Shown: positions 1-64,000 of the stretch, in pieces | Layout of the letters: each line of letters starts with the position of its first letter | Position numbering within the stretch: the first letter of the stretch is position 1 | Origin: Deltaproteobacteria bacterium | Lineage (GTDB): Bacteria > Desulfobacterota > Desulfarculia > Adiutricales > Adiutricaceae | Assembly (NCBI GenBank): GCA_031264185.1 | Contig: JAISEL010000071.1 | Location: 62,001 to 126,000, forward strand | Reading direction: 5' to 3' | Length of the DNA: 64,000 nucleotides | Notes under the pieces: model-generated | Databases searched by the model: none | The model's input: only the letters and a program-made list of their open reading frames with translations | Told to the model about the DNA's origin: nothing | Translations under genes and position numbers: made by a program

Positions 1-522
1 AATCTGCCTGCCTGGTTAAATAAACTAGTTAATTAATAAATTTTTATATATTTTTGATTATTTATCTAAAATTTAATCTACTATATGTTTTTATCAAATA
101 TATATTTTATAAATTTAATTATAAAATTTATTTTATATATTATCAATCCATAATTCCGCTGCTTAAAATTTCAGGTGCCGCCAGTCAGGATTAAGGCCTC
201 CTGAGGCCTGAGATTTGATTTTTGTTTGTCAAAATATGGCCCCCGGCTTTTATCAAAGCCACATTATGTTGACTTGAGAAGAAACTCAGTCCATTTAATT
301 CAATATTCAGTTGCTAAGAAGGTAATTTTGTTCTAAACTGTCAGAAAACTTTGATCCACTTGTGATTGATGTCTTTTTCTGCTCTATGACTGCCCTTTTG
401 GGGGCGTGTTTTTCCTGCTTTTTCTGGTTCACGGTTCACAGTCAGGCCTATTTGACTGTTATCTATAATTTTTTTGGTTTCGGAAGGTCCATGACTTTTT
501 TATGGACTCTGAAGGAGTTGTG
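1..522. other. AT-rich leader region before the chemoreceptor gene
   Basis: No gene is visible. The first 150 bases are extremely AT-rich. A short perfect palindrome (AGGCCTCCTGAGGCCT, near 194-210) is followed by a moderately T-rich stretch and could be the end of a transcript entering from the left, but this is weak. I could not place a convincing promoter for the chemoreceptor gene. Confidence 0.3.
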
Positions 523-2466
523 ATGAAACTGGGAACAAAGATTATTTTAGGTTTTACAGCCACATGCTTAATTTTTGTCCTGATCACCGGGATAGTCATC
601 TATTCCCTGGTCTCTGTCCAAGGACAAACCGACGACCTGCGCAACAAAATCATGCCCGGCAATGACAAGGCCGCTCTGGCCTTAGCTTCCGGCACAAGAT
701 CCAGTCTGAACGTCCTGGACTTCAGTTTTTCCGCCAGCGAGGGGGCGCTGAATGACTACAACAAGTACGATTCCGCTACGGTCAACGCCTTCGGGGACAT
801 TAGAAATCTTATCCGTCAGGGTCTGGCCGCCAACAACCAGAATGTCCGGGATCTGTCGGCCCAGGCCGAAAAGGACTATTTAATCTTCCAGGCCCAGGCC
901 AATCTTCTGCCGCCTTTAATGAAGACCCTGACTGACTACCGAACTGCCGCCCTGAACGCTTATCAGCGTTTGGGCGAGTCGGTGGCAGCCTTCCGCAATG
1001 ACCAGCTCAGTCAGATGCTGTCCTTGGTGTCATCCGCCGGCTCCAATGACATTGAAGCCTTCCGGGAAATGACCGACCGCCTGTCCAAAGCCATAGCCAT
1101 CAAGGACTCGGCCGATGATTATTACATCAATATTCTGCGGGGCCTTTATTATCAGGATCCTAAATACATGGCCACCTCGGTGGATTTAATCGCCAAAGTA
1201 ATCAATGATGCCCGGGCTCTTTTAGCCGAGACCACAGCCTCCAACAGCCGCACCCAGATTACGGCTATTGTTGACGCAGCTCAGACATCCCAGTCGGCGG
1301 TCACCAGCATGCACCAGACCATGGTCAATTTAATGGACGACAAAGAAGTCCGGGTCAAAGCCAGGAATCTGGCCCTTGACACCATTACTCAATTGTCCGA
1401 CGCCATGACCGAACTGGCCAATGATTTTGCTGTCACCACCAACAGCTCTCTGACCAAGTCCTTCATGACCATGATGATCGGCGGCCTTTTCGCCATTGCT
1501 CTGAGCGCTGTCCTGGCCATCCTAATTACCCGTAACATTACGCTGCCTGTTAACCGGGTCATCGCCGCTCTGGCTGAGGGCGCCCAGGAAGTCGACGCCG
1601 CCTCTGGCGAACTGTCCTCGGCCTCCAACACTTTGGCCGAAGGAGCCACCGAAAACGCCGCTTCCCTGGAAGAAACAAGCGCGGCTTTGGAAGAGCTTTC
1701 CTCCATGACCAAGCGCAATTCCGATAACGCTATGGAAGCCAACGCTTTAATGGGTCAGGCCACCGATGCTGTGGCCAAAGCCGAAAACAGCATGACCAAC
1801 GTTATTTCGGCTATGGATCATATCGCCACTTCCGGCAACGAAATCGGTAAAATCATTAAAACCATTGATGAGATCGCCTTCCAGACTAACCTGCTGGCCT
1901 TAAACGCAGCGGTGGAAGCGGCCCGGGCTGGTGAAGCCGGCGCCGGATTCGCCGTCGTGGCCGATGAAGTCCGGAACCTGGCTATCCGCAGCGCCGACGC
2001 AGCCAAAAATACGGCTGACCTGATTGCCGCCACCATCTCCAACATTAATTCCGGTTCTGAGATGGTCAACTCCACTTCCGAGAACTTCAAGACTGTTTCG
2101 GCCCATGCGGCTAAAGTGGCTCAGCTGGTCTCTGAGGTGGCTGAAGCTTCCAAAGAGCAGTCCCAGGGCATCACTCAGATCACCACAGCCATGAACCAGA
2201 TGGATAAAGTCACCCAGACCAACGCGGCTTCGGCTGAGGAATCGGCCAGCGCGGCCTCTAACCTCTCGGTCCAGGCCGGCAACTTAATGAGCGCCGTTGA
2301 CCAGATGTCCCGCATTGTTCACGGCCATAACCAGAGTATGACGGCCGCCGCCCCGCCCCGGCTGACTAAAGCGCCTCAGGCTATAGCTCCGCCTAATTTA
2401 AAAAAACCGGCTATTGCCAACAGCAAAGCTATTCCCATGGATTCTGACGACGATTTTGAGTTCTAA
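523..2466 (+). CDS. methyl-accepting chemotaxis protein
   Basis: Transmembrane chemoreceptor that passes ligand signals to CheA/CheW. An in-frame ATG lies at 502, but GAAGGAG just before the ATG at 523 makes [11 protein letters not shown] the likely start (647 residues). A first membrane helix covers residues 3-28. A largely helical periplasmic region, with no recognisable Cache domain and probably of four-helix-bundle type, is followed by a second membrane helix at about 317-337. The cytoplasmic domain carries the conserved hairpin-tip region at about 440-491, with the motifs [20 protein letters not shown] and [13 protein letters not shown]. The C-terminus is acidic (DSDDDFEF) and lacks a CheR-docking pentapeptide. 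No che genes lie nearby, so this is an orphan receptor locus. The ligand cannot be inferred. Confidence 0.93.
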
Positions 2467-2502
2467 TTTGTTTCTGCCTCGTTTCTGAACAACTCCAAAA
2501 AT

Positions 2503-2533
2503 AAAAGCCGGATTTATTCCGGCTTTTATTTTT
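2503..2533. terminator. bidirectional rho-independent terminator
   Basis: A perfect 9-bp stem (AAAAGCCGG / CCGGCTTTT) with a 7-nt loop is followed by ATTTTT. It lies between the convergent chemoreceptor and glycosyltransferase genes, and the A-run on the other side lets it work in both directions. Confidence 0.85.
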
Positions 2534-2572
2534 CCCGGTGTCTTTAAAAGATCTGAACCGCCCGGATATATA

Positions 2573-3367
2573 TTAATATTCCGGCACTGCCATTCCCCTT
2601 TTAAAGCAGCCGTTTTCATAAATCCGCTGTCTTCTGGCCATCTCCTCAGCCGCCGCCTCAGCCTGACTCGAACTTAATAAGCCTGAGCATATAATCTTCT
2701 TTAAAGCTTTTACCCGATAAAAATCCAGCCCCCACTGGCCGGAGAGCTGATCGTCCCGCCCTCCGCAGCGGATAACCAGGCCGCGATCCAAAAGGCCGAT
2801 CGGAAACCGGCAGGTCAGCCGAAGCCAAAGTTCGTAATCTTCGCAGGCCGGGAAATCTTCGTCAAAATAACCGATTTCATTAAAAATCTCCGGCCGGATA
2901 ATAACGGCCGAAGGACTGATTAAGCACAACCGGACTGATTCCAAAAAGATGGACCCCTGTTTTTTCTCGTGTTTTCGGCCTGGATTGACTCTGACTCCGC
3001 CCCGGAACCAAATCTCCCGGCACTGGGAGACTGAAAACTGGGGTCTGGCCGCCATATCCAGAACCTGCGCCTCTAATTTTCCTGGCAAATATTCATCATC
3101 ACTGTCTAAAAAGGCCACATAGTCCCCGGTGGCTCTTTTAAGACCTGCGTTTCTGGCCGCAGCTACGCCCCGGTTAGATTGGGAAATTAAGATCAGCCGG
3201 CCGGCGTCGGCCAGAGGTCTTAAGATTCCGGCCGTTTCATCGGTTGAGCCGTCGTCCACCACAATCAGCTCTGTATCAACCCCTTTTTGGCCTAAAACCG
3301 AATTAACGGCCCTGGTCAGGCAAAAAGCCCGGTTATAAGTCGGGATTATGACAGAAACCACAGACAC
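2573..3367 (-). CDS. family 2 glycosyltransferase
   Basis: Inverting nucleotide-sugar glycosyltransferase of the GT-A fold (GT2), 264 residues. The N-terminus SVIIPTYNRAF followed by VVDDGSTDET is the classic nucleotide-binding start. DSDD at about residues 88-91 is the metal-binding DXD region, and a later acidic motif (ACEDYELWLRL) fits the catalytic base area. The GTG start lies inside the last codons of the upstream ispH-ubiA gene (22-bp overlap), so the two are probably translationally coupled. The acceptor is unknown; the isoprenoid neighbour would fit a lipid-linked sugar, but that is inference. Confidence 0.88.
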   Translation of the reverse strand: MSVVSVIIPTYNRAFCLTRAVNSVLGQKGVDTELIVVDDGSTDETAGILRPLADAGRLILISQSNRGVAAARNAGLKRATGDYVAFLDSDDEYLPGKLEAQVLDMAARPQFSVSQCREIWFRGGVRVNPGRKHEKKQGSIFLESVRLCLISPSAVIIRPEIFNEIGYFDEDFPACEDYELWLRLTCRFPIGLLDRGLVIRCGGRDDQLSGQWGLDFYRVKALKKIICSGLLSSSQAEAAAEEMARRQRIYENGCFKRGMAVPEY

Positions 3368-5088
3368 GCCGCCGCTGCTCCGGAAAAAATAAATTGGGCG
3401 TCAACCATTAAATCAAACTGAAATCCCCGAAGGCCGGGATTCCGGAAAAACAGATGGGCTATGACCAGATTATAGACCGGTCCGGCCAGCCACAGCCAGA
3501 TTATAACAGGAGGCCGCCCGCAAACTATATAAGCTAAAAGGAGATACATTGACCATATTATTAAAAGACCTCTAAGTAAACGGGCCGCTCCTCTCTGGCC
3601 TAAAATAGTCACCACAGTCGTGTCGCCAAAAAGCCGGTCACCGTAGGCATCCTGAAGATCCATGAGCATGGTCCGGGCCAGCACATTTAAAAAAACCGCC
3701 CCGCCCATGAGCGCAACCAGCCCGGCACCGGCCCAGGTCCGGGCAATTAAAGGCGGTTGGGCTAAAACGGGCGGCAAAACCAAAAGAGCCGCCCAGCCCA
3801 GACTGATGGACAGGGTTTTGGACAAAGGCAGGTCTTTCAGCCTGCGTATACCGGCCACTGAAAAAGGCCAGCGCACGGCGTAAAATAAACCTAAAAAACT
3901 TTGGATTATAAGCTGCATTAAAACTAAAGATCCGGCTAAGTAGGCGGCGGAAAGGGACAGAATTAAGGACCAGATCCCGGCGGCCATTAACGGCAAGCGG
4001 TATTGGCGCAAAAATACAGCCCGATCAGGATCATTATACCGGGCAGATTCCCGGTCCAGAAAGCCGTTTAATAAATGCATAGCCTGAACATAAAAAAACG
4101 ACAGTCCGAAAAAAATATCCGGCATGGGGTAACCGCCCCATACAGAAATAGCCCATCCTAAAAGACCGGCCCCTAAACCGGCGTAGATATTGGATAAAGC
4201 CAAAGCCCGAAACAGACGCCGGAAAAAGCCGGACAAATTAAATTCATTATGCCGGCCCAAAGCCTCCAGTCTTTGGAGGACAGCCCTGATCTGCCAGATG
4301 GGAGTAGAGGCTCCGGACAGAAGTCCGAGAGTTTTAATTTCCCGGATATCTAAAGCCTCCAGTTCTTCCGGTCCCTCCACGGCCACAGTTATTTTTCCGC
4401 CCCGCCCGGCTAAAGCGGCCAGTCTTTTGGTATTTCCGCTGTCCCGCCCCCCGACGACCACCAGCAAGTCGGCTTCTTCAGAAAGTCTGATAGCCTCCCT
4501 TTGCCGGTTAATCGTAGCTTTACATATTGTATCCCTGTAGCCGGCCCGAGGCCATCGGGCAAGCACGGCTTTAATTACCTCGGGCCATTCATCGTGGTCC
4601 TGGGTCGTCTGCGCCACTAAAAATACCCCGCCATAATCCGGAAGACTGCAAACATCCTCAGGCCGGCCAAAAACCACTCCCCGGCCGGCGGCGTAGCCCA
4701 GCAAACCCTCAACTTCCGGATGTCCGGCCGACCCCCATATCAAAACCTGACGGCCTTCGGCAGCCTGTTTCTGAACCAGCCTTTGAACTCCGGCTACTTT
4801 GGGACAGGTGGCATCAACGACCTTAACTCCTTGAACTCTTAAATCCTCTTCTTCAACCGGGGGAAGACCATGAGCCCGGATTATGACCGTAGCCCGCCCG
4901 GAATCATCGTGCCCCGGCCAAAGTTTTAAACCCTTGCCGGCCAGAAGTTCCCTGGCGGGCTTATTATGAATTAGAGGGCCGTGGCTGTAGACCGGACCGT
5001 TTCTTTTAGCCAGATTCTGAAAGGCCAGATCCATGGCACGGCGAACGCCAAAACAGTAGCCCAGATGCTGGGACAGTTCTATCTTCAC
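3346..5088 (-). CDS. ispH: IspH-UbiA fusion: HMBPP reductase joined to a UbiA-family prenyltransferase
   Basis: Residues 1 to about 280 are IspH, the [4Fe-4S] enzyme that makes IPP and DMAPP in the last MEP-pathway step. All three cluster cysteines are visible (GYCFGVRRA, VDATCPKV, TICKATINRQ), with the substrate histidines in HGPLIHN and RAHGLPP, the glutamate in HPEVEG, SGNTKRL, and GASTP near the domain end. Residues from about 290 to 580 are a polytopic UbiA-type segment. It has a degenerate first aspartate motif (NGFLDRESARYNDPDR) and a clearer second one (DLQDAYGDRLFGD). IspH is normally about 280-320 residues, so this 580-residue chain is a true in-frame fusion with no stop or frameshift. 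The C-terminal acceptor is unknown. Confidence 0.9.
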   Translation of the reverse strand: MKIELSQHLGYCFGVRRAMDLAFQNLAKRNGPVYSHGPLIHNKPARELLAGKGLKLWPGHDDSGRATVIIRAHGLPPVEEEDLRVQGVKVVDATCPKVAGVQRLVQKQAAEGRQVLIWGSAGHPEVEGLLGYAAGRGVVFGRPEDVCSLPDYGGVFLVAQTTQDHDEWPEVIKAVLARWPRAGYRDTICKATINRQREAIRLSEEADLLVVVGGRDSGNTKRLAALAGRGGKITVAVEGPEELEALDIREIKTLGLLSGASTPIWQIRAVLQRLEALGRHNEFNLSGFFRRLFRALALSNIYAGLGAGLLGWAISVWGGYPMPDIFFGLSFFYVQAMHLLNGFLDRESARYNDPDRAVFLRQYRLPLMAAGIWSLILSLSAAYLAGSLVLMQLIIQSFLGLFYAVRWPFSVAGIRRLKDLPLSKTLSISLGWAALLVLPPVLAQPPLIARTWAGAGLVALMGGAVFLNVLARTMLMDLQDAYGDRLFGDTTVVTILGQRGAARLLRGLLIIWSMYLLLAYIVCGRPPVIIWLWLAGPVYNLVIAHLFFRNPGLRGFQFDLMVDAQFIFSGAAAACLWFLS

Positions 5089-5249
5089 CGGATAATCCTA
5101 TAATTTGATAAATTACTCCAGCTTTGAATTTAACTCTCTTTTATGGTATAAATAGCTAAGAACTATTAGTCCTGCTTTCAAGGATAACCTTTGATGTTAA
5201 GTTCTAATCTATTCCCGCCTTCTGGGAAACCTTTATCCGGAGGTTTAGG

Positions 5250-5601
5250 CCAGTCACCCCCTAGCTGAAGCCGGGGGCTTGCAAGAGACCTGGACTGACC
5301 AGGGAAAACGGTAACCGACACGCTATGATTTCCGTAGATTCAGACCTGCAGCGGCTGCTTTTGAAACTCCGCCCTCTTGAAGTTTCGGCTCAGGAAAAGC
5401 CATGATTTAAGGCGGGCCGGGACCTAACTTCGGCGGAAAAATTTCCAAATGACAGCGGTCTCAAAAGACCCGTTATTCAACCCGTAGAGGGCATTTTTTA
5501 AGGATTCGGACACTTCGGTTCTAATTTAAACTAAACTAAACTTAAGGAGGCGGCGTTTCCTCCCTAGCCTTTCGGCCGGGGTTTCTGCGCCGAAGATTCG
5601 G
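5250..5601 (+). mobile_element. HEARO-like / IS200-IS605-type non-coding element A
   Basis: A gene-free block of about 350 bp begins with a GC hairpin (CCCC...GGGG around 5256-5277) and ends directly before ATGA, the start of the next gene. Its interior shares long blocks with element B upstream of parA: GAAAACGGTAACC, a paired AAACTCCGCC...GAAGTTTCGGC region, and the 3' end GGAGGCGGCGTTTCCTCC followed by a GC hairpin and CGCCG. HEARO RNAs, the omega-RNAs of IsrB-type IS200/IS605 elements, are known to sit immediately before ATGA or GTGA; that comparison is from memory. No IsrB or TnpB coding sequence is present. The alternative is a structured cis-regulatory leader. Confidence 0.6.
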
Positions 5602-6192
5602 ATGAAAATATTGGCTCTGGTCATTTCCCCCCTCTTGACTGTGGGACTGATAGTTACAATAATCCTCTGGCGGGGCGCAGTCAGCCAGGAAGAAAAGTTA
5701 TCCCAGGAACTGAATCAGGCTCGGGACCAGATCACCTCCTTGGAAAATCAGGCCCGAGACCTTAACTCGAAAGTTGACGGTTTAAACTCCAGCTTAAAAG
5801 ACGCGACCGCCAAAGTGGCCAGCGGCGAGGAAGCTTTAAAAAACCGTGACAGCGAAGTCTCTAGACTCCAGTCGGCTAACACATCTTTAACTCAGGACAA
5901 TAACCGGTTAAACACTCAGGCCCGGCAGGTGACTCAGGCCCAGCAGGCGGCTCTGGCGGCTCAGGCTGAGGCCAAAGTTTATATGGAACAGCTGGCCAGC
6001 CGGGAAGCCAGTCTGGTGGTAATCACCGGGGAAAGGGACCGCCTGAAAGCCGAACTGGAACAGGCCAAAAAAACCATCAGCTTACTGGATGTGGCCAATA
6101 ATGATGATGTCAGCTGGTCTCTGGGCTATTTAGGCCATCCGGTCTTTGAGCAGGAAATGCTCCCTCCCCTGGATTCGGAAATATTATATTAA
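5602..6192 (+). CDS. small membrane-anchored coiled-coil protein, function unknown
   Basis: A 196-residue protein. One hydrophobic helix at residues 4-25 is followed by a long Q/A/E/K-rich heptad-like stretch (about 33-155) predicted to be coiled coil, then a short C-terminus containing DDVSWSLGYLGHPVFEQE. I do not recognise a family; the shape resembles cell-envelope spacer or scaffold proteins. The start ATG abuts element A, and the only Shine-Dalgarno-like sequence (AAGGAGG at 5544-5550) lies inside that element. A terminator follows, so the gene is probably monocistronic. Confidence 0.7.
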   Translation: MKILALVISPLLTVGLIVTIILWRGAVSQEEKLSQELNQARDQITSLENQARDLNSKVDGLNSSLKDATAKVASGEEALKNRDSEVSRLQSANTSLTQDNNRLNTQARQVTQAQQAALAAQAEAKVYMEQLASREASLVVITGERDRLKAELEQAKKTISLLDVANNDDVSWSLGYLGHPVFEQEMLPPLDSEILY

Positions 6193-6239
6193 AAAACCTT
6201 TTCCCCGGGGCTTTATCGTAACCGGGAAAAAGGTTTTGG
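6193..6239 (+). terminator. rho-independent terminator after the coiled-coil gene
   Basis: AAAACCTTTTCCCC pairs imperfectly with CGGGAAAAAGGTTTT across a loop of about 15 nt, directly after the stop codon. The arm ends in TTTT. Confidence 0.65.
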
Positions 6240-6265
6240 AAGAATATTTCTAAGGCCGGAAAGGG

Positions 6266-6490
6266 CTACTGACTTTTAATCACCAGACTTAAATCTCTGG
6301 GGGCCGGTTTTTTGACCAGACCCTGCTTTATACACTTGGTACAGACCCGGATTTTCTTTACCCGGCCTGATTCCAGATGACGGACTGTCTGAAGGTTGGG
6401 ACGCCAAATTTTCTTGGTCTTGTTGTTGGCATGGGAAACATTATGGCCGTTCTGCGGAGTTTTACCGCAAAGCTGACAAATACGCGACAT
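6266..6490 (-). CDS. rpmB: 50S ribosomal protein L28
   Basis: Large-subunit ribosomal protein L28, 74 residues, close to the family norm. The open frame extends 50 codons upstream, but AGGAGG seven bases before ATG at 6490 and the L28 start [10 protein letters not shown] fix the start. Two CxxC pairs (CQLC and CTKC) mark the zinc-binding version of L28. [14 protein letters not shown] and RPNLQ are standard L28 blocks. It is a single gene with its own candidate promoter. Confidence 0.96.
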
Positions 6491-6536
6491 TTTAACCTCC
6501 TGGCCAAAAATTTCTGGCCTTCTTCCCGAATCTGTG

Positions 6537-6565
6537 ATTCTATCACAGAAAAACCTGGGACGCAA
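6537..6565 (-). promoter_or_regulatory. candidate sigma-70 promoter of rpmB
   Basis: On the minus strand, TTGCGT (6565-6560) and TAGAAT (6542-6537) are separated by exactly 17 nt and lie about 47 bp upstream of the L28 start. The match to consensus is reasonable but not perfect. Confidence 0.5.
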
Positions 6566-6639
6566 GATTTTTTTCAACTTTTTTAGCCTTACAGCAAGCC
6601 AATGCTCTAAGCTCAAATTTGGATATTCAGACTTAAACA

Positions 6640-7118
6640 AATTTATTTATATTCATTAAGCATTGTTTAAAAATATAAACTATATTTTATAAAAATTACT
6701 ATAAAAGATAATTGAAAAGTACAGCTTTGCAGCATCTTCAGAGCCTTATGGAACAAAAATAAGGGCAACTAAGCCGGCAGCCGGTCATGATCTGCCAGAG
6801 CCCAAAAATGAGGGGCCCAACCCAAAAAGATGCTTGATCAAGCCGGAAGCACGGCAGCCGGAAAACGGTCCGGTCAAACGTAAAAGAGGCCGGCCTAAAA
6901 AAGAGGCCGCCAGTCCGGAAGTCAAAGCAGCCTGAAAATTGCTTGGCCGACTCCGGTAAAAAACCGTACTTCGCTGACTCCAATTTGACTTGAAACGCGG
7001 CTGATAAGCACAGATATGACAATTTAACCGGGTCCTCCAAACTCGGAGAGGGCAGTTTTGTCCTTAAAACAGGCTAACCTGCTGAATAGGAAGCGGGCTT
7101 GGGGGTATATTTCACGGT
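6640..7118. other. intergenic region with a relict AT-hook-like reading frame
   Basis: No intact gene. On the plus strand one frame (6812-6935) reads without a stop for about 40 codons and contains KRKRGRPKKEAA, an RGRP-type AT-hook motif, ending at TGA. There is no start codon or ribosome binding site, and a stop lies immediately upstream. It could be the tail of a decayed chromatin-type protein or chance. The rest is AT-rich and featureless. Confidence 0.25.
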
Positions 7119-7155
7119 AAAACAAAAAGGCACCCCAAAAATTTGAAGGTGCCTT
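7119..7155 (-). terminator. rho-independent terminator downstream of metW
   Basis: On the minus strand AAGGCACC and GGTGCCTT form a perfect 8-bp stem followed by TTTGTTTT. It lies about 140 bp after the metW stop and closes the phosphatase-metX-metW transcript. Confidence 0.75.
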
Positions 7156-7296
7156 CATTCAGATACTTTTGGTGGCAAGCATCTGAAAAGTATAATAAGC
7201 CTTAAATTTTAACCTGTCAAGAGCTAGAGGGAACAAAATGGAAAAAAACTTTTCGCTCCCGACAATTTATTTCCGGCTCTTAATAATATTTTGATT

Positions 7297-8022
7297 TTAG
7301 GCCTTTTCTAAAAAAACCAGCACCTCCTCGGCTGAAATATTACTTTCTTCGGACAGAGGCTGGATCTGTCCGTCGGCCAGAGCAAACCCCGGATCGGCTT
7401 TGACCTGACTTTCCTTACACCAATCAAAAAAATCCGACAACGTAAAAAGGTGAATATTAGGAGTATCGTACCACCCGTACGGCAGGCCCTGAGTGACCGG
7501 CATCCTCCCGCGGACAGCCAGATCGAGGCGGACACGCCAGTGGCCGAAATTGGGAAAAGAAACTATACCCCTCCGGCCAACCCGCAAAATTTCGTTCATG
7601 ACTTTTAAAGGGGCCTTTAATGTCTGGAGCGTACTTTCCAGAATCACATAATCAAAACTGGAATCCGGAAAATCGCCTAAAACCTCGTTTAAATCCAGGT
7701 TCAGAACCGGCACTCCCAATTCCATGGCCGCCATAGCCGCCTCGGGGTCAACTTCTACGGCCTGACCTTTGGCCCCCATCTCGCCGATCAAACAGCCCAT
7801 AAGTTCACCCCGGCCGCAGCCTAAATCCAAAACTGTGGACCCGGGCACAATTTCCCCTAAAATTACCCGATCCTGCCAGCGGCGCCGGACGACTGAGGTC
7901 TCTGGCCTGGGACTTTCCTTATATTCGTCCCGGAGCTTGCCCAAAAGATGGGTCATGGCCAGATCCACCAGTTCGGCCCTGGTCAGGTCGCCTTCCGGAA
8001 AGCGGTAAATGTCATCCACCAT
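7297..8022 (-). CDS. metW: MetW-like methyltransferase-fold protein of methionine synthesis
   Basis: A 241-residue class I SAM-methyltransferase fold protein. VLDLGCGRGELMGCL is the SAM-binding motif I, and SSFDYVILESTLQTL, SFPNFGHWRVRL and GLPYGWYDTPNIHLFT are typical MetW blocks. MetW is normally encoded directly after metX and is thought to partner MetX in homoserine acylation. Here it starts six bases after the metX stop, which supports the call. The first 40 residues are a charged extension before the fold. Confidence 0.92.
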   Translation of the reverse strand: MVDDIYRFPEGDLTRAELVDLAMTHLLGKLRDEYKESPRPETSVVRRRWQDRVILGEIVPGSTVLDLGCGRGELMGCLIGEMGAKGQAVEVDPEAAMAAMELGVPVLNLDLNEVLGDFPDSSFDYVILESTLQTLKAPLKVMNEILRVGRRGIVSFPNFGHWRVRLDLAVRGRMPVTQGLPYGWYDTPNIHLFTLSDFFDWCKESQVKADPGFALADGQIQPLSEESNISAEEVLVFLEKA

Positions 8023-8028
8023 GATGTT

Positions 8029-9228
8029 TTAGTCCTTAAGAAATATCCTGATGAGTCTTCTGACCGCTTCGGTTTCCACTAAAAAAGCGTCATGTCCGTA
8101 ACGGGAAGGTATATTGACATAGCTGACCGGACAGCCGGCCAGGCACATGGCCGAGACCAGTTCCCGGCACAGTTCCGGAGGAAAAAGCCAGTCCGAGGAA
8201 AATGAGACGACCATAGTTTTGGCTTTTATCCGGGCCGCTGTTTTAGCCAGATCGCCTGAACCCCATTTTTCGGCGGCCTCGTAGTAATCCATGGCCCTGG
8301 TGATGTAGAGGTAGCTGTTGGCATCGTAGCGGGCCACAAAGCTCTCAGCCTGATGGTTTAAGTAGCTCTCCATCTCAAACTCAATCCCGGTCAGGGTAAA
8401 GTCCGGACTGTCCTTGCCTCTTAATCTCCGGCCAAACTTGTTCCCCATACTCTCTTCGGACAGATAGGTAATCTGGGCCATCATCCGGGCGGCGGCCAAA
8501 CCGCTCAAAGGCGGCGGCCCCAGATAATAGTCGCCGCTTTTAAAATTGGGATCATTTATGATGGCATGCCGGCCGACGGCGTTAAACGCCAAACCCTGAG
8601 TGGTAACCCGATGGCCGGCCGAAAGGATGGCCATACTTCGGACCCGGTCGGGGTAAGCCAAAGCCATCTCCAAACCAATCTGCCCGCCCATGGAACCGCC
8701 TATGACGGCTCTCAGCCGGTAGATACCCAGCCTGGTCAGCAGCTCCATCTGGACCCTGGCCCAATCGCCGACCGTGACCACCGGAAACCTGAGACCCCAG
8801 GGCTGACCGGTCTCAGGGTTAACGGACGACGGCCCCGTCGAGCCGTAGCAGCTGCCCAGAACATTTATGCATATGACAAAAAACCGGCTGGTATCAATGG
8901 CTTTGCCCGGCCCTATCATGGTATCCCACCAGCCGGGTTTTTTTTTGCGGTATTCCCGAAGTGGTCCGACTGGATTGGAATCCCAACCGGCTGCGTGAGC
9001 GTCGCCGGTCAGGGCGTGGCAGATTAAGACGGCATTGGAGGCTGAATCGTTTAATTTTCCGTACGTTTCATACTCAGACTCAATCGGACCGATTACCCAG
9101 CCGGCCTCTAAAGTCAAAGGGTTATCCGGATCGGCAAACAACTCCATTTTCTGGGATTTGGTCCAGCCCACCGACTCCGGGTGGTCCGGACCGTGGATTT
9201 CTTTAATTTCATCGCCGTCCACACTCAT
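8029..9228 (-). CDS. metX: homoserine O-acetyltransferase
   Basis: Alpha/beta-hydrolase-fold enzyme that acetylates homoserine as the first committed step of methionine synthesis, about 399 residues. The nucleophile elbow is GGSMGG (in AVIGGSMGGQIGLEMA), the acid lies in SSDWLFPP and the histidine in RYGHDAFL. NAVLICHALTGDAHAAGW near the N-terminus is a MetX signature. AAAGG seven bases upstream favours ATG at 9228 over the in-frame TTG at 9234. O-acetylhomoserine is the acceptor in direct sulfhydrylation, which may connect this gene to the sulfur-carrier operon at 60-63 kb; no metY is in the window. Confidence 0.94.
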   Translation of the reverse strand: MSVDGDEIKEIHGPDHPESVGWTKSQKMELFADPDNPLTLEAGWVIGPIESEYETYGKLNDSASNAVLICHALTGDAHAAGWDSNPVGPLREYRKKKPGWWDTMIGPGKAIDTSRFFVICINVLGSCYGSTGPSSVNPETGQPWGLRFPVVTVGDWARVQMELLTRLGIYRLRAVIGGSMGGQIGLEMALAYPDRVRSMAILSAGHRVTTQGLAFNAVGRHAIINDPNFKSGDYYLGPPPLSGLAAARMMAQITYLSEESMGNKFGRRLRGKDSPDFTLTGIEFEMESYLNHQAESFVARYDANSYLYITRAMDYYEAAEKWGSGDLAKTAARIKAKTMVVSFSSDWLFPPELCRELVSAMCLAGCPVSYVNIPSRYGHDAFLVETEAVRRLIRIFLKD

Positions 9229-9256
9229 ATGCAAACCTTTATATTGACTAAGCCGC

Positions 9257-9916
9257 CTAAACTCGGGCTATCCGGTCAAAACCCGGACCGGCCTGATAAT
9301 AGCCCTCGGGGCCTAAATAACCGTTAATAAGGCGTACCTGACAGCCGCCTTCGGGATAAATGTCCACCACATTCAGGCAGGCAAAATCCTGGTGAATAGA
9401 CCACATGGAGGCTAAGGAAAGATCCAAAAGAGCTGCCAGAATAGCCCGGCCGACCCCGGCGTGGGCCACTAAGGCCACCTGACCGGTAGGATGATCTTCA
9501 ATAAGCTGACCTAAAGCCTTGCTGATTCTTTTCCGGAATGTTTCCGTACTTTCGCCGCCGGGAAAAGAGACTTCTTTGTCCGGATGGATGATCTTTTCGG
9601 CGACATCGGGATACTTTTCCTGAATTGTCGACCACATAAGGCCTTCGCAGTCTCCGAAATGAATCTCCCGAAAAGTCCCGGTGGCGGTCAGAGTCAAACC
9701 GAACTGCCGAGCCAGAGCCAGCCCGCCGTATGCGGCCCGGCTTAGATCGCTGGAATAGACGGCCTGGATTTCCGTGCCCGCGAGGGCCTCCACCGCCTGG
9801 TCCAGCTGCCTGCGGCCTTCATCGGTCAGCATAACATTGGTCCAACCGTTAAAAGGGTAGTTCTGGTAATTTTCTGTCTGACCGTGCCGGATAAAGTAAA
9901 GACGCAAAAAATTCAT
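9257..9916 (-). CDS. histidine phosphatase (phosphoglycerate-mutase-like)
   Basis: A 219-residue member of the histidine phosphatase superfamily. RHGQTE near the N-terminus holds the phospho-accepting histidine, FREIHFGDCEG and the glutamate region follow, and VALVAHAGVGRAIL holds the second histidine. Substrates in this family range from phosphoglycerate to sugar phosphates and alpha-ribazole phosphate, so the reaction cannot be fixed. The open frame extends 10 codons upstream, but those codons lie inside element C, and MNFLRLYFIRHGQTE is the natural start. It is the first gene of a likely operon with metX and metW. Confidence 0.85.
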   Translation of the reverse strand: MNFLRLYFIRHGQTENYQNYPFNGWTNVMLTDEGRRQLDQAVEALAGTEIQAVYSSDLSRAAYGGLALARQFGLTLTATGTFREIHFGDCEGLMWSTIQEKYPDVAEKIIHPDKEVSFPGGESTETFRKRISKALGQLIEDHPTGQVALVAHAGVGRAILAALLDLSLASMWSIHQDFACLNVVDIYPEGGCQVRLINGYLGPEGYYQAGPGFDRIARV

Positions 9917-10555
9917 CCGATCTTCGGCGAAGAAAACCCCGGCCAACAGGCCGGGGAGGAAACGCCGCCTCCTTAGTTAACTTTAAATTATAAACGAAGT
10001 ATCAGTAGTATCCATCCGCTCTCTGAATCTGGCGGCCATATTTTTAGGAAACAGCAGCCGGTCCATGAGCCTTTGGCCCGTTAAAAGAACCGTAAGTCCG
10101 GGGCCGCTCGTCAGGGGTGAATGCAGAGCCGCTTGTTTTCCAGCACATCAGCCCGGACCAGGTCTCCGGTTCGAAACCCAAATACTCTTTTGGTCCCAGG
10201 CCGACAGCCTCTGAGCCGGACGTAACCGCAAGCCGGTTCAGCTGATACACACTGCGGCCTGAAAGGTGATTAGCAGCGGCAGTTTTTCCGGGTCAGAAGC
10301 GCCGGAAACCTGCCCAGCGCAGACGTCATCCAAGCCCAAAGTTTAGAGGGATACCGAATCTTGACCTGCTGCGGCCTGCCCTGTCTCAAACCTGCCCTTA
10401 GCCTGTCATGAGCCCCAGACTTCAGGAGGGCTGAATTTTTGCAACACCTCTGCAGTCTAAACCTAAGAAAAACGCAGCAAGCCGGTAAACCGTTTCCAGG
10501 GTCAATCCAGGAATCCTGCCAGAACCCTGCTTCAGCTGGGCTGACTGACACTTAC
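9917..10555 (-). mobile_element. HEARO-like element C (long form)
   Basis: Minus-strand element of about 640 bp ending directly before ATGA of the histidine phosphatase gene. Its 5' part (from about 10551) matches element A block by block: CAGTCAGCCC, AGCTGAAGC, CCTGGATTGACC, GGAAACGG. Its 3' end repeats AAGGAGG-CGGCG-TTTCCTCC, then a perfect CCCCGGCC/GGCCGGGG hairpin, CGCCG and AAGATCGG. A central stretch absent from A and B matches element D, for example CCGGCTTGCG and CCGGCTCAGAGGCT. Open frames inside it show no recognisable protein. Confidence 0.55.
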
Positions 10556-10640
10556 GCCTGACGGCCCGATGAAAACCCAAAAAAATAATTTTTAAGCGCA
10601 GTTTTATTGATATTAATCAAGACTATCAAAAACTATAGAT

Positions 10641-10663
10641 AAAAAAAAAGGCCGTAAGGCCGG
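10641..10663 (-). terminator. terminator of the HD-GYP gene
   Basis: On the minus strand a short GC stem (GGCC TTAC GGCC) is followed by nine T residues, about 20 bp after the stop codon. Confidence 0.75.
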
Positions 10664-10680
10664 AAACCTCAGGAAAAAAC

Positions 10681-11829
10681 TTATCTGCCGGCGCTGGCCT
10701 TTAAAGTATCCGAAAGTTCACTGCTGTGTTCAGCCTGACTGGAATTCCAGATTCTGAGCACTTCGTCAATGTCGGTTAAAAAGATGTCCACTACCTCTGG
10801 ATCGAAATGGCGGCCCCGACCTTCCAGAATAATGGTCAGAGCCTGTTCCATGGTAAAGGCCTTTTTGTACGGTCTTCTGGACATTAAAGCATCAAAGACA
10901 TCGGCCACGGCCACTATCCGGCCGGCTAGGGGGATATCCCGGCCCTTTAAGCCGTTGGGGTACCCGGAACCGTCAAACTTTTCGTGGTGGGTTTTGGCAA
11001 TCACTTCGCCCAGCCTTAAAAAACCAATGTCGGAATTTTCCAGAATTTTGCCCCCGTATACTGTATGAAGGCGCATAATGGTCCATTCTTCTTCATTTAA
11101 AGGCCCGTTTTTCAGAAGGATTCGGTCCGGTATGCCAATTTTGCCAATATCGTGCATGGGCGAGGCGTAAAGGATGCTTTCCACCGTAGCCGGGGACAAG
11201 TTCATTCTCTCGGCAATCCGGGCTGAAATCCGGCTCATACTGATAATGTGAGCCCCGGTATCTTCGTCTTTAAATTCCGCAGCTCTGGATAACCGGAAAA
11301 TTGTTTCCAAAGAAGCGCCCCGCAGTTTTTCATGGGCTTTGGCCAGCTTCAGGTTCGTTTCCTGAATCTCCACCGTCCTTCGCCGGACCTCCGATTCCAG
11401 CTCCTGACGGTAATTGACCATATGGTCATTATAAGCCTTAACTTTAAGAAGAGATCTGACCCTGGCCCTCAATTCCATCCGGTCTACAGGCTTGGTCAAA
11501 AAATCGTCCGCGCCCACTTCCAAGGCTTTAACCCGATCATTGACATCCTGCAGGGCAGTGACCATAACTATGGGAATTAAAGAGTATTTTTCTTCCGCTT
11601 TCAGCTCCTTGACTACTTCAAAGCCATTTAATTTAGGCATCATTATGTCTAAAAGGATCAAATCCGGAACTACCTGCCGGACTTTTTCCAGACATTCTTC
11701 TCCGTCATTGGCCTGGATAACTGTATATCCCTGGGGCTTGAGCATAGCAGTGATGAGTTTTAAGTTTAAAACTTCATCATCAACTACCATTACAATCGGA
11801 GTTTTGGCTGTAGTCACTTCATCGGTCAT
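10681..11829 (-). CDS. response regulator with HD-GYP phosphodiesterase domain
   Basis: A 382-residue cytoplasmic regulator. Residues 12-130 form a receiver domain with VVDDE, the phospho-acceptor region DLILLDIMMPKLNG and the lysine in DDFLTKPVD. A short coiled linker leads to an HD-GYP domain (about 175-355) with HDIGKIGIP, HHEKFDGSGYPNGLKG and VADVFDALMSRRPYK. HD-GYP domains hydrolyse cyclic di-GMP; all the usual metal and GYP residues are visible, so activity is likely. No sensor kinase is adjacent. Single-gene transcription unit with its own terminator. Confidence 0.93.
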   Translation of the reverse strand: MTDEVTTAKTPIVMVVDDEVLNLKLITAMLKPQGYTVIQANDGEECLEKVRQVVPDLILLDIMMPKLNGFEVVKELKAEEKYSLIPIVMVTALQDVNDRVKALEVGADDFLTKPVDRMELRARVRSLLKVKAYNDHMVNYRQELESEVRRRTVEIQETNLKLAKAHEKLRGASLETIFRLSRAAEFKDEDTGAHIISMSRISARIAERMNLSPATVESILYASPMHDIGKIGIPDRILLKNGPLNEEEWTIMRLHTVYGGKILENSDIGFLRLGEVIAKTHHEKFDGSGYPNGLKGRDIPLAGRIVAVADVFDALMSRRPYKKAFTMEQALTIILEGRGRHFDPEVVDIFLTDIDEVLRIWNSSQAEHSSELSDTLKASAGR

Positions 11830-11969
11830 AAAATCAAGAGTCCATAATCCGGCACTGGGGAAAAACGCCTTTCAGCCATCGTGACCGGCCGGTGCCAAAA
11901 ATCACGATCTTACTTATTTAATTTTAACCTAAAATCAAGCCCAATTCCACTTGCCCCGGATTCTGCCTT

Positions 11970-13352
11970 TTATTTGGAAATAAAAGATGAGGCACCCTTG
12001 AACAACTGCTTGAGATCGTCATCCGTAAAAGAGAAGCCAAAACTGAAGAACGGCGAGGACCTGTGGAGGTCACTGATAAAGTCGTCGTACCCGGCACCGA
12101 TATAGAAGTATTTCCAGAATCGGTAGCTGGCCATGGCCCTTAAATGGGGATTGTGGTCAAAGTCGCCGGAGAAAGCTTCCATAGTCAGAAGCAGAGCGTC
12201 ATCCAACAGATAGTAGTCTAAAGCCAGACCGGCTCCGGATTCAAAAATACCGCCCCTGATGACCGCATCGTAAAACCGCTGGGCAATCTGGGCATTGAAC
12301 TTAAGTTTTCCCCGGTCCCGGTTTTCCCGCCGGTAGTCCTGGCCGTTTAAAGTATAGTCCGTCCTGGAGTAATTCCCAAAATAGTCCCCCGTAACTCCTA
12401 ACAGGTAATAGCGGTAAGGAGAAGTCTGGAGCTTTATGCCGACCGTACTCTTTAAATAATCATAACGGGTCATCCAGTCGGCCCGGTAATCAACAGTCAC
12501 CTGTAAAGAATCGGCTGATTCCAAATAATTATTAATCCCGGTTAAAGCCTGATCTATTTTATCGACTGTAGTTTCGTCATTGACCAGGCGGCCTAAAGTG
12601 CCTTCACCGCTGCCGATTTTATCGGTAATCTGGCGGATACTGGCCATGGTCGAGCGTAACTCGCGGATAGCTGAGTCATCGTTTATCAGCTGGCCCAAAG
12701 AGCCCTGGCCTTTATTAATCCGATCAGTGATACTGACCAGATTGTCGGCCACCGTACCCAGTTTTTCCACCGCTTTGGAGATGCCAGGTCCGTTAGCCTC
12801 GGTTAAATCTTTTAAAGATTTACTTAAATCCCGCACATTGGTTACAATATCCCGAAGTTCCTGACCGCCGTTGTCTTTGGTCAGAGACGAGGTTAAAATT
12901 TTCAGATCATCGGCCACCGAAGCCAGTTTTTCCATCAGTTCCGACATATCAACTGCCGAAACGGTCTCTTCTATCCGCGCGCCGCTGGTCAAAGGGGCCC
13001 CGGCCGAGGAGCCCGGAAAAATTTCCACAAACTTGTCCCCCAAGACCCCCTGAGCCCGGATCACAGCCCGGCTGTCATCGGACAGATGGACATTATTTAA
13101 AATAGCCATAGTCACTAAGGCCCGGTTTGAGCCATACAGGGAAACATTGGCGACCCGGCCAACATTGATGCCGGCCACTTCCACGGCCACACCGACTTTC
13201 AGGCCCGAGGCCTCATCAAAGACGGCACTGATAGTGTAATAATCGCTCCCAAAGCCGGAGAAAACTCCCAGCCTCAGAGCCATCCAGACCACAACGGCCA
13301 ATGCGGCCAGAACGAATAAGCCAACTTTAATTTCCGTAGAAGAGCTATACAT
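11970..13352 (-). CDS. mlaD: MCE-domain lipid-transport protein MlaD
   Basis: A 460-residue inner-membrane-anchored protein of the Mla/MCE phospholipid transporter. One membrane helix (about residues 10-28) precedes a single MCE domain (about 38-115; DEASGLKVGVAVEVAGINVGRV). A long helical region with repeated KLGTVADNL-like and GQGSLGQLIND/GEGTLGRLVND motifs follows (about 130-275). The last 180 residues are aromatic and beta-rich. MlaD of E. coli is about 180 residues, so this is the long MCE form found in many deltaproteobacteria and chlamydiae. It is the last gene of the mlaE-mlaF-mlaD run. Confidence 0.88.
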   Translation of the reverse strand: MYSSSTEIKVGLFVLAALAVVVWMALRLGVFSGFGSDYYTISAVFDEASGLKVGVAVEVAGINVGRVANVSLYGSNRALVTMAILNNVHLSDDSRAVIRAQGVLGDKFVEIFPGSSAGAPLTSGARIEETVSAVDMSELMEKLASVADDLKILTSSLTKDNGGQELRDIVTNVRDLSKSLKDLTEANGPGISKAVEKLGTVADNLVSITDRINKGQGSLGQLINDDSAIRELRSTMASIRQITDKIGSGEGTLGRLVNDETTVDKIDQALTGINNYLESADSLQVTVDYRADWMTRYDYLKSTVGIKLQTSPYRYYLLGVTGDYFGNYSRTDYTLNGQDYRRENRDRGKLKFNAQIAQRFYDAVIRGGIFESGAGLALDYYLLDDALLLTMEAFSGDFDHNPHLRAMASYRFWKYFYIGAGYDDFISDLHRSSPFFSFGFSFTDDDLKQLFKGASSFISK

Positions 13353-13374
13353 TTAACATCTCTGGTTGATAGTC

Positions 13375-13448
13375 ACTGTACAGGGAATTATCTTACATAA
13401 TTCCCTGTACAGTGTTAACCGTTGGTTTTTGGTCTGCCCAAAAACCAA
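13375..13448 (-). other. two strong hairpins between mlaF and mlaD
   Basis: 13375-13413 is a perfect 17-bp inverted repeat with a 5-nt loop (it begins ACTGTACAGGGAATTAT). 13422-13448 is a second perfect 11-bp inverted repeat (TTGGTTTTTGG / CCAAAAACCAA). They sit back to back inside the operon. Neither has a clear U-tract, so an mRNA-stability or processing element is more likely than full termination. Confidence 0.6.
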
Positions 13449-13454
13449 AGCCGG

Positions 13455-14198
13455 TCAGGAAGCCGGTTCCCCGGCCAGAAATTTCTGAATTTCCGGATTG
13501 GGGTCAACCTTAAAAACCTGCGGCGGGGCGCTCGCAATAATCTGCCCGTCATAAATCATTGAAACCTGATCCGCCAAAGTCAAAGTAGCCGCGATGTCAT
13601 GACTTATAACCACTACAGTAGCGCCCGATCTTTTCTGAACATGTCCGATAAGTTCGTCTACCTGTCCGGAAAGCAAGGGATCGAGCCCGGTTGTCGGTTC
13701 GTCAAAAAACAATATGGCCGGCTCCATGACTAAAGCTCTGGCCAGAGCCACCCTTTTCCTTTCACCGGTAGATAAAGAAACGACCTTTCTGGGGCCCGCA
13801 CCGGCCAGTCCCAATTCTTCCAAAAGCTGTTCCGCCTTGGCCTGAGCTTTTTTGACTGTGGTGATTCGGTGGAACCACAAGGGAAAAGCCACATTTTCCC
13901 CAACGCTTAAAGAATCAAACAGCGCTCCGTCCTGGAACAGCAGGCCCATCTGGAGCCTTAATGCCTGCAAATCCCTGGGATGAGCCGCAGACAGTTCAAG
14001 ATTATCGAACCATATTTCCCCAGAGTCGGCCCTCATCAGACCGGTCAGGTGCTTTAAGACAACTGACTTGCCTTCACCGCTCCGGCCGATTAAAAAATTT
14101 ATACACCCGGGCAGAATTTTAAATGTAATGCCCTTTAATACTTCCTGGTCCCCGAAACTTTTTTTCAGGTTGTAAACCACAATGGTGGGCGCGGCCAT
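13455..14198 (-). CDS. mlaF: ABC transporter ATPase MlaF
   Basis: A 247-residue ATPase energising the MlaFED lipid transporter at the inner membrane. Walker A is GRSGEGKS (residues about 38-45), the signature is LSTGERKRVALARAL, Walker B is AILFFDEPTTGLDP, and the H-loop is VVVISHD. The EGKS form of Walker A is typical of the MlaF subgroup. Its start lies 21 bp after the mlaE stop. Confidence 0.93.
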   Translation of the reverse strand: MAAPTIVVYNLKKSFGDQEVLKGITFKILPGCINFLIGRSGEGKSVVLKHLTGLMRADSGEIWFDNLELSAAHPRDLQALRLQMGLLFQDGALFDSLSVGENVAFPLWFHRITTVKKAQAKAEQLLEELGLAGAGPRKVVSLSTGERKRVALARALVMEPAILFFDEPTTGLDPLLSGQVDELIGHVQKRSGATVVVISHDIAATLTLADQVSMIYDGQIIASAPPQVFKVDPNPEIQKFLAGEPAS

Positions 14199-14219
14199 GG
14201 ATTAACTGCCCTTTGGCTC

Positions 14220-15002
14220 TCAGAACATAATGGCGGTCATTATAAAGTCGCCAACTAAGATAGCCACATAAGCACAGACCACGGCGTGAGTCGTCGAACG
14301 TCCAACCCCCTCAGCCCCGCCTCTGGTATAGAATCCCATATAACAGCCGACCGAAGCCAGGATAAACCCGAAAACCGCCGACTTAATTAGGCCGTTATAA
14401 ACATCTCCTATGACCACGATGTCCTCAATCCGGGAAGCGAACTGACCCGGATCTAAACCTTTGCCTATAGCAACGAGATAACCGCCCAAAACCCCAACTG
14501 CATCGGCAACGGCTGTCAGAAGCGGCAGCATGACAATACCGGCTAAAATTCTGGGCGAAATCAAATATTTTACCGGATCCGCACCCATGACCGTTAAAGC
14601 GTCTATCTGCTCGCTGACCTTCATAGAAGACAACTCCGCCGCCATGGCACTGCCGACCCGGCCGGTGACCATCAAAGAGGTCAGAACCGGGCCCAGTTCT
14701 CTGGTCATGGCTGTGGCTACTGTGGGACCGACCATAGACTCAGCCGAAAATCTCCGGAATCCGTAAATGACCTGAAGGGTAAAAACAGCTCCGGTGAAGA
14801 TGCCAGTCAGGATTACCACAAAAAGGGAATTGACCCCCACCAGTTCCATCTGCCGGAAGACAGTTCTAAGCCGCCAGGGCGGGATGATGGCCAGGATTAA
14901 GGAACGCAGGGATAAAAGACTGTAGCGGCCCAGATGAAAGACCGACTCCAGTACAGTTTTTCCCAAAAAGGCCACCAGTTTGGATGCCGGATTTAAGGAC
15001 AC
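14220..15002 (-). CDS. mlaE: MlaE-family lipid ABC transporter permease
   Basis: A 260-residue integral membrane permease. It has an N-terminal amphipathic helix and about five membrane helices, with the family blocks TRELGPVLTSLMVTGRVGSA, AELSSMKVSEQIDALTVMG and SPRILAGIVMLPLLT. It forms the membrane core to which MlaD and MlaF bind. The start is GTG at 15002. It is the first gene of the operon. Confidence 0.93.
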   Translation of the reverse strand: MSLNPASKLVAFLGKTVLESVFHLGRYSLLSLRSLILAIIPPWRLRTVFRQMELVGVNSLFVVILTGIFTGAVFTLQVIYGFRRFSAESMVGPTVATAMTRELGPVLTSLMVTGRVGSAMAAELSSMKVSEQIDALTVMGADPVKYLISPRILAGIVMLPLLTAVADAVGVLGGYLVAIGKGLDPGQFASRIEDIVVIGDVYNGLIKSAVFGFILASVGCYMGFYTRGGAEGVGRSTTHAVVCAYVAILVGDFIMTAIMF

Positions 15003-15049
15003 AGCCAGGAAAGAACTCCTTTAAAAATGACTAACGGGCTATAAGCCTC

Positions 15050-15165
15050 GGACACCTACTGATATCCTCCCCCGCCTAAAGCCGGAGGATCTTCACAGAG
15101 CCTGAAAAGTTACCGTTCCTGTTCTCCTCTGAATGGGGTCCTGCTTTATCGGCAGACTGACATCT
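15050..15165 (-). mobile_element. short deletion derivative related to the HEARO-like elements
   Basis: On the minus strand, CTGCCGATAAAGCAGGA and AACGGTAAC match the 5' portion of element B, followed at once by a GC-rich hairpin (TCCTCCGGC ... GCGGGGGAGGA) like the terminal hairpin of the family. The middle is missing. It sits just upstream of mlaE but not against its start codon. Confidence 0.4.
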
Positions 15166-16229
15166 AATCCTCAGAAGCCAAAAACAACGGCCTGCCCGGC
15201 CACCAAAAAACATTTAGCGCACAAACCAGACCGGCGTAGTTCTTACAGCCGCTTTAAGGCATTTGAATTCAGCCCCGGGTTTTTCGGAATGCGTCTGATA
15301 TTCCTGGCCACACGATTGTATAGTTTTACGGCGCTTTGAATAAATACGGTCTGAAAGCCGAAAATGAGTCCAAAAAAACAGCTGTTATTATATCCTTTTC
15401 TTTGCCATTATGGCAAACAAATTTCATAATTTCAATAGACTTAATCTTGGTGTAATTTTCACAACTACCACAATATATGAGATATTTTTCTATCTTTTTT
15501 TATCGTTGGCGGCAATAATCTCTTTTCAAATTTTAGATTGGCGCATATTTATTTAACTAACTGTCCCTATCATATAATTTATATAGTTATTATTTTATAT
15601 AAATAGTTGAAAATGCCGCCTGTAAAAATATCCCGGACGGGCTAAGCTTATTTAAACCGGCCGGACGAATTTTTATCAAACTGGCTTTTAGAACTTCTTT
15701 CGTAAATAGAGATCTTATGCTAATCAGCATAACACATAGATAATTTAAACTAAAGCCCTGCCTGCATTCGAATTATTCGGATTCACTGAACCATTTAACT
15801 TAAGCAAGGATAAAGAATAAATTAAATGTCTAAAAACTAAGCTGTCTTATCTATTATCTGTCAGTCATGTCATAACATTAATTTATAAATATATATTAAC
15901 TAATTTTTTATATTATATAGTAATTTAATATTATATACAATCGTATTACAGCTCATACTATATCTCAGAAGACAATTGGAATTAAAGAAGAGCCGGATTT
16001 AATTTTTTACCTGCGGTGGTGTTTTACTATTATCTATATTTTTTCCTTGAAAGTTCCATTTTCATCATATTTACTGTTTAAATCGCAACCACCCGATCTG
16101 ATTTCTCAGGCCGGGGTGCTATACGGCTCTAACTTGCTATAATGCCTTAATATAATTATAGTTCATATAAGATAAATACTCGTCGTTCAACTCGTAAGGG
16201 TATTTATTTAGGATTCGCATTTTGGTTTT
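15166..16229. other. gene-free AT-rich stretch
   Basis: No open frame with coding character is visible on either strand. The first 200 bp are moderately GC-rich and may be more decayed element sequence. From about 15360 the region is AT-rich, and I see no defined repeats or promoters I would defend. Confidence 0.4.
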
Positions 16230-17108
16230 CGTTTTGATAAGCACCGGAAGCATCCTGACCCAGGCGCCGGTAAACAGGCCTACGTCTCAAGAGGCCGAAC
16301 CAGAAGGCACAAGCGGCAGCTGTTCAGGATAATTGACTGTCCTGCCGTCTGTCCGGTTGCCGGCCTCTGACCTGGAAATCAGATCCGGGCATTAAGACCA
16401 GCAGAGCGGCTCTGGTCCGTCTGCCGGAAGATAATGTCAAAGCCTCAGGTCAAGGCTTGTCTTTTTTTTCGAGATCCAAAACCTTCTCAGGGCTTATATC
16501 CTAAAGCCTTGATCAATGTTCCTATCACCGGCGCCGGAGGGCCGGCTCCCGCCGTCTTTCCGTCATAAGGCCCTGAGTACCGGCTTCTTTACAGCCAATT
16601 GCCAAAGTCAGGCACTCGGCGGCCGGGACAGTCAGACTCGGCAAACAGAAAAAAACCGGAGATTTCTGGGTCAGAATACAGCTTGGGGACTTTCTGCAGC
16701 TGCAAGATTCAGAAGTACAGACTGGAAAAACAGGCAGACAATGCGTTTGCTTCTGTCAGAACGCACCGCCGAAAACGGCCTTAGATGCCGTCTGCGCCGG
16801 TCAGGCAGCCTGTGTTAAGGCAGAGAAAAGTCATCTTTGATTACGGCCTCTCTGGAACGCAGAGAGTATCAGTGATCCCGGCTTGCGAGTTCCTGCCGGC
16901 TCAGAGGCTTTCGGCCGAAAACCAAATGCGTATTTGGATTCCTGACAGGGCACACGGCCCGAGCTGATGCACCGGAAGACAGGCAGAACGGGCAGCCTGA
17001 TTCAGATAGCGGACAGAAACGGATTGTTCGCTTTTATTTTTAACTAAACTTAAGGAGGCGGCGTTACCTCCCCGGCTTCTCGGCCTGGGTTTCGACGCCG
17101 GAGAACGG
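16230..17108 (+). mobile_element. HEARO-like element D (longest form)
   Basis: A gene-free block of up to about 880 bp ending exactly before ATGA of the sigma-54 activator gene. The 3' end carries AAGGAGG (17052-17058), CGGCG, a GC hairpin, CGCCG (17096-17100) and GAGAACGG. An internal part around 16880-16980 aligns with element C: CCGGCTTGCG, CCGGCTCAGAGGCT, GTATTTGG, GAGCTGATG. The left boundary is uncertain. Internal open frames show no recognisable protein and look like shadows. Confidence 0.5.
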
Positions 17109-18698
17109 ATGAAAAAGGTTCTGGTAGCAGTCAAAAATAATAAACTGGCTCAGACTATCATCGGAGCCTGCCTGGACCGGGGCGAGGAAACCGACCGGCT
17201 GTCAAGTATGGATGAGGCCAAAACCGCGTTGGCCGAACGTGAGGATGAATATTCAGTCTTAGTCTTGAACTTAGACGACCTGTCCACCAGTTCGGAAAAA
17301 AAGATTTTAGCGGCGGTCCAGAACCTGCCGGATTCAGTCCGCATCTTAGGCTTAGGCTCAGGGTTTGACTTAAAAATGGTAACCGATCTTTTTCGGGCCG
17401 GACTTTATGATTATTTAAACCTGCCTCCGGATCCTTTGGAACTGGCCAAGGTAATGAATAATATTTTAGAACCAATAGAAGAATATGAGAAAAAACCGGC
17501 TGCCCCGAAAGCTCAAACCCAGGTTCAAGCTAGGGTCTCATCCTCCGGCCATTCCATTATCGGCCAAAGTTCGGAACTGAGAAAAGTCTTCCGCCTGATA
17601 GAAAAAGTGGCCGTGTCCGACGCCACAGTCATGATTCAGGGGGAAAGCGGAACCGGCAAGGAATTAATAGCCAGGGCCATTCACCAGTCATCTCCCAGAC
17701 GCGATAAACCTTTGATCCCGGTTAACTGCGGAGCTATTCCGGAAGAACTTCTGGAAGCCGAATTTTTCGGCCATGAAAAAGGGGCTTTTACCGGGGCCAT
17801 CCGCGAAAGGATAGGCCGTTTTGAGATGGCCGACGGCGGCACTATCTTTTTGGACGAAATCGGAGACATGAGCTCCCGGCTTCAGGTAAAGCTTTTAAGG
17901 GTCCTTCAGGAAAGAGAATTTGAACGGGTCGGCGGTCAAAAGACTATTGAAGTGGATATCCGGGTCATTACGGCTACCAACATTGACTTAAGTAAAGCCG
18001 TAGCCGAAGGCCGATTCCGGGAAGATCTTTTTTACCGTTTAAATGTTATCCCTCTCTTGATTCCGCCCCTGCGGGAGCGTTCCGAGGATATACCTCTGCT
18101 GATTGATTTTTTTCTCCAGCGCCTTCGCCAAAGCCGGGATTCTCAGGTAACCGGTATAGACCCGGAAACCTTAAAAATCCTTATGGACTATCACTGGCCT
18201 GGCAATATCAGGGAACTGGAAAATTTGCTGGAAAGGATGGTTATTTTAGCCGATAACCCGGTCTTAACCGCTGAAGATCTGCCTCCGAGGCTTTTGGAAA
18301 GAGCCAGAGCAGTCAAACCTCTGCCGAAACTGGCCGCCTTTTTAGAACCGGCCGCCGAGGTCCTGAAGGAGGCCGAGCCGGAGTACCAGTCTAATTTCGG
18401 ACCCTCCCAAAGCCTGCCGGAATCAGCCCCTGAACCCCGGTCTGCAGACGACTCTTTCTCGGATATTTTGATGAAAAATTTGGACCAGGAATTGCAGGAC
18501 CTGATTAAACCATTAGTCCTGTTTCCAGAAGATCCCATTGATCTGCCGGAATTGGTGGCCGCCTATGAGACTGCCTTAATCAAAACGTCCTTAAAACTTT
18601 CAGGGGGAGTTAAAAATGAAGCGGCCAGGCGTCTGTCAGTTAACCGCACTACCCTGGTGGAAAAACTCAAAAAATACAGCCCCCAGGAACTGGAGTAA
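17109..18698 (+). CDS. sigma-54-dependent activator with degenerate receiver domain
   Basis: A 529-residue NtrC-type transcriptional activator. Residues 1-120 have the receiver fold but lack the N-terminal acid pair (LVAVKNNKL), and the switch lysine position reads NLPPDP instead of KP. A possible acceptor survives as VLNLDDLS. The AAA+ domain (about 150-385) is intact, with Walker A GESGTGKE, GAFTGA for sigma-54 contact and GGTIFLDEIGDM as Walker B. After a low-complexity linker, a Fis-type helix-turn-helix ends the protein (AARRLSVNRTTLVEKLKKYS). The loss of phosphorylation residues suggests control by partner binding or ligand rather than a kinase. Its targets are unknown. Confidence 0.9.
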   Translation: MKKVLVAVKNNKLAQTIIGACLDRGEETDRLSSMDEAKTALAEREDEYSVLVLNLDDLSTSSEKKILAAVQNLPDSVRILGLGSGFDLKMVTDLFRAGLYDYLNLPPDPLELAKVMNNILEPIEEYEKKPAAPKAQTQVQARVSSSGHSIIGQSSELRKVFRLIEKVAVSDATVMIQGESGTGKELIARAIHQSSPRRDKPLIPVNCGAIPEELLEAEFFGHEKGAFTGAIRERIGRFEMADGGTIFLDEIGDMSSRLQVKLLRVLQEREFERVGGQKTIEVDIRVITATNIDLSKAVAEGRFREDLFYRLNVIPLLIPPLRERSEDIPLLIDFFLQRLRQSRDSQVTGIDPETLKILMDYHWPGNIRELENLLERMVILADNPVLTAEDLPPRLLERARAVKPLPKLAAFLEPAAEVLKEAEPEYQSNFGPSQSLPESAPEPRSADDSFSDILMKNLDQELQDLIKPLVLFPEDPIDLPELVAAYETALIKTSLKLSGGVKNEAARRLSVNRTTLVEKLKKYSPQELE

Positions 18699-18833
18699 TA
18701 ATTCGGAGCTAACTGGTTTTTTGATATACATAAACCTTCTAAATAACTTTATCTTATTCTTTTATTCAATTAATATAACCGAATGCCGATAATATAAGTG
18801 GACCTTTTTAATGGGAGGCTGTATTATTATTAT

Positions 18834-21800
18834 ATGTCGGTAAGCCAGAGGACATATCGGAACATATTTCTGATTTTTGGACTGGTCGGACTGGTTACAG
18901 GTTCCTTCGGGCTAAAATCCGGCCCCCTACTGGCTGACCCTGTCCAATTAAAAGACATTGCTTTGGGAACCACTTCTGGCTATAACCGCCTAGTCTTCAC
19001 TTTCAGCGGCCAACTGCCAGATGTTATCCTGCGCCGGGACGATGTCAACGTCCTGCATCTTGATTTTGGTCCGGTCTCAAGAGGTGATGTTCAAAACGGC
19101 CCCACTAATGATATCGTCGGTTCCATACGCCTCAGTACGGCAAACGATCACTTAACAGCTGATATAAATCTGCATGTCAATAAATTTGAGGTCCGTCATT
19201 TTCTGAGCCGGGATCGCTATTCCTGTATTGTGGATATCAATGCCTTAGACGCCCCTATTAATGTCCCGACCGTTCCTCAGACAGAGTCCGGGGAAGATGT
19301 CAGCAGAATGAATCCCCCGCCCTTAAATGAAGTCCTGCGGGGCCTCTCATTTTTTATCCAGACCAATAATAATCCTGGATCTCCTGAAAACTTGGTTCAG
19401 AGGGCTTTTGACGATTTGATGGCCGGTCGCTTCGATGACGGCATTGAAAAGCTGACCAGCTTTAAAACTCAATATCCGGATCACCCTTATGCCGATCCGG
19501 CCTGGTTTGTTTTAGGGGACGCTTATTTTGCCAAAGGAATTCCGGATAATTTTTTAAACGCCACCACAGCCTGGCGTGAGGCTATGGACGCTTTTCCTAA
19601 CAGTATCACCTCCCCAAGAGCCTGCTTTATGATTGCCGAAGCTAACCGGTTAAACGGCAACCGCAACGAGGCAGCCGGATTTTTTAAACTCTGCGCGGAA
19701 AATTATCCCGACAGTCCCTTAGCCAATTTATCTTTACTTAGGGCCGCGGATCTGGAGCTGGCTATGGGACTGAACAATCAGGCCAGAACTACGGTCGGGC
19801 CTTTGGTGTCTCAGGGATTATTTTCTAAATTTGGACTCCTTGGGCGGGGCCGACTGGCCATGGCCGATTATCAAGATACTCTCTACAGTCAGGCCTGCGA
19901 AAAATTTATTGACATTCTGGACCATGATCCCAATATTTTTCAGCTCTATCCAGAGATTCTCTACGCTTTAGGCGACAGCTACTCCTATTTAAACCGTCCG
20001 GATTTGACTGTTCATTTTTTGGAACACGCTTTAAACGTAATCCCCAATCACCCTAAAACCGACGTTATGCTGGCCAGAATCGGCAACGCTCTCCAGGCTA
20101 TGGGCAGACATCCCGAGGCCATTAGCTACTTTAATGTGGCCAAAAACCGTTTTCCCGATAAAGACGGCGGTCTGGTCAGTCAAATCAGGTTAGCCGATAT
20201 GGGCGCTCTCCAGGCCTTTTTTTCTGCCGACCAAGTCTTTGATGCCTTAGAAAGAGGTTCTAACCAAGCCACTGTCAAGATGTATGACAAAATTATTTCC
20301 CAGGCCTCCGATTCCCCTTTGCTTCAGTTAGCATACCTGAAAATAGGCCAGGCACAGGCAGCAGACGGCGAAAACAACGAAGCCATTAAATGGCTCAGAA
20401 CTTTAATCTCTAAATATCCAAAAGGTATTCTCCTCAATGAGGCCAAGCCCATAATGAGCAGGGCGGTAGTCAACGAGGCCCAGGAAAGCTTTAATCTGGG
20501 GCATTATGAGAATGTTGATCTTTTAAATTACGATAATTTTTCTTATTTAGAAGGTCCGGACCGTTTACGGTTTCAAAGGCTTTTGGCCCAATCGTACGAA
20601 AACTTAGGCCGGACCGAAGACGCTTTAAGAGTCTGGAAAGATATCGAAGATCAATCCCCGGAAAAAAGGCTGACTGACCAAAAAGAAGTCATTGAAGCTG
20701 CTTTAAAGGCTTTTAAACCCCAGGAGGCTATGGAGCAAATAAGGGCCAGTATAAAAGAATTCCCGGACGAAAGGCCCTATTTTGACCAAAAAATAGCTGA
20801 AGTGGAAAGCGCTCTGGCCAGACCGGCCAATGAGGCGGCCGTTCAGGATCTTTTAAACTTTTACCGGGATCCTCTGGTTGCCCCTTTGGAGATTGTCAGT
20901 CAGCAGGCTTTATCCGATGCCATTACCATTTTGGTCAATAACAAGCACTACGACCAGGCCTCTTCTTTAATGGACAATTACAGAAACTTATTCCCGGCCG
21001 ACGAACTGTCCCCGGAATATCTGCTGACTCAGTCTAAAATTGATCGCCGTTTAGGCCGAATTCAGGAAGGCTGGGACAGGTTGTCTGATTTTCGTCTGGA
21101 ATATCCGGCCGACGAACGGGTTCCGGCCACCATTGAAGAAACTATTGCCGATGCCCGTAAAAGAAAAATGTATCCTGACGCTTACCGCTACGAAGAGCTT
21201 TACCGGCAGATTTATCCCGAGGACATTAAATCTCGCAATATGCTTTTAGCCAGAGCCAACGAGCAGTGGCAGCTTGGTCAGAATATGGATGCCATAGATA
21301 CTCTGACCTATTTTCAAAATGAATACCCGAATGATCCCGAAACTCCGGCTACATATTTAGACCAATATCAAAAGCTTCTGGATTCAAGCAACCCTTTAAG
21401 AGCTTTCGCCGCTTTAGATAAAATGCGCGAACTTTTTCCCGATGACCCTTTGACCCGTAATTCTTATGTCCGGGAATATTACGACGCCTTAAAAGCAGGA
21501 GAACCTGACGTGGCTTTTGGAGCCATGACAGCTTTTCAGAAGCTTTATCCCGATGATCCAAGGCAGCCCGATTTACTTCTTGAAGAAGCTAAAGACTATA
21601 TGGCCTTAGGCCGTTTGGATGAAGGTCTGGCGGCCTGGAATATGTTTCTGGAAAAATATCCCTCTGACGAACGGGCCCCGGATTTACTTCTTCTTCAGGC
21701 CAGGATGGAACTTAAAGAAAAGCGTAATGATCCGGCTTTAGCCCATTATCATGAATATCTGAATACTTATCCCGACCGGCCCAACCGGCCGGAAGTTATC

Positions 21801-22493
21801 CAGGAAGTGGCCAGAATAGAAACAGGTCTGGGTTTAAATAAGGAAGCTTTTGACGATTTGCAAAAATTTAGAATGGACTATCCAGGGCACCCCGACGAGC
21901 CCCAAACAATTTTAGATCAGATTAATTTAGCCTCAAATATGGGCCAGATCGATATTATGACGGCTTTATATTCATTCTTTCGTGATAATTTTCCTCGCCA
22001 TCCCCAGGTCACCCAGACCTATTTAGACGAGACGAGACAATTATTGGCCGTCGGCCGAAGTTCCCCGGCTCTGGCCGTTTTAGAAGAAGGAATTGTTAAA
22101 ACCCCTGATCTTGACAAAAACCAGGGAGTTCAGGATTTACTTTTAGGCCTTTATTTGGATGAAGGCCGTCCGGAAGACTGGGCCGGCGCTCTGGAAGAAT
22201 TTTTGGGCCGGGAGCAGCCTAATGAAACTAATTTAGCCGACCGCTTTAATAAATATACTCAGGTAGCCCAGGTTTATCAGGAACTGGGGCGCCAGACAGA
22301 TGCCGAAAGAAACTATGATCAGGCTCTGGCCAATCGGCCGCCCGACGCTTCCGGAGAATCTTTATTTGCAATTGCGGGAGGATACAAAAAAATGGGCCGC
22401 GATGAAAGATACCGTTCAGTTTTAGAAATAATCAGCGCTCTGCCCGATCCACTCTGGCAAAATGTGGCTAATCAGGAACTTAATCGCGGTTAA
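18834..22493 (+). CDS. large exported TPR-repeat protein with AMIN-like N-terminus
   Basis: About 1219 residues. An in-frame GTG exists at 18798, but MSVSQRTYRN at 18834 starts a normal signal peptide (hydrophobic IFLIFGLVGLVTG, cleavage probably near LLADP). Residues of about 35-130 resemble an AMIN-type beta domain, which targets envelope proteins to peptidoglycan. The rest is a chain of degenerate tetratricopeptide repeats of about 35-40 residues, with recurring YPDDP/YPSDERAPDLLLLQA turns. Many are tol-pal YbgF-like. It is probably periplasmic and part of a cell-envelope or secretion assembly; no partner gene is adjacent. An AT-rich gap separates it from the activator upstream. Confidence 0.8.
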   Translation: MSVSQRTYRNIFLIFGLVGLVTGSFGLKSGPLLADPVQLKDIALGTTSGYNRLVFTFSGQLPDVILRRDDVNVLHLDFGPVSRGDVQNGPTNDIVGSIRLSTANDHLTADINLHVNKFEVRHFLSRDRYSCIVDINALDAPINVPTVPQTESGEDVSRMNPPPLNEVLRGLSFFIQTNNNPGSPENLVQRAFDDLMAGRFDDGIEKLTSFKTQYPDHPYADPAWFVLGDAYFAKGIPDNFLNATTAWREAMDAFPNSITSPRACFMIAEANRLNGNRNEAAGFFKLCAENYPDSPLANLSLLRAADLELAMGLNNQARTTVGPLVSQGLFSKFGLLGRGRLAMADYQDTLYSQACEKFIDILDHDPNIFQLYPEILYALGDSYSYLNRPDLTVHFLEHALNVIPNHPKTDVMLARIGNALQAMGRHPEAISYFNVAKNRFPDKDGGLVSQIRLADMGALQAFFSADQVFDALERGSNQATVKMYDKIISQASDSPLLQLAYLKIGQAQAADGENNEAIKWLRTLISKYPKGILLNEAKPIMSRAVVNEAQESFNLGHYENVDLLNYDNFSYLEGPDRLRFQRLLAQSYENLGRTEDALRVWKDIEDQSPEKRLTDQKEVIEAALKAFKPQEAMEQIRASIKEFPDERPYFDQKIAEVESALARPANEAAVQDLLNFYRDPLVAPLEIVSQQALSDAITILVNNKHYDQASSLMDNYRNLFPADELSPEYLLTQSKIDRRLGRIQEGWDRLSDFRLEYPADERVPATIEETIADARKRKMYPDAYRYEELYRQIYPEDIKSRNMLLARANEQWQLGQNMDAIDTLTYFQNEYPNDPETPATYLDQYQKLLDSSNPLRAFAALDKMRELFPDDPLTRNSYVREYYDALKAGEPDVAFGAMTAFQKLYPDDPRQPDLLLEEAKDYMALGRLDEGLAAWNMFLEKYPSDERAPDLLLLQARMELKEKRNDPALAHYHEYLNTYPDRPNRPEVIQEVARIETGLGLNKEAFDDLQKFRMDYPGHPDEPQTILDQINLASNMGQIDIMTALYSFFRDNFPRHPQVTQTYLDETRQLLAVGRSSPALAVLEEGIVKTPDLDKNQGVQDLLLGLYLDEGRPEDWAGALEEFLGREQPNETNLADRFNKYTQVAQVYQELGRQTDAERNYDQALANRPPDASGESLFAIAGGYKKMGRDERYRSVLEIISALPDPLWQNVANQELNRG

Positions 22494-22730
22494 AACTCAA
22501 AATTATATTTTTATGTTTTCTTCCCTGTTCTATCATATACTCCTCCCTTTCCGGACGATTAAGTTCCTTAAGTTGAAGTCTAACAGATCTAAAAGCCGGT
22601 ATTTCAACAGCCCGATTTTTAGCAAAACCTGTTAAGATTTTTCAGCGACAAAAACACTTGGGCTTTGTCATCAGGCATGGCCCGGCAACCTTTTAGCAGA
22701 TAACAAACTAAATGTTTTTATGTTTACTTT

Positions 22731-22974
22731 AAAACAATCCACTGACCATTTTGGATTTACGGGTTTTATACTCGGACATCAAAAAGTCTAGTATTCCGGC
22801 TTATCATCCCTCCGATTTTTAGACAAACTTATTTTTCTTTAATTACCCGACCAGCTTCCCAATGACCTTTCAAAATAATCCAAACCAAATAACTCCTTTT
22901 TTTCGGTTTTCAACAAAAAATCACCCCTCTTCTTTGAACTGCTATCTTTTAAAAAAATTTTTCTAATCCCCGGA
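22731..22974. repeat. imperfect direct repeat, copy 1
   Basis: About 245 bp that recurs 336 bp downstream. Shared blocks include AAAACAATCC, TTTACGGGTTTTATA (with changes), AAAAGTCTAG, GGTTTTCAACAAAAAAT and CTTCTTTGAACT. By eye the copies are roughly three-quarters identical. Function unknown. Confidence 0.6.
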
Positions 22975-23066
22975 GACTTCTTAAAAGAAGGATTTCTATT
23001 TAATCTTCCAGTGATCTCAGACCCACCAGAGATATTATGCAGCCTTACGGTTTTTTGTTCAATTTA

Positions 23067-23316
23067 AAAACAATCCCTTTAACCAATTTGGACTTACGGG
23101 TTCTATAGCCGGACGTTTAAAAGTCTAGAAAACCTGCTTTTCAACAGCCCTATTTTTGGCCGAACTTATTATTGTTAAATTACCAGACTGGCTTCCCAGT
23201 GACTTTTCAAAATAAATCCTTCAAAATTACCCAATTCTTCCGGTTTTCAACAAAAAATAACCCTTCTTCTTTGAACTACTATCTTTTAAAAAGATTTTTC
23301 CTAAACCCACCGGAAA
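23067..23316. repeat. imperfect direct repeat, copy 2
   Basis: Second copy of the block above. It ends at the stop codon of the minus-strand transferase gene, so the repeat unit may once have been part of a longer duplicated 3' region. Confidence 0.6.
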
Positions 23317-24336
23317 TCATTTAAGGTCAGGCAAACCAGGCTTAAAACTTTCGATGATCATCAAAACCGGCAGTATAGAACCAATTGTCAGTAAGACAAC
23401 ATAGTTAGGATTACGCATAGCCTGATTGGCCATGGGGTTAAGCCAGAAAAGAGTAACCAGGATGATAAAGGTACTGACTTTCCAATGGCCGTATTTGGCC
23501 GCTGCTTTTTGAAAAGCGTGTTCTTTATGGGCCGTAAATACTTTTTGGCCGTGTATAAATCTCCGGCCTAAAGTCAAAGTGGCGTCTATCCAGAAAAACG
23601 ACATTATTATAATGAAGCCGTACATCAGGAAATTGCCGTAAATAAGTCCTCTGGCTCCCAAAGCGAAAAAGGCAAAACCCAAAAACGTTGAACCCACATC
23701 ACCCATAAATATTTTACTTGGAAACCAATTAAATATTAAAAATGGAATTGTTATATAAATAATTGTTTTATAAACATCAATATTCCATTCTTCAACATGA
23801 AATCCATTATATATACAGAATAAAAATCCGACCGCTGCTGCATTGGCATAACCGCCGGCCAGACCGTCAATTCCGTCCATAAAATTATATAAGTTTATAA
23901 ACCAGACCCCTGCAAATACTAATACTATTTTAATTGCAATAATTGGTATGCCTTTTATCGGATTATAAGCCGGAAGGAAGACTATCATTAAGGCAGCTGC
24001 CAAAAACTGGATGAGTAATCTGGGCAGAACCGGCAGTGACTTGATATCATCAATTAAGCCGACTGCGGAAATTAAAAATCCGCCAACGAAAAATTCAGGA
24101 CAGGTCTTAAAAGCCTTGAGATTTGCCAACAGAATAATTCCTGCCAAAGCAATGCCGCCGCCGCTGGGAGTTGGTTTATAGTGGGAACTTCGGTTGTTGG
24201 GAATATCAATCAGTCCGGTGTAGGGCGCTGTTTTAATTAGGATATACAGAAAGACTGTGGCTACAAAAAAATAAGAAAAATAATAAGTAAAGTTAAGTAT
24301 ATAAACGTTAACTAAGAAGAAAAGGTAATCATCCAT
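23317..24336 (-). CDS. MraY/WecA-family glycosyl-1-phosphate transferase
   Basis: A 339-residue polytopic membrane enzyme that transfers a sugar-1-phosphate from a UDP-sugar to undecaprenyl phosphate. Typical motifs are SSHYKPTPSGGGIALA, the aspartate loop FMDGIDGLAGG, KIFMGDVGSTFLGF and HKEHAFQKA. The HKEHAF-type loop and the length point to the WecA/TagO/WbpL branch that starts O-antigen or teichoic-type polymers, rather than MraY itself. No polysaccharide genes adjoin it. It follows the parAB genes in the same direction with a 93-bp AT-rich gap. Confidence 0.88.
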   Translation of the reverse strand: MDDYLFFLVNVYILNFTYYFSYFFVATVFLYILIKTAPYTGLIDIPNNRSSHYKPTPSGGGIALAGIILLANLKAFKTCPEFFVGGFLISAVGLIDDIKSLPVLPRLLIQFLAAALMIVFLPAYNPIKGIPIIAIKIVLVFAGVWFINLYNFMDGIDGLAGGYANAAAVGFLFCIYNGFHVEEWNIDVYKTIIYITIPFLIFNWFPSKIFMGDVGSTFLGFAFFALGARGLIYGNFLMYGFIIIMSFFWIDATLTLGRRFIHGQKVFTAHKEHAFQKAAAKYGHWKVSTFIILVTLFWLNPMANQAMRNPNYVVLLTIGSILPVLMIIESFKPGLPDLK

Positions 24337-24429
24337 GGTCTAATCTTTCTATGATTTTTTTTCGTATCAGTTATATTGGATGTACCTTTATTTTCCAATT
24401 AAAAAATTGTATTGATTAAAAAAAAGTTA

Positions 24430-25275
24430 TTAATAAATATTAAGTTTAGATTTAAGCATGTCTACATCATCATTACTGGCATAATAAATATCTATCCTCT
24501 TTTTCTGACCATTGTATTTAATTTTAACTTTCAGACCGCCCAAGCTGTCTGAAAAGCTTGAGCCCAATGCCTCATAGTAGGCCTTTTTATTCAGCCCTTT
24601 CATAGACTTATGTTTTTTGCCCGTATTAATTTTTTTTGTCAGTTTTTCCGCATCTCTGACTGACATGGCTTGGCTCAGTATCAGACTTCTGGCTTCCAGC
24701 ATGTCTTTAGGCTCGTTCAGCGATAAAATAGCCCGGCCGTGACCGGCTGACAGGCGATTGTATCTGATATCGTCTTTAATAGGTTCAGGCAGTTCTAAAA
24801 GCCGGATGGTGTTAGCTATGGTTGAACGGTCTTTGCCAAACATCTTAGCTATTTCCAGGATATCTAGGCCCAGTTCAAGTTCCAGGCGATGATAACCTTC
24901 GCCTTCCTCTATGGGATTTAAGTTTTCCCGAAAGATATTTTCCATCATGGCCAATTCCAGCCGCAACTTGGGTTCATCGGGAATTTGTCTAATAACAGCT
25001 GGGACTTCTTTTTCTCCGGCTTCTTTGGCTGCTAAAAGCCGCCTATGGCCGACAATAAGTTGGTAGCTGTCTTTGCCTTCCAGATGCCTTACCACCAAAG
25101 GTTCTATTATGCCGCTAGATTTAATGGAATCTGCCAGCTTGGTAATTTCAGTTTTTTTGTAAAACTTTCTTGGCTGGTCCGGATTGGGCAAAATCTTATG
25201 GACCGAGATCATTAAAGGACTACCCTGAGTCTTTTTATCAGGTTCCATAATATTTTGTTCTGAAGGTTTATTCAT
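24430..25275 (-). CDS. ParB-family partition protein, second copy (lacks N-terminal ParA-contact peptide)
   Basis: A 281-residue paralogue of the upstream ParB. It keeps the CTP-binding and clamp motifs ([27 protein letters not shown]) and the helix-turn-helix ([18 protein letters not shown], then SAGHGRAILSL). The arginine of KDR and the SAGHG segment are the parS-type signature; Noc proteins, which bind a different site, have glutamine and a different segment there, so I infer parS binding. The N-terminus (MNKPSEQNIMEPDKKTQ) lacks the K-x-G-LG-x-GL-type peptide that stimulates ParA and is present in the first copy. It lies 35 bp downstream of that copy. Confidence 0.9.
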   Translation of the reverse strand: MNKPSEQNIMEPDKKTQGSPLMISVHKILPNPDQPRKFYKKTEITKLADSIKSSGIIEPLVVRHLEGKDSYQLIVGHRRLLAAKEAGEKEVPAVIRQIPDEPKLRLELAMMENIFRENLNPIEEGEGYHRLELELGLDILEIAKMFGKDRSTIANTIRLLELPEPIKDDIRYNRLSAGHGRAILSLNEPKDMLEARSLILSQAMSVRDAEKLTKKINTGKKHKSMKGLNKKAYYEALGSSFSDSLGGLKVKIKYNGQKKRIDIYYASNDDVDMLKSKLNIY

Positions 25276-25310
25276 ATATTTTATCTTTATTTAACACATT
25301 ATTATACTAA

Positions 25311-26237
25311 TTATGAGACAATTGAAACGCCTAATTTATTCATAATAATCTCAATATCTTCAATTTTGTTGTAGTATATTTCCATTTTTTTCTTTTTACC
25401 CAGACTTTTGAAGACTACCTGAAGTCCCAAGCCTTTGGAAAAACTTGAAGAAAGGTTTTCCAGAAGTTCCTTGTCCGGATCATCTTTAAGATTAGCGGGT
25501 TTATTTTTATTGTTCAGTTTTTTGGCCAGATTTTCCGTATTGCGGACACTTAAGGATTTTTCCACAATAAAATTTCTGGCCGTCAGCCTGTCTGTTTGAT
25601 CCTGGATGGATAAAATAGCCTTGCCATGACCGGCCGACAAAATACCTGTCCTAATATCGTCTTTAATTTCTTCCGGCAGTTCTAACAATCTGATGCTGTT
25701 GGAAATTGTCGAACGGTCTTTGCCAAAGAGTCGGGCAATTTCCAAGACATCCTGGCCGATTTCCTTTTCAAGGCGGTAAAATCCCTCAGCTTCCTCAATA
25801 GGATTAAGATTTTCTCGGAAAATATTTTCCAGCATGGCGATTTCCAGTCGTTGGCGAGAATCGTCAGGAATATCTTTGAAAATAACCGGAACTTCCTTGA
25901 ACCCCGCCTGTTTGGAGGCCAGAAGTCGCCGGTGTCCGACTAAAAGCTGATAAGTGTCATTCTGTAAGGGTCTGACCACTAAAGGTTCAATGATACCCTT
26001 AGCTCTAACGGAATCGGAAAGCTTGTTCATCTCATTGGAATTAAAATACTTTCTTGGCTGATCTGGGTTAACCGAGATTTTTTCAATTGAAACCATCAGT
26101 GGAAGACCATTGGCCGTTTTCGAGGCCTCAGATTCTGTCTTACCGGCTGTTGCTGCGTCGCCGTATAGAGTATCTATTCCACCCAAGCCAAACTTTTCGA
26201 CGGCGCTACTTCCTAAGCCACCCTTTTTTTTTGTCAT
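25311..26237 (-). CDS. parB: chromosome-partitioning protein ParB
   Basis: A 308-residue ParB/Spo0J. The N-terminus ([22 protein letters not shown]) resembles the ParA-activating peptide. The N-domain carries [19 protein letters not shown] and [17 protein letters not shown], the CTPase motifs that allow clamp sliding from parS. The helix-turn-helix is [18 protein letters not shown] followed by [11 protein letters not shown], with parS-type specificity residues. A C-terminal dimerisation segment follows. The start overlaps the parA stop by four bases (ATGA), so the two are translationally coupled. Confidence 0.94.
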
Positions 26238-27019
26238 TTTTTCATTTCCTTCATACCAAGTCTTTCCAGGATTTCCTTGGTCAGTTGAATATAGCTGACT
26301 GTACCAGCAGATTTAGGGTCGTGATACATAACCGGTATACCAAAACTTGGACTTTCTGATATTCTAACGTTTTGGGGAATTTTAGTCTCCAAAACCAAAT
26401 CTCCCATGGCCTTTTTTAGGTCATTTTCCACGTCAATACAAATATTTGTACTTTTATTATACATTGTTAATAATATTCCTAAAAAAGAAATATTGGTATT
26501 TATTTTTGCTTTTATTTTTTCATAGGACTTGACTAGAATTACTAGCCCTTTTAAAGCAAAAAAGTCGGATGACTTAATAGGAACAAGGATTTTGTCAGCC
26601 ATGCTTAAAATATTAATATTAATAATACCTAAATTTGGCGGTGAATCTATAATAACAAAATCGTAGTCATCTAATTGATTTCCGATCCTGTTTTTTAACA
26701 GTAAATTTCTTGATTCATGGTCAACAACAGTAATATCCAGAGAATACATATTTTCATCTGAAGGTATGATATCAAGATTTTCAAAATTAGTTTTTAAAAT
26801 ATAACTACTAACTTCACCCCCGTCTACGATTAAATTATACAGACTTTTGTCTAAATTGTAAGTGTTAATGCCCAGACCAACGGCGCTGTTGCCTTGGGGA
26901 TCAGCGTCAATCAGGAGGGTCTTATAGTTGAACGAGGCCAGTGATGCTGATATATTAACAGCGGTTGTCGTTTTTCCTACCCCGCCTTTTTGATTGGCGA
27001 TTGCTATTACAGTGGTCAT
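26234..27019 (-). CDS. parA: chromosome-partitioning ATPase ParA/Soj
   Basis: A 261-residue deviant-Walker ATPase that moves ParB-parS complexes over the nucleoid. [19 protein letters not shown] is the P-loop with its signature lysine, IDADPQGN is switch I, and [12 protein letters not shown] is Walker B. The length is that of chromosomal rather than plasmid ParA, and there is no N-terminal helix-turn-helix. The natural start [13 protein letters not shown] abuts element B. It heads the parA-parB-parB2 operon and is divergent from rsmG. Confidence 0.96.
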
Positions 27020-27372
27020 CCGATTTTCGGCGTATAAACCCAGGTCTTCAGGCTAGGGAGGAAACGCCGCCTTCTGAAGTTCTGTTTAAATTAAGAATTA
27101 AGGATACGATTTACTTAATGAATACCATTACAGACTGAAAAAGACGGACTGTTTGAGGCCTTTTTCCTCGGATATGTTTGACGCCTATTTTTAGGTACCG
27201 ACTTGTCTTAAATTTATACTTGGCTTATCTGTAGCCGCAATTTCTAGAGGCGAAGTTTTTGAAGCGCCACGCCGATTTTTATACATACTGAAAATGTAGC
27301 GGGTTGGTTACCGTTTTCAGGTTAATTCAGGATTCTTAGAAATCTCCTGCTTTAACTGGCAGTTTTTATCTG
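27020..27372 (-). mobile_element. HEARO-like element B, directly before the parA start
   Basis: About 350 bp on the minus strand, closely matching element A along its length: GAAAACGGTAACC, CGCTA, a paired region around AAACTTCGCC...GAAATTGCGGC, and the end GGCGGCGTTTCCTCCCTAGCC. It finishes immediately before ATGA of parA. The Shine-Dalgarno-like sequence is weaker here (AGAAGG at 27075-27070). The stem halves CGGCG and CGCCG are conserved and the 8-nt spacer is AAAATCGG. No coding sequence is inside. It also separates parA from the divergent rsmG. Confidence 0.6.
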
Positions 27373-27399
27373 AACTTTTGCCAAAAAAGAGATTTAAAA

Positions 27400-28050
27400 A
27401 TGGTTGCCGAACTACTAGAAAAATGTCTAGATATTTTAAATATTGACGTTAAAAATGACTATAAACAAACTTTAATATCTTATTGGATATTATTGTTATC
27501 AAAAAATGAGACAATAAATTTAATAAGCCCTCACGGATCTTTGGAATATAAAGTTGTTAACCATTTAGTCGATAGTCTTACCCCATTAAGACTTCCCTGG
27601 CCTCGAGGTATGAGGATTATGGATTTTGGTTCAGGCGGCGGTTTACCTGGCATTCCCCTACAAATTTTTAATCCTGGCTGGTATGTTACCTTAGTTGAGT
27701 CAAAACTCAAAAAGGCAAATTTTTTAAAAGAGGTTACGCAGGACCTTAAATTAAAAAACTGTAATGTTATTGACAGCCGGGTTGATGGTAGTTATCAGTT
27801 TAAGGACGGCCTGTTCGAGCTTATAGTAGCCCGGGCTATTGGTAAAATATATGATATTATACCAAAAATAAATAAGTTTTTAAAAGTCGGCGGTATTTTT
27901 CTCGCTTATAAAGGCCCAAAGTATGCTGAAGAACTAGCTTTATCTCAGCCTGTATTAAAAAAATACAACTACCAATTAAATCATAAAGAGTTTTTTACAT
28001 TACCTTATGTAAATGCAGAACGTAATTTACTTGTCTTCAAAAAGTTATAG
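27400..28050 (+). CDS. rsmG: 16S rRNA m7G527 methyltransferase RsmG (GidB)
   Basis: A 216-residue SAM-dependent methyltransferase that modifies G527 of 16S rRNA. MDFGSGGGLPGIPL is the SAM-binding motif, VTLVESKLKKANFLKEV the next family block, and LIVARAIGKI a later one. NLISPHGSLEYKVVNHLVDSL is the N-terminal signature. rsmG beside parAB is a classic replication-origin-proximal arrangement, although here they are divergent and separated by element B. Codon use is more AT-rich than in genes before 24 kb, matching the local composition. Confidence 0.95.
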   Translation: MVAELLEKCLDILNIDVKNDYKQTLISYWILLLSKNETINLISPHGSLEYKVVNHLVDSLTPLRLPWPRGMRIMDFGSGGGLPGIPLQIFNPGWYVTLVESKLKKANFLKEVTQDLKLKNCNVIDSRVDGSYQFKDGLFELIVARAIGKIYDIIPKINKFLKVGGIFLAYKGPKYAEELALSQPVLKKYNYQLNHKEFFTLPYVNAERNLLVFKKL

Positions 28051-28058
28051 TACGTTTA

Positions 28059-28517
28059 TTATTCACAAAATGGCTGACAGATATTCATAGGTCTTAGGGC
28101 CGTATACTGGTCGCCCTGAGTTTTCATGACCAAAATATTTCTGACTGTCCTCTCCCAAGGGCTACCATCGGTCGTTGTCCAGGTTACCTTGTATCTGGCT
28201 TCATATTCCAGGCACACGCAGTAAAGTTCTTTTGGATCCTGAAGTTCAATTAAAGTTCCAGTTGGGGCCATTGGCGTAATGTTAATAGGTTTGACTTTTT
28301 GGATTTGCCACATTGTGCTGTCTTTATAGCTGGTCTGAAGACCTTGGACAGCAGCCCTTTCTATAGGGTTTTCCGGCAGTGCAACAGGTTCCGGATTATC
28401 TTCTTTTTTGTCTCCAATGCCTAAGCTGCTACAGCCCACAGTAACAGCAAGTATGGTCACCAGCATTGATATAGCCCAGTGATGGAAAACATTTTTTAGG
28501 TTCGTTTTTTTAGTCAT
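28059..28517 (-). CDS. probable lipoprotein, function unknown
   Basis: About 152 residues from MTKKTNLKNVF (an in-frame ATG four codons earlier overlaps the upstream gene). A signal peptide ends in a lipobox-like VTVGC, so it is likely anchored by lipidated Cys. The mature part has three more cysteines (CVCLE, NICQPFCE) and an aromatic beta-like core (ARYKVTWTTTDGSPWERTV). I do not recognise the family. It is coupled to the upstream small gene and converges with rsmG. Confidence 0.7.
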   Translation of the reverse strand: MTKKTNLKNVFHHWAISMLVTILAVTVGCSSLGIGDKKEDNPEPVALPENPIERAAVQGLQTSYKDSTMWQIQKVKPINITPMAPTGTLIELQDPKELYCVCLEYEARYKVTWTTTDGSPWERTVRNILVMKTQGDQYTALRPMNICQPFCE

Positions 28518-28519
28518 AA

Positions 28520-28858
28520 CTATTTGCATGAGGTTAAATTTAACGTTTCAGAAAGCTTATTGGCAAAGTTATAAATATATAAAAATTGTTCAATATTTAA
28601 AACTCCGCCGCCCATATTACTTATTGATGATGTCCTTATTAAAAGTTCGAACTTAAGCCATGTTTTGCCTAATTCAATGGCAATTTTGAAAGGACCGGCG
28701 TTTTCTTTAATATCCTTTTGTTCTCTAGTAAGAATTTCGTCTGGGAGAGTAACCCAAAATAATCCTTCAATCGGGCCAGCCATGACAGATGAGATTAGAT
28801 AATTTTTTATGGCCTCAATCTCATCAGCTCTCAGCTCATCAAATAATAAAGATCTCAT
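28520..28858 (-). CDS. conserved-looking small protein, function unknown
   Basis: A 112-residue cytoplasmic protein without signal peptide or membrane segment. It starts MRSLLFDELRADEIEAIKNYL and has a mixed charged/hydrophobic pattern typical of a compact fold. It is probably co-transcribed with the lipoprotein gene that follows within a few bases. I do not recognise a family. Confidence 0.6.
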   Translation of the reverse strand: MRSLLFDELRADEIEAIKNYLISSVMAGPIEGLFWVTLPDEILTREQKDIKENAGPFKIAIELGKTWLKFELLIRTSSISNMGGGVLNIEQFLYIYNFANKLSETLNLTSCK

Positions 28859-30162
28859 ATTTTTATATTAACATGTTTCAGATTATAAAATCTGTTTTAA
28901 GTAAAAAATTTTATTATTTTAACTATTTTAATACTTAATTAACAGTATTAACAACCCGGGCTATTACAGGGGTTAACGCAGAAACTTAAAATATACCATA
29001 CGATAAATTTTATTGCATCATTTTTTTAGGTTCTTAACGAGCGATATTTGATTGTTTATTTAGGGTGACCAAAATTTTTCTTTTATTCTGAATTTATATA
29101 GCTGATATATAGTAAAAAATAAGTTTTAAATAATATTTTTATATAAAAAATATATAATTATTAGAGCGTTATTATATGAAAATATAGTGAGTCAAGTTAA
29201 AAAAATAGAAAATAATCTTATTAGGGCTTTGAAATTTTCCAGAACCTGTAAAAAATTCTTCTCAAGCCCACAATTATTTTTTGAAACAGACTTTTGGTTC
29301 CGATTTCCAGTTTGGTATTCTATTATATACTTTATGATTTTATAGTAATATGACCTTATTTTTAATCATTGGCGGGCACTTTCAGTTTTTTTGATAACCA
29401 TTTTTCGGATTTATTGGTTTTTTTGACAGAATCAGCATAACCGGTACTTCTAAAAGACTTCGACATTATAGTTAGTGTCAACGGACTTTGAATTCCGAAA
29501 ATTGCTATAGCCACTAACAGTTCAAAGAAGTTAGATGCTCCAATCATTTCGGCAGGAGTGGCTATACCACAGAGGGGGATTTAAACTCATATACAGACTA
29601 AATAGACTATAAAAAATATAAAAAATCTTGATAATTAAAATATGACTATTAGAACGATACAAAGAAGATTTTCTAAGATAACATTTCACTGAAATTAAAA
29701 GATGATGACCAAAATCAGAAGGAGACCAGCTATGGTTATATTTTTAAATTTTTGGAATATAAATATATTGATAATAGTTAAGTCCATTTTGTTGTTGACA
29801 ATATAGCTAGTTACGAAGACTCAGGCCATTGGTGTAAATGCGACCAAAATTATTAGGTCATTCGTTGCCACTTGGAAAACAATATAAATGGATTTCCTTT
29901 GGTTAAATGGCCCAAAGCACAGACCATAACCGTACATTGGCAACCTAAAGGAAGACAACTCGGACCAGATAATCTCTGGCCAAATTAGCTGGTGTTAGAG
30001 GTTTGAAGATTACGCAGAAAAACAGGCTGGCGATGTCGAAGAGAAACAATCACTGGGTAATGAAACAGTATACTCCAATCGTCAGAATTATAGATATAAC
30101 AAGAATTAAGAAAATTATTCTAATTAAAAAAGGCTTCGAAGTTCAGCGGAGTTGAGAAAGTC
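28859..30162. other. AT-rich gene-free region left of the parS array
   Basis: Roughly 1.3 kb with AT content well above the window average and no intact gene. It contains the transporter relic noted separately. I looked for a cluster of DnaA boxes (TTATCCACA) and saw none, only single near-matches, so an origin cannot be claimed. Confidence 0.45.
29362..29900 (-). pseudogene. relic of a membrane transporter resembling an ACR3-type arsenite pump
   Basis: The minus strand reads AEMIGASNFFELLVAIAIFG then SPLTL in one frame (29362-29575), which resembles the conserved GASNFFELAVAVA segment near the C-terminus of ACR3/bile-acid-family transporters. Upstream, hydrophobic stretches such as LIILVAFTPMA and ITIAGLLLILVIIF continue to about 29900 but are broken by stops and frame changes. 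No start is left. Family assignment rests mainly on the one motif. Confidence 0.45.
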
Positions 30163-30732
30163 TGTTTAACGTGAAACAGTGAGTTTTGATTTATCATATA
30201 TTTTGTTATCCGCACATTTTGATACAATGAAACCTAACCACTAATAATTTTGAAAGCTATTCTAATTAAAACAAGCTTCCGACACCTCTGGAGATAAAAA
30301 GTCTGCTTCTCGCGAAACAATGATATTAGAATCATAAATAGCTTGAGACATATATTGGGTGAAACAATTATTCCTAGTTGGAGCTAATACCTAATAGTAG
30401 CTTTACTTAAACAGCTTCTAGAGTAATTAACGGACAAAAAAGTCTGTTTAAAGTGGAACAAGAGATTCAAAATCTTCAAAGCATCTGTGAACTATTAAAC
30501 TTGTAATAATAATTTTTTTTACAGAAAAATACCTAGCCATGCCTAAACAGCCTCTTAAATTACAGAAGTACAAAACAAAATTTTTCACATAAAACAAGGG
30601 GACAGAATTCTCAAAGTGCTTGTGATCTGTTCTTCGTGAAACAATGGTTTTAATTGTAGAAATACTGAAAGCTATCCCAGCTGAAACAAAATTAAGTTGT
30701 AAGTTGTTTGAATTTATAAAATGGTTGTTACT

Positions 30733-30748
30733 TGTTCCACGTGAAACA
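30733..30748. promoter_or_regulatory. parS site (TGTTCCACGTGAAACA)
   Basis: Exact match to the bacterial consensus TGTTNCACGTGAAACA. It is the leftmost intact site of the array. Confidence 0.9.
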
Positions 30749-30874
30749 ATGATTGTTTATCACTGAAAATATAGAAAACGAGCATTATGTGAATAAATCC
30801 CTGGAGTGAAAATATGACCAAGAACCTGTTCCAAACTAAACAAGAGTTTTAGACTCCTTAAAGTGCTGGTGACA

Positions 30875-30890
30875 TGTTTCACGTGAAACA
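30875..30890. promoter_or_regulatory. parS site (perfect palindrome)
   Basis: TGTTTCACGTGAAACA, fully palindromic and identical to the canonical parS. It lies 142 bp from the previous site. Confidence 0.93.
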
Positions 30891-31018
30891 ACTGTTTCAT
30901 ATTGATGAATCTATAAAAACCGCCCCTTATTAAAAATCAGTCTCTCGAGTTAACAATAGAACAAATAATCTGTTTCATGTGAAATAAAGGTCTCAAACTG
31001 CTTAAAGTTCTTATGACA

Positions 31019-31034
31019 CGTTCCACGTGAAACA
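31019..31034. promoter_or_regulatory. parS-like site, one change
   Basis: CGTTCCACGTGAAACA, differing from consensus only at the outermost base. Confidence 0.8.
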
Positions 31035-31160
31035 ATGATTTTGTATTAATGAAAATACAGAAAACGAGCCTTCCAGAAATAAGTCTCTGGATTTAATAAA
31101 GAAGAAAAATATGTTCAATACAGAAATAAATCTCTTTAATTAACAAAGAGCAAAAAAACC

Positions 31161-31176
31161 TGTTCCACGTGAAACA
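31161..31176. promoter_or_regulatory. parS site (TGTTCCACGTGAAACA)
   Basis: Exact consensus with C at the variable position, 142 bp from the previous site. Confidence 0.9.
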
Positions 31177-31278
31177 AGGTTCTCAAAATTATAAAAACTC
31201 TTGTAACCCATACCACAAAAATTTTGTTACCTATAACATATGAAAAAAGGATCTCAAATTTAACAGAGTGCTTGTGCC

Positions 31279-31294
31279 TGTTTCACGTGAAACA
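31279..31294. promoter_or_regulatory. parS site (perfect palindrome)
   Basis: TGTTTCACGTGAAACA, followed by the recurrent spacer core at 31311. Confidence 0.93.
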
Positions 31295-31370
31295 ATGATT
31301 TAATTTTTATGAAAATACAGAAAACGAGTCTTAGAGGAATAAGTCTCTTTATACCAGAAGGCAAAGAATC

Positions 31371-31386
31371 TGTTCCACGTGAAACA
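31371..31386. promoter_or_regulatory. parS site (TGTTCCACGTGAAACA)
   Basis: Exact consensus, 92 bp after the preceding site, preceded by the recurrent AGGCAAAGAATC spacer end. Confidence 0.9.
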
Positions 31387-31554
31387 AGAGTCTAAAAATT
31401 ATTGAGACGCTTGTAATCTGTACGCACAAAAAAACCTTAAACTCAACAAAGACTTTGTAACCTGTTTCGCGTGAAACAATGATTTCATATTGATGAAATA
31501 CAAAAAACGAGCCTTGGAGAAATAGGTCTCTTTAGTTAACAAAAGACTAAAATC

Positions 31555-31570
31555 TGTTACACGTGAAACA
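31555..31570. promoter_or_regulatory. parS site (TGTTACACGTGAAACA)
   Basis: Consensus with A at the variable fifth position. It is 92 bp after the one-mismatch site at 31463. Confidence 0.88.
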
Positions 31571-31650
31571 AGGATCTTAAAAATATTTAAGTGTTTGTAA
31601 CCTGTACCTATCGAAACAAGGCACTCAGATTCAACAAAATATTTACGACC

Positions 31651-31666
31651 TGTTTCACGTGAAACA
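31651..31666. promoter_or_regulatory. parS site (perfect palindrome)
   Basis: TGTTTCACGTGAAACA, third fully palindromic copy, followed by the spacer core. Confidence 0.93.
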
Positions 31667-31742
31667 ATGATAAAATACTTATGAAAATACAAAAAACGAG
31701 CCTAAGAGAAATAAGCCTCTTTATACCAGAAGGCAAAGAATC

Positions 31743-31758
31743 TGTTCCACGTGAAACA
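31743..31758. promoter_or_regulatory. parS site (TGTTCCACGTGAAACA)
   Basis: Exact consensus, paired with a one-mismatch site 48 bp downstream (31791). Confidence 0.9.
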
Positions 31759-31884
31759 AGGGTTTCAGAATTATTAAAATGCTTGTTACCTGTTTTACGT
31801 GAAACAATGATAACATATTCATGAAAATACAAAAAACGAGCCTAAGAGAAATATGTCTCTTTAATTACCAGAAGGCAAAGAATC

Positions 31885-31900
31885 TGTTCCACGTGAAACA
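31885..31900. promoter_or_regulatory. parS site (TGTTCCACGTGAAACA)
   Basis: Exact consensus. A degraded site follows 48 bp later (31933) and a one-mismatch site 95 bp later (31980). Confidence 0.9.
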
Positions 31901-32073
31901 AGAATCTCAAAATTACTAAAATACTTGTAGCCTGTACCTCGTGAAAAAAGGATCTCAGACTCATCAAAGTGCTGTGAGCTGTTTCACTTGAAACAATAAT
32001 TTCATACTTTTGAAAATACAGAAAATGAGCCTAAGAGAAATATGCCTCTTTAATTACCAGAAGGCAAAGAATC

Positions 32074-32089
32074 TGTTCCACGTGAAACA
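32074..32089. promoter_or_regulatory. parS site (TGTTCCACGTGAAACA)
   Basis: Exact consensus. The next copy, at 32122, has lost one base. Confidence 0.9.
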
Positions 32090-32888
32090 AGGGTTTCAAA
32101 ATTATTAAAATACTTGCGACCTGTTTAACGTGAACAATGATTTCATATTTATGAAAATACAGAAAACGAGCCTAAGAGAAATAAGCCATTTTAGTTAACA
32201 AAGGGCAAAGAATCTGTTCCACCTGAAACAAGGAAATCAAAGTCATTAAAATGCTTGTAACCTGTACCTTGTGAAAAAAGATCTCAGATTTTACAAAGTG
32301 TTTGTGACCGGTTTTACGTGAAAAAAAGATCTCAGATTGATGAAATACATAAAATGAGCCTTAATACAAACAACCCCTACAGAAATAAGTCTCTAGAATT
32401 GAAAACTGACAAATAATTTGTTTCACGTGCAACAGGTTCTCATAATCTTAAAACACTGAGTACTTGTTCCACTTAAAACAATGATTCTTAATCGCCGAAA
32501 TAAAGAATACTGAACACACCGAAACAAGCTTCCGGAGTTACCAAAGATCAAAACATCTGTCTGTCCTATTAAAATAGATGGAGTGTGATCATTATTCAAC
32601 TAGTAAAAATAATTTATAAATACTTGAAATTCTTAAAACTAACTTCAGTGGCAATCCGGCGAAGCTAATAAATGGAAAAAATAGGTTGATGGAAAAAATG
32701 AGATTAGAATAATCAATAGTTTCTGTAAGAAGACTTTGGGTTGCCGAACGGAAAGAACGTGTTTCAAGTGAAACTCGGTTTGATGGTCTTCGAGATGGAA
32801 AAATAAATGATACTGTTTAGAGATATACTTAAATTTCGGGAAATTGATTTCATGAAAAAGGTAGCATAAGTGGCTAAGGAAAAAATGC

Positions 32889-32904
32889 TGTTCCACGTGG
32901 AACA
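32889..32904. promoter_or_regulatory. outlying parS variant, perfect palindrome TGTTCCACGTGGAACA
   Basis: One base from the consensus, but symmetric because both half-sites carry the C/G variant. It stands apart from the array, about 450 bp beyond its regular part. Confidence 0.8.
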
Positions 32905-33766
32905 AAGAATTATGAACTTCAATAGGCTAAAGGATAATCAAAGTGAGAAATAAGAAACGAACCGGAGGTGTCAACGAAAATTTTCCTCTTCACAAAAAGC
33001 CAAGGCAATGATACTTCAAAGAGTTTCGTTTATCTTCAAAAAAAATTGAGCTATAACAATGTTTTTGAAATCTGTTTTACCTTAAAAAGAATTAAGGTTT
33101 TCGTTTTCAAAGGCAAGATAATTTGTTTCCCTATGGAACGAAAAATCAGAGACGATAATCTTAGGTGGAGAATTGATTTGGCAAAAGAGAAAAATAACCT
33201 CGCATACTGTATAATTAATAATTTACTGAGGAAAAGTGAATCAATTTACAGCTAGACAGAAAAAAAGCAAAGTGTTCCGCATAGACAATGGATAATTAAA
33301 ATGAATAATCATGGGATAAGAATTTTTTCAAAAATGGTTTTTATGAATTGGATTTTATAACTTGAAATATTATTGAAAATATGATTAATTATTTTTATTT
33401 GGTGGAAATATTTCTATATTTTTAATATAAATCATTAATACAATGGTATTTGAAAATAATTAAAAGCTATTTATATAAATAGAGGCAAATTTATTATTTT
33501 AGTTTGTTTTATATGTAATAATAAGTTAAAAAAGTTATAAAGATAAATTTATCAAATAATTAGGATAAAATTAGATATTAATAATGCATATAAAAACAAT
33601 ATTAATAATTAATATGTTGTTTATCAAAACTTAACCTGGTTGGATATATAAGATCAGTCCAAGGACCAGGTTTGGCTGAAGAAAACTGAACTTAAAAATG
33701 GACAATTAGCCCAAAATATTCAGATAGTGTATAATCAAAAAAATGACATTTTGCGGGGTTTGAAAA
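32905..33766. other. AT-rich gene-free region right of the parS array
   Basis: No convincing gene. One 95-codon open frame (32968-33255) has no clear ribosome binding site and a composition no different from its surroundings. 33340-33640 is the most AT-rich stretch of the window and could be an unwinding region, but I find no DnaA-box cluster beside it. Confidence 0.4.
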
Positions 33767-34969
33767 ATGCTGATTAGCCAAAAAATGAACAAGGCGATTA
33801 GCGGCGGATCTATGGTTCGTCGCATGTTTGACGAAGGAGTCAGGCTGAAAACATTGCACGGCCCAGACAAAGTATTTGACTATTCCCTTGGTAACCCTGA
33901 TTTAACTCCGCCGACCAGTTTTGTCAAGGTTGTCACCAACATCCTCCAGAGTAATATGCCCGGAATTCACGGTTATATGACCAATGCCGGATGGCCAGAT
34001 GTCCGCGATAAATTGGCTGCCTACCTGAATAAAACCATTGGTCATGAACTGAAAAAGCCTCTCGACCGAGAGCAGGTGATCATGACTGCTGGGGCGGCCG
34101 GAGCCATGAACTGTGTTTTTAAGGCAGTCTTGGATCCCGGCTCTAAGGTAATTGCTCTGGCTCCTTATTTTATGGAATATAATTTCTATGTGTCTAATCA
34201 CGGCGGGGAGTTGTTGGTAGCTGAGACTGATGCCTCGTTTAGGCCCGATCCGGAAGATTTAGACAATAACATTACCGACGACACCAGAGCAGTCATAATT
34301 AACTCACCCAATAATCCCACCGGGGTAATTTATACTAAAGAAGACCTGAAGGCCATCGGCGATGTTTTAACCAAGGCCTCACGCCGACTTGGAAGGCCGA
34401 TTCTTCTTATTTCCGATGAGCCGTACAGGAAACTGGTTTTCAACGACAAGCCAGTGCCATCGGTCTTTACGGCTTACCCGTATTCGGTGGTGGTCAACTC
34501 ATTTTCTAAGGATCTTTCTTTAGCCGGAGAGAGAATAGGTTATATTGCCATTAATCCGGAGATGCCGGGAGCGGAAGTTCTGGCCAGCGCTGTTACTTTA
34601 GCCAACCGCATTTTAGGGTTTGTCAACGCCCCTTCGCTTATGCAAAAAGCGGTGGTCGAGCTTTTGGAGGAATCGGGGGATTTAAATATTTACAGAAGAA
34701 GACAGGATCTTCTGGTTGGGGCTTTAAATCAAATGGGATATGAACTGGTAAAACCTGACGGGACATTTTACCTGTTTCCTAAAAGTCCGGTTCCCGATGA
34801 TTTGGCCTTTACTGAAATTTTACGGGAAGAACTGATTTTGGCCGTCCCTGGCTGCGGGTTTGCCCGAGCCGGTTACTTCCGTTTAAGTTTATGTCTCAAA
34901 GAGGAATTGATAGAGGCTTCATTAGCCGGTTTTGCTCGGGCTATAAACCGAGCCAGACAATTGAATTGA
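33767..34969 (+). CDS. class I/II PLP-dependent aminotransferase
   Basis: A 400-residue fold-type I aminotransferase of the aspartate-aminotransferase family. SLGNPDLTPP, GYMTNAGWPDVRDKLAAYL, the cofactor loop VIINSPNNPTGV, SDEPYRKLVF and the PLP lysine in NSFSKDLSLAGERIGYI are all visible, as is the substrate arginine near AGYFRLSLC. The amino-acid substrate cannot be read from sequence. It lies 16 bp upstream of ilvD, so a role in branched-chain amino-acid transamination is a reasonable inference. It is the first gene after the parS region, and its base composition returns to the window average. Confidence 0.9.
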   Translation: MLISQKMNKAISGGSMVRRMFDEGVRLKTLHGPDKVFDYSLGNPDLTPPTSFVKVVTNILQSNMPGIHGYMTNAGWPDVRDKLAAYLNKTIGHELKKPLDREQVIMTAGAAGAMNCVFKAVLDPGSKVIALAPYFMEYNFYVSNHGGELLVAETDASFRPDPEDLDNNITDDTRAVIINSPNNPTGVIYTKEDLKAIGDVLTKASRRLGRPILLISDEPYRKLVFNDKPVPSVFTAYPYSVVVNSFSKDLSLAGERIGYIAINPEMPGAEVLASAVTLANRILGFVNAPSLMQKAVVELLEESGDLNIYRRRQDLLVGALNQMGYELVKPDGTFYLFPKSPVPDDLAFTEILREELILAVPGCGFARAGYFRLSLCLKEELIEASLAGFARAINRARQLN

Positions 34970-34985
34970 AAATTGAGGAGAAAGT

Positions 34986-36641
34986 ATGCGCAGCGACAGC
35001 ATGAAATTGGGTCTGACCAGGATTCCTCACCGAAGCCTATTGAAGGCTCTGGGGTTGACAGATGAGGAGATGGCTCGTCCGTTAGTCGGTATTGTTAGTT
35101 CGGAAAACGAGATTATTCCAGGTCACATCAATTTGGGCATTATTGCCGAAGCTGTCCGGGCCGGAGTTTTAGCGGCCGGCGGGACTCCGTTTGTTTTTCC
35201 GGCTATCGGAGTCTGTGACGGTCTGGCCATGGGTCATGACGGCATGCGTTATTCTCTTGTCAGCCGTGAGCACATTGCCGATTCTGTCGAGATCATGGCT
35301 ATGGCTCATCCTTTTGATGCTCTGGTCTTTATTCCCAATTGTGACAAAATTGTTCCGGGCATGATTATGGCCGCTCTAAGGCTTAATATTCCTTCGGTTT
35401 TTGTCAGTGGCGGTCCGATGCTGCCTAATATGGTCCGAGGCCAGAAAATGACAGTCTCCAACGCATTTGAAGCGGTCGGCCGGGCCGGACAAATTTCCCC
35501 GGAAGAAATAAAAGACATAGAAGATAAGGCCTGTCCTGGCTGCGGTTCCTGCGCTGGTATGTTTACGGCCAACTCCATGAACTGTATGACTGAAGCGGTT
35601 GGCTTGGGACTTCCAGGCAACGGAACTATTCCGGCTGTCCACGCAGGCCGAGTTCGTCTGGCCAAAACCGCCGGTCGTCAGGTAATGGATCTCTACATTA
35701 AAAATATCCTGCCAAAAGATATAGTTACATCAGACTCTCTTCACAATGCTTTGACCGCCGATATGGCTTTAGGCTGCTCTTCCAATACAGTGCTTCACCT
35801 TCTGGCCATTGCCCATGAAGCAGGTTTGACTCTGGATTTAAAATCCATTAACGATATCAGTAAAGCCACTCCCCATTTGGTTAAGCTCAGTCCGGCCGGA
35901 CCTGATACCTTAGCCGATTTAGATCAGGCCGGAGGAGTGGCCGCAGTCTTAAAAGAATTGGAAAAAGAAAAACTTTTAAGAACAGGTTGTATTACGGCAA
36001 CAGGCCTAACCATGGCTGAGAATTTGGAAAATGCGGTTAACCTGAATTCCGATGTTATCAGAGATATGAATAACGCTTACTCATCCGACGGTGGTCTGGC
36101 TGTTCTGTGGGGTAATCTTGCCCCGGATGGAGCTATAGTTAAAAAAGGAGCTGTGCTTCCGGAAATGATGCAGCACAAGGGCCCGGCCAGGGTCTTTGAC
36201 CGTGAGGAAGATTGCACTGAATGCTTACTGAACGGCGGTATTAAACCAGGGGATGTCATAGTTATCCGCTATGAAGGTCCCAAAGGCGGTCCGGGAATGA
36301 AAGAGATGCTGACTCCCACAGCCACATTAGCCGGTCTGGGTCTGGACAATACAGTGGCTTTAGTAACCGACGGTCGTTTTTCCGGAGCATCCCGTGGGGC
36401 TTCCATCGGCCATATCTCCCCGGAAGCGGCTTCGGGTGGAGTGATCGGCCTGGTGGAAGAAAACGATCTGATTGTCATAGATATTCCCAATAATAAGCTG
36501 GAGCTGCAAGTCAATGAAAATGTTCTGGCCAAAAGAAAAGCTGACTGGAAGCCGGTTGATAAACCTGTACCCAGAGGCTGCCTGAGCCGTTACCGGGCTC
36601 TGGTGACCTCAGCAAATACCGGTGCGGTCATGTCGATCTAG
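34986..36641 (+). CDS. ilvD: dihydroxy-acid dehydratase
   Basis: A 551-residue Fe-S dehydratase of the valine/isoleucine pathway that converts 2,3-dihydroxy acids to 2-keto acids. Cluster-ligand motifs are [12 protein letters not shown] and [19 protein letters not shown], and the C-terminal domain carries the active-site motifs [12 protein letters not shown] and [22 protein letters not shown]. Length is normal for the family. GAGGAGAAAGT precedes the ATG. It is co-transcribed with the aminotransferase and ends in a strong terminator. Confidence 0.97.
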
Positions 36642-36658
36642 ATTAATTTCCAATAAAC

Positions 36659-36700
36659 AAAAAGGACCTGGGCGATAATTGAGGCCCCGGGTCCTTTTTT
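36659..36700 (+). terminator. rho-independent terminator of ilvD
   Basis: AAAAAGGACCTGGG pairs with CCCGGGTCCTTTTTT around a loop of about 13 nt, ending in six T residues just after the ilvD stop. Confidence 0.9.
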
Positions 36701-36729
36701 GTCAGCATAATAATTAATACAGTGCATGT

Positions 36730-37617
36730 CTATTTTATTCTGGACACCCCTATAATCATCATCATCATGCCTACAATCTGGATAAAGACCACAGTTTCAT
36801 CAAGGATAAGTATACCCATGAACAAGGTAAAGACCGGCCCGATCATACTCAAAGTTGCGGCTCGGGGAGCTCCGATCAGGGCTAATCCGGCCGAAAGTGC
36901 GTAAATGGGTACCACGGTGGAAAATACAGCCATTATAATCACAATAAAGTAGACTTCAGATGGCTGAATAAAGCTGGACATCGGTCTTAAGATAACGAAA
37001 TGGATAAAGACAGCCAGACTGGAAATTCCGAATATCAATGACACAAAAAAATTAATGGCCAGTTTTTTGAAAAAATAGTCCACTCCCACCAGGTAAGCGG
37101 CATAGCTTAGGGCTGAAGCCATGATAAAGGCGGAGCCAACAAAAAAGTTTCTCTGGGGCTGACCTAAATTAGGCAGCATCATAAGAAAAAGGCCCAGGTA
37201 GCAGACGGCTAAAGAAACTCTGGCCTGAAAAGAAATTGAAGTCCTGGTAATAAACGCATTGATGATTACCACCATGGTGGGATAAAGAAATAAGATCATG
37301 CGGCCTAAATTGGCATCAATATAATAAAGGCCTTCAAAATCAAAGTACGATGACAGGTAATAGCCGCCTATACCCATCAGAAAAACCGTAAGCCATTGTT
37401 TTTTCGTCAGCTTTATCTGCCAGTGCCCTCTTGAAACATTGAATAAAAAAACAGTCAGAAAAAAAAGGCCGCTGACAGTCATCCTTAAAGTTAGAAGGGT
37501 CAGCGGATCGACGCCGTAACGGTAAGCCAGCTTGGTTAAAATGGTTTTGGCGGCAAAACCGATGGTGGCCGCTAAAACCAAGAAAGCTCCAAGCTTCTGG
37601 GGAGACAGGATTAACAT
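36730..37617 (-). CDS. EamA/DMT-family transporter
   Basis: A 295-residue protein with about ten hydrophobic helices in two repeated EamA halves, each of five helices (FLVLAATIGFAAKTILTKLAYRYG at the start; ALSAGLALIGAPRAATLSMIGPVFT in the second half). The family exports amino acids or other metabolites or scavenges metabolites; the substrate cannot be predicted. It converges with ilvD. Confidence 0.88.
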   Translation of the reverse strand: MLILSPQKLGAFLVLAATIGFAAKTILTKLAYRYGVDPLTLLTLRMTVSGLFFLTVFLFNVSRGHWQIKLTKKQWLTVFLMGIGGYYLSSYFDFEGLYYIDANLGRMILFLYPTMVVIINAFITRTSISFQARVSLAVCYLGLFLMMLPNLGQPQRNFFVGSAFIMASALSYAAYLVGVDYFFKKLAINFFVSLIFGISSLAVFIHFVILRPMSSFIQPSEVYFIVIIMAVFSTVVPIYALSAGLALIGAPRAATLSMIGPVFTLFMGILILDETVVFIQIVGMMMMIIGVSRIK

Positions 37618-37675
37618 ATTTAACTGAAAACCGGGAGCCTTTTATTACGCTTCCGAGTTAGTTTACCGGTCAAAA

Positions 37676-37708
37676 GCTGTCCCCAAAGAGGAACTCTTTG
37701 GGGACAGC
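37676..37708 (-). terminator. terminator downstream of the alpha-2-macroglobulin gene
   Basis: A perfect 15-bp stem (GCTGTCCCCAAAGAG and its complement) with a 3-nt loop, followed on the minus strand by TTTT. It sits 14 bp after the macroglobulin stop codon. Confidence 0.75.
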
Positions 37709-37721
37709 GAATTTAAAGGCC

Positions 37722-40700
37722 TTATTCTACAGTTAGTTTCTGACCGGCGCCTCGGCCGAAATTTTCCGGACTGTAGATTTCTTCGGCCTGAGGACCTGGA
37801 ACGATATAAGTTCCGGGAGTGGCCGGCCTTACTAAATAAGAATAGGTATAAACGCCGGGCGGGAGGTAAGAGCCGGTGGCCATAACCCTGTCCGGCCAGA
37901 ACTCTTCATGATCATACCAGAAGAGCCTATAAGACCCGTCACCGTGGCCGGCGTCTAACATAGGCAGTAAAGAGGCATCAGTATCTTTAAGGCTGAAATT
38001 AACAGCCTCAAAGCCGGCCGGAATGGGATCTTCTATGACCATATTATAGCGCTCGACAGGGGTCATAATGGTGACTGTGACTTTGACGACCTGGCCGCGT
38101 TTGAAAGACGAGGCTCCGGCCTCCTGAGGTTCGGGTTTAACAATGGTGTAAGACCGGGAGAGAGAAATGTTATTGCCAGTGACAGCCGTCAAATCCGGTT
38201 CAATGGGTGCGGTTTTAAGTCTCAGAGCAGCCCAGGCCCGGCCTGTCCCCTGAGTATTAAAAGCAATTTTATCCAAAGTTCTGCTCAGGTCACTTGAGGC
38301 TACATTTTGAATGACTTCTTTATCGACAAAGGAGGTAAAGGCAGCTTTTAAGATTTCCCGGTCCGCTCCGGTGGCTTCGACGGTTATGTCAATGTTTTCC
38401 GATTCGGCTTTATTAATATAGGTAGTTAAAGCCAGCAGGGCGGTGACATTATTCTGGGTAGAGCCGAAACTGCCCTGGCGGCCGACGTCGCTAAGCTGCC
38501 GGATGAGGCCAGGGATCAGTTCATTATACGGAGCCGCTTCGGCTAAAACCAAAAGGGTCAGAGCGGTCAGACGGCCCCTGTCAAACCAGGCTCCCGGCAT
38601 ATCATTTTGTCCGGCCCCAACAGTTACCTGATTGGCAATTAAGCCCAGCAAAGTTTTCAGCTGCTCGACCCTGGTTTTGGAGCGGGGCAGACTGTTGATA
38701 GCCCTGGTCAGATACAGCAGCTCGGATAAATTTTGTGAGGTGCGGATTAAGTAAGCGTTCTCCAGATGGCTTTCCACGTTCTGGCCGGCCCTGGCTAAAG
38801 CCTGGACTACATAAAGATTAATGAGCCTTTTGGTTTCCTGAGTATACCAGGCAGGAAAGCCAGGAAAGGACGGATTATCTTTTTCGGTATTGTCGACGTA
38901 TGACTTCACAAACACGACTGTATTGGCAATAAGCTTTTCCGGAACTTCGTAGCCGTCTGCCCTGGCCTCGGTTAAAAACTCTAAGATATAGGCTGATAAA
39001 AGCAGATCTCTTTGGTTCCAGCCGGTCAGAGAGGGCCACAGGGTGTAGCCGCCTTCTTTGCTCTGGCTGGAGATGTGCTGAATCTGATCGGAAATGATCT
39101 GCTTAAGCTCTTCTTCGTTCTGGCCCTGGGGCAATCCCCAGTTTTTAACCCGCAGTAAAGCCAAAGCCCCGAAAGCCCGGGAAGTTGTCTGCTCTAAGCA
39201 TTTGTAGCGATAATCTTTCAGATATTCCCAGGGCGCGGACAGGAAAGTGACCAAAGACGGAGCCACTTCGATTGTTAAACCGCCTCTGGAAGTATCAAGG
39301 TTCTGGCCGACGGACAGAGCCACTTCAGCTGCGCCCGGAACAAGCTCCCTGAAGGCGGCTTGGGTCGACAGGGCGCTTAAATAATGGACCGGCAGGCTGA
39401 ACTGGGCTTTATCGGAATCACTGCCTGAGCTGACAACAAATGTCAGCAGCGTAGGTCCGGTTTTATTGGCCTTGACCCTGTACCCGACTTCCTTTGTTTC
39501 TCCCTCTTTAAGAGGGACTGTTTTGGGGGCAGGGTTTTCCAGGAGATCTAAGTTTTGAGCCTCTACAGTGACTGTAGCCTGGCCGTCAGAGCCTCGGTTA
39601 GTCAAAAGAATTGAGGCTAAAAATTCATCGCCCAGACCGGCTGCCTTAGGCAGAGCCGACCTTATTAAAAGATTCTGGGTGACTAAAATCTGGCCTAAAC
39701 CGGTGCCGGTTTTACGCCCTTCTCCGGAGGCAACGGCATATATCTTAAACGTCGTCAGGTTGTCGGGCAGTTCAAAAGTTACCTGAGCTTTTCCCTGGCT
39801 GTCCAACAGGACAAAAGGCTCAAAATAGGCCAGGTTTAAGAAGTTGGACCTCAGAAGGTTAGTGTCGGCCGGGCTGGCCTGATAAAGACCGCCGCCCCCG
39901 CCTGGGACTGAGGCCTTGTACCTGAGGTTGCGCCGTCCGATGATGGAATCAAAAGTACTGACTGTGGCCACCGATAAAGGCCTGGTTTTAAAGAACTCTC
40001 TTTCAGGGTAATATCCGAAATCATCGGCCACCTGGACTAAGCCGGCGTCAATGACGGCTACAACCACTTCCCCCCTGGCCGGATTGCCGTCAGCCTCTAA
40101 AACAGTCAGATCCACAGTCACTTTGTCCCTGGGTTTGTAAGTTTCTTTCTGGGGCTGGACTTTGACCGTCAAAAGGTCATCGTTACCGGCCACTTTCAGG
40201 GTCAGGTAGCCTTTTTTTATGGTCGGTTTTCCCAGATCGACATTATTATCATCGGGCTTTTCGCTGATCCGGCCTCTGGTTAAAATGACCGAGACATAGA
40301 CATTGGGCCGGTCGGCTTCGGTTAAAGGAATCTCAAAAACCGGACTCTGACTGTCAATGGGCAGAGACTGAACTTCCCTTATCCCGGCTCTTTCGGTCGT
40401 AACCAGAGCCAGGCCGTCCTGGAAAGGACTCTGGACCAGTATCCGGGCCGTGTCGCCGGGATTATAGACATCTTTATCCGGGATTATGGTCAGAGAATCT
40501 TCGTAACTGTCATACTCCCAGCCGACCGGTCCGGCCCCGGAAGCATAAAAAGAGACCGTGGCCTGGTTAGTCTGGCCGGCTTCATCTTTAACTGTGGCCA
40601 GAACCCAGTAAAAGCCGGGCTCGGGAACGTTAATTTCCAAATTAACCGGCTCTGGTCCTGATTTAGCTTCGAGCGCGGAAATTTCCCGGTCGGTTTTTTT

Positions 40701-43661
40701 GGACATGTAAGGATAAGTGCCGTTGACGGAGCGTCTTCTGACCGTCTGCCAGGAACGCTTAAAAAGTTTTATTTGAGCGGATACGCCGGATTTAAATTCC
40801 CCTTTCTGGTCAATAACCGCCAAATCAATGCCGGCCGGGCCCCCGGCCCGGACAACAGACGATTTTGGCTTTAAAGCTGCATACAGTTCAGCCGGATGGA
40901 CTAAAAACGTGCTGTTGTTAGTCACCGTCCTCTGGTCGGCGTCGATGGCGGTCATATAGAGACTGAAGTTCCTGGGCCGGGGGAATTTCTCCGCCGGCAC
41001 AGTGAAAGAAAAATTTAAATAGCCCTCCAGGTCGGACTTAATCCGGCCGTCGGCCACCGACTCATATCTCCGCCGGCAGTCGTAGCAGTCATTATCTTCG
41101 TCAGTAAAAGTATTGATGAAGGAAAAACCGGGCAGTCTCGGAAAGGACAGATCATAGGCTGTGTCGGACGAAACCGAGTAGATGGCCTCCTGGCCGCTTA
41201 AGGGCGTTCCGAAATGGTACATAGCCCTGGCTTTAATCTCAGCCTTTTGTCCTGGCGGGGTATTTTTGACCGGGTCTACGGTCAGTTCAAAAGACGGAGT
41301 CCTGAAGTTTAAAACTTTAAAGTTTCCTAACAGGATATATTGTCCGGGCTTGGAGTCGTAAATATAACTAATTCCATTTAAGTCAAGATTCGGATCTAAA
41401 ACGAGGATAACTGTGTAATCGTTTAGGACCGGATTTTTCGGCAGGTCAAATTCGTAGTAGGCCGAGCCCCAGGTCATTTTGGCCTGGCCCTTGGAGACGA
41501 CTTCGTATCTGGGATTAAAGACGGCTATGGTGACTTCCTGATCGGGCATTAAAGACGCAACATCGCCCTCCACTTCCCGGACAAGGCATTTTAAGCGGAT
41601 TTTTTCAGTGGGCAAATAAGCCGGTTGGGCTGAAATTAGCCAGGCTAAATAAGAACTTTGGCTCAATGGCGCTGAGTAATTATCATAGGAGATATTAAAG
41701 CGCCAGTAATCAAAGCCGTTATTCCAGGCCAGATTCCAAAGGGTCAGCTGATCCTGGCTTTTGGCCGTAATAAATAAAGACGGCACCCAGGAATTTCTTT
41801 TTTGTAAGTCATCAAGCTCTGCAGAAGACATCCGGCTGAAAATTTCTTGTCGGCCGGGCAGTTTGGCCAGTCCCAGACTGTCCGTTTTCCCCTGCCAGTA
41901 AACCTGACCGGTGAGGCCTCTGATTTCCAGGTCAACATCGGCCATATTGGCGCCGTTTTTCAGATCATTGACCCAGATCAGCCCGTCGGTGACCCCCACT
42001 TTAGCTGTCAGTCCCATATCGCTGACCTGAATTAAGCAGTACTCCGAAACTACATCGCTTTCAATCAGGGTGATTAAAAGCACATGGCCCATTTCCTGTT
42101 CACCGAAGAGTTCCTTAAGATTGACGGCCATGTTTACGGGGCCGTATTTGGCTCCGTCCGGGGGATATAAGGTGAGGTTTTTGGGAGTCAGGTTTTGCAC
42201 AAAGGCCCTTACTTCATCCAGGCCTCTGGGGTAATCAGACTGATAGTTTATCTCGGCTGCGTCAATCAGTTTAATGGCCTGTTCGGAAGTTAAGGCGTAG
42301 CCTTTAATTTCAACACTTTTTGTGTTGACCACGGAGACGGGAATAACCGGGTCCGTTCCGGTCTCCAGAAAACCGTTGGTCTGGGCCAGTCTGACCATGG
42401 GTGTCAGTTCCCCGGTCCGGAAGGTAAAAACCTGGTCAGTCTCTATTTTTTGGCCGTAAATGTCGGCGGCCCCGGCTTTAACCGTGACCGTGTAATCGCT
42501 CAGAGGCTTAAAAGAACTGAAGAAATTCAGGTATGTTCGGGGCTGGACTAAGTAATCCCCAATCTCAGCGTCTTCTTCATCCTGAGTGTCTCCTGCAGCG
42601 TTTTCGGCCGGAGAAGGCTTTCGGGCCTTTTCCGCTGCAAGACGTTTTTTTAAATCATCTAAATCCCGGTATGGCGGATTAATTTCTAAAAAAGGTACAA
42701 TGTCCCGGAAAATAACGTGATTATTAAAAGTCAGACTCAGGGCATCGTTCGGATTATGGTCACAGGTGCTGCCTAATTTTTCGCAAACGGTGGTATTCAG
42801 CTTGACCTCCAGAAGATGAGGTGTGCTGCCTTTAAAAATAGTTAGTTCAGCCGGCGTCGGTACCGGTCCGGCGGCCGAAATAAGACCGGGGGAGGCGGTC
42901 AGTTCAAATTCCCGGTCCAGAGGAAGTATCTGATCGGCCGTAACTTCGGCTGTCCAGGTACGGCTGTCAGAATATCGGTAAAGGGTCGATTCCTCCCAGA
43001 CGGCGCCAATGCGGCTGGTCTTGTCATCCAAGTCTTTAACAGCAAAGGCCGTTTTCTGGTTCAAGCTGGCTAAGTCCATAGGCTGATTAAAGAAGACCAC
43101 CAAGTGGGGTTTATAGCCCTCTTCCAGCCCGGTCGGCGGGTTTTCCAGGACGCTTTTAACTTCCACACCGGGCAGGATGATCTGGGTCTGGGCCCCGGCC
43201 TTTAAAACCGCCCCGGCCAGTGATTTAAGGCCTGCTTTGACAGTGGCCGTCAGTTTTAAACTGCCGGACAGTGGCTTTTCCGGTACAAAAGCTAAAGTAT
43301 ATTCGTTTAACCAGCGGATTTGGCCGGGTATTTCGGGCTCTATGGCCAAAATGCCTTCTTCTGTCCGATCGTAATCACCCAGAGCAACCATCGGCTGATT
43401 GAACATGACAGCGATCTGGTTAAAAACCGGGGCCTCCCCGGAAGGCAGAAACTGAAGTATTTTAAGTTCCGTCTCTCCGGACGGGAGGGGGGCAGTCTGA
43501 GCGGCCGGAGGTGCGGCCCTGGGCCCGGTCTTAGGCGCGGGCGGATTTTGCTGGGCTTCGGGAGCCGGCTCTTCGGTACAGCCTGTAAAAGTCACCAGAG
43601 TCAGGCTCATTAAAGCGCCCAAAAGCAGCAGAAAGATATTTTTAAACATCTGCATCCTCAC
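37722..43661 (-). CDS. bacterial alpha-2-macroglobulin, thioester type, lipoprotein
   Basis: A 1979-residue periplasmic protease-trap protein. The signal peptide ends in the lipobox TFTGC, so it is a lipid-anchored protein. A series of macroglobulin-like beta domains follows. The thioester motif CLEQ is intact at about residue 1488 (RYKCLEQTTSRAF), inside the helical thioester domain, and the C-terminal domain ends near YSYLVRPATPGTYIVPGP. This corresponds to the long YfhM-like class. Such genes are usually paired with pbpC; no penicillin-binding protein is present on either side here. It is transcribed alone with its own terminator. Confidence 0.93.
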   Translation of the reverse strand: MRMQMFKNIFLLLLGALMSLTLVTFTGCTEEPAPEAQQNPPAPKTGPRAAPPAAQTAPLPSGETELKILQFLPSGEAPVFNQIAVMFNQPMVALGDYDRTEEGILAIEPEIPGQIRWLNEYTLAFVPEKPLSGSLKLTATVKAGLKSLAGAVLKAGAQTQIILPGVEVKSVLENPPTGLEEGYKPHLVVFFNQPMDLASLNQKTAFAVKDLDDKTSRIGAVWEESTLYRYSDSRTWTAEVTADQILPLDREFELTASPGLISAAGPVPTPAELTIFKGSTPHLLEVKLNTTVCEKLGSTCDHNPNDALSLTFNNHVIFRDIVPFLEINPPYRDLDDLKKRLAAEKARKPSPAENAAGDTQDEEDAEIGDYLVQPRTYLNFFSSFKPLSDYTVTVKAGAADIYGQKIETDQVFTFRTGELTPMVRLAQTNGFLETGTDPVIPVSVVNTKSVEIKGYALTSEQAIKLIDAAEINYQSDYPRGLDEVRAFVQNLTPKNLTLYPPDGAKYGPVNMAVNLKELFGEQEMGHVLLITLIESDVVSEYCLIQVSDMGLTAKVGVTDGLIWVNDLKNGANMADVDLEIRGLTGQVYWQGKTDSLGLAKLPGRQEIFSRMSSAELDDLQKRNSWVPSLFITAKSQDQLTLWNLAWNNGFDYWRFNISYDNYSAPLSQSSYLAWLISAQPAYLPTEKIRLKCLVREVEGDVASLMPDQEVTIAVFNPRYEVVSKGQAKMTWGSAYYEFDLPKNPVLNDYTVILVLDPNLDLNGISYIYDSKPGQYILLGNFKVLNFRTPSFELTVDPVKNTPPGQKAEIKARAMYHFGTPLSGQEAIYSVSSDTAYDLSFPRLPGFSFINTFTDEDNDCYDCRRRYESVADGRIKSDLEGYLNFSFTVPAEKFPRPRNFSLYMTAIDADQRTVTNNSTFLVHPAELYAALKPKSSVVRAGGPAGIDLAVIDQKGEFKSGVSAQIKLFKRSWQTVRRRSVNGTYPYMSKKTDREISALEAKSGPEPVNLEINVPEPGFYWVLATVKDEAGQTNQATVSFYASGAGPVGWEYDSYEDSLTIIPDKDVYNPGDTARILVQSPFQDGLALVTTERAGIREVQSLPIDSQSPVFEIPLTEADRPNVYVSVILTRGRISEKPDDNNVDLGKPTIKKGYLTLKVAGNDDLLTVKVQPQKETYKPRDKVTVDLTVLEADGNPARGEVVVAVIDAGLVQVADDFGYYPEREFFKTRPLSVATVSTFDSIIGRRNLRYKASVPGGGGGLYQASPADTNLLRSNFLNLAYFEPFVLLDSQGKAQVTFELPDNLTTFKIYAVASGEGRKTGTGLGQILVTQNLLIRSALPKAAGLGDEFLASILLTNRGSDGQATVTVEAQNLDLLENPAPKTVPLKEGETKEVGYRVKANKTGPTLLTFVVSSGSDSDKAQFSLPVHYLSALSTQAAFRELVPGAAEVALSVGQNLDTSRGGLTIEVAPSLVTFLSAPWEYLKDYRYKCLEQTTSRAFGALALLRVKNWGLPQGQNEEELKQIISDQIQHISSQSKEGGYTLWPSLTGWNQRDLLLSAYILEFLTEARADGYEVPEKLIANTVVFVKSYVDNTEKDNPSFPGFPAWYTQETKRLINLYVVQALARAGQNVESHLENAYLIRTSQNLSELLYLTRAINSLPRSKTRVEQLKTLLGLIANQVTVGAGQNDMPGAWFDRGRLTALTLLVLAEAAPYNELIPGLIRQLSDVGRQGSFGSTQNNVTALLALTTYINKAESENIDITVEATGADREILKAAFTSFVDKEVIQNVASSDLSRTLDKIAFNTQGTGRAWAALRLKTAPIEPDLTAVTGNNISLSRSYTIVKPEPQEAGASSFKRGQVVKVTVTIMTPVERYNMVIEDPIPAGFEAVNFSLKDTDASLLPMLDAGHGDGSYRLFWYDHEEFWPDRVMATGSYLPPGVYTYSYLVRPATPGTYIVPGPQAEEIYSPENFGRGAGQKLTVE

Positions 43662-43958
43662 TTAGAAAAACCAGAAAATATAGAAAAAATTAATAAATTA
43701 ATATCTAATAAGAATAAAAAATAATAAACAAAAAGTCAAATATTTTCTTCATGTCCTCATGTTCGTTTGTATCTGAGAAATTATTTAACAACATAAAAAC
43801 GAGGAAGTCCGCTAAAAATAAGGAAAAATGGAATTTGAACGGCCGTTAGTCCTATAAGAAGCATTATTTTTTTAACTAAAATTGTTAAGATAAGTTGTTG
43901 ATTTTAATTGATAAATAAAAAAAAACAAAAAAAACCTCAAAATTAGCGGCTCATTTTC
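43662..43958. other. AT-rich upstream region of the macroglobulin gene
   Basis: A gene-free stretch of about 300 bp rich in A and T. It should contain the macroglobulin promoter, but I could not single it out. Confidence 0.35.
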
Positions 43959-43987
43959 TTGACAACCATGAATAAGAGGCCTATAAA
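43959..43987 (+). promoter_or_regulatory. near-consensus sigma-70 promoter facing a gene-free region
   Basis: TTGACA (43959-43964) and TATAAA (43982-43987) are separated by exactly 17 nt. This is the best housekeeping promoter I found in the window, yet no open frame follows on the plus strand. Confidence 0.6.
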
Positions 43988-43993
43988 TACTAC

Positions 43994-44062
43994 AGGGCAA
44001 CCTTAAATAGCTGCCTGAAATAAGTGCGGGCCTTGACTTCGGCCAAAGCCGACTTATTTTAT
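43994..44062 (+). ncRNA. candidate small RNA of about 70 nt
   Basis: The sequence starts about 7 bp after the strong promoter and ends in a terminator-like structure: AAATAAGT and ACTTATTT pair around an inner GC-rich hairpin, followed by a U-rich tail. There is no convincing short reading frame with a ribosome binding site. A longer transcript running toward 44340 is possible. It matches no known RNA that I recognise. Confidence 0.35.
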
Positions 44063-44340
44063 ATGTAAAGACAGACGGAGGTTTAACTTGTTTGGCCTTT
44101 GTTGGTTCTTATGGCCGTAGTAAACGGCCAGCCGGCTTCTTCCTGAGACTTGTCAGTGGGTGATTAAGTCCAGGCGGGAAAATTTCTTTTCTATTTCAAA
44201 AGGCCTTTTGGTCTTTGGACTGAAGGGACCTGGAGAAGAAGAAGCCAAATCCCTCTTCAGCCAAACGGCTGAGTTATCCCATCAACAATCTGCATAAATA
44301 TCCAGTCAGCAACGTATGGGGTTTACTCCATAACCTGCCA
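44063..44340. other. gene-free stretch between the candidate small RNA and pyrC
   Basis: About 280 bp of average base composition. One internal hairpin (GGCCGTAGTAAACGGCC, near 44112) is visible. No coding frame. Confidence 0.35.
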
Positions 44341-44377
44341 AAATAAACAGCGGCCCCGGAAACCCGGCGGCCGCTGT
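44341..44377 (-). terminator. terminator of the pyrB-pyrC operon
   Basis: On the minus strand, ACAGCGGCC and GGCCGCTGT form a perfect 9-bp stem followed by TTATTTT, about 23 bp after the pyrC stop. Confidence 0.8.
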
Positions 44378-44399
44378 CTCCATTTCTAAGACTTGATCT

Positions 44400-45695
44400 C
44401 TACAAAATACTGGAATTGGGCCAGCGGTAGCGGATTTCGCCTCCGACCATGGTTAAAACGGCCCGGCCTTTAAATTTCCGGCCTTCAAAGGGGGTATTCC
44501 GGCTTTTGGAGAAACCGTCCAGAGAGTTGTAGGTGAATTCCAGTTCCGGATCAATTATCGTGACATCGGCCGGACCGCCGGGAGCCAGGGTGCCGCCGGG
44601 CAGACCCAGGAGCCTGGCCGGATTCCGGGACATAAGCTCGGCCAGGTTCGAAGGGGAGAGGCCAATTTCCCTGGCCAGCTCCAGCATCAGAGGCAGCGAA
44701 GTCTCTAAGCCGGTAATTCCGAAAGCGGAATCAATAAATTCAACCTCTTTTTCCAGAACCGAATGGGGGGCGTGATCGCTGGCAATTACTGTGATAGTGC
44801 CGTCTGAAAGGGCTTCCCTTAAAGAGGCCCGGTCTTCTGCCGTACCCAGAGGCGGGTTCATCTTGGCATTGGGATTATAGTCGCCCACATCTTCGTGGGT
44901 TAAAAAGAGGTAATGGGGAGCCGTCTCGGCGCTGACTGAGAGGCCTCGGGCTAAGAAAGAACGGACTAAGCCTGTTGCCTGGCGGGTGGACAGATGGCAG
45001 ATGTGGAGCGGCTTTCCGGTCAGTTCAGCCAGAGCCAGATCCCGGTAGACGGCGATCTCTTCGGCCTGAGCCGGTATGCCGGGCAGACCTAGACGGGCCG
45101 AGACCCGACCTTCGAAAATAGCCCCGCCCTGGGCCAGCAGAGGATCCTGAGAGTGGCTCAGAGGCAGCAGGCCGCAGACCTGGGCGTAATCTAAGATACG
45201 TCTCATGACTTTGCTGTCCGTGACCCAGGAACCGTCGTCGGTCACGGCCGAAGCCCCGGCCGACCGGAGATCCTGGTACTCGTTCAGTTCCTGGCCCTTT
45301 CGGCTGCGGGTCATGGCTGCGGCCACCTGAAGTCTGGCTCCGGGTATCTCTCTGGCTTTGGACATCAGACCGGAAATTACGGGGGCCGTGTCCAGAGGCG
45401 GGGCCGTGTTGGGCATGGCCAGCACGGCCGTAAAACCGCCGGCTACTGCGGCCAGAAGTCCGGACCGGAGATCTTCCTTATACTCCTGACCCGGTTCCCG
45501 GAGGTGGACATGCATGTCTATTAGGCCGGGCATAACCCAAAGTCCGGAGGCATCCACAGCCGGCAGATTGTCAGGGGCCGGCAGTTGAGGCTCCACAGCT
45601 GAAATCCGGCCGCCTTCCACCAATATATCAGCCGGCCCGTCCAGACCTCTGGCCGGATCTATGACCCGGCCGTTTTTTATAAAACAGCTGTTCAT
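44400..45695 (-). CDS. pyrC: dihydroorotase
   Basis: A 431-residue class I dihydroorotase, the third enzyme of pyrimidine synthesis. The metal-binding motif DMHVHLREPGQEYKEDL is clear, followed by AMPNTAPPLD, the histidines in LSHSQDPL and LHICHLSTRQ, and the catalytic region IASDHAPHS. An in-frame ATG five codons upstream exists, but GGAG seven bases before ATG at 45695 supports MNSCFIKNGRVIDP. It is encoded directly after pyrB, with which DHOase often associates. Confidence 0.96.
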   Translation of the reverse strand: MNSCFIKNGRVIDPARGLDGPADILVEGGRISAVEPQLPAPDNLPAVDASGLWVMPGLIDMHVHLREPGQEYKEDLRSGLLAAVAGGFTAVLAMPNTAPPLDTAPVISGLMSKAREIPGARLQVAAAMTRSRKGQELNEYQDLRSAGASAVTDDGSWVTDSKVMRRILDYAQVCGLLPLSHSQDPLLAQGGAIFEGRVSARLGLPGIPAQAEEIAVYRDLALAELTGKPLHICHLSTRQATGLVRSFLARGLSVSAETAPHYLFLTHEDVGDYNPNAKMNPPLGTAEDRASLREALSDGTITVIASDHAPHSVLEKEVEFIDSAFGITGLETSLPLMLELAREIGLSPSNLAELMSRNPARLLGLPGGTLAPGGPADVTIIDPELEFTYNSLDGFSKSRNTPFEGRKFKGRAVLTMVGGEIRYRWPNSSIL

Positions 45696-45716
45696 CCAAA
45701 TACTCCGCAAATGGGT

Positions 45717-46667
45717 TTAAGCTTTATGACGCTCGGGATTGTCGACCAGGAGGTACAGTAGGGCCATCCTGACTGCCACTCCGTTGGAGACCTGATCCAA
45801 TATGACCGACTGGGGGCACTGGTAGACCTGGGGACTCATTTCCACGCCCTGATTGACAGGTCCGGGGTGCAGAACAATGGCTTCGGGATGGGCCAGAGAA
45901 AGACGCCGGGGATTTAAACCGTAAACCCGGGCATACTCCCTGGCCCCGGGGAAGAGCTGGCCCGACTGGCGCTCCAGTTGGATACGGAGCATTATAATGA
46001 CATCTGCTCCTTCTAAAGCCGGTTCGGGCCTGGAAAAGACCTTGACCCCGTACTCATCGTCCAGACCGCCGACCATCATAGAGGGAGGGCCGGCTACCCT
46101 GACCTGGGCCCCCAGAGCAGATAAGCCTATCATGTTGCTTCTGGCTACCCGGCTGTGGGCTATGTCGCCTATGATGGCCACTTTCAGTCCCTGGATGCGG
46201 CCTTTGTGGCGGCGGATGGTCAGCAGATCCAAAAGAGCCTGGGTGGGATGGGCGTGGGCTCCGTCGCCGGCGTTTAAAACCGGGCAGCTTAAGCGGTCTC
46301 CTAAAAACTGGGCTGCTCCGGAGGCGGAATGGCGGATAACCAGGGCGTCGGGAGACATGGCTTCGATATTTTTGGCCGTGTCCAGCAAAGTTTCGCCCTT
46401 GGCCATGGAAGAGCCGGAAGAGGACAAAGACAGGGTGTCGGCCGACAGCCTCTTGGCGGCCACCTCAAAACTTAGACGGGTGCGGGTGGAATTTTCATGG
46501 AAAAAAAAGACTACCAGTTTGCCGCGAAGAGTGGGGACTTTTTTTATCTCCCGTTCGGAAACTTCCCGAAAGTTCTCGGCTGCGTCTAAAATGGCGGTCA
46601 GATGGAAGGCGCTCAAGCCTCTTAAATCAATTAAGTCTTTGGGCCAGACCAGGTTTTCGGAATACAT
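45717..46667 (-). CDS. pyrB: aspartate carbamoyltransferase catalytic subunit
   Basis: A 316-residue enzyme that condenses aspartate and carbamoyl phosphate in pyrimidine synthesis. The carbamoyl-phosphate loop [16 protein letters not shown], the substrate motif [25 protein letters not shown] and [12 protein letters not shown] are all present. No pyrI regulatory subunit is adjacent. It is the first gene of a two-gene operon with pyrC. Confidence 0.97.
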
Positions 46668-46697
46668 GGCTCACCTAGGGTCAAAGGCCGGACCGGC

Positions 46698-46727
46698 CAA
46701 AAAAAAACCCCTTTTATAAAAAGGGGG
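46698..46727 (-). terminator. terminator of lepB
   Basis: On the minus strand, CCCC-TTTTTATAAAA-GGGG is followed by nine T residues, between the lepB stop and the pyrB start. Confidence 0.88.
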
Positions 46728-46786
46728 ATAAATAAAATAAAGTCTGAAAGCCGGCCGCTGACTTGATATTGGCAGGTAAAACGCAT

Positions 46787-47461
46787 TTACTTCACCTTCT
46801 GCCACAGCCGCTCTGTTCTTAAGCGTTTGGTAAAAGGCTGACTTTTTTCGGGGTTCCAGGACCAGTAGATCCGCCAGGCTTTGCCGCGGAGCAGAGAATA
46901 GTCGACGCAACCCCACATTCTGGAGTCATTGGAGTGATCGCGGTTGTCGCCCATCATGAAGTAGCAGTTTTCCGGCACGGTAATGGGACCGAAATTGCGG
47001 TAAAACATGGGTCGCTCGGTTTGCTTGTAAAATGCTTTTGAGTCGCCGACCGGGGTGTCGTTAATGAGTAGCTGACCGGAGATGACCTCCAGTTTTTCGC
47101 CGGGCAGACCAATGACTCTTTTGACAAAATCAGTGCCCGGGTCATCGGGATACTTGAAGACGACCACATCGCCCCTTTCGGGCCGGCCTATATCAATCCA
47201 GACGCTGTTGGTGAAGGGATTTCGGATGCCGTAGGAAAATTTATTGACCAGAACCCGATCGCCTTCCAGAAACGTTGGGATCATGGAACCGGAAGGGATA
47301 TGGAAAGCCTGAACAATGAAGGAACGGATAAAAAGAGCCAGAATAACGGACAGAACAATTATTTTGCCGTATTCCATAACTTGAGCAGTCCAGGGCAAGG
47401 CAGCCTCGGCTTTGGTCACTTCAGCGGAAGGATCCCGGGAAATAGCTTCTTTTTTTTTCAT
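46787..47461 (-). CDS. lepB: signal peptidase I
   Basis: A 224-residue inner-membrane protease that removes signal peptides from exported proteins. One N-terminal membrane helix (about 33-52) is followed by the catalytic serine in HIPSGSMIPTF and the lysine in DFVKRVIGLPGE; MGDNRDHSNDSR is the conserved box E. The open frame runs 39 codons further upstream, but MKKKEAISRD at 47461 is the more natural start. No clear Shine-Dalgarno sequence precedes it, so the start is uncertain. Single-gene unit. Confidence 0.92.
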   Translation of the reverse strand: MKKKEAISRDPSAEVTKAEAALPWTAQVMEYGKIIVLSVILALFIRSFIVQAFHIPSGSMIPTFLEGDRVLVNKFSYGIRNPFTNSVWIDIGRPERGDVVVFKYPDDPGTDFVKRVIGLPGEKLEVISGQLLINDTPVGDSKAFYKQTERPMFYRNFGPITVPENCYFMMGDNRDHSNDSRMWGCVDYSLLRGKAWRIYWSWNPEKSQPFTKRLRTERLWQKVK

Positions 47462-47843
47462 GAAAACATTATAACTTTCGAAATTTTTATGTAAAGTAAA
47501 GACCTTGAAAGGCCTCACAGTCCTGTGACCAAAAACCAAAGCTTTGGGGATTATATAGATTAATGTCAAGATGTTCAAGTCATTTAAATTTTATGAAAAT
47601 ATATGTAAAGTGGTTTGTTTAATAAATTTTGTATAAAAGAACCCTTGAGAGAGTTTATTAATGTTGCCATAAGAACAGATCATAGTTCCGAGAAAGGTTT
47701 AATAGGGCAAAGGCTGAAAAAGACAAAATAATCATTCGGGCTATTTTTGAAAACTTAAGGTAAAATGCCTGAACAGAAAATTGAATTGTCCGGACGGAAA
47801 ACCAAACGTCCGGAACTGCTTTTGTGCTGAATACAGGTGAATA
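47462..47843. other. divergent intergenic region with a leader hairpin
   Basis: About 380 bp between lepB and the plus-strand genes, AT-rich near lepB. At 47789-47814 a perfect 8-bp stem (TCCGGACG / CGTCCGGA) with a 10-nt loop sits 30 bases before the next start codon and could be a leader structure. Confidence 0.4.
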
Positions 47844-48125
47844 ATGAGCGGTACCGTTAATGATCAAATAACGGCGGCAGAGGCCAGGGCGGCTTTGGAT
47901 GACCCTGTTAACGGCAGCTTGAGGGTTCTTAAGGCTTTAGGCAGGCAGCGGGATCTTTACAGGGCCCAGATGGAGTCGGGTGACTTTCGTTTGGTGGTCA
48001 CCAATGATTTGGAACAGGTGGCGGCCGAGGCGGCCGCAGAGGACATAAGACAGGTTATGAGGGAGGAGGGCGTCAAAATGCCCAGGATATTTTTTGTCCA
48101 GTCCCGGGTCTTTGAGTGGAAATAA
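47844..48125 (+). CDS. small soluble protein, function unknown
   Basis: A 93-residue protein starting after AGGTGAATA. Composition is alanine- and arginine-rich with helical character (AAEARAALDDPVNGSLRVLKALG), and the end is PRIFFVQSRVFEWK. No membrane segment or recognisable motif. Codon use matches neighbouring genes, and the ribosome binding site supports translation. It stands alone, 480 bp before cvpA. Confidence 0.6.
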   Translation: MSGTVNDQITAAEARAALDDPVNGSLRVLKALGRQRDLYRAQMESGDFRLVVTNDLEQVAAEAAAEDIRQVMREEGVKMPRIFFVQSRVFEWK

Positions 48126-48603
48126 TCTGCAGCCCGGCGCCTTTTTGAGCGTCTGATAGGCCAGGGCGGCCTGATGATTTACCTCTTGATGATTTATCCA
48201 GGGAGTCAGTTTTTATTTTAGCTTTCAAAAAGGCTTATTGAGAAAAAATATGAAATAAAATAATAATTGAATTATCTGTAAAATAAAACTAAAAGACCCT
48301 ATCTGTTTTGCGGGTAAGAAAAGTTATGTCTGCCTTAATTAAATCTAAAAATGTATAAAATATAGCTTAATTTTCTGGATTAAAACCGGGCATTTTGGAA
48401 TTTGCGGCTTTCAAGTCTGATAAATCCGGCTGCGGGGCCGGCAAGGTCTATTAAATAGTCTCAAATTTTGTTAAATTAGTTGACTGTTCAGTCAGGCTGA
48501 ATTTTAGAAGGCCTGCTGCTGACCAGACCTCGGGTCGGTTTTTTGGCCGGGGGGACTTTTTGAACGCCCCGGGCCAGGGGGTTTTTTCGGCGAGGTTATT
48601 TTT
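48126..48603. other. gene-free stretch upstream of cvpA
   Basis: No coding frame. AT-rich in the middle, with a small perfect palindrome (TGACTGTTCAGTCA at 48481-48494) that could be an operator, and a weak GACC/GGTC hairpin followed by six T residues at about 48521-48544. Confidence 0.4.
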
Positions 48604-49401
48604 ATGAGCGCCTTGGATATCGCCCTAACTGTCATTTTGGCCTATTTCTTTATTCGCGGCATCTTTCGGGGCCTGGTTAAGGAAGTAGTAGGCATTTTAG
48701 GCCTCTTCGTGGCTTTTTCCGTGGCCAGCTCCTACTGGCCCATGGGTTCCGAGCAACTCTCCCCCATTACCGATAACCCCACTTACCGGGGAGTTCTGAG
48801 TTTTATGGCCATTTATGTGGTCATCTATTTTTTAATCGGCCTTATTTCGATCTTTGTCGATAAGATCGTCAAAATGACTATCACCCCCTTTGTCAGCGGC
48901 CTGGTGGGGGCTTTTTTAGGGCTTTTAAAAGGCGTGGTCCTCTGCGCCATTATCCTGACAGCCACCACCGCTTTTGTCAGGTCCGATCAGTCGTTTTACC
49001 AGGAATCGGCGGCCTGGCCGAAAATGGCCCCTTTATGCGATCAGGTTAAAGAGTGGGTGCCGTCGGATCTCCGCCAGCTCATGACACCTCAGGCTGCAGC
49101 CAAAGCTCAGTCAGTGGCCAGGGATACGGCCCCGGCCAAAGGCCAGACTCTTTCGCCCCCAGGGGATTTTCAGAGCTTGAAGAAAATTTTATCCGATCAT
49201 TCTGATCTGATATCTTCCGGCTGGAAAGAAAAATTCGGCAATCTGACAGGACCTGAGTCTTTGGATCCGGAAGACTTGAAGCGCTTTATCCGGGATCATC
49301 CTAATTTATTCGCCGTCTCGCTCACTCCCCAGCCCGCCCCCCAGGCCGTCCCCCCGGGAGTTCAGGTGCAGCCGGACTGGCCTCAGCCGGCCACAGAGTA
49401 G
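48604..49401 (+). CDS. CvpA-family membrane protein
   Basis: A 265-residue protein. The first 130 residues carry four hydrophobic helices with the CvpA pattern (DIALTVILAYFFIRGIFRGLVKEVVGILG at the start, SGLVGAFLGLLKGVVLC in the middle). The remaining half is a soluble proline-rich tail. CvpA is linked to colicin V production in E. coli and more generally to envelope or stress phenotypes; its molecular role is unsettled. It heads a plus-strand run reaching coaBC. Confidence 0.85.
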   Translation: MSALDIALTVILAYFFIRGIFRGLVKEVVGILGLFVAFSVASSYWPMGSEQLSPITDNPTYRGVLSFMAIYVVIYFLIGLISIFVDKIVKMTITPFVSGLVGAFLGLLKGVVLCAIILTATTAFVRSDQSFYQESAAWPKMAPLCDQVKEWVPSDLRQLMTPQAAAKAQSVARDTAPAKGQTLSPPGDFQSLKKILSDHSDLISSGWKEKFGNLTGPESLDPEDLKRFIRDHPNLFAVSLTPQPAPQAVPPGVQVQPDWPQPATE

Positions 49402-49417
49402 AAAGGACTTATTTAAT

Positions 49418-50245
49418 ATGACCGACCCTGCAAGGCCGGCTCCCGGACCCAGCAAAACAGCCGGGGAGGCAGTAGACAGAGTTTCGGCCTTGGTGGACTG
49501 TCTTTTGGATCCCCTGAAAGGCTGCCCCTGGGACCGGGAACAGACTTTATACAGCCTGACGGAAGATCTTCTGGAAGAGATGTATGAGCTGCGTGAGGCG
49601 ATGCGTCTGGATCAGGCCGGAGGCGTGCTGGAAGAAGGCGGGGATTTAGGCTTCATTTTAGTGTTCCTGGCCAAATTAGCTGAGAAGAAATGGTCCTTTG
49701 GGCTTAAGGAAATGCTGGACGGGGCGGCCGATAAAATGGTTTACCGCCATCCCCATGTTTTTGGCCAGAAGGCGGGCATCGACAGCAGTTCCGATGTTTT
49801 AGACCTGTGGCACCGGCTGAAGCGCCGGAAAAGAGGCGGGGTCCTGGAGTCCGTACCCGAGGCTATGCCGGCTCTGGCCCGCTGTCACCGTCTGTCGGCC
49901 AAAGCGGCCAGAGCCGGGTTTGACTGGCCGGAAGTCAGGGAGGTCCGGGCGGCTCTGGACAGGGAGCTTAATGAACTGGACGAAGAAATGGAAAAGGGCG
50001 ATTTTAAGGATCCCCAGCGGGCCGGCCGGCTTAAGCACGAACTGGGCGATGTTTTAATGGCCGCCGCTAATTTGGCCCGCCATCTGGGTTTTTCCGGGGA
50101 AAAGGCCTTAAATGAAGCCAATGACCGGTTTGTCAGCCGGTTTTCCTATATGGAAAAAAAATTGGCCGAAAATAACCGAAAGCCCGAAGAAGCCGGATTA
50201 GAAGAGCTGGAGAGGTTGTGGCAGGAAGCGAAAAGCAGCATTTAG
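49418..50245 (+). CDS. mazG: nucleoside triphosphate pyrophosphohydrolase MazG
   Basis: A 275-residue all-alpha NTP pyrophosphatase that degrades non-canonical or excess NTPs to NMPs. Two MazG repeats are visible. The first has GCPWDREQTLYSLTEDLLEE with the metal-binding EExxE pattern, then GDLGFILVFLA and RHPHVFG. The second contains LKHELGDVLMAAANLARHLG. The gene overlaps the start of rimO by 28 bp. Confidence 0.93.
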   Translation: MTDPARPAPGPSKTAGEAVDRVSALVDCLLDPLKGCPWDREQTLYSLTEDLLEEMYELREAMRLDQAGGVLEEGGDLGFILVFLAKLAEKKWSFGLKEMLDGAADKMVYRHPHVFGQKAGIDSSSDVLDLWHRLKRRKRGGVLESVPEAMPALARCHRLSAKAARAGFDWPEVREVRAALDRELNELDEEMEKGDFKDPQRAGRLKHELGDVLMAAANLARHLGFSGEKALNEANDRFVSRFSYMEKKLAENNRKPEEAGLEELERLWQEAKSSI

Positions 50246-51528
50246 TCTTCCTTGTTTCTTTAGGGTGCGCCAAAAATCAGGTTGACAGCGAAAGGTTTCT
50301 GGGCGGGATGGAGCTTAATTTACTGCCCACAACGGACCCGGCTGAGGCCGATCTTTTGGTGATCAACACCTGCGCTTTTATTGAATCTGCGGTCCGCGAG
50401 TCTTTGGATTATATTTTTGAAGTCAATTCTGTCCGCAAACCCGGGGCTAAACTTCTGGTCATGGGCTGTCTGCCTGCCCGGGAACCGCTGACTTTAGCCG
50501 AGGAACTGCCGGAAGCCGATCTTTTGGTGGGCCCGGAAGATTACCCCAAGCTGCCTCATTTAATAGCCAGTCTTCTGTCAGTAAAACTGCCGTCTGAGGT
50601 TTTGCCTTTTGAGTCCTGGCCCAGAAAACTGGGCACTCCTCCGTGGCGGGCTTTTTTAAAAATTTCCGAGGGCTGCAATCGCCGGTGCGCTTACTGTCTC
50701 ATTCCCGGGTTAAGAGGACCTTTGGTTGTCCGGCCCATGGACGAGCTTTTATCCGAGGCCGGGACTCTGGCTGAAAACGGGGTCCTTGAGCTGACATTAG
50801 TGGCTCAGGATTTAACGGCCTGGCAGTACAGGGGACTGGATTTAGGGGATTTAGCGGCCGGATTGGCCGAAATAAAAGAGCTCAGGTGGCTGCGCCTGAT
50901 GTATGCTTATCCCAAAAATCTGACTGAAAAATTAATCGGCCGGATAGCGGGAATTGACAAGGTGGTCCCTTACCTGGATCTGCCGCTCCAGCACGCTTCG
51001 CCTAAGATTTTAAGGCGAATGGGGAGGCCGGGCCAGCCTCCTTTGAAACTGGTGGAAAAGCTCAGAAAATGGTGGCCGGGGGTGGCCTTGAGAACAACTT
51101 TGATGGTCGGCTTTCCAGGGGAGACAGAGGAGGATTTTGAACTGCTGGCCGATTTTGTCCGGGAAGCCAGGTTTGAGAATCTGGGAGTTTTTAAGTTTGA
51201 GCCGGAAGATAAAGTCAGAGCCTCTTCATTTCCGAACCGGGTGCCTTTAAGAAGTCAGAAAAAAAGGGAGGCCGAAATCCTGGGGCTCCAGAAGGCAATC
51301 TCCAGGGAAATTAACGGGCAGAGGGTAGGCCGGGAGTTTGATGTCTTAACCGAGGGCGCCTCCCCGGACAGCCCGTTAGTTATGACCGGCAGGACAGTCT
51401 TTCAGGCTCCGGAGGTGGACGGTTTGACTTATTTTGACGGAGAGCAGCCGGACAGCGGCCGGATTGTCCGGGCTACGGTGGTTAAAGTTCAGGCCTATGA
51501 TCTGGCCGTCAGCCTGGCTGAACTTTAA
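50218..51528 (+). CDS. rimO: ribosomal protein S12 methylthiotransferase
   Basis: A 436-residue radical-SAM enzyme that thiomethylates an aspartate of ribosomal protein S12. The N-terminal cluster domain has SLGCAKNQVDSE, INTCAF and MGCL, the radical-SAM motif is EGCNRRCAYCLIPGLRG, and a C-terminal TRAM domain follows. NQVDSE and the lack of a tRNA-type MiaB signature favour RimO over MiaB. The GTG start lies inside mazG. Confidence 0.93.
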   Translation: MAGSEKQHLVFLVSLGCAKNQVDSERFLGGMELNLLPTTDPAEADLLVINTCAFIESAVRESLDYIFEVNSVRKPGAKLLVMGCLPAREPLTLAEELPEADLLVGPEDYPKLPHLIASLLSVKLPSEVLPFESWPRKLGTPPWRAFLKISEGCNRRCAYCLIPGLRGPLVVRPMDELLSEAGTLAENGVLELTLVAQDLTAWQYRGLDLGDLAAGLAEIKELRWLRLMYAYPKNLTEKLIGRIAGIDKVVPYLDLPLQHASPKILRRMGRPGQPPLKLVEKLRKWWPGVALRTTLMVGFPGETEEDFELLADFVREARFENLGVFKFEPEDKVRASSFPNRVPLRSQKKREAEILGLQKAISREINGQRVGREFDVLTEGASPDSPLVMTGRTVFQAPEVDGLTYFDGEQPDSGRIVRATVVKVQAYDLAVSLAEL

Positions 51529-51553
51529 AAGGAGTCCAGGAAAGTTTAAGACG

Positions 51554-52525
51554 ATGAGCGATTCATTTTTAACCTCTGTGGCTCCGCTGATTGAACGGAT
51601 CGATCAGGTTCTGGAGGAAGTTTTAAGTCAGAGCGATGATTTTTTAGCCCATGTGGGTCTGTACGGTTTTCACGGGGGAGGCAAAAGATTGAGGCCGGTT
51701 CAGTTCTGCCTCAGCTGTGAGGCCCTAGGCCGCCCGACTGACCGGGACGTTCTCTGGCAGTCCACCAATTTTGAACTGCTGCATCTAGCGACTCTTTTTC
51801 ACGATGACATAGTTGATCAGGCCGAGACCAGAAGGGGCAGACCGGCAGCCCATAAAGCTTACGGCATACCGGAGGCAGTCCTGGCCGGGGACTATCTTCT
51901 GGCCCGGGCAGCCGAGGTGGCCATGGCCACGAAAAATATCCGGTGCTTTGAAGTCTTTATCCGGGTAATACGCGAACTGAGCCTCGGGGAATTAGACCAG
52001 ATAAAGGCCAGAAACCGTTCCGAGCTGGACCGGGCGGCTTATGAGTCCATCATTTACCGCAAAACAGCCGTTTTAATGGAGGGAGTCGGACTGACAGCCG
52101 GCCTGTGGCTGGGCGCCGGGGAGAAAGAAACAGTCAGCTTAGGGGAATTCGGCCGCAAACTGGGCCTGGCTTTTCAGATGACAGACGATGTTCTGGATTA
52201 CAGAGGGCAGGCGGCCCGGTTAGGCAAGCCTGCGGGTCAGGATCTGGCCGAAGGCCGGATTACCCTGCCGTTTATACTGGCCCGGGAGCTGCTGGCCGGG
52301 ACTTTAAAGGAAAGGCTTTTGAATCTGGGGGCCAAAGGCGAGCTGACGGAGGCCGAAAAAGAAGAAATCATAGATTTAGTGACCGGGTCGGGGGCTTTAG
52401 AAGAGGCTCAAAGCCAGGCGGAAAAATTGGCCCAGGCGGCTCTGGCCGATTTAAGCGGCTTTTCTCCGGAACTGAAGGAACCTTTGGTCAGGCTGTCGCG
52501 GGCCATGGTAATAAGAGACTGTTAG
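51554..52525 (+). CDS. long-chain polyprenyl diphosphate synthase
   Basis: A 323-residue trans-prenyltransferase that chains IPP units onto an allylic diphosphate. The first aspartate-rich motif is FHDDIVDQAETRRG and the second is FQMTDDVLDYRG; GGKRLRP is the IPP-binding block. Product length (octaprenyl or similar, for quinones) cannot be fixed from sequence. MSDSFLTSVAPL at 51554 is preferred over an earlier in-frame start inside rimO. It could supply the UbiA domain fused to IspH at 3-5 kb; that is inference. Confidence 0.92.
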   Translation: MSDSFLTSVAPLIERIDQVLEEVLSQSDDFLAHVGLYGFHGGGKRLRPVQFCLSCEALGRPTDRDVLWQSTNFELLHLATLFHDDIVDQAETRRGRPAAHKAYGIPEAVLAGDYLLARAAEVAMATKNIRCFEVFIRVIRELSLGELDQIKARNRSELDRAAYESIIYRKTAVLMEGVGLTAGLWLGAGEKETVSLGEFGRKLGLAFQMTDDVLDYRGQAARLGKPAGQDLAEGRITLPFILARELLAGTLKERLLNLGAKGELTEAEKEEIIDLVTGSGALEEAQSQAEKLAQAALADLSGFSPELKEPLVRLSRAMVIRDC

Positions 52526-52568
52526 CGGAAATAAATTGGAACAGAAGCCCGATCCTACGGAGGTATCC

Positions 52569-53123
52569 ATGCTAGGAACGAAAAAATACAGCCTTGCAGC
52601 CTTGTTTCTGTGTCTGTGGGCCCTGACCGGCTGCGTTAAACCCATCATTGCCCCTTTCGGGGGCAAAGATACTCCGGCTCAGGACGGGGAGAGCTTTGCC
52701 GAGTTTTTGGATGTGCCTTATCCCTCGGTAATGGGGCTGGACAGGACGGCCACTTTCACTTATACCCGCCGGGGAGTTCTGGCCGGAACCATAGTGGTGG
52801 CCGGCCGCATGACCGTCGACGAGGCGGGGGCTTATTTTGATCTCCATCTGCCGCCCCACGGCTGGGCTCCTCTGGCCGAGGCTCAGGGTTCCAAGATTGT
52901 CTCCACCTGGACCAAAGGCGACAAAGTTCTGACTGTAATCATTTCCAGCGCTTTCGCCATCACCGGTCAGGATTCCAGGATTGAGATGTGGGTGGCCCCG
53001 CCTCACCTGAAATCGGATCTGGGGCAGAGGGTGGTCTATAAAAAAGCCCCCGAGCCCAGAGAACACTCCACTACACCCCAAAGACAGCCCAATAAAGGCG
53101 CCATCAGAGAGGAAAATCTTTGA
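52569..53123 (+). CDS. lipoprotein of unknown function
   Basis: A 184-residue exported lipoprotein. GGAGG five bases before ATG at 52569 sets the start (MLGTKKYSLAALF), and the lipobox is LTGC. The mature part has a beta-rich core (ATFTYTRRGVLAGTIVVAGRM, HGWAPLAEAQG) resembling DUF4810/YajI-like envelope proteins in shape only, and a polar C-terminus. Its end overlaps the coaBC start by four bases. Confidence 0.78.
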   Translation: MLGTKKYSLAALFLCLWALTGCVKPIIAPFGGKDTPAQDGESFAEFLDVPYPSVMGLDRTATFTYTRRGVLAGTIVVAGRMTVDEAGAYFDLHLPPHGWAPLAEAQGSKIVSTWTKGDKVLTVIISSAFAITGQDSRIEMWVAPPHLKSDLGQRVVYKKAPEPREHSTTPQRQPNKGAIREENL

Positions 53124-54358
53124 GCCGGGCCGATTTTTATCCCGAGTGGACCGGTTTGCTGAAAGGACGCCGTCTGGTTCTGGTGGTTACCGGCGGAGTG
53201 GCGGCTTACAAGGCCGCCGAACTGGCCCGTCTGTATCTAAAGGCCGGAGCCGTTGTCCGGGTAGCTATGACCGAGGCGGCCGCCCGGTTCGTGACTCCTC
53301 TGACCTTTGAATCGCTGACCGGCCAGCCGGCGGTCTGGGATATGTGGTCCAGACCGCAGCCGGAAATAGGTCACGTGGCCTGGGCCGAGTGGGCCGAAGC
53401 CATGATAGCGGCTCCGGCCACAGCTGATTTTCTGGCCAAAATGGCCTGCGGTCTGGCCGATGACTTTGCCAGCGCCTTGATTTTAGCCTTTGAGGGCCCC
53501 AAACTTTTAGCTCCGGCCATGAACACGGGCATGTACCTCAATCAGGCCACCCAGGCCAATATCGGCCTTTTGGCCCAAAGAGGGATGACAGTTCTGGTGC
53601 CGCCCTGCGGACCTCTGGCCTCAGGCCGGGTCGGGCCGGGCCGTCTGCCTCATCCCAAGGTCATTTTAAGGCAGACTGCCAGAATGCTGGCCCCCAAGCC
53701 TTTGGAGGGCCGCTCTTTTTTGGTCACCGCCGGCGCCACCCAGGAAAGCTGGGACGACATCCGCATTTTAACTAACCGCTCCAGCGGCCTGATGGGTCTT
53801 TCTCTGGCCCGGGCCGCCTGGCTGATGGGGGCCGGGGTCCTTTTAATAGCCGGTCCGTCTTTGGCAAATCCCATGTGGTGCGGAGAGGATTTTCTGTTTA
53901 AAACAGCGGAGACGACCGAAGATATGCTCATGGAAGTCCAAAAGGCCTGGCCGGATTATGATTCATTGATCATGAACGCGGCTCCCGCTGATTTTAAGCC
54001 GGTTAAAGTCAGCGGCAAGATAAAAAAGGACGACTTTCTGTCCTGCCCCCTGGTTTTGGAAAGGACTCCGGATATTTTAAAGAGCTTGCGGAGCGGGACT
54101 AAGGACCGGAGCAAGACGGTCATAGGCTTTGCGGCCGAAGATGAGGATCTTGCTTTGCGGGCCTGGGAGAAACTTAAGGACAAAGATTTAGACTTCATAG
54201 TGGCCAATCAGGCCGGCGGGACGGCTTCGGCCTTTGCCTCGCCGGAGATCCATGTCTTTTTGCTGGCCAAAGACGGCCGGGAGACAGAGATAGGACCGGG
54301 ACCGAAATTCGGGGTGGCCTGGGAGATCTTAGAAAATGTGGCCGGAGTCAGCGGTTAG
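53120..54358 (+). CDS. coaBC: bifunctional phosphopantothenoylcysteine decarboxylase / phosphopantothenate-cysteine ligase
   Basis: A 412-residue coenzyme A biosynthesis enzyme. The N-terminal flavin-dependent CoaC half (to about 190) shows VTGGVAAYKAAELARL, the active histidine in GHVAWAEWAEAMIAAPATADF and APAMNTGMY. The CoaB half has VTAGATQESWDDIRILTNRSSG, NAAPADFKP and the lysine motif KIKKDD. The TTG start overlaps the upstream stop (TTGA). Confidence 0.95.
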   Translation: MSRADFYPEWTGLLKGRRLVLVVTGGVAAYKAAELARLYLKAGAVVRVAMTEAAARFVTPLTFESLTGQPAVWDMWSRPQPEIGHVAWAEWAEAMIAAPATADFLAKMACGLADDFASALILAFEGPKLLAPAMNTGMYLNQATQANIGLLAQRGMTVLVPPCGPLASGRVGPGRLPHPKVILRQTARMLAPKPLEGRSFLVTAGATQESWDDIRILTNRSSGLMGLSLARAAWLMGAGVLLIAGPSLANPMWCGEDFLFKTAETTEDMLMEVQKAWPDYDSLIMNAAPADFKPVKVSGKIKKDDFLSCPLVLERTPDILKSLRSGTKDRSKTVIGFAAEDEDLALRAWEKLKDKDLDFIVANQAGGTASAFASPEIHVFLLAKDGRETEIGPGPKFGVAWEILENVAGVSG

Positions 54359-54370
54359 GGAGCGCAAAGT

Positions 54371-54430
54371 AAAAAAGCCGGAAAATCCGGCCAGAGTCTG
54401 GGTCCGCCGGAACAAGCGAACCGGCGGGCT
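54371..54430. terminator. convergent terminators between coaBC and desulfoferrodoxin genes
   Basis: On the minus strand GCCGG-ATTTT-CCGGC is followed by six T residues (54392-54371) and ends the superoxide reductase transcript. On the plus strand a GTCCGCCGG / CCGGCGGGC stem (about 54402-54429) with GCTTTC after it can end coaBC. Confidence 0.75.
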
Positions 54431-54445
54431 TTCAGTTTCAGGACC

Positions 54446-54820
54446 TTAAGACTTCCACAGACCGTGGAGATTGCAGTAAGCCCTGGCTGCGGCTGTGCTT
54501 TCGGCGGTTTTGAAAACCGCCTCCGGAACCGCTCCGGGTTTCAGGAACTGCCGCTGAACAACACCGCCGGCCGACAGCTCAATCCACTCGATGTAATGCT
54601 TTTCTTCCATAGGATGGGCTGCGGAGCCGACTGAGACCTTATAGCCGTCGGCTGTTTTCGTCACCACGGGAATGTGTTTTTCTTTCGCCGCTTCGGTGCT
54701 GTTTTCCTGAACCAGGGTCATGGGCTGACCGCAGCAGGTCAGCGTACCGCCGCCCGGGCCTATGACAGTCACCATCTGATGACACAGAGAACACTGGAAA
54801 ACCTGATTAAGTTGCGCCAT
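54446..54820 (-). CDS. dfx: desulfoferrodoxin (class I superoxide reductase)
   Basis: A 124-residue two-iron protein that reduces superoxide to peroxide in anaerobes. The N-terminal desulforedoxin-like centre has CSLC and TCCGQP; the catalytic centre has EKHIPV, HPMEEKHYIEWIEL and CNLHGLWK, supplying the Glu, four His and Cys ligands. It is encoded 52 bp after rubrerythrin, which removes the peroxide product. Confidence 0.96.
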   Translation of the reverse strand: MAQLNQVFQCSLCHQMVTVIGPGGGTLTCCGQPMTLVQENSTEAAKEKHIPVVTKTADGYKVSVGSAAHPMEEKHYIEWIELSAGGVVQRQFLKPGAVPEAVFKTAESTAAARAYCNLHGLWKS

Positions 54821-54872
54821 TGTATGTACCTGTTTTCTTTACAGAGTTTTGGAAAAGGCTGAAAGACATTGA

Positions 54873-55445
54873 TTAAAGACCGCCCAGAACCTCGAAATAG
54901 GCCTTGGGATGGCCGCAGGCTCCGCAGGATTCAGGCGGTTCGGGACCTTCGTGAATCCAGCCGCAGTTCCGGCAGCGCCAGGTAACCGGTTTGGATTTTT
55001 TGAACATGGTCCCGCTTTTGATTTCTTCTAAAAGCTTATTGAAACGGAACTCGTGGTATTTTTCGGCTACGGCGATGTTTTCCATTACCCCGGCCACTTC
55101 CGGAAAGCCCTCGGAGCGGGCTGTTTTGGCGAATTCGGGATACATGGACGTCCATTCGTGATTTTCCCCGGCGGCGGCGGCGGCTAAGTGAGCTGTGATG
55201 TCGCCTTTAAGTCCGGCCGGAAAAGCGGCCGAAACGGCGGCCTCACCGCCCTCCAGGAATTTAAAGAGCCTTAAGGCATGTTCTTTTTCCTGGTCAGCGG
55301 TTTCCTGGAAAATGTAAGAGACCAGAATGAAGCCTTCTTTTCTGGCCGCTGAGGATGCCTGAGTGTAACGGTTGCGGGCCTGAGACTCGCCGGCAAAGGC
55401 GGTCAGGATGTTGATTTCGGTTTTGGAACCTTTTAAGTTAGCCAT
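54873..55445 (-). CDS. rubrerythrin
   Basis: A 190-residue peroxide-reducing diiron protein. The four-helix domain carries the ligands in LTAFAGESQARNRYTQ, QETADQEKEHALRLF, AAAGENHEWTSMYPEF and VAEKYHEFRFNKL, and the C-terminal rubredoxin domain carries CRNC and CGACG. Length and order are standard. It forms an oxygen-defence pair with desulfoferrodoxin, supporting an obligate anaerobe. Confidence 0.97.
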   Translation of the reverse strand: MANLKGSKTEINILTAFAGESQARNRYTQASSAARKEGFILVSYIFQETADQEKEHALRLFKFLEGGEAAVSAAFPAGLKGDITAHLAAAAAGENHEWTSMYPEFAKTARSEGFPEVAGVMENIAVAEKYHEFRFNKLLEEIKSGTMFKKSKPVTWRCRNCGWIHEGPEPPESCGACGHPKAYFEVLGGL

Positions 55446-56080
55446 CTGAGCCTCCAGACAGGGGAAAAGTCAGGCCATATCCTTTTGAAACAAAAAACAT
55501 ATTGGACCTTAAAATTACCGGACAGCCGCCAGAAAAAAACAAGGAACGAAGACAGGCCAGAGTGAGCCAAAAGTAGCAGTTAAGGCTATTGGGACCCAAC
55601 ATTTTTTATAATAGCCAAACTGACCAAATTTGTCAAATTTGTATTTTTTTGACAGATTGAAAAGAGCCCCAAAGACAAAGATGGCTTTATTTGAGCTTTT
55701 GAGTCGGCCGTTGGCCGCAGCCGGGATAATTTTGGCCAGAGAGAAGAAAAATTAAAAATGGCCTTTTATAATATCCAAGTTTTAAAGAGCAGTTAATATA
55801 ATTATATGTGATATTTACAAATGGTTAAGGAACCATGAGGATAATTCAGACTAAGGGATTGAAATTATTTATAATAAAGACCCCGTCAAAATACACGCTC
55901 TTTCCGGTTGGATTGTTTTTTTCCGGTTTTTTGGATCTGCCTAATACTTTAAGCGTAAGATATTGAATTTCTTTAGTTATTAAAATTAAATTTTCGTATA
56001 AGATCGTTACGAATGACCTTAATCATTCAGCTTACCTTTTTTTGCTAATGAATATTTTTTATAGATTTTAAATCAATAAA
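55446..56080. other. gene-free region right of rubrerythrin
   Basis: About 630 bp with no coding frame. Composition shifts to AT-rich after about 55780. It marks the edge of the relic-rich accessory segment. Confidence 0.4.
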
Positions 56081-56083
56081 TGC

Positions 56084-56089
56084 TATAAT
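56084..56089 (+). promoter_or_regulatory. extended -10 promoter before the 70-residue gene
   Basis: TGCTATAAT is an extended -10 element 30 bases upstream of the start codon, in AT-rich sequence without a strong -35 box. Confidence 0.5.
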
Positions 56090-56118
56090 AGAGTACTTTA
56101 TCTTTTATGAGGTGCCCT

Positions 56119-56331
56119 ATGTCCGATGAACAAGCCGCTTTTTTGTCTTCAGCCAACCATTCTGTCTCCATATCGGTTTCTGAGTCCGGAGAAATATCTC
56201 TTGGCGTGAAATTTACTCCTACAGGGAATATGCTGGAGATGGATGAGGCTATTTTAGCCGCTGTTAATGCCGCTGGTACCGTTCTCACCGAACATTGCCT
56301 GGCCTTGTACGACATCAGATCAAGGCAGTGA
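56119..56331 (+). CDS. small orphan protein
   Basis: A 70-residue protein. GAGGT eight bases before ATG at 56119 favours the start MSDEQAAFLSSANH over an ATG four codons earlier. The sequence is acidic and polar (SVSISVSESGEISLGVKFTPTG) with one short hydrophobic helix (MDEAILAAVNAAGTVL). No family recognised. It has its own promoter-like sequence but no partner gene, and it lies next to IS relics. Confidence 0.55.
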   Translation: MSDEQAAFLSSANHSVSISVSESGEISLGVKFTPTGNMLEMDEAILAAVNAAGTVLTEHCLALYDIRSRQ

Positions 56332-56466
56332 ATAAGCAAAAGGCTCTGAATTATTAGGAGGCGGAAAAAATGTAACCGTCAAGGGCTATTTTCCCAGCCA
56401 AAGCCCAAAATCGTCAAGACCTTCGCTAAGAGCCTGACTTGTTCGATGAAATACGCCTGTTAGGAG

Positions 56467-57040
56467 CTATTTGACCATACAGACACTAAATATTGGGGAT
56501 TTATCTATAATCCTCTTTCCTCTGGCTAGCTTGGTTTTTTTGACTTTTAACTCTTCTCTTGTTACAGGGGGCGCAATAACGGCCTGCTCCGCGAGTCTCC
56601 TGAAGAGCTTTCCGCGACTCTTGGTCCTTTGATTGAAGCGAAAAACATACTCGTCAAGGTAATATTCAAGATAATTCCTGCTGATTGAGCCTTGGAAGGT
56701 TCTGAGGATCCATCGTTTTAGAAGTGATATAACAAGATGGGCAGCATCCCATCATCCTTCTTTTCTGACTTGATGCATGACTGAAATCCTCTTTGGAAAG
56801 AGGCATGTGATCTGTCCAGCCATCGTCACAACTTTAGCCTGAGGTTCAACATTTTTAAGGATGAGGGGGATGAGTTATGAACAGCTGGCGTCCTGTATTA
56901 CCGCCAACTTTAGACGTCCAAAGTTTTCCGGATTTTTCGGAGAATTCTACAGCCACTGCAATCCGGCTTTTTTTGCCCCTCTGCCTGGTTTTTCTTCCTC
57001 AAAACCGCCAATAAATGCCTCATATGCCTCGACTAATGGT
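56467..57040 (-). pseudogene. IS1595-family transposase relic
   Basis: On the minus strand, DDE-type IS1595/ISXO2-like transposase segments appear in order across several frames: EAYEAFIGGFEEEKPGRGAK, RRLKLAVIQDAS, NVEPQAKVVTMAG, then LVISLLKRWILRTFQGSIS and EYYLDEYVFRFNQR, with VTREELKVKKTKLARG before a final TAG. At least three frameshifts or stops break it and the N-terminal third is missing. Identification rests on the conserved LDEYVFRFNQR, KRW-x-x-RTFQG and GGFEE blocks. Confidence 0.75.
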
Positions 57041-57114
57041 TCTAATTAGGACCTCTCCTCCCTAACCATATAATTAGTCCAAAGAAGAGTCACTCATCAA
57101 ATTAAAGGCAATGT

Positions 57115-57907
57115 GTATAGAGATTACGGGAGGAAAAACATTTTTCCGATACTTTTAAGCGATTAAGGTAGAACCTTACAGTTTTCGGGTTTCTGAGCTG
57201 GCCTTTAAGTTAATCGTTTTCGAGTTGGTATAGTTTTTGCTTGATAAGATTAATTTTTTCCGGTACCATATGGTAATAAAACAACCATGGTCTTCATTTT
57301 CCCTCAAAACCACCACTGCTGGCCGTTTATTTGGTGGAGGGAGATGCGCTGATGATTTATTACCCTGATACCGACCTGGAGTACGATGAGACATTCAAGA
57401 CCGAGAGGGACTTTTTTGAGTACTCAACGCCTGTCCGCTGGCCCAAGGGACTCCGCTGTCCAAAGCGCCAAAATGACAAAATAAGGCTCCATCAACATAA
57501 ATATATGGACTACTGCCTAGACGAGTTTGTATTTCGATTTAATCGCAGGAAATCCAAGAGTAAGGGAAAGCTCTTTAGGCGTCTAATTGAACAGGCTGTT
57601 ATTACGCCTCCAGTAACCAGAGAAGAGTTGAAGATTGAACCTCTGGCTGTTGTTTGAACTCCAGTGTCGACGCTAAAAGAGGCCATTAAAGCACGCAAGC
57701 AGATGCTGGGTCAAATTTACTTTCAGCAAAAAATGAGCCGATAAGTCAATATCCAAAGTTTACCGTTACCGTTCTATCGGCAATATTTGTGCCAAACTGA
57801 CGGGAGACCAAAACAAGAGAATATATTGTTTCCTCAACTATATATGGCTCCTCCCTTAATCGCTTAAAAGGGACGGAAAAATATTTTTCCTCCCGCAATC
57901 GCTATAC
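57115..57907 (+). mobile_element. internally deleted IS1595-type element with long terminal inverted repeats
   Basis: Terminal inverted repeats of 54 bp (57115-57168 and 57854-57907) match at about 48 of 54 positions; each contains its own small palindrome (GGAAAAA-ATTTTTCC type). They enclose a short transposase remnant, so the unit looks like a non-autonomous deletion derivative. I found no clear target duplication. Confidence 0.75.
57352..57657 (+). pseudogene. internally deleted IS1595 transposase
   Basis: An open frame of about 100 codons that joins the N-terminal zinc-ribbon region of an IS1595 transposase (STPVRWPKGLRCPKR) directly to its C-terminal catalytic end (CLDEFVFRFNRRKSKSKGKL, then LIEQAV and TREELKIEP). 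About 200 residues, including most of the DDE domain, are missing, so it cannot be active. The C-terminal segment is related to but not identical with the inverted relic at 56.5-57.0 kb. Confidence 0.75.
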
Positions 57908-58134
57908 CCATGTTAAAGGTTACGGGGTGCTAGACTCAAGTGAAAAAATATAATAATTTCAGCTGGCTATAAAGATATACTAAAATAACTTGTAGACACG
58001 GGCTAGAGTAACAGAGCCTTATTGGCGACTACATACATTCGCGGGTGATTGGGTAGTTTTTTCTAATGATAATCTGTGCCTTAAAAGCGAACTGCTAATG
58101 CGGTAAAATTTTTCATTTACAAGGGGACTTGCGC
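57908..58134. other. short intergenic stretch before the PIN-like gene
   Basis: AT-rich sequence without a gene. AAGGGG at 58121-58126 is the ribosome binding site of the next gene. Confidence 0.4.
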
Positions 58135-58905
58135 ATGAGCGATTGGGACTTCCTGTACGACATGCAGGAGATGGGATACAGTCAAGAAGATATTATGGAA
58201 GCCATGGCTTCTTCTGGCGTTGCACCGTGTGATGTGGGTGATGCGGAATGTATCAAAGAACAGGAGCTAAGAACAAAAAACAAAGAAAATACCATTATGA
58301 AACGATTATTTTTAGTGGATTTTGAAAATGTCCACAACGGGGGGTTAAAAGGGATAAAATTATTATCACGAGACGATGATATTGTTTTATTCTATTCAGA
58401 AAGTAATAGCGAATCCATCGCTATTATAAGCGAACTCCGCGATGGTATACAGTATGCTAAAATTATCAGTAATGGGCAGAATGCTCTTGATTTTCAACTT
58501 TCAAGCTATCTCGGATTTGCCATCAAGGATGCTGCTATTAACAATCTACTTGCCGCTACGCGGTTCTACATAATCAGCAAAGATGCCGGGTTTGACGCTG
58601 TTTTGAATTTTTGGACTAAAACTCAGTTTATTAAAAATCTAAATTTGAACCCCTTCATAGCCCGTGCAGCTAATATCCATTTGGCTTTACAACCGCCGAA
58701 GGCTGCACTGCCTAAAGAGAGCAAACAAGCACCCATCCCCTCAAAGCCAAAAAATAACCAGCTAAGACCTGTAGATGAATTGATTAAATCCGCACAGACA
58801 TATAGCGATTTCCATTCCGCATTAGTCAAAAGTTACGGAATGCCAAAGGGTAGCGAGTTGTACAGAAGCAACAAGGAGAGATTCAAGGCCTTAAAAAACT
58901 TATGA
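58135..58905 (+). CDS. PIN-like domain protein (putative RNase)
   Basis: A 256-residue protein. AAGGGG eight bases upstream favours ATG at 58135 over TTG at 58129. After an N-terminal helical segment (about 1-52) comes a PIN-like/NYN-like nuclease domain: LFLVDFENVHNGG (first acidic motif), NALDFQLSSYLG (second) and YIISKDAGFDAVLNFW (third). A basic C-terminal tail follows a proline-rich linker. Related single-strand RNases occur in toxin or defence settings; no antitoxin is adjacent. Base composition is more AT-rich than the core genes, and it sits among IS relics, suggesting acquisition. Confidence 0.72.
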   Translation: MSDWDFLYDMQEMGYSQEDIMEAMASSGVAPCDVGDAECIKEQELRTKNKENTIMKRLFLVDFENVHNGGLKGIKLLSRDDDIVLFYSESNSESIAIISELRDGIQYAKIISNGQNALDFQLSSYLGFAIKDAAINNLLAATRFYIISKDAGFDAVLNFWTKTQFIKNLNLNPFIARAANIHLALQPPKAALPKESKQAPIPSKPKNNQLRPVDELIKSAQTYSDFHSALVKSYGMPKGSELYRSNKERFKALKNL

Positions 58906-59199
58906 TGCCTGTTTAAAAGTCTCAGCTCTCGGAAAAACAGCTGAAATCGCTTCTCAAAAAAGAGTATCTTTATTTTATCGTTCACCGAATGGAGTCTCCC
59001 TTTTTTCCTTTTTAGTCAATCCAGAAAATGCAGTTTCTATCCAAGTTAAACTGAATCACCGAATGTCCCTGAGCTCCTCCCACGACAGACTCCATATGTG
59101 GGCATCCTGGACACTTTCGTGGTCCAATGACCACCAATTTTTTTCATCAATGTTTTCTATAAACTGGGCGTGTGCCTACTAAATATCGAACAATTTGTG
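58906..59199. other. decayed sequence of unknown origin
   Basis: About 290 bp without a usable reading frame. I could not identify a parent gene. Confidence 0.35.
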
Positions 59200-60285
59200 G
59201 CCCAAATAAGGCCAGGAGGCCAAAATAACTGCTCTGGAGGCTAAATTAGCCGGGGCGGAATTTAGACTTTTTTTAGCTCTACAGCCTCAGGATGGATCTA
59301 CCCTGGATTTAAGTTAAAAAGACGAAGCCGCTCCGAAAGCGTCAAATCAGGCTCATATTGCTGAATTAACCGAAAAATTAAGATGGCTTCCACGGCGGCC
59401 GATCTGCCTGTCAGTCCGACAGCCAGTCCAAAATTTCAAAACTTGAAGCTAAACTGGCAGCTCCGAAATCAAATTTCAGAAACACTAATTTCCCTCCAAG
59501 TTCTGATCTGCCCAGTGTCTCAAAGGAGAAACCGCGAAAGAAAGACGGACCAAAAAGGTGCTAAAGGGCGCAACATAAGCATCCCCTGCATACGCGCCAT
59601 AAATTTAAGCGTAATGAAGCTGATATTACCCCGGCGGATAATTATGAGAATCTATTTTCTTCGGGCTCACCTTGACTTTCGCGTATTTAATTTTATTTAT
59701 AGTCAAAATTATCCGCCGGAGTAATAATATAATACCGCATAAGCCGGAGGATACGTCCTGTCCTGACTGAGGAGATCTTTTGGTCCTTGCCACGGAACAT
59801 GATAAACAAAAAAACCGGCGAGATATTCCTCCGGATTCCGTCCAAAAAATTATCCATCTCGCATAAGGCAATGTTTGCCCCGAATGTGTAATAAAATCGT
59901 AAAAGGAACGATTCCTCAGGAGGTTATCAATCAAGGGCATATCGGCCCGCAATTGACGGTTCTGATCGCCTTCCTTACTACAACAGTCTGCAGCGTACCC
60001 GTCAGAAAAGATAAAAGGAATTTTTCTTCCCGTTCAGCATAAGTATCTGCCAGCTCAACAAGTCTCTGAAAAATATGGCCTGAATCCTTAGGCCATCATA
60101 CGAAGAACTCCCAGGATCATGTCAAAGATTCCAGGGCTCTGAACACTGATGAGACCAGCCACAGACACAGGGGCAAAAGACTGTATGCCTGGGTTTTCGA
60201 GGCCCTTAAATTCTAGTTCTACAAGATTGGAACTCGGTCACGGTCAGCTTTTATGTTGGATGATATTTTAGGTTTGGACTATAAT
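59200..60285 (+). pseudogene. IS66-family transposase (TnpC) relic
   Basis: Plus-strand fragments appear in the order of an IS66 transposase: a leucine-zipper-like LEAKLAGAEFRLF, then NTNFPPSSDLPSVSKEKPRK with the serine/proline-rich linker, CNKIVKGTIPQEVINQGHIG then PQLTVLIAFL, and DETSHRHRGKRLYAWVFEA followed by MLDDILGLD. Multiple stops and frame changes separate them, and the C-terminal catalytic part is missing. The relic ends next to the 3' end of the JAMM protease pseudogene. Confidence 0.75.
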
Positions 60286-60718
60286 TATTGTTTCTTCGGC
60301 AGCTTTCTTATCTCCATCAGTCCCTGTCAGGCTAAATGATTTTAAGACTGGCACAGGTCCGGCTAAAGAGAGGATCAGGTAACTGGCCATGGGGTCAAAG
60401 CTTAAAAACTTAAGCGCAGGTCCTCTTCGGATGGTCTGGCCGGGGTTTCGGGGTGGGAATGGAAATTGCCCAAATGGTTTAGACCTGATTTTCTCATGTC
60501 AGGGACCGCTGCCAACTGTCCTGAAGGATTCAGGCTGAAATGTACGTTGGGCCGGTTCAGGTTTGGAAGGGAGTAGATCTTTTTTATGATTTTGACTCTC
60601 CGTCTTCATTTCCGGTAATAAGGCTGCAGCCTTCCTGGGGCAGACAGACACAGCAGAGGTTCAGGATCTGGGTAAACAGGTTCTCACTTATGGCGATTTT
60701 TAAAATTTCACGTCGCAC
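60268..60718 (-). pseudogene. JAMM/MPN-type metalloprotease with two frameshifts
   Basis: About 150 codons in three frames. Frame 1 begins GTG overlapping the thiF-like stop and contains LPQEGCSLITGNEDG; frame 2 contains HFSLNPSGQLAAVPDMRKSG and HSHPETPARPSEEDLR; frame 3 contains FDPMASYLILSLAGPVP and EETIIIV before TAA. The catalytic pattern (Glu, His-x-His, ten residues, Asp) is preserved, so decay is recent. Both frameshifts lie at homopolymers (A run near 60580, T run near 60410), so sequencing error is possible. In comparable operons this protease trims the sulfur-carrier tail. Confidence 0.75.
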
Positions 60719-61506
60719 TGGGCCGACTCGTAATCGGTCGGCGTTTTGATCGTCGGCTCTTTTCCGCAGACAGCGCAGTTGTGCCTAATAGGAACAGCAA
60801 TCTTCCGAAACTCGGTCTTTAAAGCATCGTAAGTCAGTAAGCTTCCGGTCAGTAAGCTGCCGGTTCCGGTCAGATATTTTATTGCTTCCATAGCCTCCAA
60901 ACAGCCGATGACTCCGGCCAGAGCTCCGATGACTCCGGCCTGGCGGCAGGTCGGTACGGTGTCAGGCGGTGGCGGGGCCACAAAAAGACAGCGGTAACAG
61001 GGACCTGCACCTGGAACATAGGTCATGAGCTGACCGCTGAACCTTAGAATTCCGGCGTGGGTAAAAGGTTTTTTTCCAATCACACAGGCGTCGTTAATTA
61101 AAAATTTAGCTGAGAAATTGTCGGTGCCGTCAATTATAAAATCATAGCCGGATATTAGTTCCAAAATGTTTTCAGCCGAGGCCTTTACACTATTAGTTAT
61201 GACTTTAACATCCGGATTTAAAGCAGCCAGTGTTTCCAGGGCTGATTCGGTTTTAGGGCGGCCTAAATCAGGTGTGGCATGGAGGATCTGGCGCTGAAGA
61301 TTAGTCAGGTCGACCGCATCTCCATCCGTTAAGCCAAGAGTACCCACTCCGGCCGCCGCCAGATACATGGCCGCCGGAGAGCCAAGACCGCCGGCGCCGA
61401 TAATTAAAACCCTGGCCGAAAGGAGAGCTTTCTGGCCCCTGGGACCGATCTCTTTTAAGATGATTTGCCGGCTGTAGCGTTCCAGCTGCCTGTCGGTTAA
61501 GCTCAC
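60700..61506 (-). CDS. ThiF/MoeB-type sulfur-carrier adenylyltransferase
   Basis: A 268-residue E1-like enzyme that adenylates the C-terminal glycine of a ThiS-like carrier. RYSRQIILKEIG, the nucleotide loop VLIIGAGGLGSPAAMYLAAAG, DGDAVDLTNLQRQI and the zinc cysteines (CYRCLF and CAVCG) are visible. It lies in an operon with the carrier, a TusA-like protein, a sulfite reductase and a JAMM protease remnant, which argues for homocysteine or cysteine sulfur transfer rather than thiamine or molybdopterin synthesis. Confidence 0.9.
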   Translation of the reverse strand: MSLTDRQLERYSRQIILKEIGPRGQKALLSARVLIIGAGGLGSPAAMYLAAAGVGTLGLTDGDAVDLTNLQRQILHATPDLGRPKTESALETLAALNPDVKVITNSVKASAENILELISGYDFIIDGTDNFSAKFLINDACVIGKKPFTHAGILRFSGQLMTYVPGAGPCYRCLFVAPPPPDTVPTCRQAGVIGALAGVIGCLEAMEAIKYLTGTGSLLTGSLLTYDALKTEFRKIAVPIRHNCAVCGKEPTIKTPTDYESAQCDVKF

Positions 61507-61712
61507 AGTCTGCCTCCGCCCATGAAGCGCAAAAATTTCACCAGATCGCCGCAGGCCAAAGTCCTGGAAAGATATGCCTCCCGCTCGGCAGATTCTCCAC
61601 AGACGGCCTCTGAGACATATTCCGGGGCAGGCACATTTTCTACAGGTATAAGCTGGACTGCTGTCATATTGTCCGCAAAAAATTTCTTCTCACCGGAAAC
61701 AGTAAGTTTCAT
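61503..61712 (-). CDS. ThiS/MoaD-like sulfur-carrier protein with a C-terminal extension
   Basis: A 69-residue beta-grasp carrier starting MKLTVSGEKKFF. The end is GDLVKFLRFMGGGRL. The diglycine needed for thiocarboxylation is followed by extra residues (GRL or RL), so it must be trimmed before activation. As I recall, the Wolinella HcyS system uses a JAMM protease (HcyD) for this step. The stop overlaps the thiF-like start by four bases. Confidence 0.8.
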   Translation of the reverse strand: MKLTVSGEKKFFADNMTAVQLIPVENVPAPEYVSEAVCGESAEREAYLSRTLACGDLVKFLRFMGGGRL

Positions 61713-61771
61713 TTTATTAACTCACCAGGTGGTTAAGGCCAAATCATGCTCAATCATCCGTTTTTTAGGCT

Positions 61772-62041
61772 CTAGAAATAATCCGGAGCTTTTTTGACCA
61801 GAAGCCGGTAAGTGCCGTCCCGGTTGTCAGTCAGTTTTAAGACCCTGTGTCCGTCTTCTTTAAGACTGCGGGGGACATTTTCGGTAGGTTCGCCGTCATT
61901 TAAGCGGATGGCGAGAATTTGTCCGACCTCTAAGTCATCTAAGGCCACTTTAGCCTTGACAAAGGTCATAGGGCAGACCACATCGCAGATATCCAGTTCC
62001 GCATCGGGCTCTGCAGTCCTGGGATCAGTTTTTTTGGTCAT
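61772..62041 (-). CDS. TusA-like sulfur-relay protein
   Basis: An 89-residue protein of the TusA/SirA fold. The active cysteine is in DVVCPMTFVKAKVAL (CP motif), and GQILAIRLNDGEPTENVPRSL is the usual central block. TusA proteins pass persulfide sulfur between partners. Its start overlaps the end of the reductase gene by four bases, so the two are tightly coupled. Confidence 0.88.
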   Translation of the reverse strand: MTKKTDPRTAEPDAELDICDVVCPMTFVKAKVALDDLEVGQILAIRLNDGEPTENVPRSLKEDGHRVLKLTDNRDGTYRLLVKKAPDYF

Positions 62042-62892
62042 AGTCTGGACTCCAGTAAGCTCTTCAAAGCTTCCCAGCCAACCCGGTCGGCGGCCAGCCG
62101 AAATCGCTCCCCGGCCCGGGCATGCTCGGCAAAATAGTCTAAAGCCGCATCGCAGGCCTTTAAAACTTTTTCCCGGTCGGTCAGAATAGGGGTTAACTGA
62201 AGGCCCTGGGCGATAAGGTTGCCGAACGTGCCGCCGAAAGAAACGATATAGCCGGGTATGCCGCTCCAGGCATCAGTGGGGCAGGCTTTGACGCAGCGGC
62301 CGCAGTTGCTGCATTTTTCAGGATCGAAGTAAACTTTCTCCTCATCGGCCGTGATGGCTCCCTGGCGGCAGGCTTTGACGCACACTCCGCACAGAGAGCA
62401 GTCGGCGGACTGCCAGGAGACAACGTAACCGCCTTTGATGCCCACATCGTTTTCCTCGGCTTTCAGGCAGTTATTCTGGCAGCCGGTGACTCCGAACTTA
62501 AACTTGTGAGGCAGATTCCGGCCGAAATAACGCCCGGAAATCTCATTGGCCAGATCTAAGGTGTCAATGCAGCCGCTGGGGCAGATATCAATGCCCTGAC
62601 AGGCGGTTACGGTCCGGACCCGAGGCCCGCAAACGCCGGTTTCCACACCGCCGTCAGATAAGGCCTTTTTGACGTCTTCCACGTCCTTCAGCTGAATAAA
62701 AGGAATCTCCACTCCCTGGCGGGAAGTCAGATGGACATACCCATGTCCGTAAGTTTCGGCCGCCCGGCTGATGGTGTTCAGCTGACCTGAGGTCAGATTG
62801 CCGCCGATGACCTTAAGCCTTAAAGAAAAATTGTCCTTCTGGCGCTGGCGCATAAAGCCGCCGTTTTTTAATGCCTTGTAATCGGCTGCCAT
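62038..62892 (-). CDS. siroheme-type sulfite/nitrite reductase subunit with ferredoxin insert
   Basis: A 284-residue reductase of the dissimilatory-type (AsrC/Fsr-like) sulfite reductase family. An N-terminal half-domain (LKVIGGNLTSGQLNTI, HLTSRQGVEIPFIQL) is followed by the siroheme-iron-sulfur cysteines (TACQGIDICPSGC, VTGCQNNC) and two ferredoxin-like clusters (CSLCGVCVKACRQG, CSNCGRCVKACP). It is likely to provide sulfide to the downstream TusA-ThiS-ThiF genes. It is short for an assimilatory enzyme and typical of the small anaerobic form. First gene of the operon. Confidence 0.87.
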   Translation of the reverse strand: MAADYKALKNGGFMRQRQKDNFSLRLKVIGGNLTSGQLNTISRAAETYGHGYVHLTSRQGVEIPFIQLKDVEDVKKALSDGGVETGVCGPRVRTVTACQGIDICPSGCIDTLDLANEISGRYFGRNLPHKFKFGVTGCQNNCLKAEENDVGIKGGYVVSWQSADCSLCGVCVKACRQGAITADEEKVYFDPEKCSNCGRCVKACPTDAWSGIPGYIVSFGGTFGNLIAQGLQLTPILTDREKVLKACDAALDYFAEHARAGERFRLAADRVGWEALKSLLESRL

Positions 62893-63080
62893 GTCATGTT
62901 TCTCCCACTTCCTAACGGAATGTCATGGTCAATAAAACCGGGCTGAAGATAAAAAAATTATCCGGCCGATATCCCCGTGGTTTTGGTTAAAGCTCACGGC
63001 CCTGAGCTGAAGAATAAATTTATAATGATGCCAGAAGCGCCCGGTTGCTTATAAGCCCCAGAGCCTCAGGCATACATTCA
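62893..63080. other. upstream region of the sulfur operon
   Basis: About 190 bp that should contain the operon promoter. I could not identify a defined element. Confidence 0.3.
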
Positions 63081-63112
63081 GAAAAAAGACCAAAGAGACA
63101 TCTCTTTGGTCT
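63081..63112 (-). terminator. terminator of the histone-deacetylase-family gene
   Basis: On the minus strand AGACCAAAGAGA and TCTCTTTGGTCT form a perfect 12-bp stem with a 2-nt loop, followed by a T run, about 95 bp after the stop codon. Confidence 0.85.
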
Positions 63113-63206
63113 TCTGATTAAGATCAACCAAGTGTGAATATTTTGACAATAGCCGGAAAATAATTAGTCCGGGCCTTTATGTTTACAATAAGCCGGAGGG
63201 TTAAAA

Positions 63207-64000
63207 TCAATTTTTCCTTAAAGCCGCCTCTTTTTCCTCTGCGGCGGCCAGACATTTGGGACAGGCGCTGCGGGGCAGTTTAAAAAAAGTTTTTAAGGGA
63301 CTGACCTCGGAAGCCGTCTCCACGATTAAAAGGCCGGGGCAGTCCGGGCAGTCGCGCAGAGATTCCCGGCGCCTTTCATTAATATAGTGGGGCCAGTCAT
63401 CCTGAACGTCCTGGGTTACGGCGTGGGTGTCGTAGAAGATCCGTCTTTCCCGGAGCCAGTAGCCGTCCCGGAGTACCGAACCGCTGTTACTGGGTTCAGG
63501 TTTTCTTCGTTTTTTATGGATAGTTTCGGCCATCTTCCTGATGTAATCTAAAACTTCTTTTTTGGTCGGCGGCCGTCCCGTGGCCGGCAGAGGCTCGCGG
63601 ACGGCGGTCCAGTCCAAACCGGCCATGGACATGATAATGGCCAGATTGGTATAAGGAAGGGCTCCCTGGATAGCGTAACCCCCCTCCAAAACGGCAATGT
63701 CGGGATTGATCATAGCTGACATCTGGGCATAGCCCTGAGCTGTCAGTTTCATGTTGGTGATGGGGTCGGTAAAGTGATTGTCCTGACCGGCCGAATTAAT
63801 GACCAGTTCCGGCTGCCACTCGGCTAAAATAGGCTGAACAATGAGCTGGACCGCCAGGTGAAAGCCCTCATCCCCGGTCTCCGGGGGCAGAGGGATATTA
63901 ATAGTTGAACCCCAGGCCTGGGGACCGCCCATTTCATCGGGAAAGCCGGTGCCGGGATATAGAGTCCGGCCGTCCTGGTGGATACTGATAAAAAGCGTAT
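63207..64000 (-). CDS. histone deacetylase family protein, partial (start beyond the window)
   Basis: At least 264 residues visible; the frame stays open to the window edge (TLFISIHQDGRTLYPGTGF precedes the first internal Met). HQDGRTLYPGTG is the active-site glycine loop region, SAGQDNHFTDP contains zinc-binding acid residues, and LEGGYAIQ is the C-terminal active-site loop. Bacterial members deacetylate polyamines, acetoin-related or other small substrates. The C-terminal 70 residues carry two cysteine pairs (CPDC and CPKC), probably a zinc ribbon, which is unusual for the family. Confidence 0.88.
   Translation of the reverse strand, partial: TLFISIHQDGRTLYPGTGFPDEMGGPQAWGSTINIPLPPETGDEGFHLAVQLIVQPILAEWQPELVINSAGQDNHFTDPITNMKLTAQGYAQMSAMINPDIAVLEGGYAIQGALPYTNLAIIMSMAGLDWTAVREPLPATGRPPTKKEVLDYIRKMAETIHKKRRKPEPSNSGSVLRDGYWLRERRIFYDTHAVTQDVQDDWPHYINERRRESLRDCPDCPGLLIVETASEVSPLKTFFKLPRSACPKCLAAAEEKEAALRKN

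Follow-up and report, generated by a model that had tools for sequence, protein, structure and literature searches.

Organization of the par locus

The DNA analysed here is a chromosomal stretch of 64,000 nucleotides, termed the window. It contains a compact operon, parA-parB1-parB2, on the minus strand. The first gene, parA (26234..27019, minus strand), encodes a Soj-type Walker ATPase (AAA_31, 9e-55), for which the nearest solved structure is ParA 8ray (2e-56). The second gene, parB1 (25311..26237, minus strand), encodes a protein of 308 amino acids that contains the ParB_N and HTH_ParB domains and an N-terminal glycine/leucine peptide. The third gene, parB2 (24430..25275, minus strand), encodes a protein of 281 amino acids that contains the same two domains and is devoid of a ParA-binding peptide. 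The start of parB1 overlaps the stop of parA by 4 bp, and a gap of 35 bp separates the stop of parB1 from the start of parB2. The initial annotation described a tandem parB duplication at positions 24430-26237. Complete open reading frames match this span, and the two adjacent proteins are 56% identical over 270 amino acids, so that the duplication is confirmed.

The rsmG (gidB) gene (27400..28050, plus strand; TIGR00138 above cut-off) adjoins parA and is divergent from it. This gene is the classical oriC-side neighbour of parAB. The sign of the GC skew switches, and the cumulative GC skew reaches its minimum, at about 24-32 kb of the window. DnaA-box-like sites occur in the window only at the background level. 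The region at 24000-33000 is likely the replication origin, with a par locus of the usual oriC-side type. A plasmid locus is unlikely, because rsmG, ilvD and the GC-skew switch all lie around the par genes. A gene for SMC is found in the genome. Three other observations were made in the window. The GC content falls to 31-33% at 24000-33000. A TPR-repeat protein of 1231 amino acids with several YbgF/BamD-like stretches is encoded near the par locus, at 18798-22493, and is kept in the congeners. A single open reading frame at 3346-5088 encodes an apparent fusion, with LytB/IspH at residues 3-275 and a prenyltransferase domain resembling UbiA at residues 325-550.

The parS array

The parS array (30163..32904, plus strand) is 2.7 kb long and lies about 3.1 kb upstream of parA, within a non-coding gap of 4.9 kb that lacks long open reading frames. 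It contains 20 sites with two or fewer mismatches from the palindrome TGTTTCACGTGAAACA, as compared with none in 100 shuffles. Twelve of the array sites match TGTTNCACGTGNAACA exactly, and the number of sites rises to 28 when three mismatches are allowed. The spacings between the sites are near multiples of 47-48 bp. No site with two or fewer mismatches from parS is found outside the array in the 4.4-Mb assembly, indicating that all such sites form one cluster. These results bear out the claim that a dense array lies near the parB genes. Variation between half-sites was considered as a sign of two DNA specificities, but this reading was abandoned, because the base that varies corresponds to the N that the parS consensus tolerates.

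In M. xanthus, where parA and parB form an operon, 22 parS sites are clustered within 3 kb, at a distance of about 4 kb upstream of parA (PMC3899335). The array in the window is of this known kind, with about 20 parS sites in about 3 kb located a few kb from parA. Two ParB proteins are therefore not required for a dense array, since M. xanthus has such an array with a parA-parB operon (PMC3899335).

Domains and key residues of ParB1 and ParB2

Both ParB proteins contain ParB_N and HTH_ParB, with E values of about 1e-25 to 1e-29. Those of ParB2 are 4e-25 for PF02195 (ParB_N, the Srx-like CTPase domain) and 4e-29 for PF17762 (HTH_ParB). The identity between the two copies is 61% in the N-domain, 65% in the HTH domain and 43% in the dimerisation domain, which is the least conserved. 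The dimerisation domains of another orthologue pair of the family are 75% identical. The extra divergence of the C-terminal domain of ParB1 is a trend that is not significant (p = 0.10). The ancestral C-terminal strand GLKVKIKY is kept in ParB2 and lost in ParB1.

Functional residues were read from an alignment with the Caulobacter, Myxococcus and Bacillus ParB sequences of solved structures. The clamp/CTP motifs PDQPR, GHRR and ENIFR are intact in both copies. The GxRR motif reads GHRR in ParB2, with an E to H change, and the same histidine is present in ParB1 and in the ParB proteins of three other genomes (G017, G012 and G021). ParB2 retains the glutamine of PDQPR, R104, E135, N136, R173, T179, G201 and R204. 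ParB1 retains the same residues, except that it has S179 and K204. As the initial annotation had stated, both proteins keep their CTPase and helix-turn-helix motifs, including KDR, which contains the R173 equivalent, and SAGHG, which contains the G201 equivalent. The KDR motif is located at 25713..25721 in ParB1 and, within the recognition helix, at 24826..24834 in ParB2, and the SAGHG motif is located at 25623..25637 in ParB1 and at 24736..24750 in ParB2, all on the minus strand.

Four residues determine the preference for parS or for the Noc site, and these are Q173, K179, K184 and R201 in Noc (PMC7383237). R173 and G201 are described as absolutely conserved in ParB (PMC7383237). At positions 173/179/184/201, ParB2 has R-T-E-G and ParB1 has R-S-E-G, both of the ParB type. 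Because ParB2 has these specificity residues and an arginine rather than a lysine at the DNA contact R204, it is, of the two proteins, if anything the closer to a canonical reader of DNA. The AF2 model of ParB2 has a mean pLDDT of 86, with residues 1-16 predicted to be disordered. In a Foldseek search it matches ParB-CTP structures, and the nucleotide-bound ParB of M. xanthus is the best match.

The ParA-contact peptide and ParA

The ParB1 peptide (residues 3-27; 26157..26231, minus strand) was compared with the N-termini of 33 other ParB proteins, each with its paired ParA. Aligned with GLGRGIDGLL, it is rich in glycine and leucine, but lacks the R/K of LG[R/K]G. In ParB2, the position of this peptide is occupied by a short polar N-terminus (residues 1-19; 25219..25275, minus strand), as seen from the sequence and from the disorder in the AF2 model. 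The LG[R/K]G motif is absent from the ParB2 N-terminus. A hidden upstream start that would provide ParB2 with a peptide was rejected, because the open frame extends for only 286 codons from stop to stop. The claim that only the first copy has the ParA-contact peptide thus stands as to its location, but not as to an intact peptide, because that of ParB1 is degenerate.

When residues 1-21 are removed from M. xanthus ParB, partition complexes are still formed, but ParA is no longer bound (PMC12462528). R13, a residue of the N-terminal motif of this protein, is not needed for ParA binding, but is needed for stimulation of the ATPase, and its predicted docking site on ParA consists of Y81/E82/D110/E117 (PMC12462528). 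In M. xanthus numbering, the window ParA has Y-N-N-T at 81/82/110/117, such that the acid E117 is replaced by T. All 30 ParA proteins that are paired with an R/K-bearing ParB have an acid, E or D, at position 117. The acid is lost in two of the four ParA proteins that are paired with an R/K-less ParB, being T in the window and I in a second genome (G021, L075). The association between E117 and R/K gives a Fisher p of 0.011 (2/4 versus 0/29) when kinship is ignored. This co-loss is suggestive support for the R13 docking model.

The role of ParB1 as a normal ParA contact is not secure, because its motif is degenerate, and this may be taken as a warning against regarding ParB1 as a standard ParA activator. 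Because ParB2 keeps its CTP and parS residues and lacks the ParA motif, the natural prediction is that it acts as a parS clamp but leaves ParA unstimulated. The initial annotation had proposed such a clamp. The part of the proposal that concerns the retained residues and the missing motif holds for ParB2, while the contrast with ParB1 is blurred by the changes in the ParB1 peptide and in the ParA pocket. ParB2 could also reach ParA through an unrecognised surface.

History of the duplication and constraint on the copies

ParB1 and ParB2 are sisters with support of 100/97 in a maximum-likelihood tree of 36 ParB proteins, and the nearest relative of the pair is a single-copy ParB from another genus. 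Because the two are sisters at this support, the duplication occurred within their own lineage. The phylogeny that had been proposed for dating the duplication thus gives a lineage-specific event. No adjacent parB pair is found elsewhere in the class among 63 genomes, 42 of which have a strong parB match, or in a phylum sample of 138 genomes with a completeness of 95% or more, of which 128 have parB. A scan of named genomes for relatives of these ParB proteins matched only distant ParB proteins. The tandem duplication is known from one MAG only.

Each copy keeps 44 of the 49 columns that are invariant in 11 other ParB proteins of the family, and two of the five losses in ParB2 are glycines of the peptide. 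Comparison of ParB1 with ParB2 gives a dN of 0.37 and a saturated dS. Both copies are under purifying selection. The possibility that ParB2 is a pseudogene or is decaying was rejected, because 44 of the 49 invariant columns are retained.

The parA, parB and rsmG genes are absent from all six congener bins (G001-G006). Near-perfect tandem parS arrays are nevertheless present beside the aminotransferase-ilvD genes, as in the window, in two of these bins, with 43-bp units in G003 (L059, G003:C187:1-1030) and with 40-bp units in G006 (L058, G006:C132:27185-28391), and both contigs break inside the arrays. At the other flank, the G004 contig stops at the glycosyltransferase gene, and a G006 contig (L089, G006:C3) extends about 0.9 kb past this gene and then ends. 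On the latter contig, a partial different gene, AAA-ATPase/nuclease-like by eye, is seen after position 10727, where parB2 would sit. True loss of parAB in the congeners was set aside, because the arrays and flanking genes are present and the contigs end at the locus. The simpler reading is that the missing par genes represent an assembly or binning gap. The par genes and rsmG are absent from the bins probably because the array breaks the assemblies beside the par locus, and MAGs of this kind may systematically lack segments at the oriC side.

Discussion

The layout, residues, ancestry, constraint and shared parS cluster are read directly from the sequence, and from them we infer binding, clamp behaviour and division of labour. 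The best explanation is that parB was duplicated in tandem in this lineage at an oriC-side ParABS locus, and that the copies may have been partly subfunctionalised. ParB2 would load on the parS array, close with CTP and slide like any ParB. It would thereby build the partition complex, providing condensation and possibly the loading of SMC, while neither recruiting nor stimulating ParA. ParB1 would provide the ParA contact through its weakened motif. The ratio of ParB1 to ParB2, or the formation of mixed dimers, would then set how hard the complex pulls on ParA. That the two proteins are parS clamps of one ancestry, of which ParB2 builds or tunes the partition complex without ParA and ParB1 makes a modified contact, has in our estimate about an even chance of being correct. 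A stricter separation of function, in which ParB2 is a dedicated clamp and ParB1 recruits ParA without R/K, the ParA acid being gone and release being controlled otherwise, for example by the clamp ratio, is proposed tentatively.

Another possibility, to which we assign a rather low probability, is that ParB1 and ParB2 form heterodimers through the C-terminal domain, so that each clamp carries one ParA peptide and stimulates ParA less. The identities of the N-domain (61%) and HTH domain (65%) make mixed dimers conceivable, and in M. xanthus single peptides are far weaker stimulators of ParA than full-length dimers, which carry two linked peptides (PMC12462528). However, the two proteins are least alike in the dimerisation domain, at 43% identity as compared with 75% in the other orthologue pair, and the excess C-terminal divergence of ParB1, although not significant, also points away from mixed dimers.

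It is unlikely that ParB2 is the main ParB, which both assembles the complex and contacts ParA in a new way, with ParB1 as a diverging copy. The retention of R204, A177, T179 and the GLKVKIKY strand in ParB2, all lost in ParB1, is consistent with this reading, as is the missing R/K trigger of the ParB1 peptide. However, ParB1 is equally constrained overall (44/49), and no chromosomal ParB is known to contact ParA outside the N-terminal motif (PMC12462528). Equally improbable is that ParB2 is redundant, having been retained through drift or for dosage, and that labour is not divided between the two proteins. Tandem duplication is a common route to higher dosage, and an array of 20-30 sites may need much ParB. 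Nevertheless, the two copies differ at 44% of their positions, indicating that the event is old, and ParB2 has specifically lost the ParA motif while the rest of the protein is retained.

The other role offered by the initial annotation, that of a Noc-like spatial regulator, in which ParB2 would bind DNA and influence division through the membrane or the divisome, is very improbable. In its favour, Noc also arose by parB duplication, and the N-terminus of Noc has diverged from that of Spo0J, which contacts ParA (PMC4331003; PMC7383237). However, ParB2 has R-T-E-G instead of Q-K-K-R, Noc-type sites in the genome (one exact and one with a single mismatch) equal the reversed-pattern control, the parS sites form a single cluster rather than being dispersed, the ParB2 N-terminus is polar and disordered with a low hydrophobic moment and contains no amphipathic membrane helix, and the TIGR04285 (Noc) scores of the two ParB proteins, 191.7 and 184.7 bits, are below the cut-off of 315.

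Complex assembly and ParA-driven movement have so far been split by engineered mutants, namely ParB without its N-terminus and R13A. Evolution appears to have made the same split with two co-encoded paralogues. If the proposed subfunctionalisation is true, this locus would allow a direct test of whether the contact that each clamp makes with ParA is tuned, and of how parB paralogues diverge ahead of a change in DNA specificity, a stage that Noc may have passed through. The joint loss of R/K in ParB and of E117 in ParA in this family provides independent evidence from evolution with which to test the docking pocket proposed for R13.

Comparison with known systems

Neither the literature searched nor the genomes examined contained a parS-specific tandem ParB paralogue without the ParA motif, and four known systems share part of the arrangement. 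The sopC centromere of the F plasmid consists of tandem 43-bp repeats. The arrays described here likewise consist of tandem ParB-site repeats of a similar period (47-48 bp in the window, 43 bp in G003 and 40 bp in G006), but the repeated site is chromosomal parS rather than the SopB site, and the locus is chromosomal. PadC, the ParB-like adaptor of M. xanthus, is also a second ParB-domain protein that accompanies ParABS, and it is a weak structural match to ParB2. ParB2, in contrast to PadC, is a paralogue encoded in tandem with parB1 and retains both the HTH and the C-terminal domain for dimerisation. Noc of the Bacillales, which is encoded beside parAB in B. subtilis, resembles ParB2 in being a ParB-family paralogue that was born of parB duplication and whose N-terminus is no longer of the ParA-contacting type. 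Unlike Noc, ParB2 keeps parS specificity and has no amphipathic N-terminus, and dispersed Noc sites are absent from the genome. The ParABS system of M. xanthus (ParB 7bnk) shares with the window the parA-parB operon, the parS consensus and a dense cluster of parS sites located within a few kb of parA. In contrast to that system, the window has two tandem parB genes, one of them without the ParA motif, a site spacing near multiples of 47-48 bp, a ParB1 motif from which R/K is gone and a ParA from which E117 is gone.
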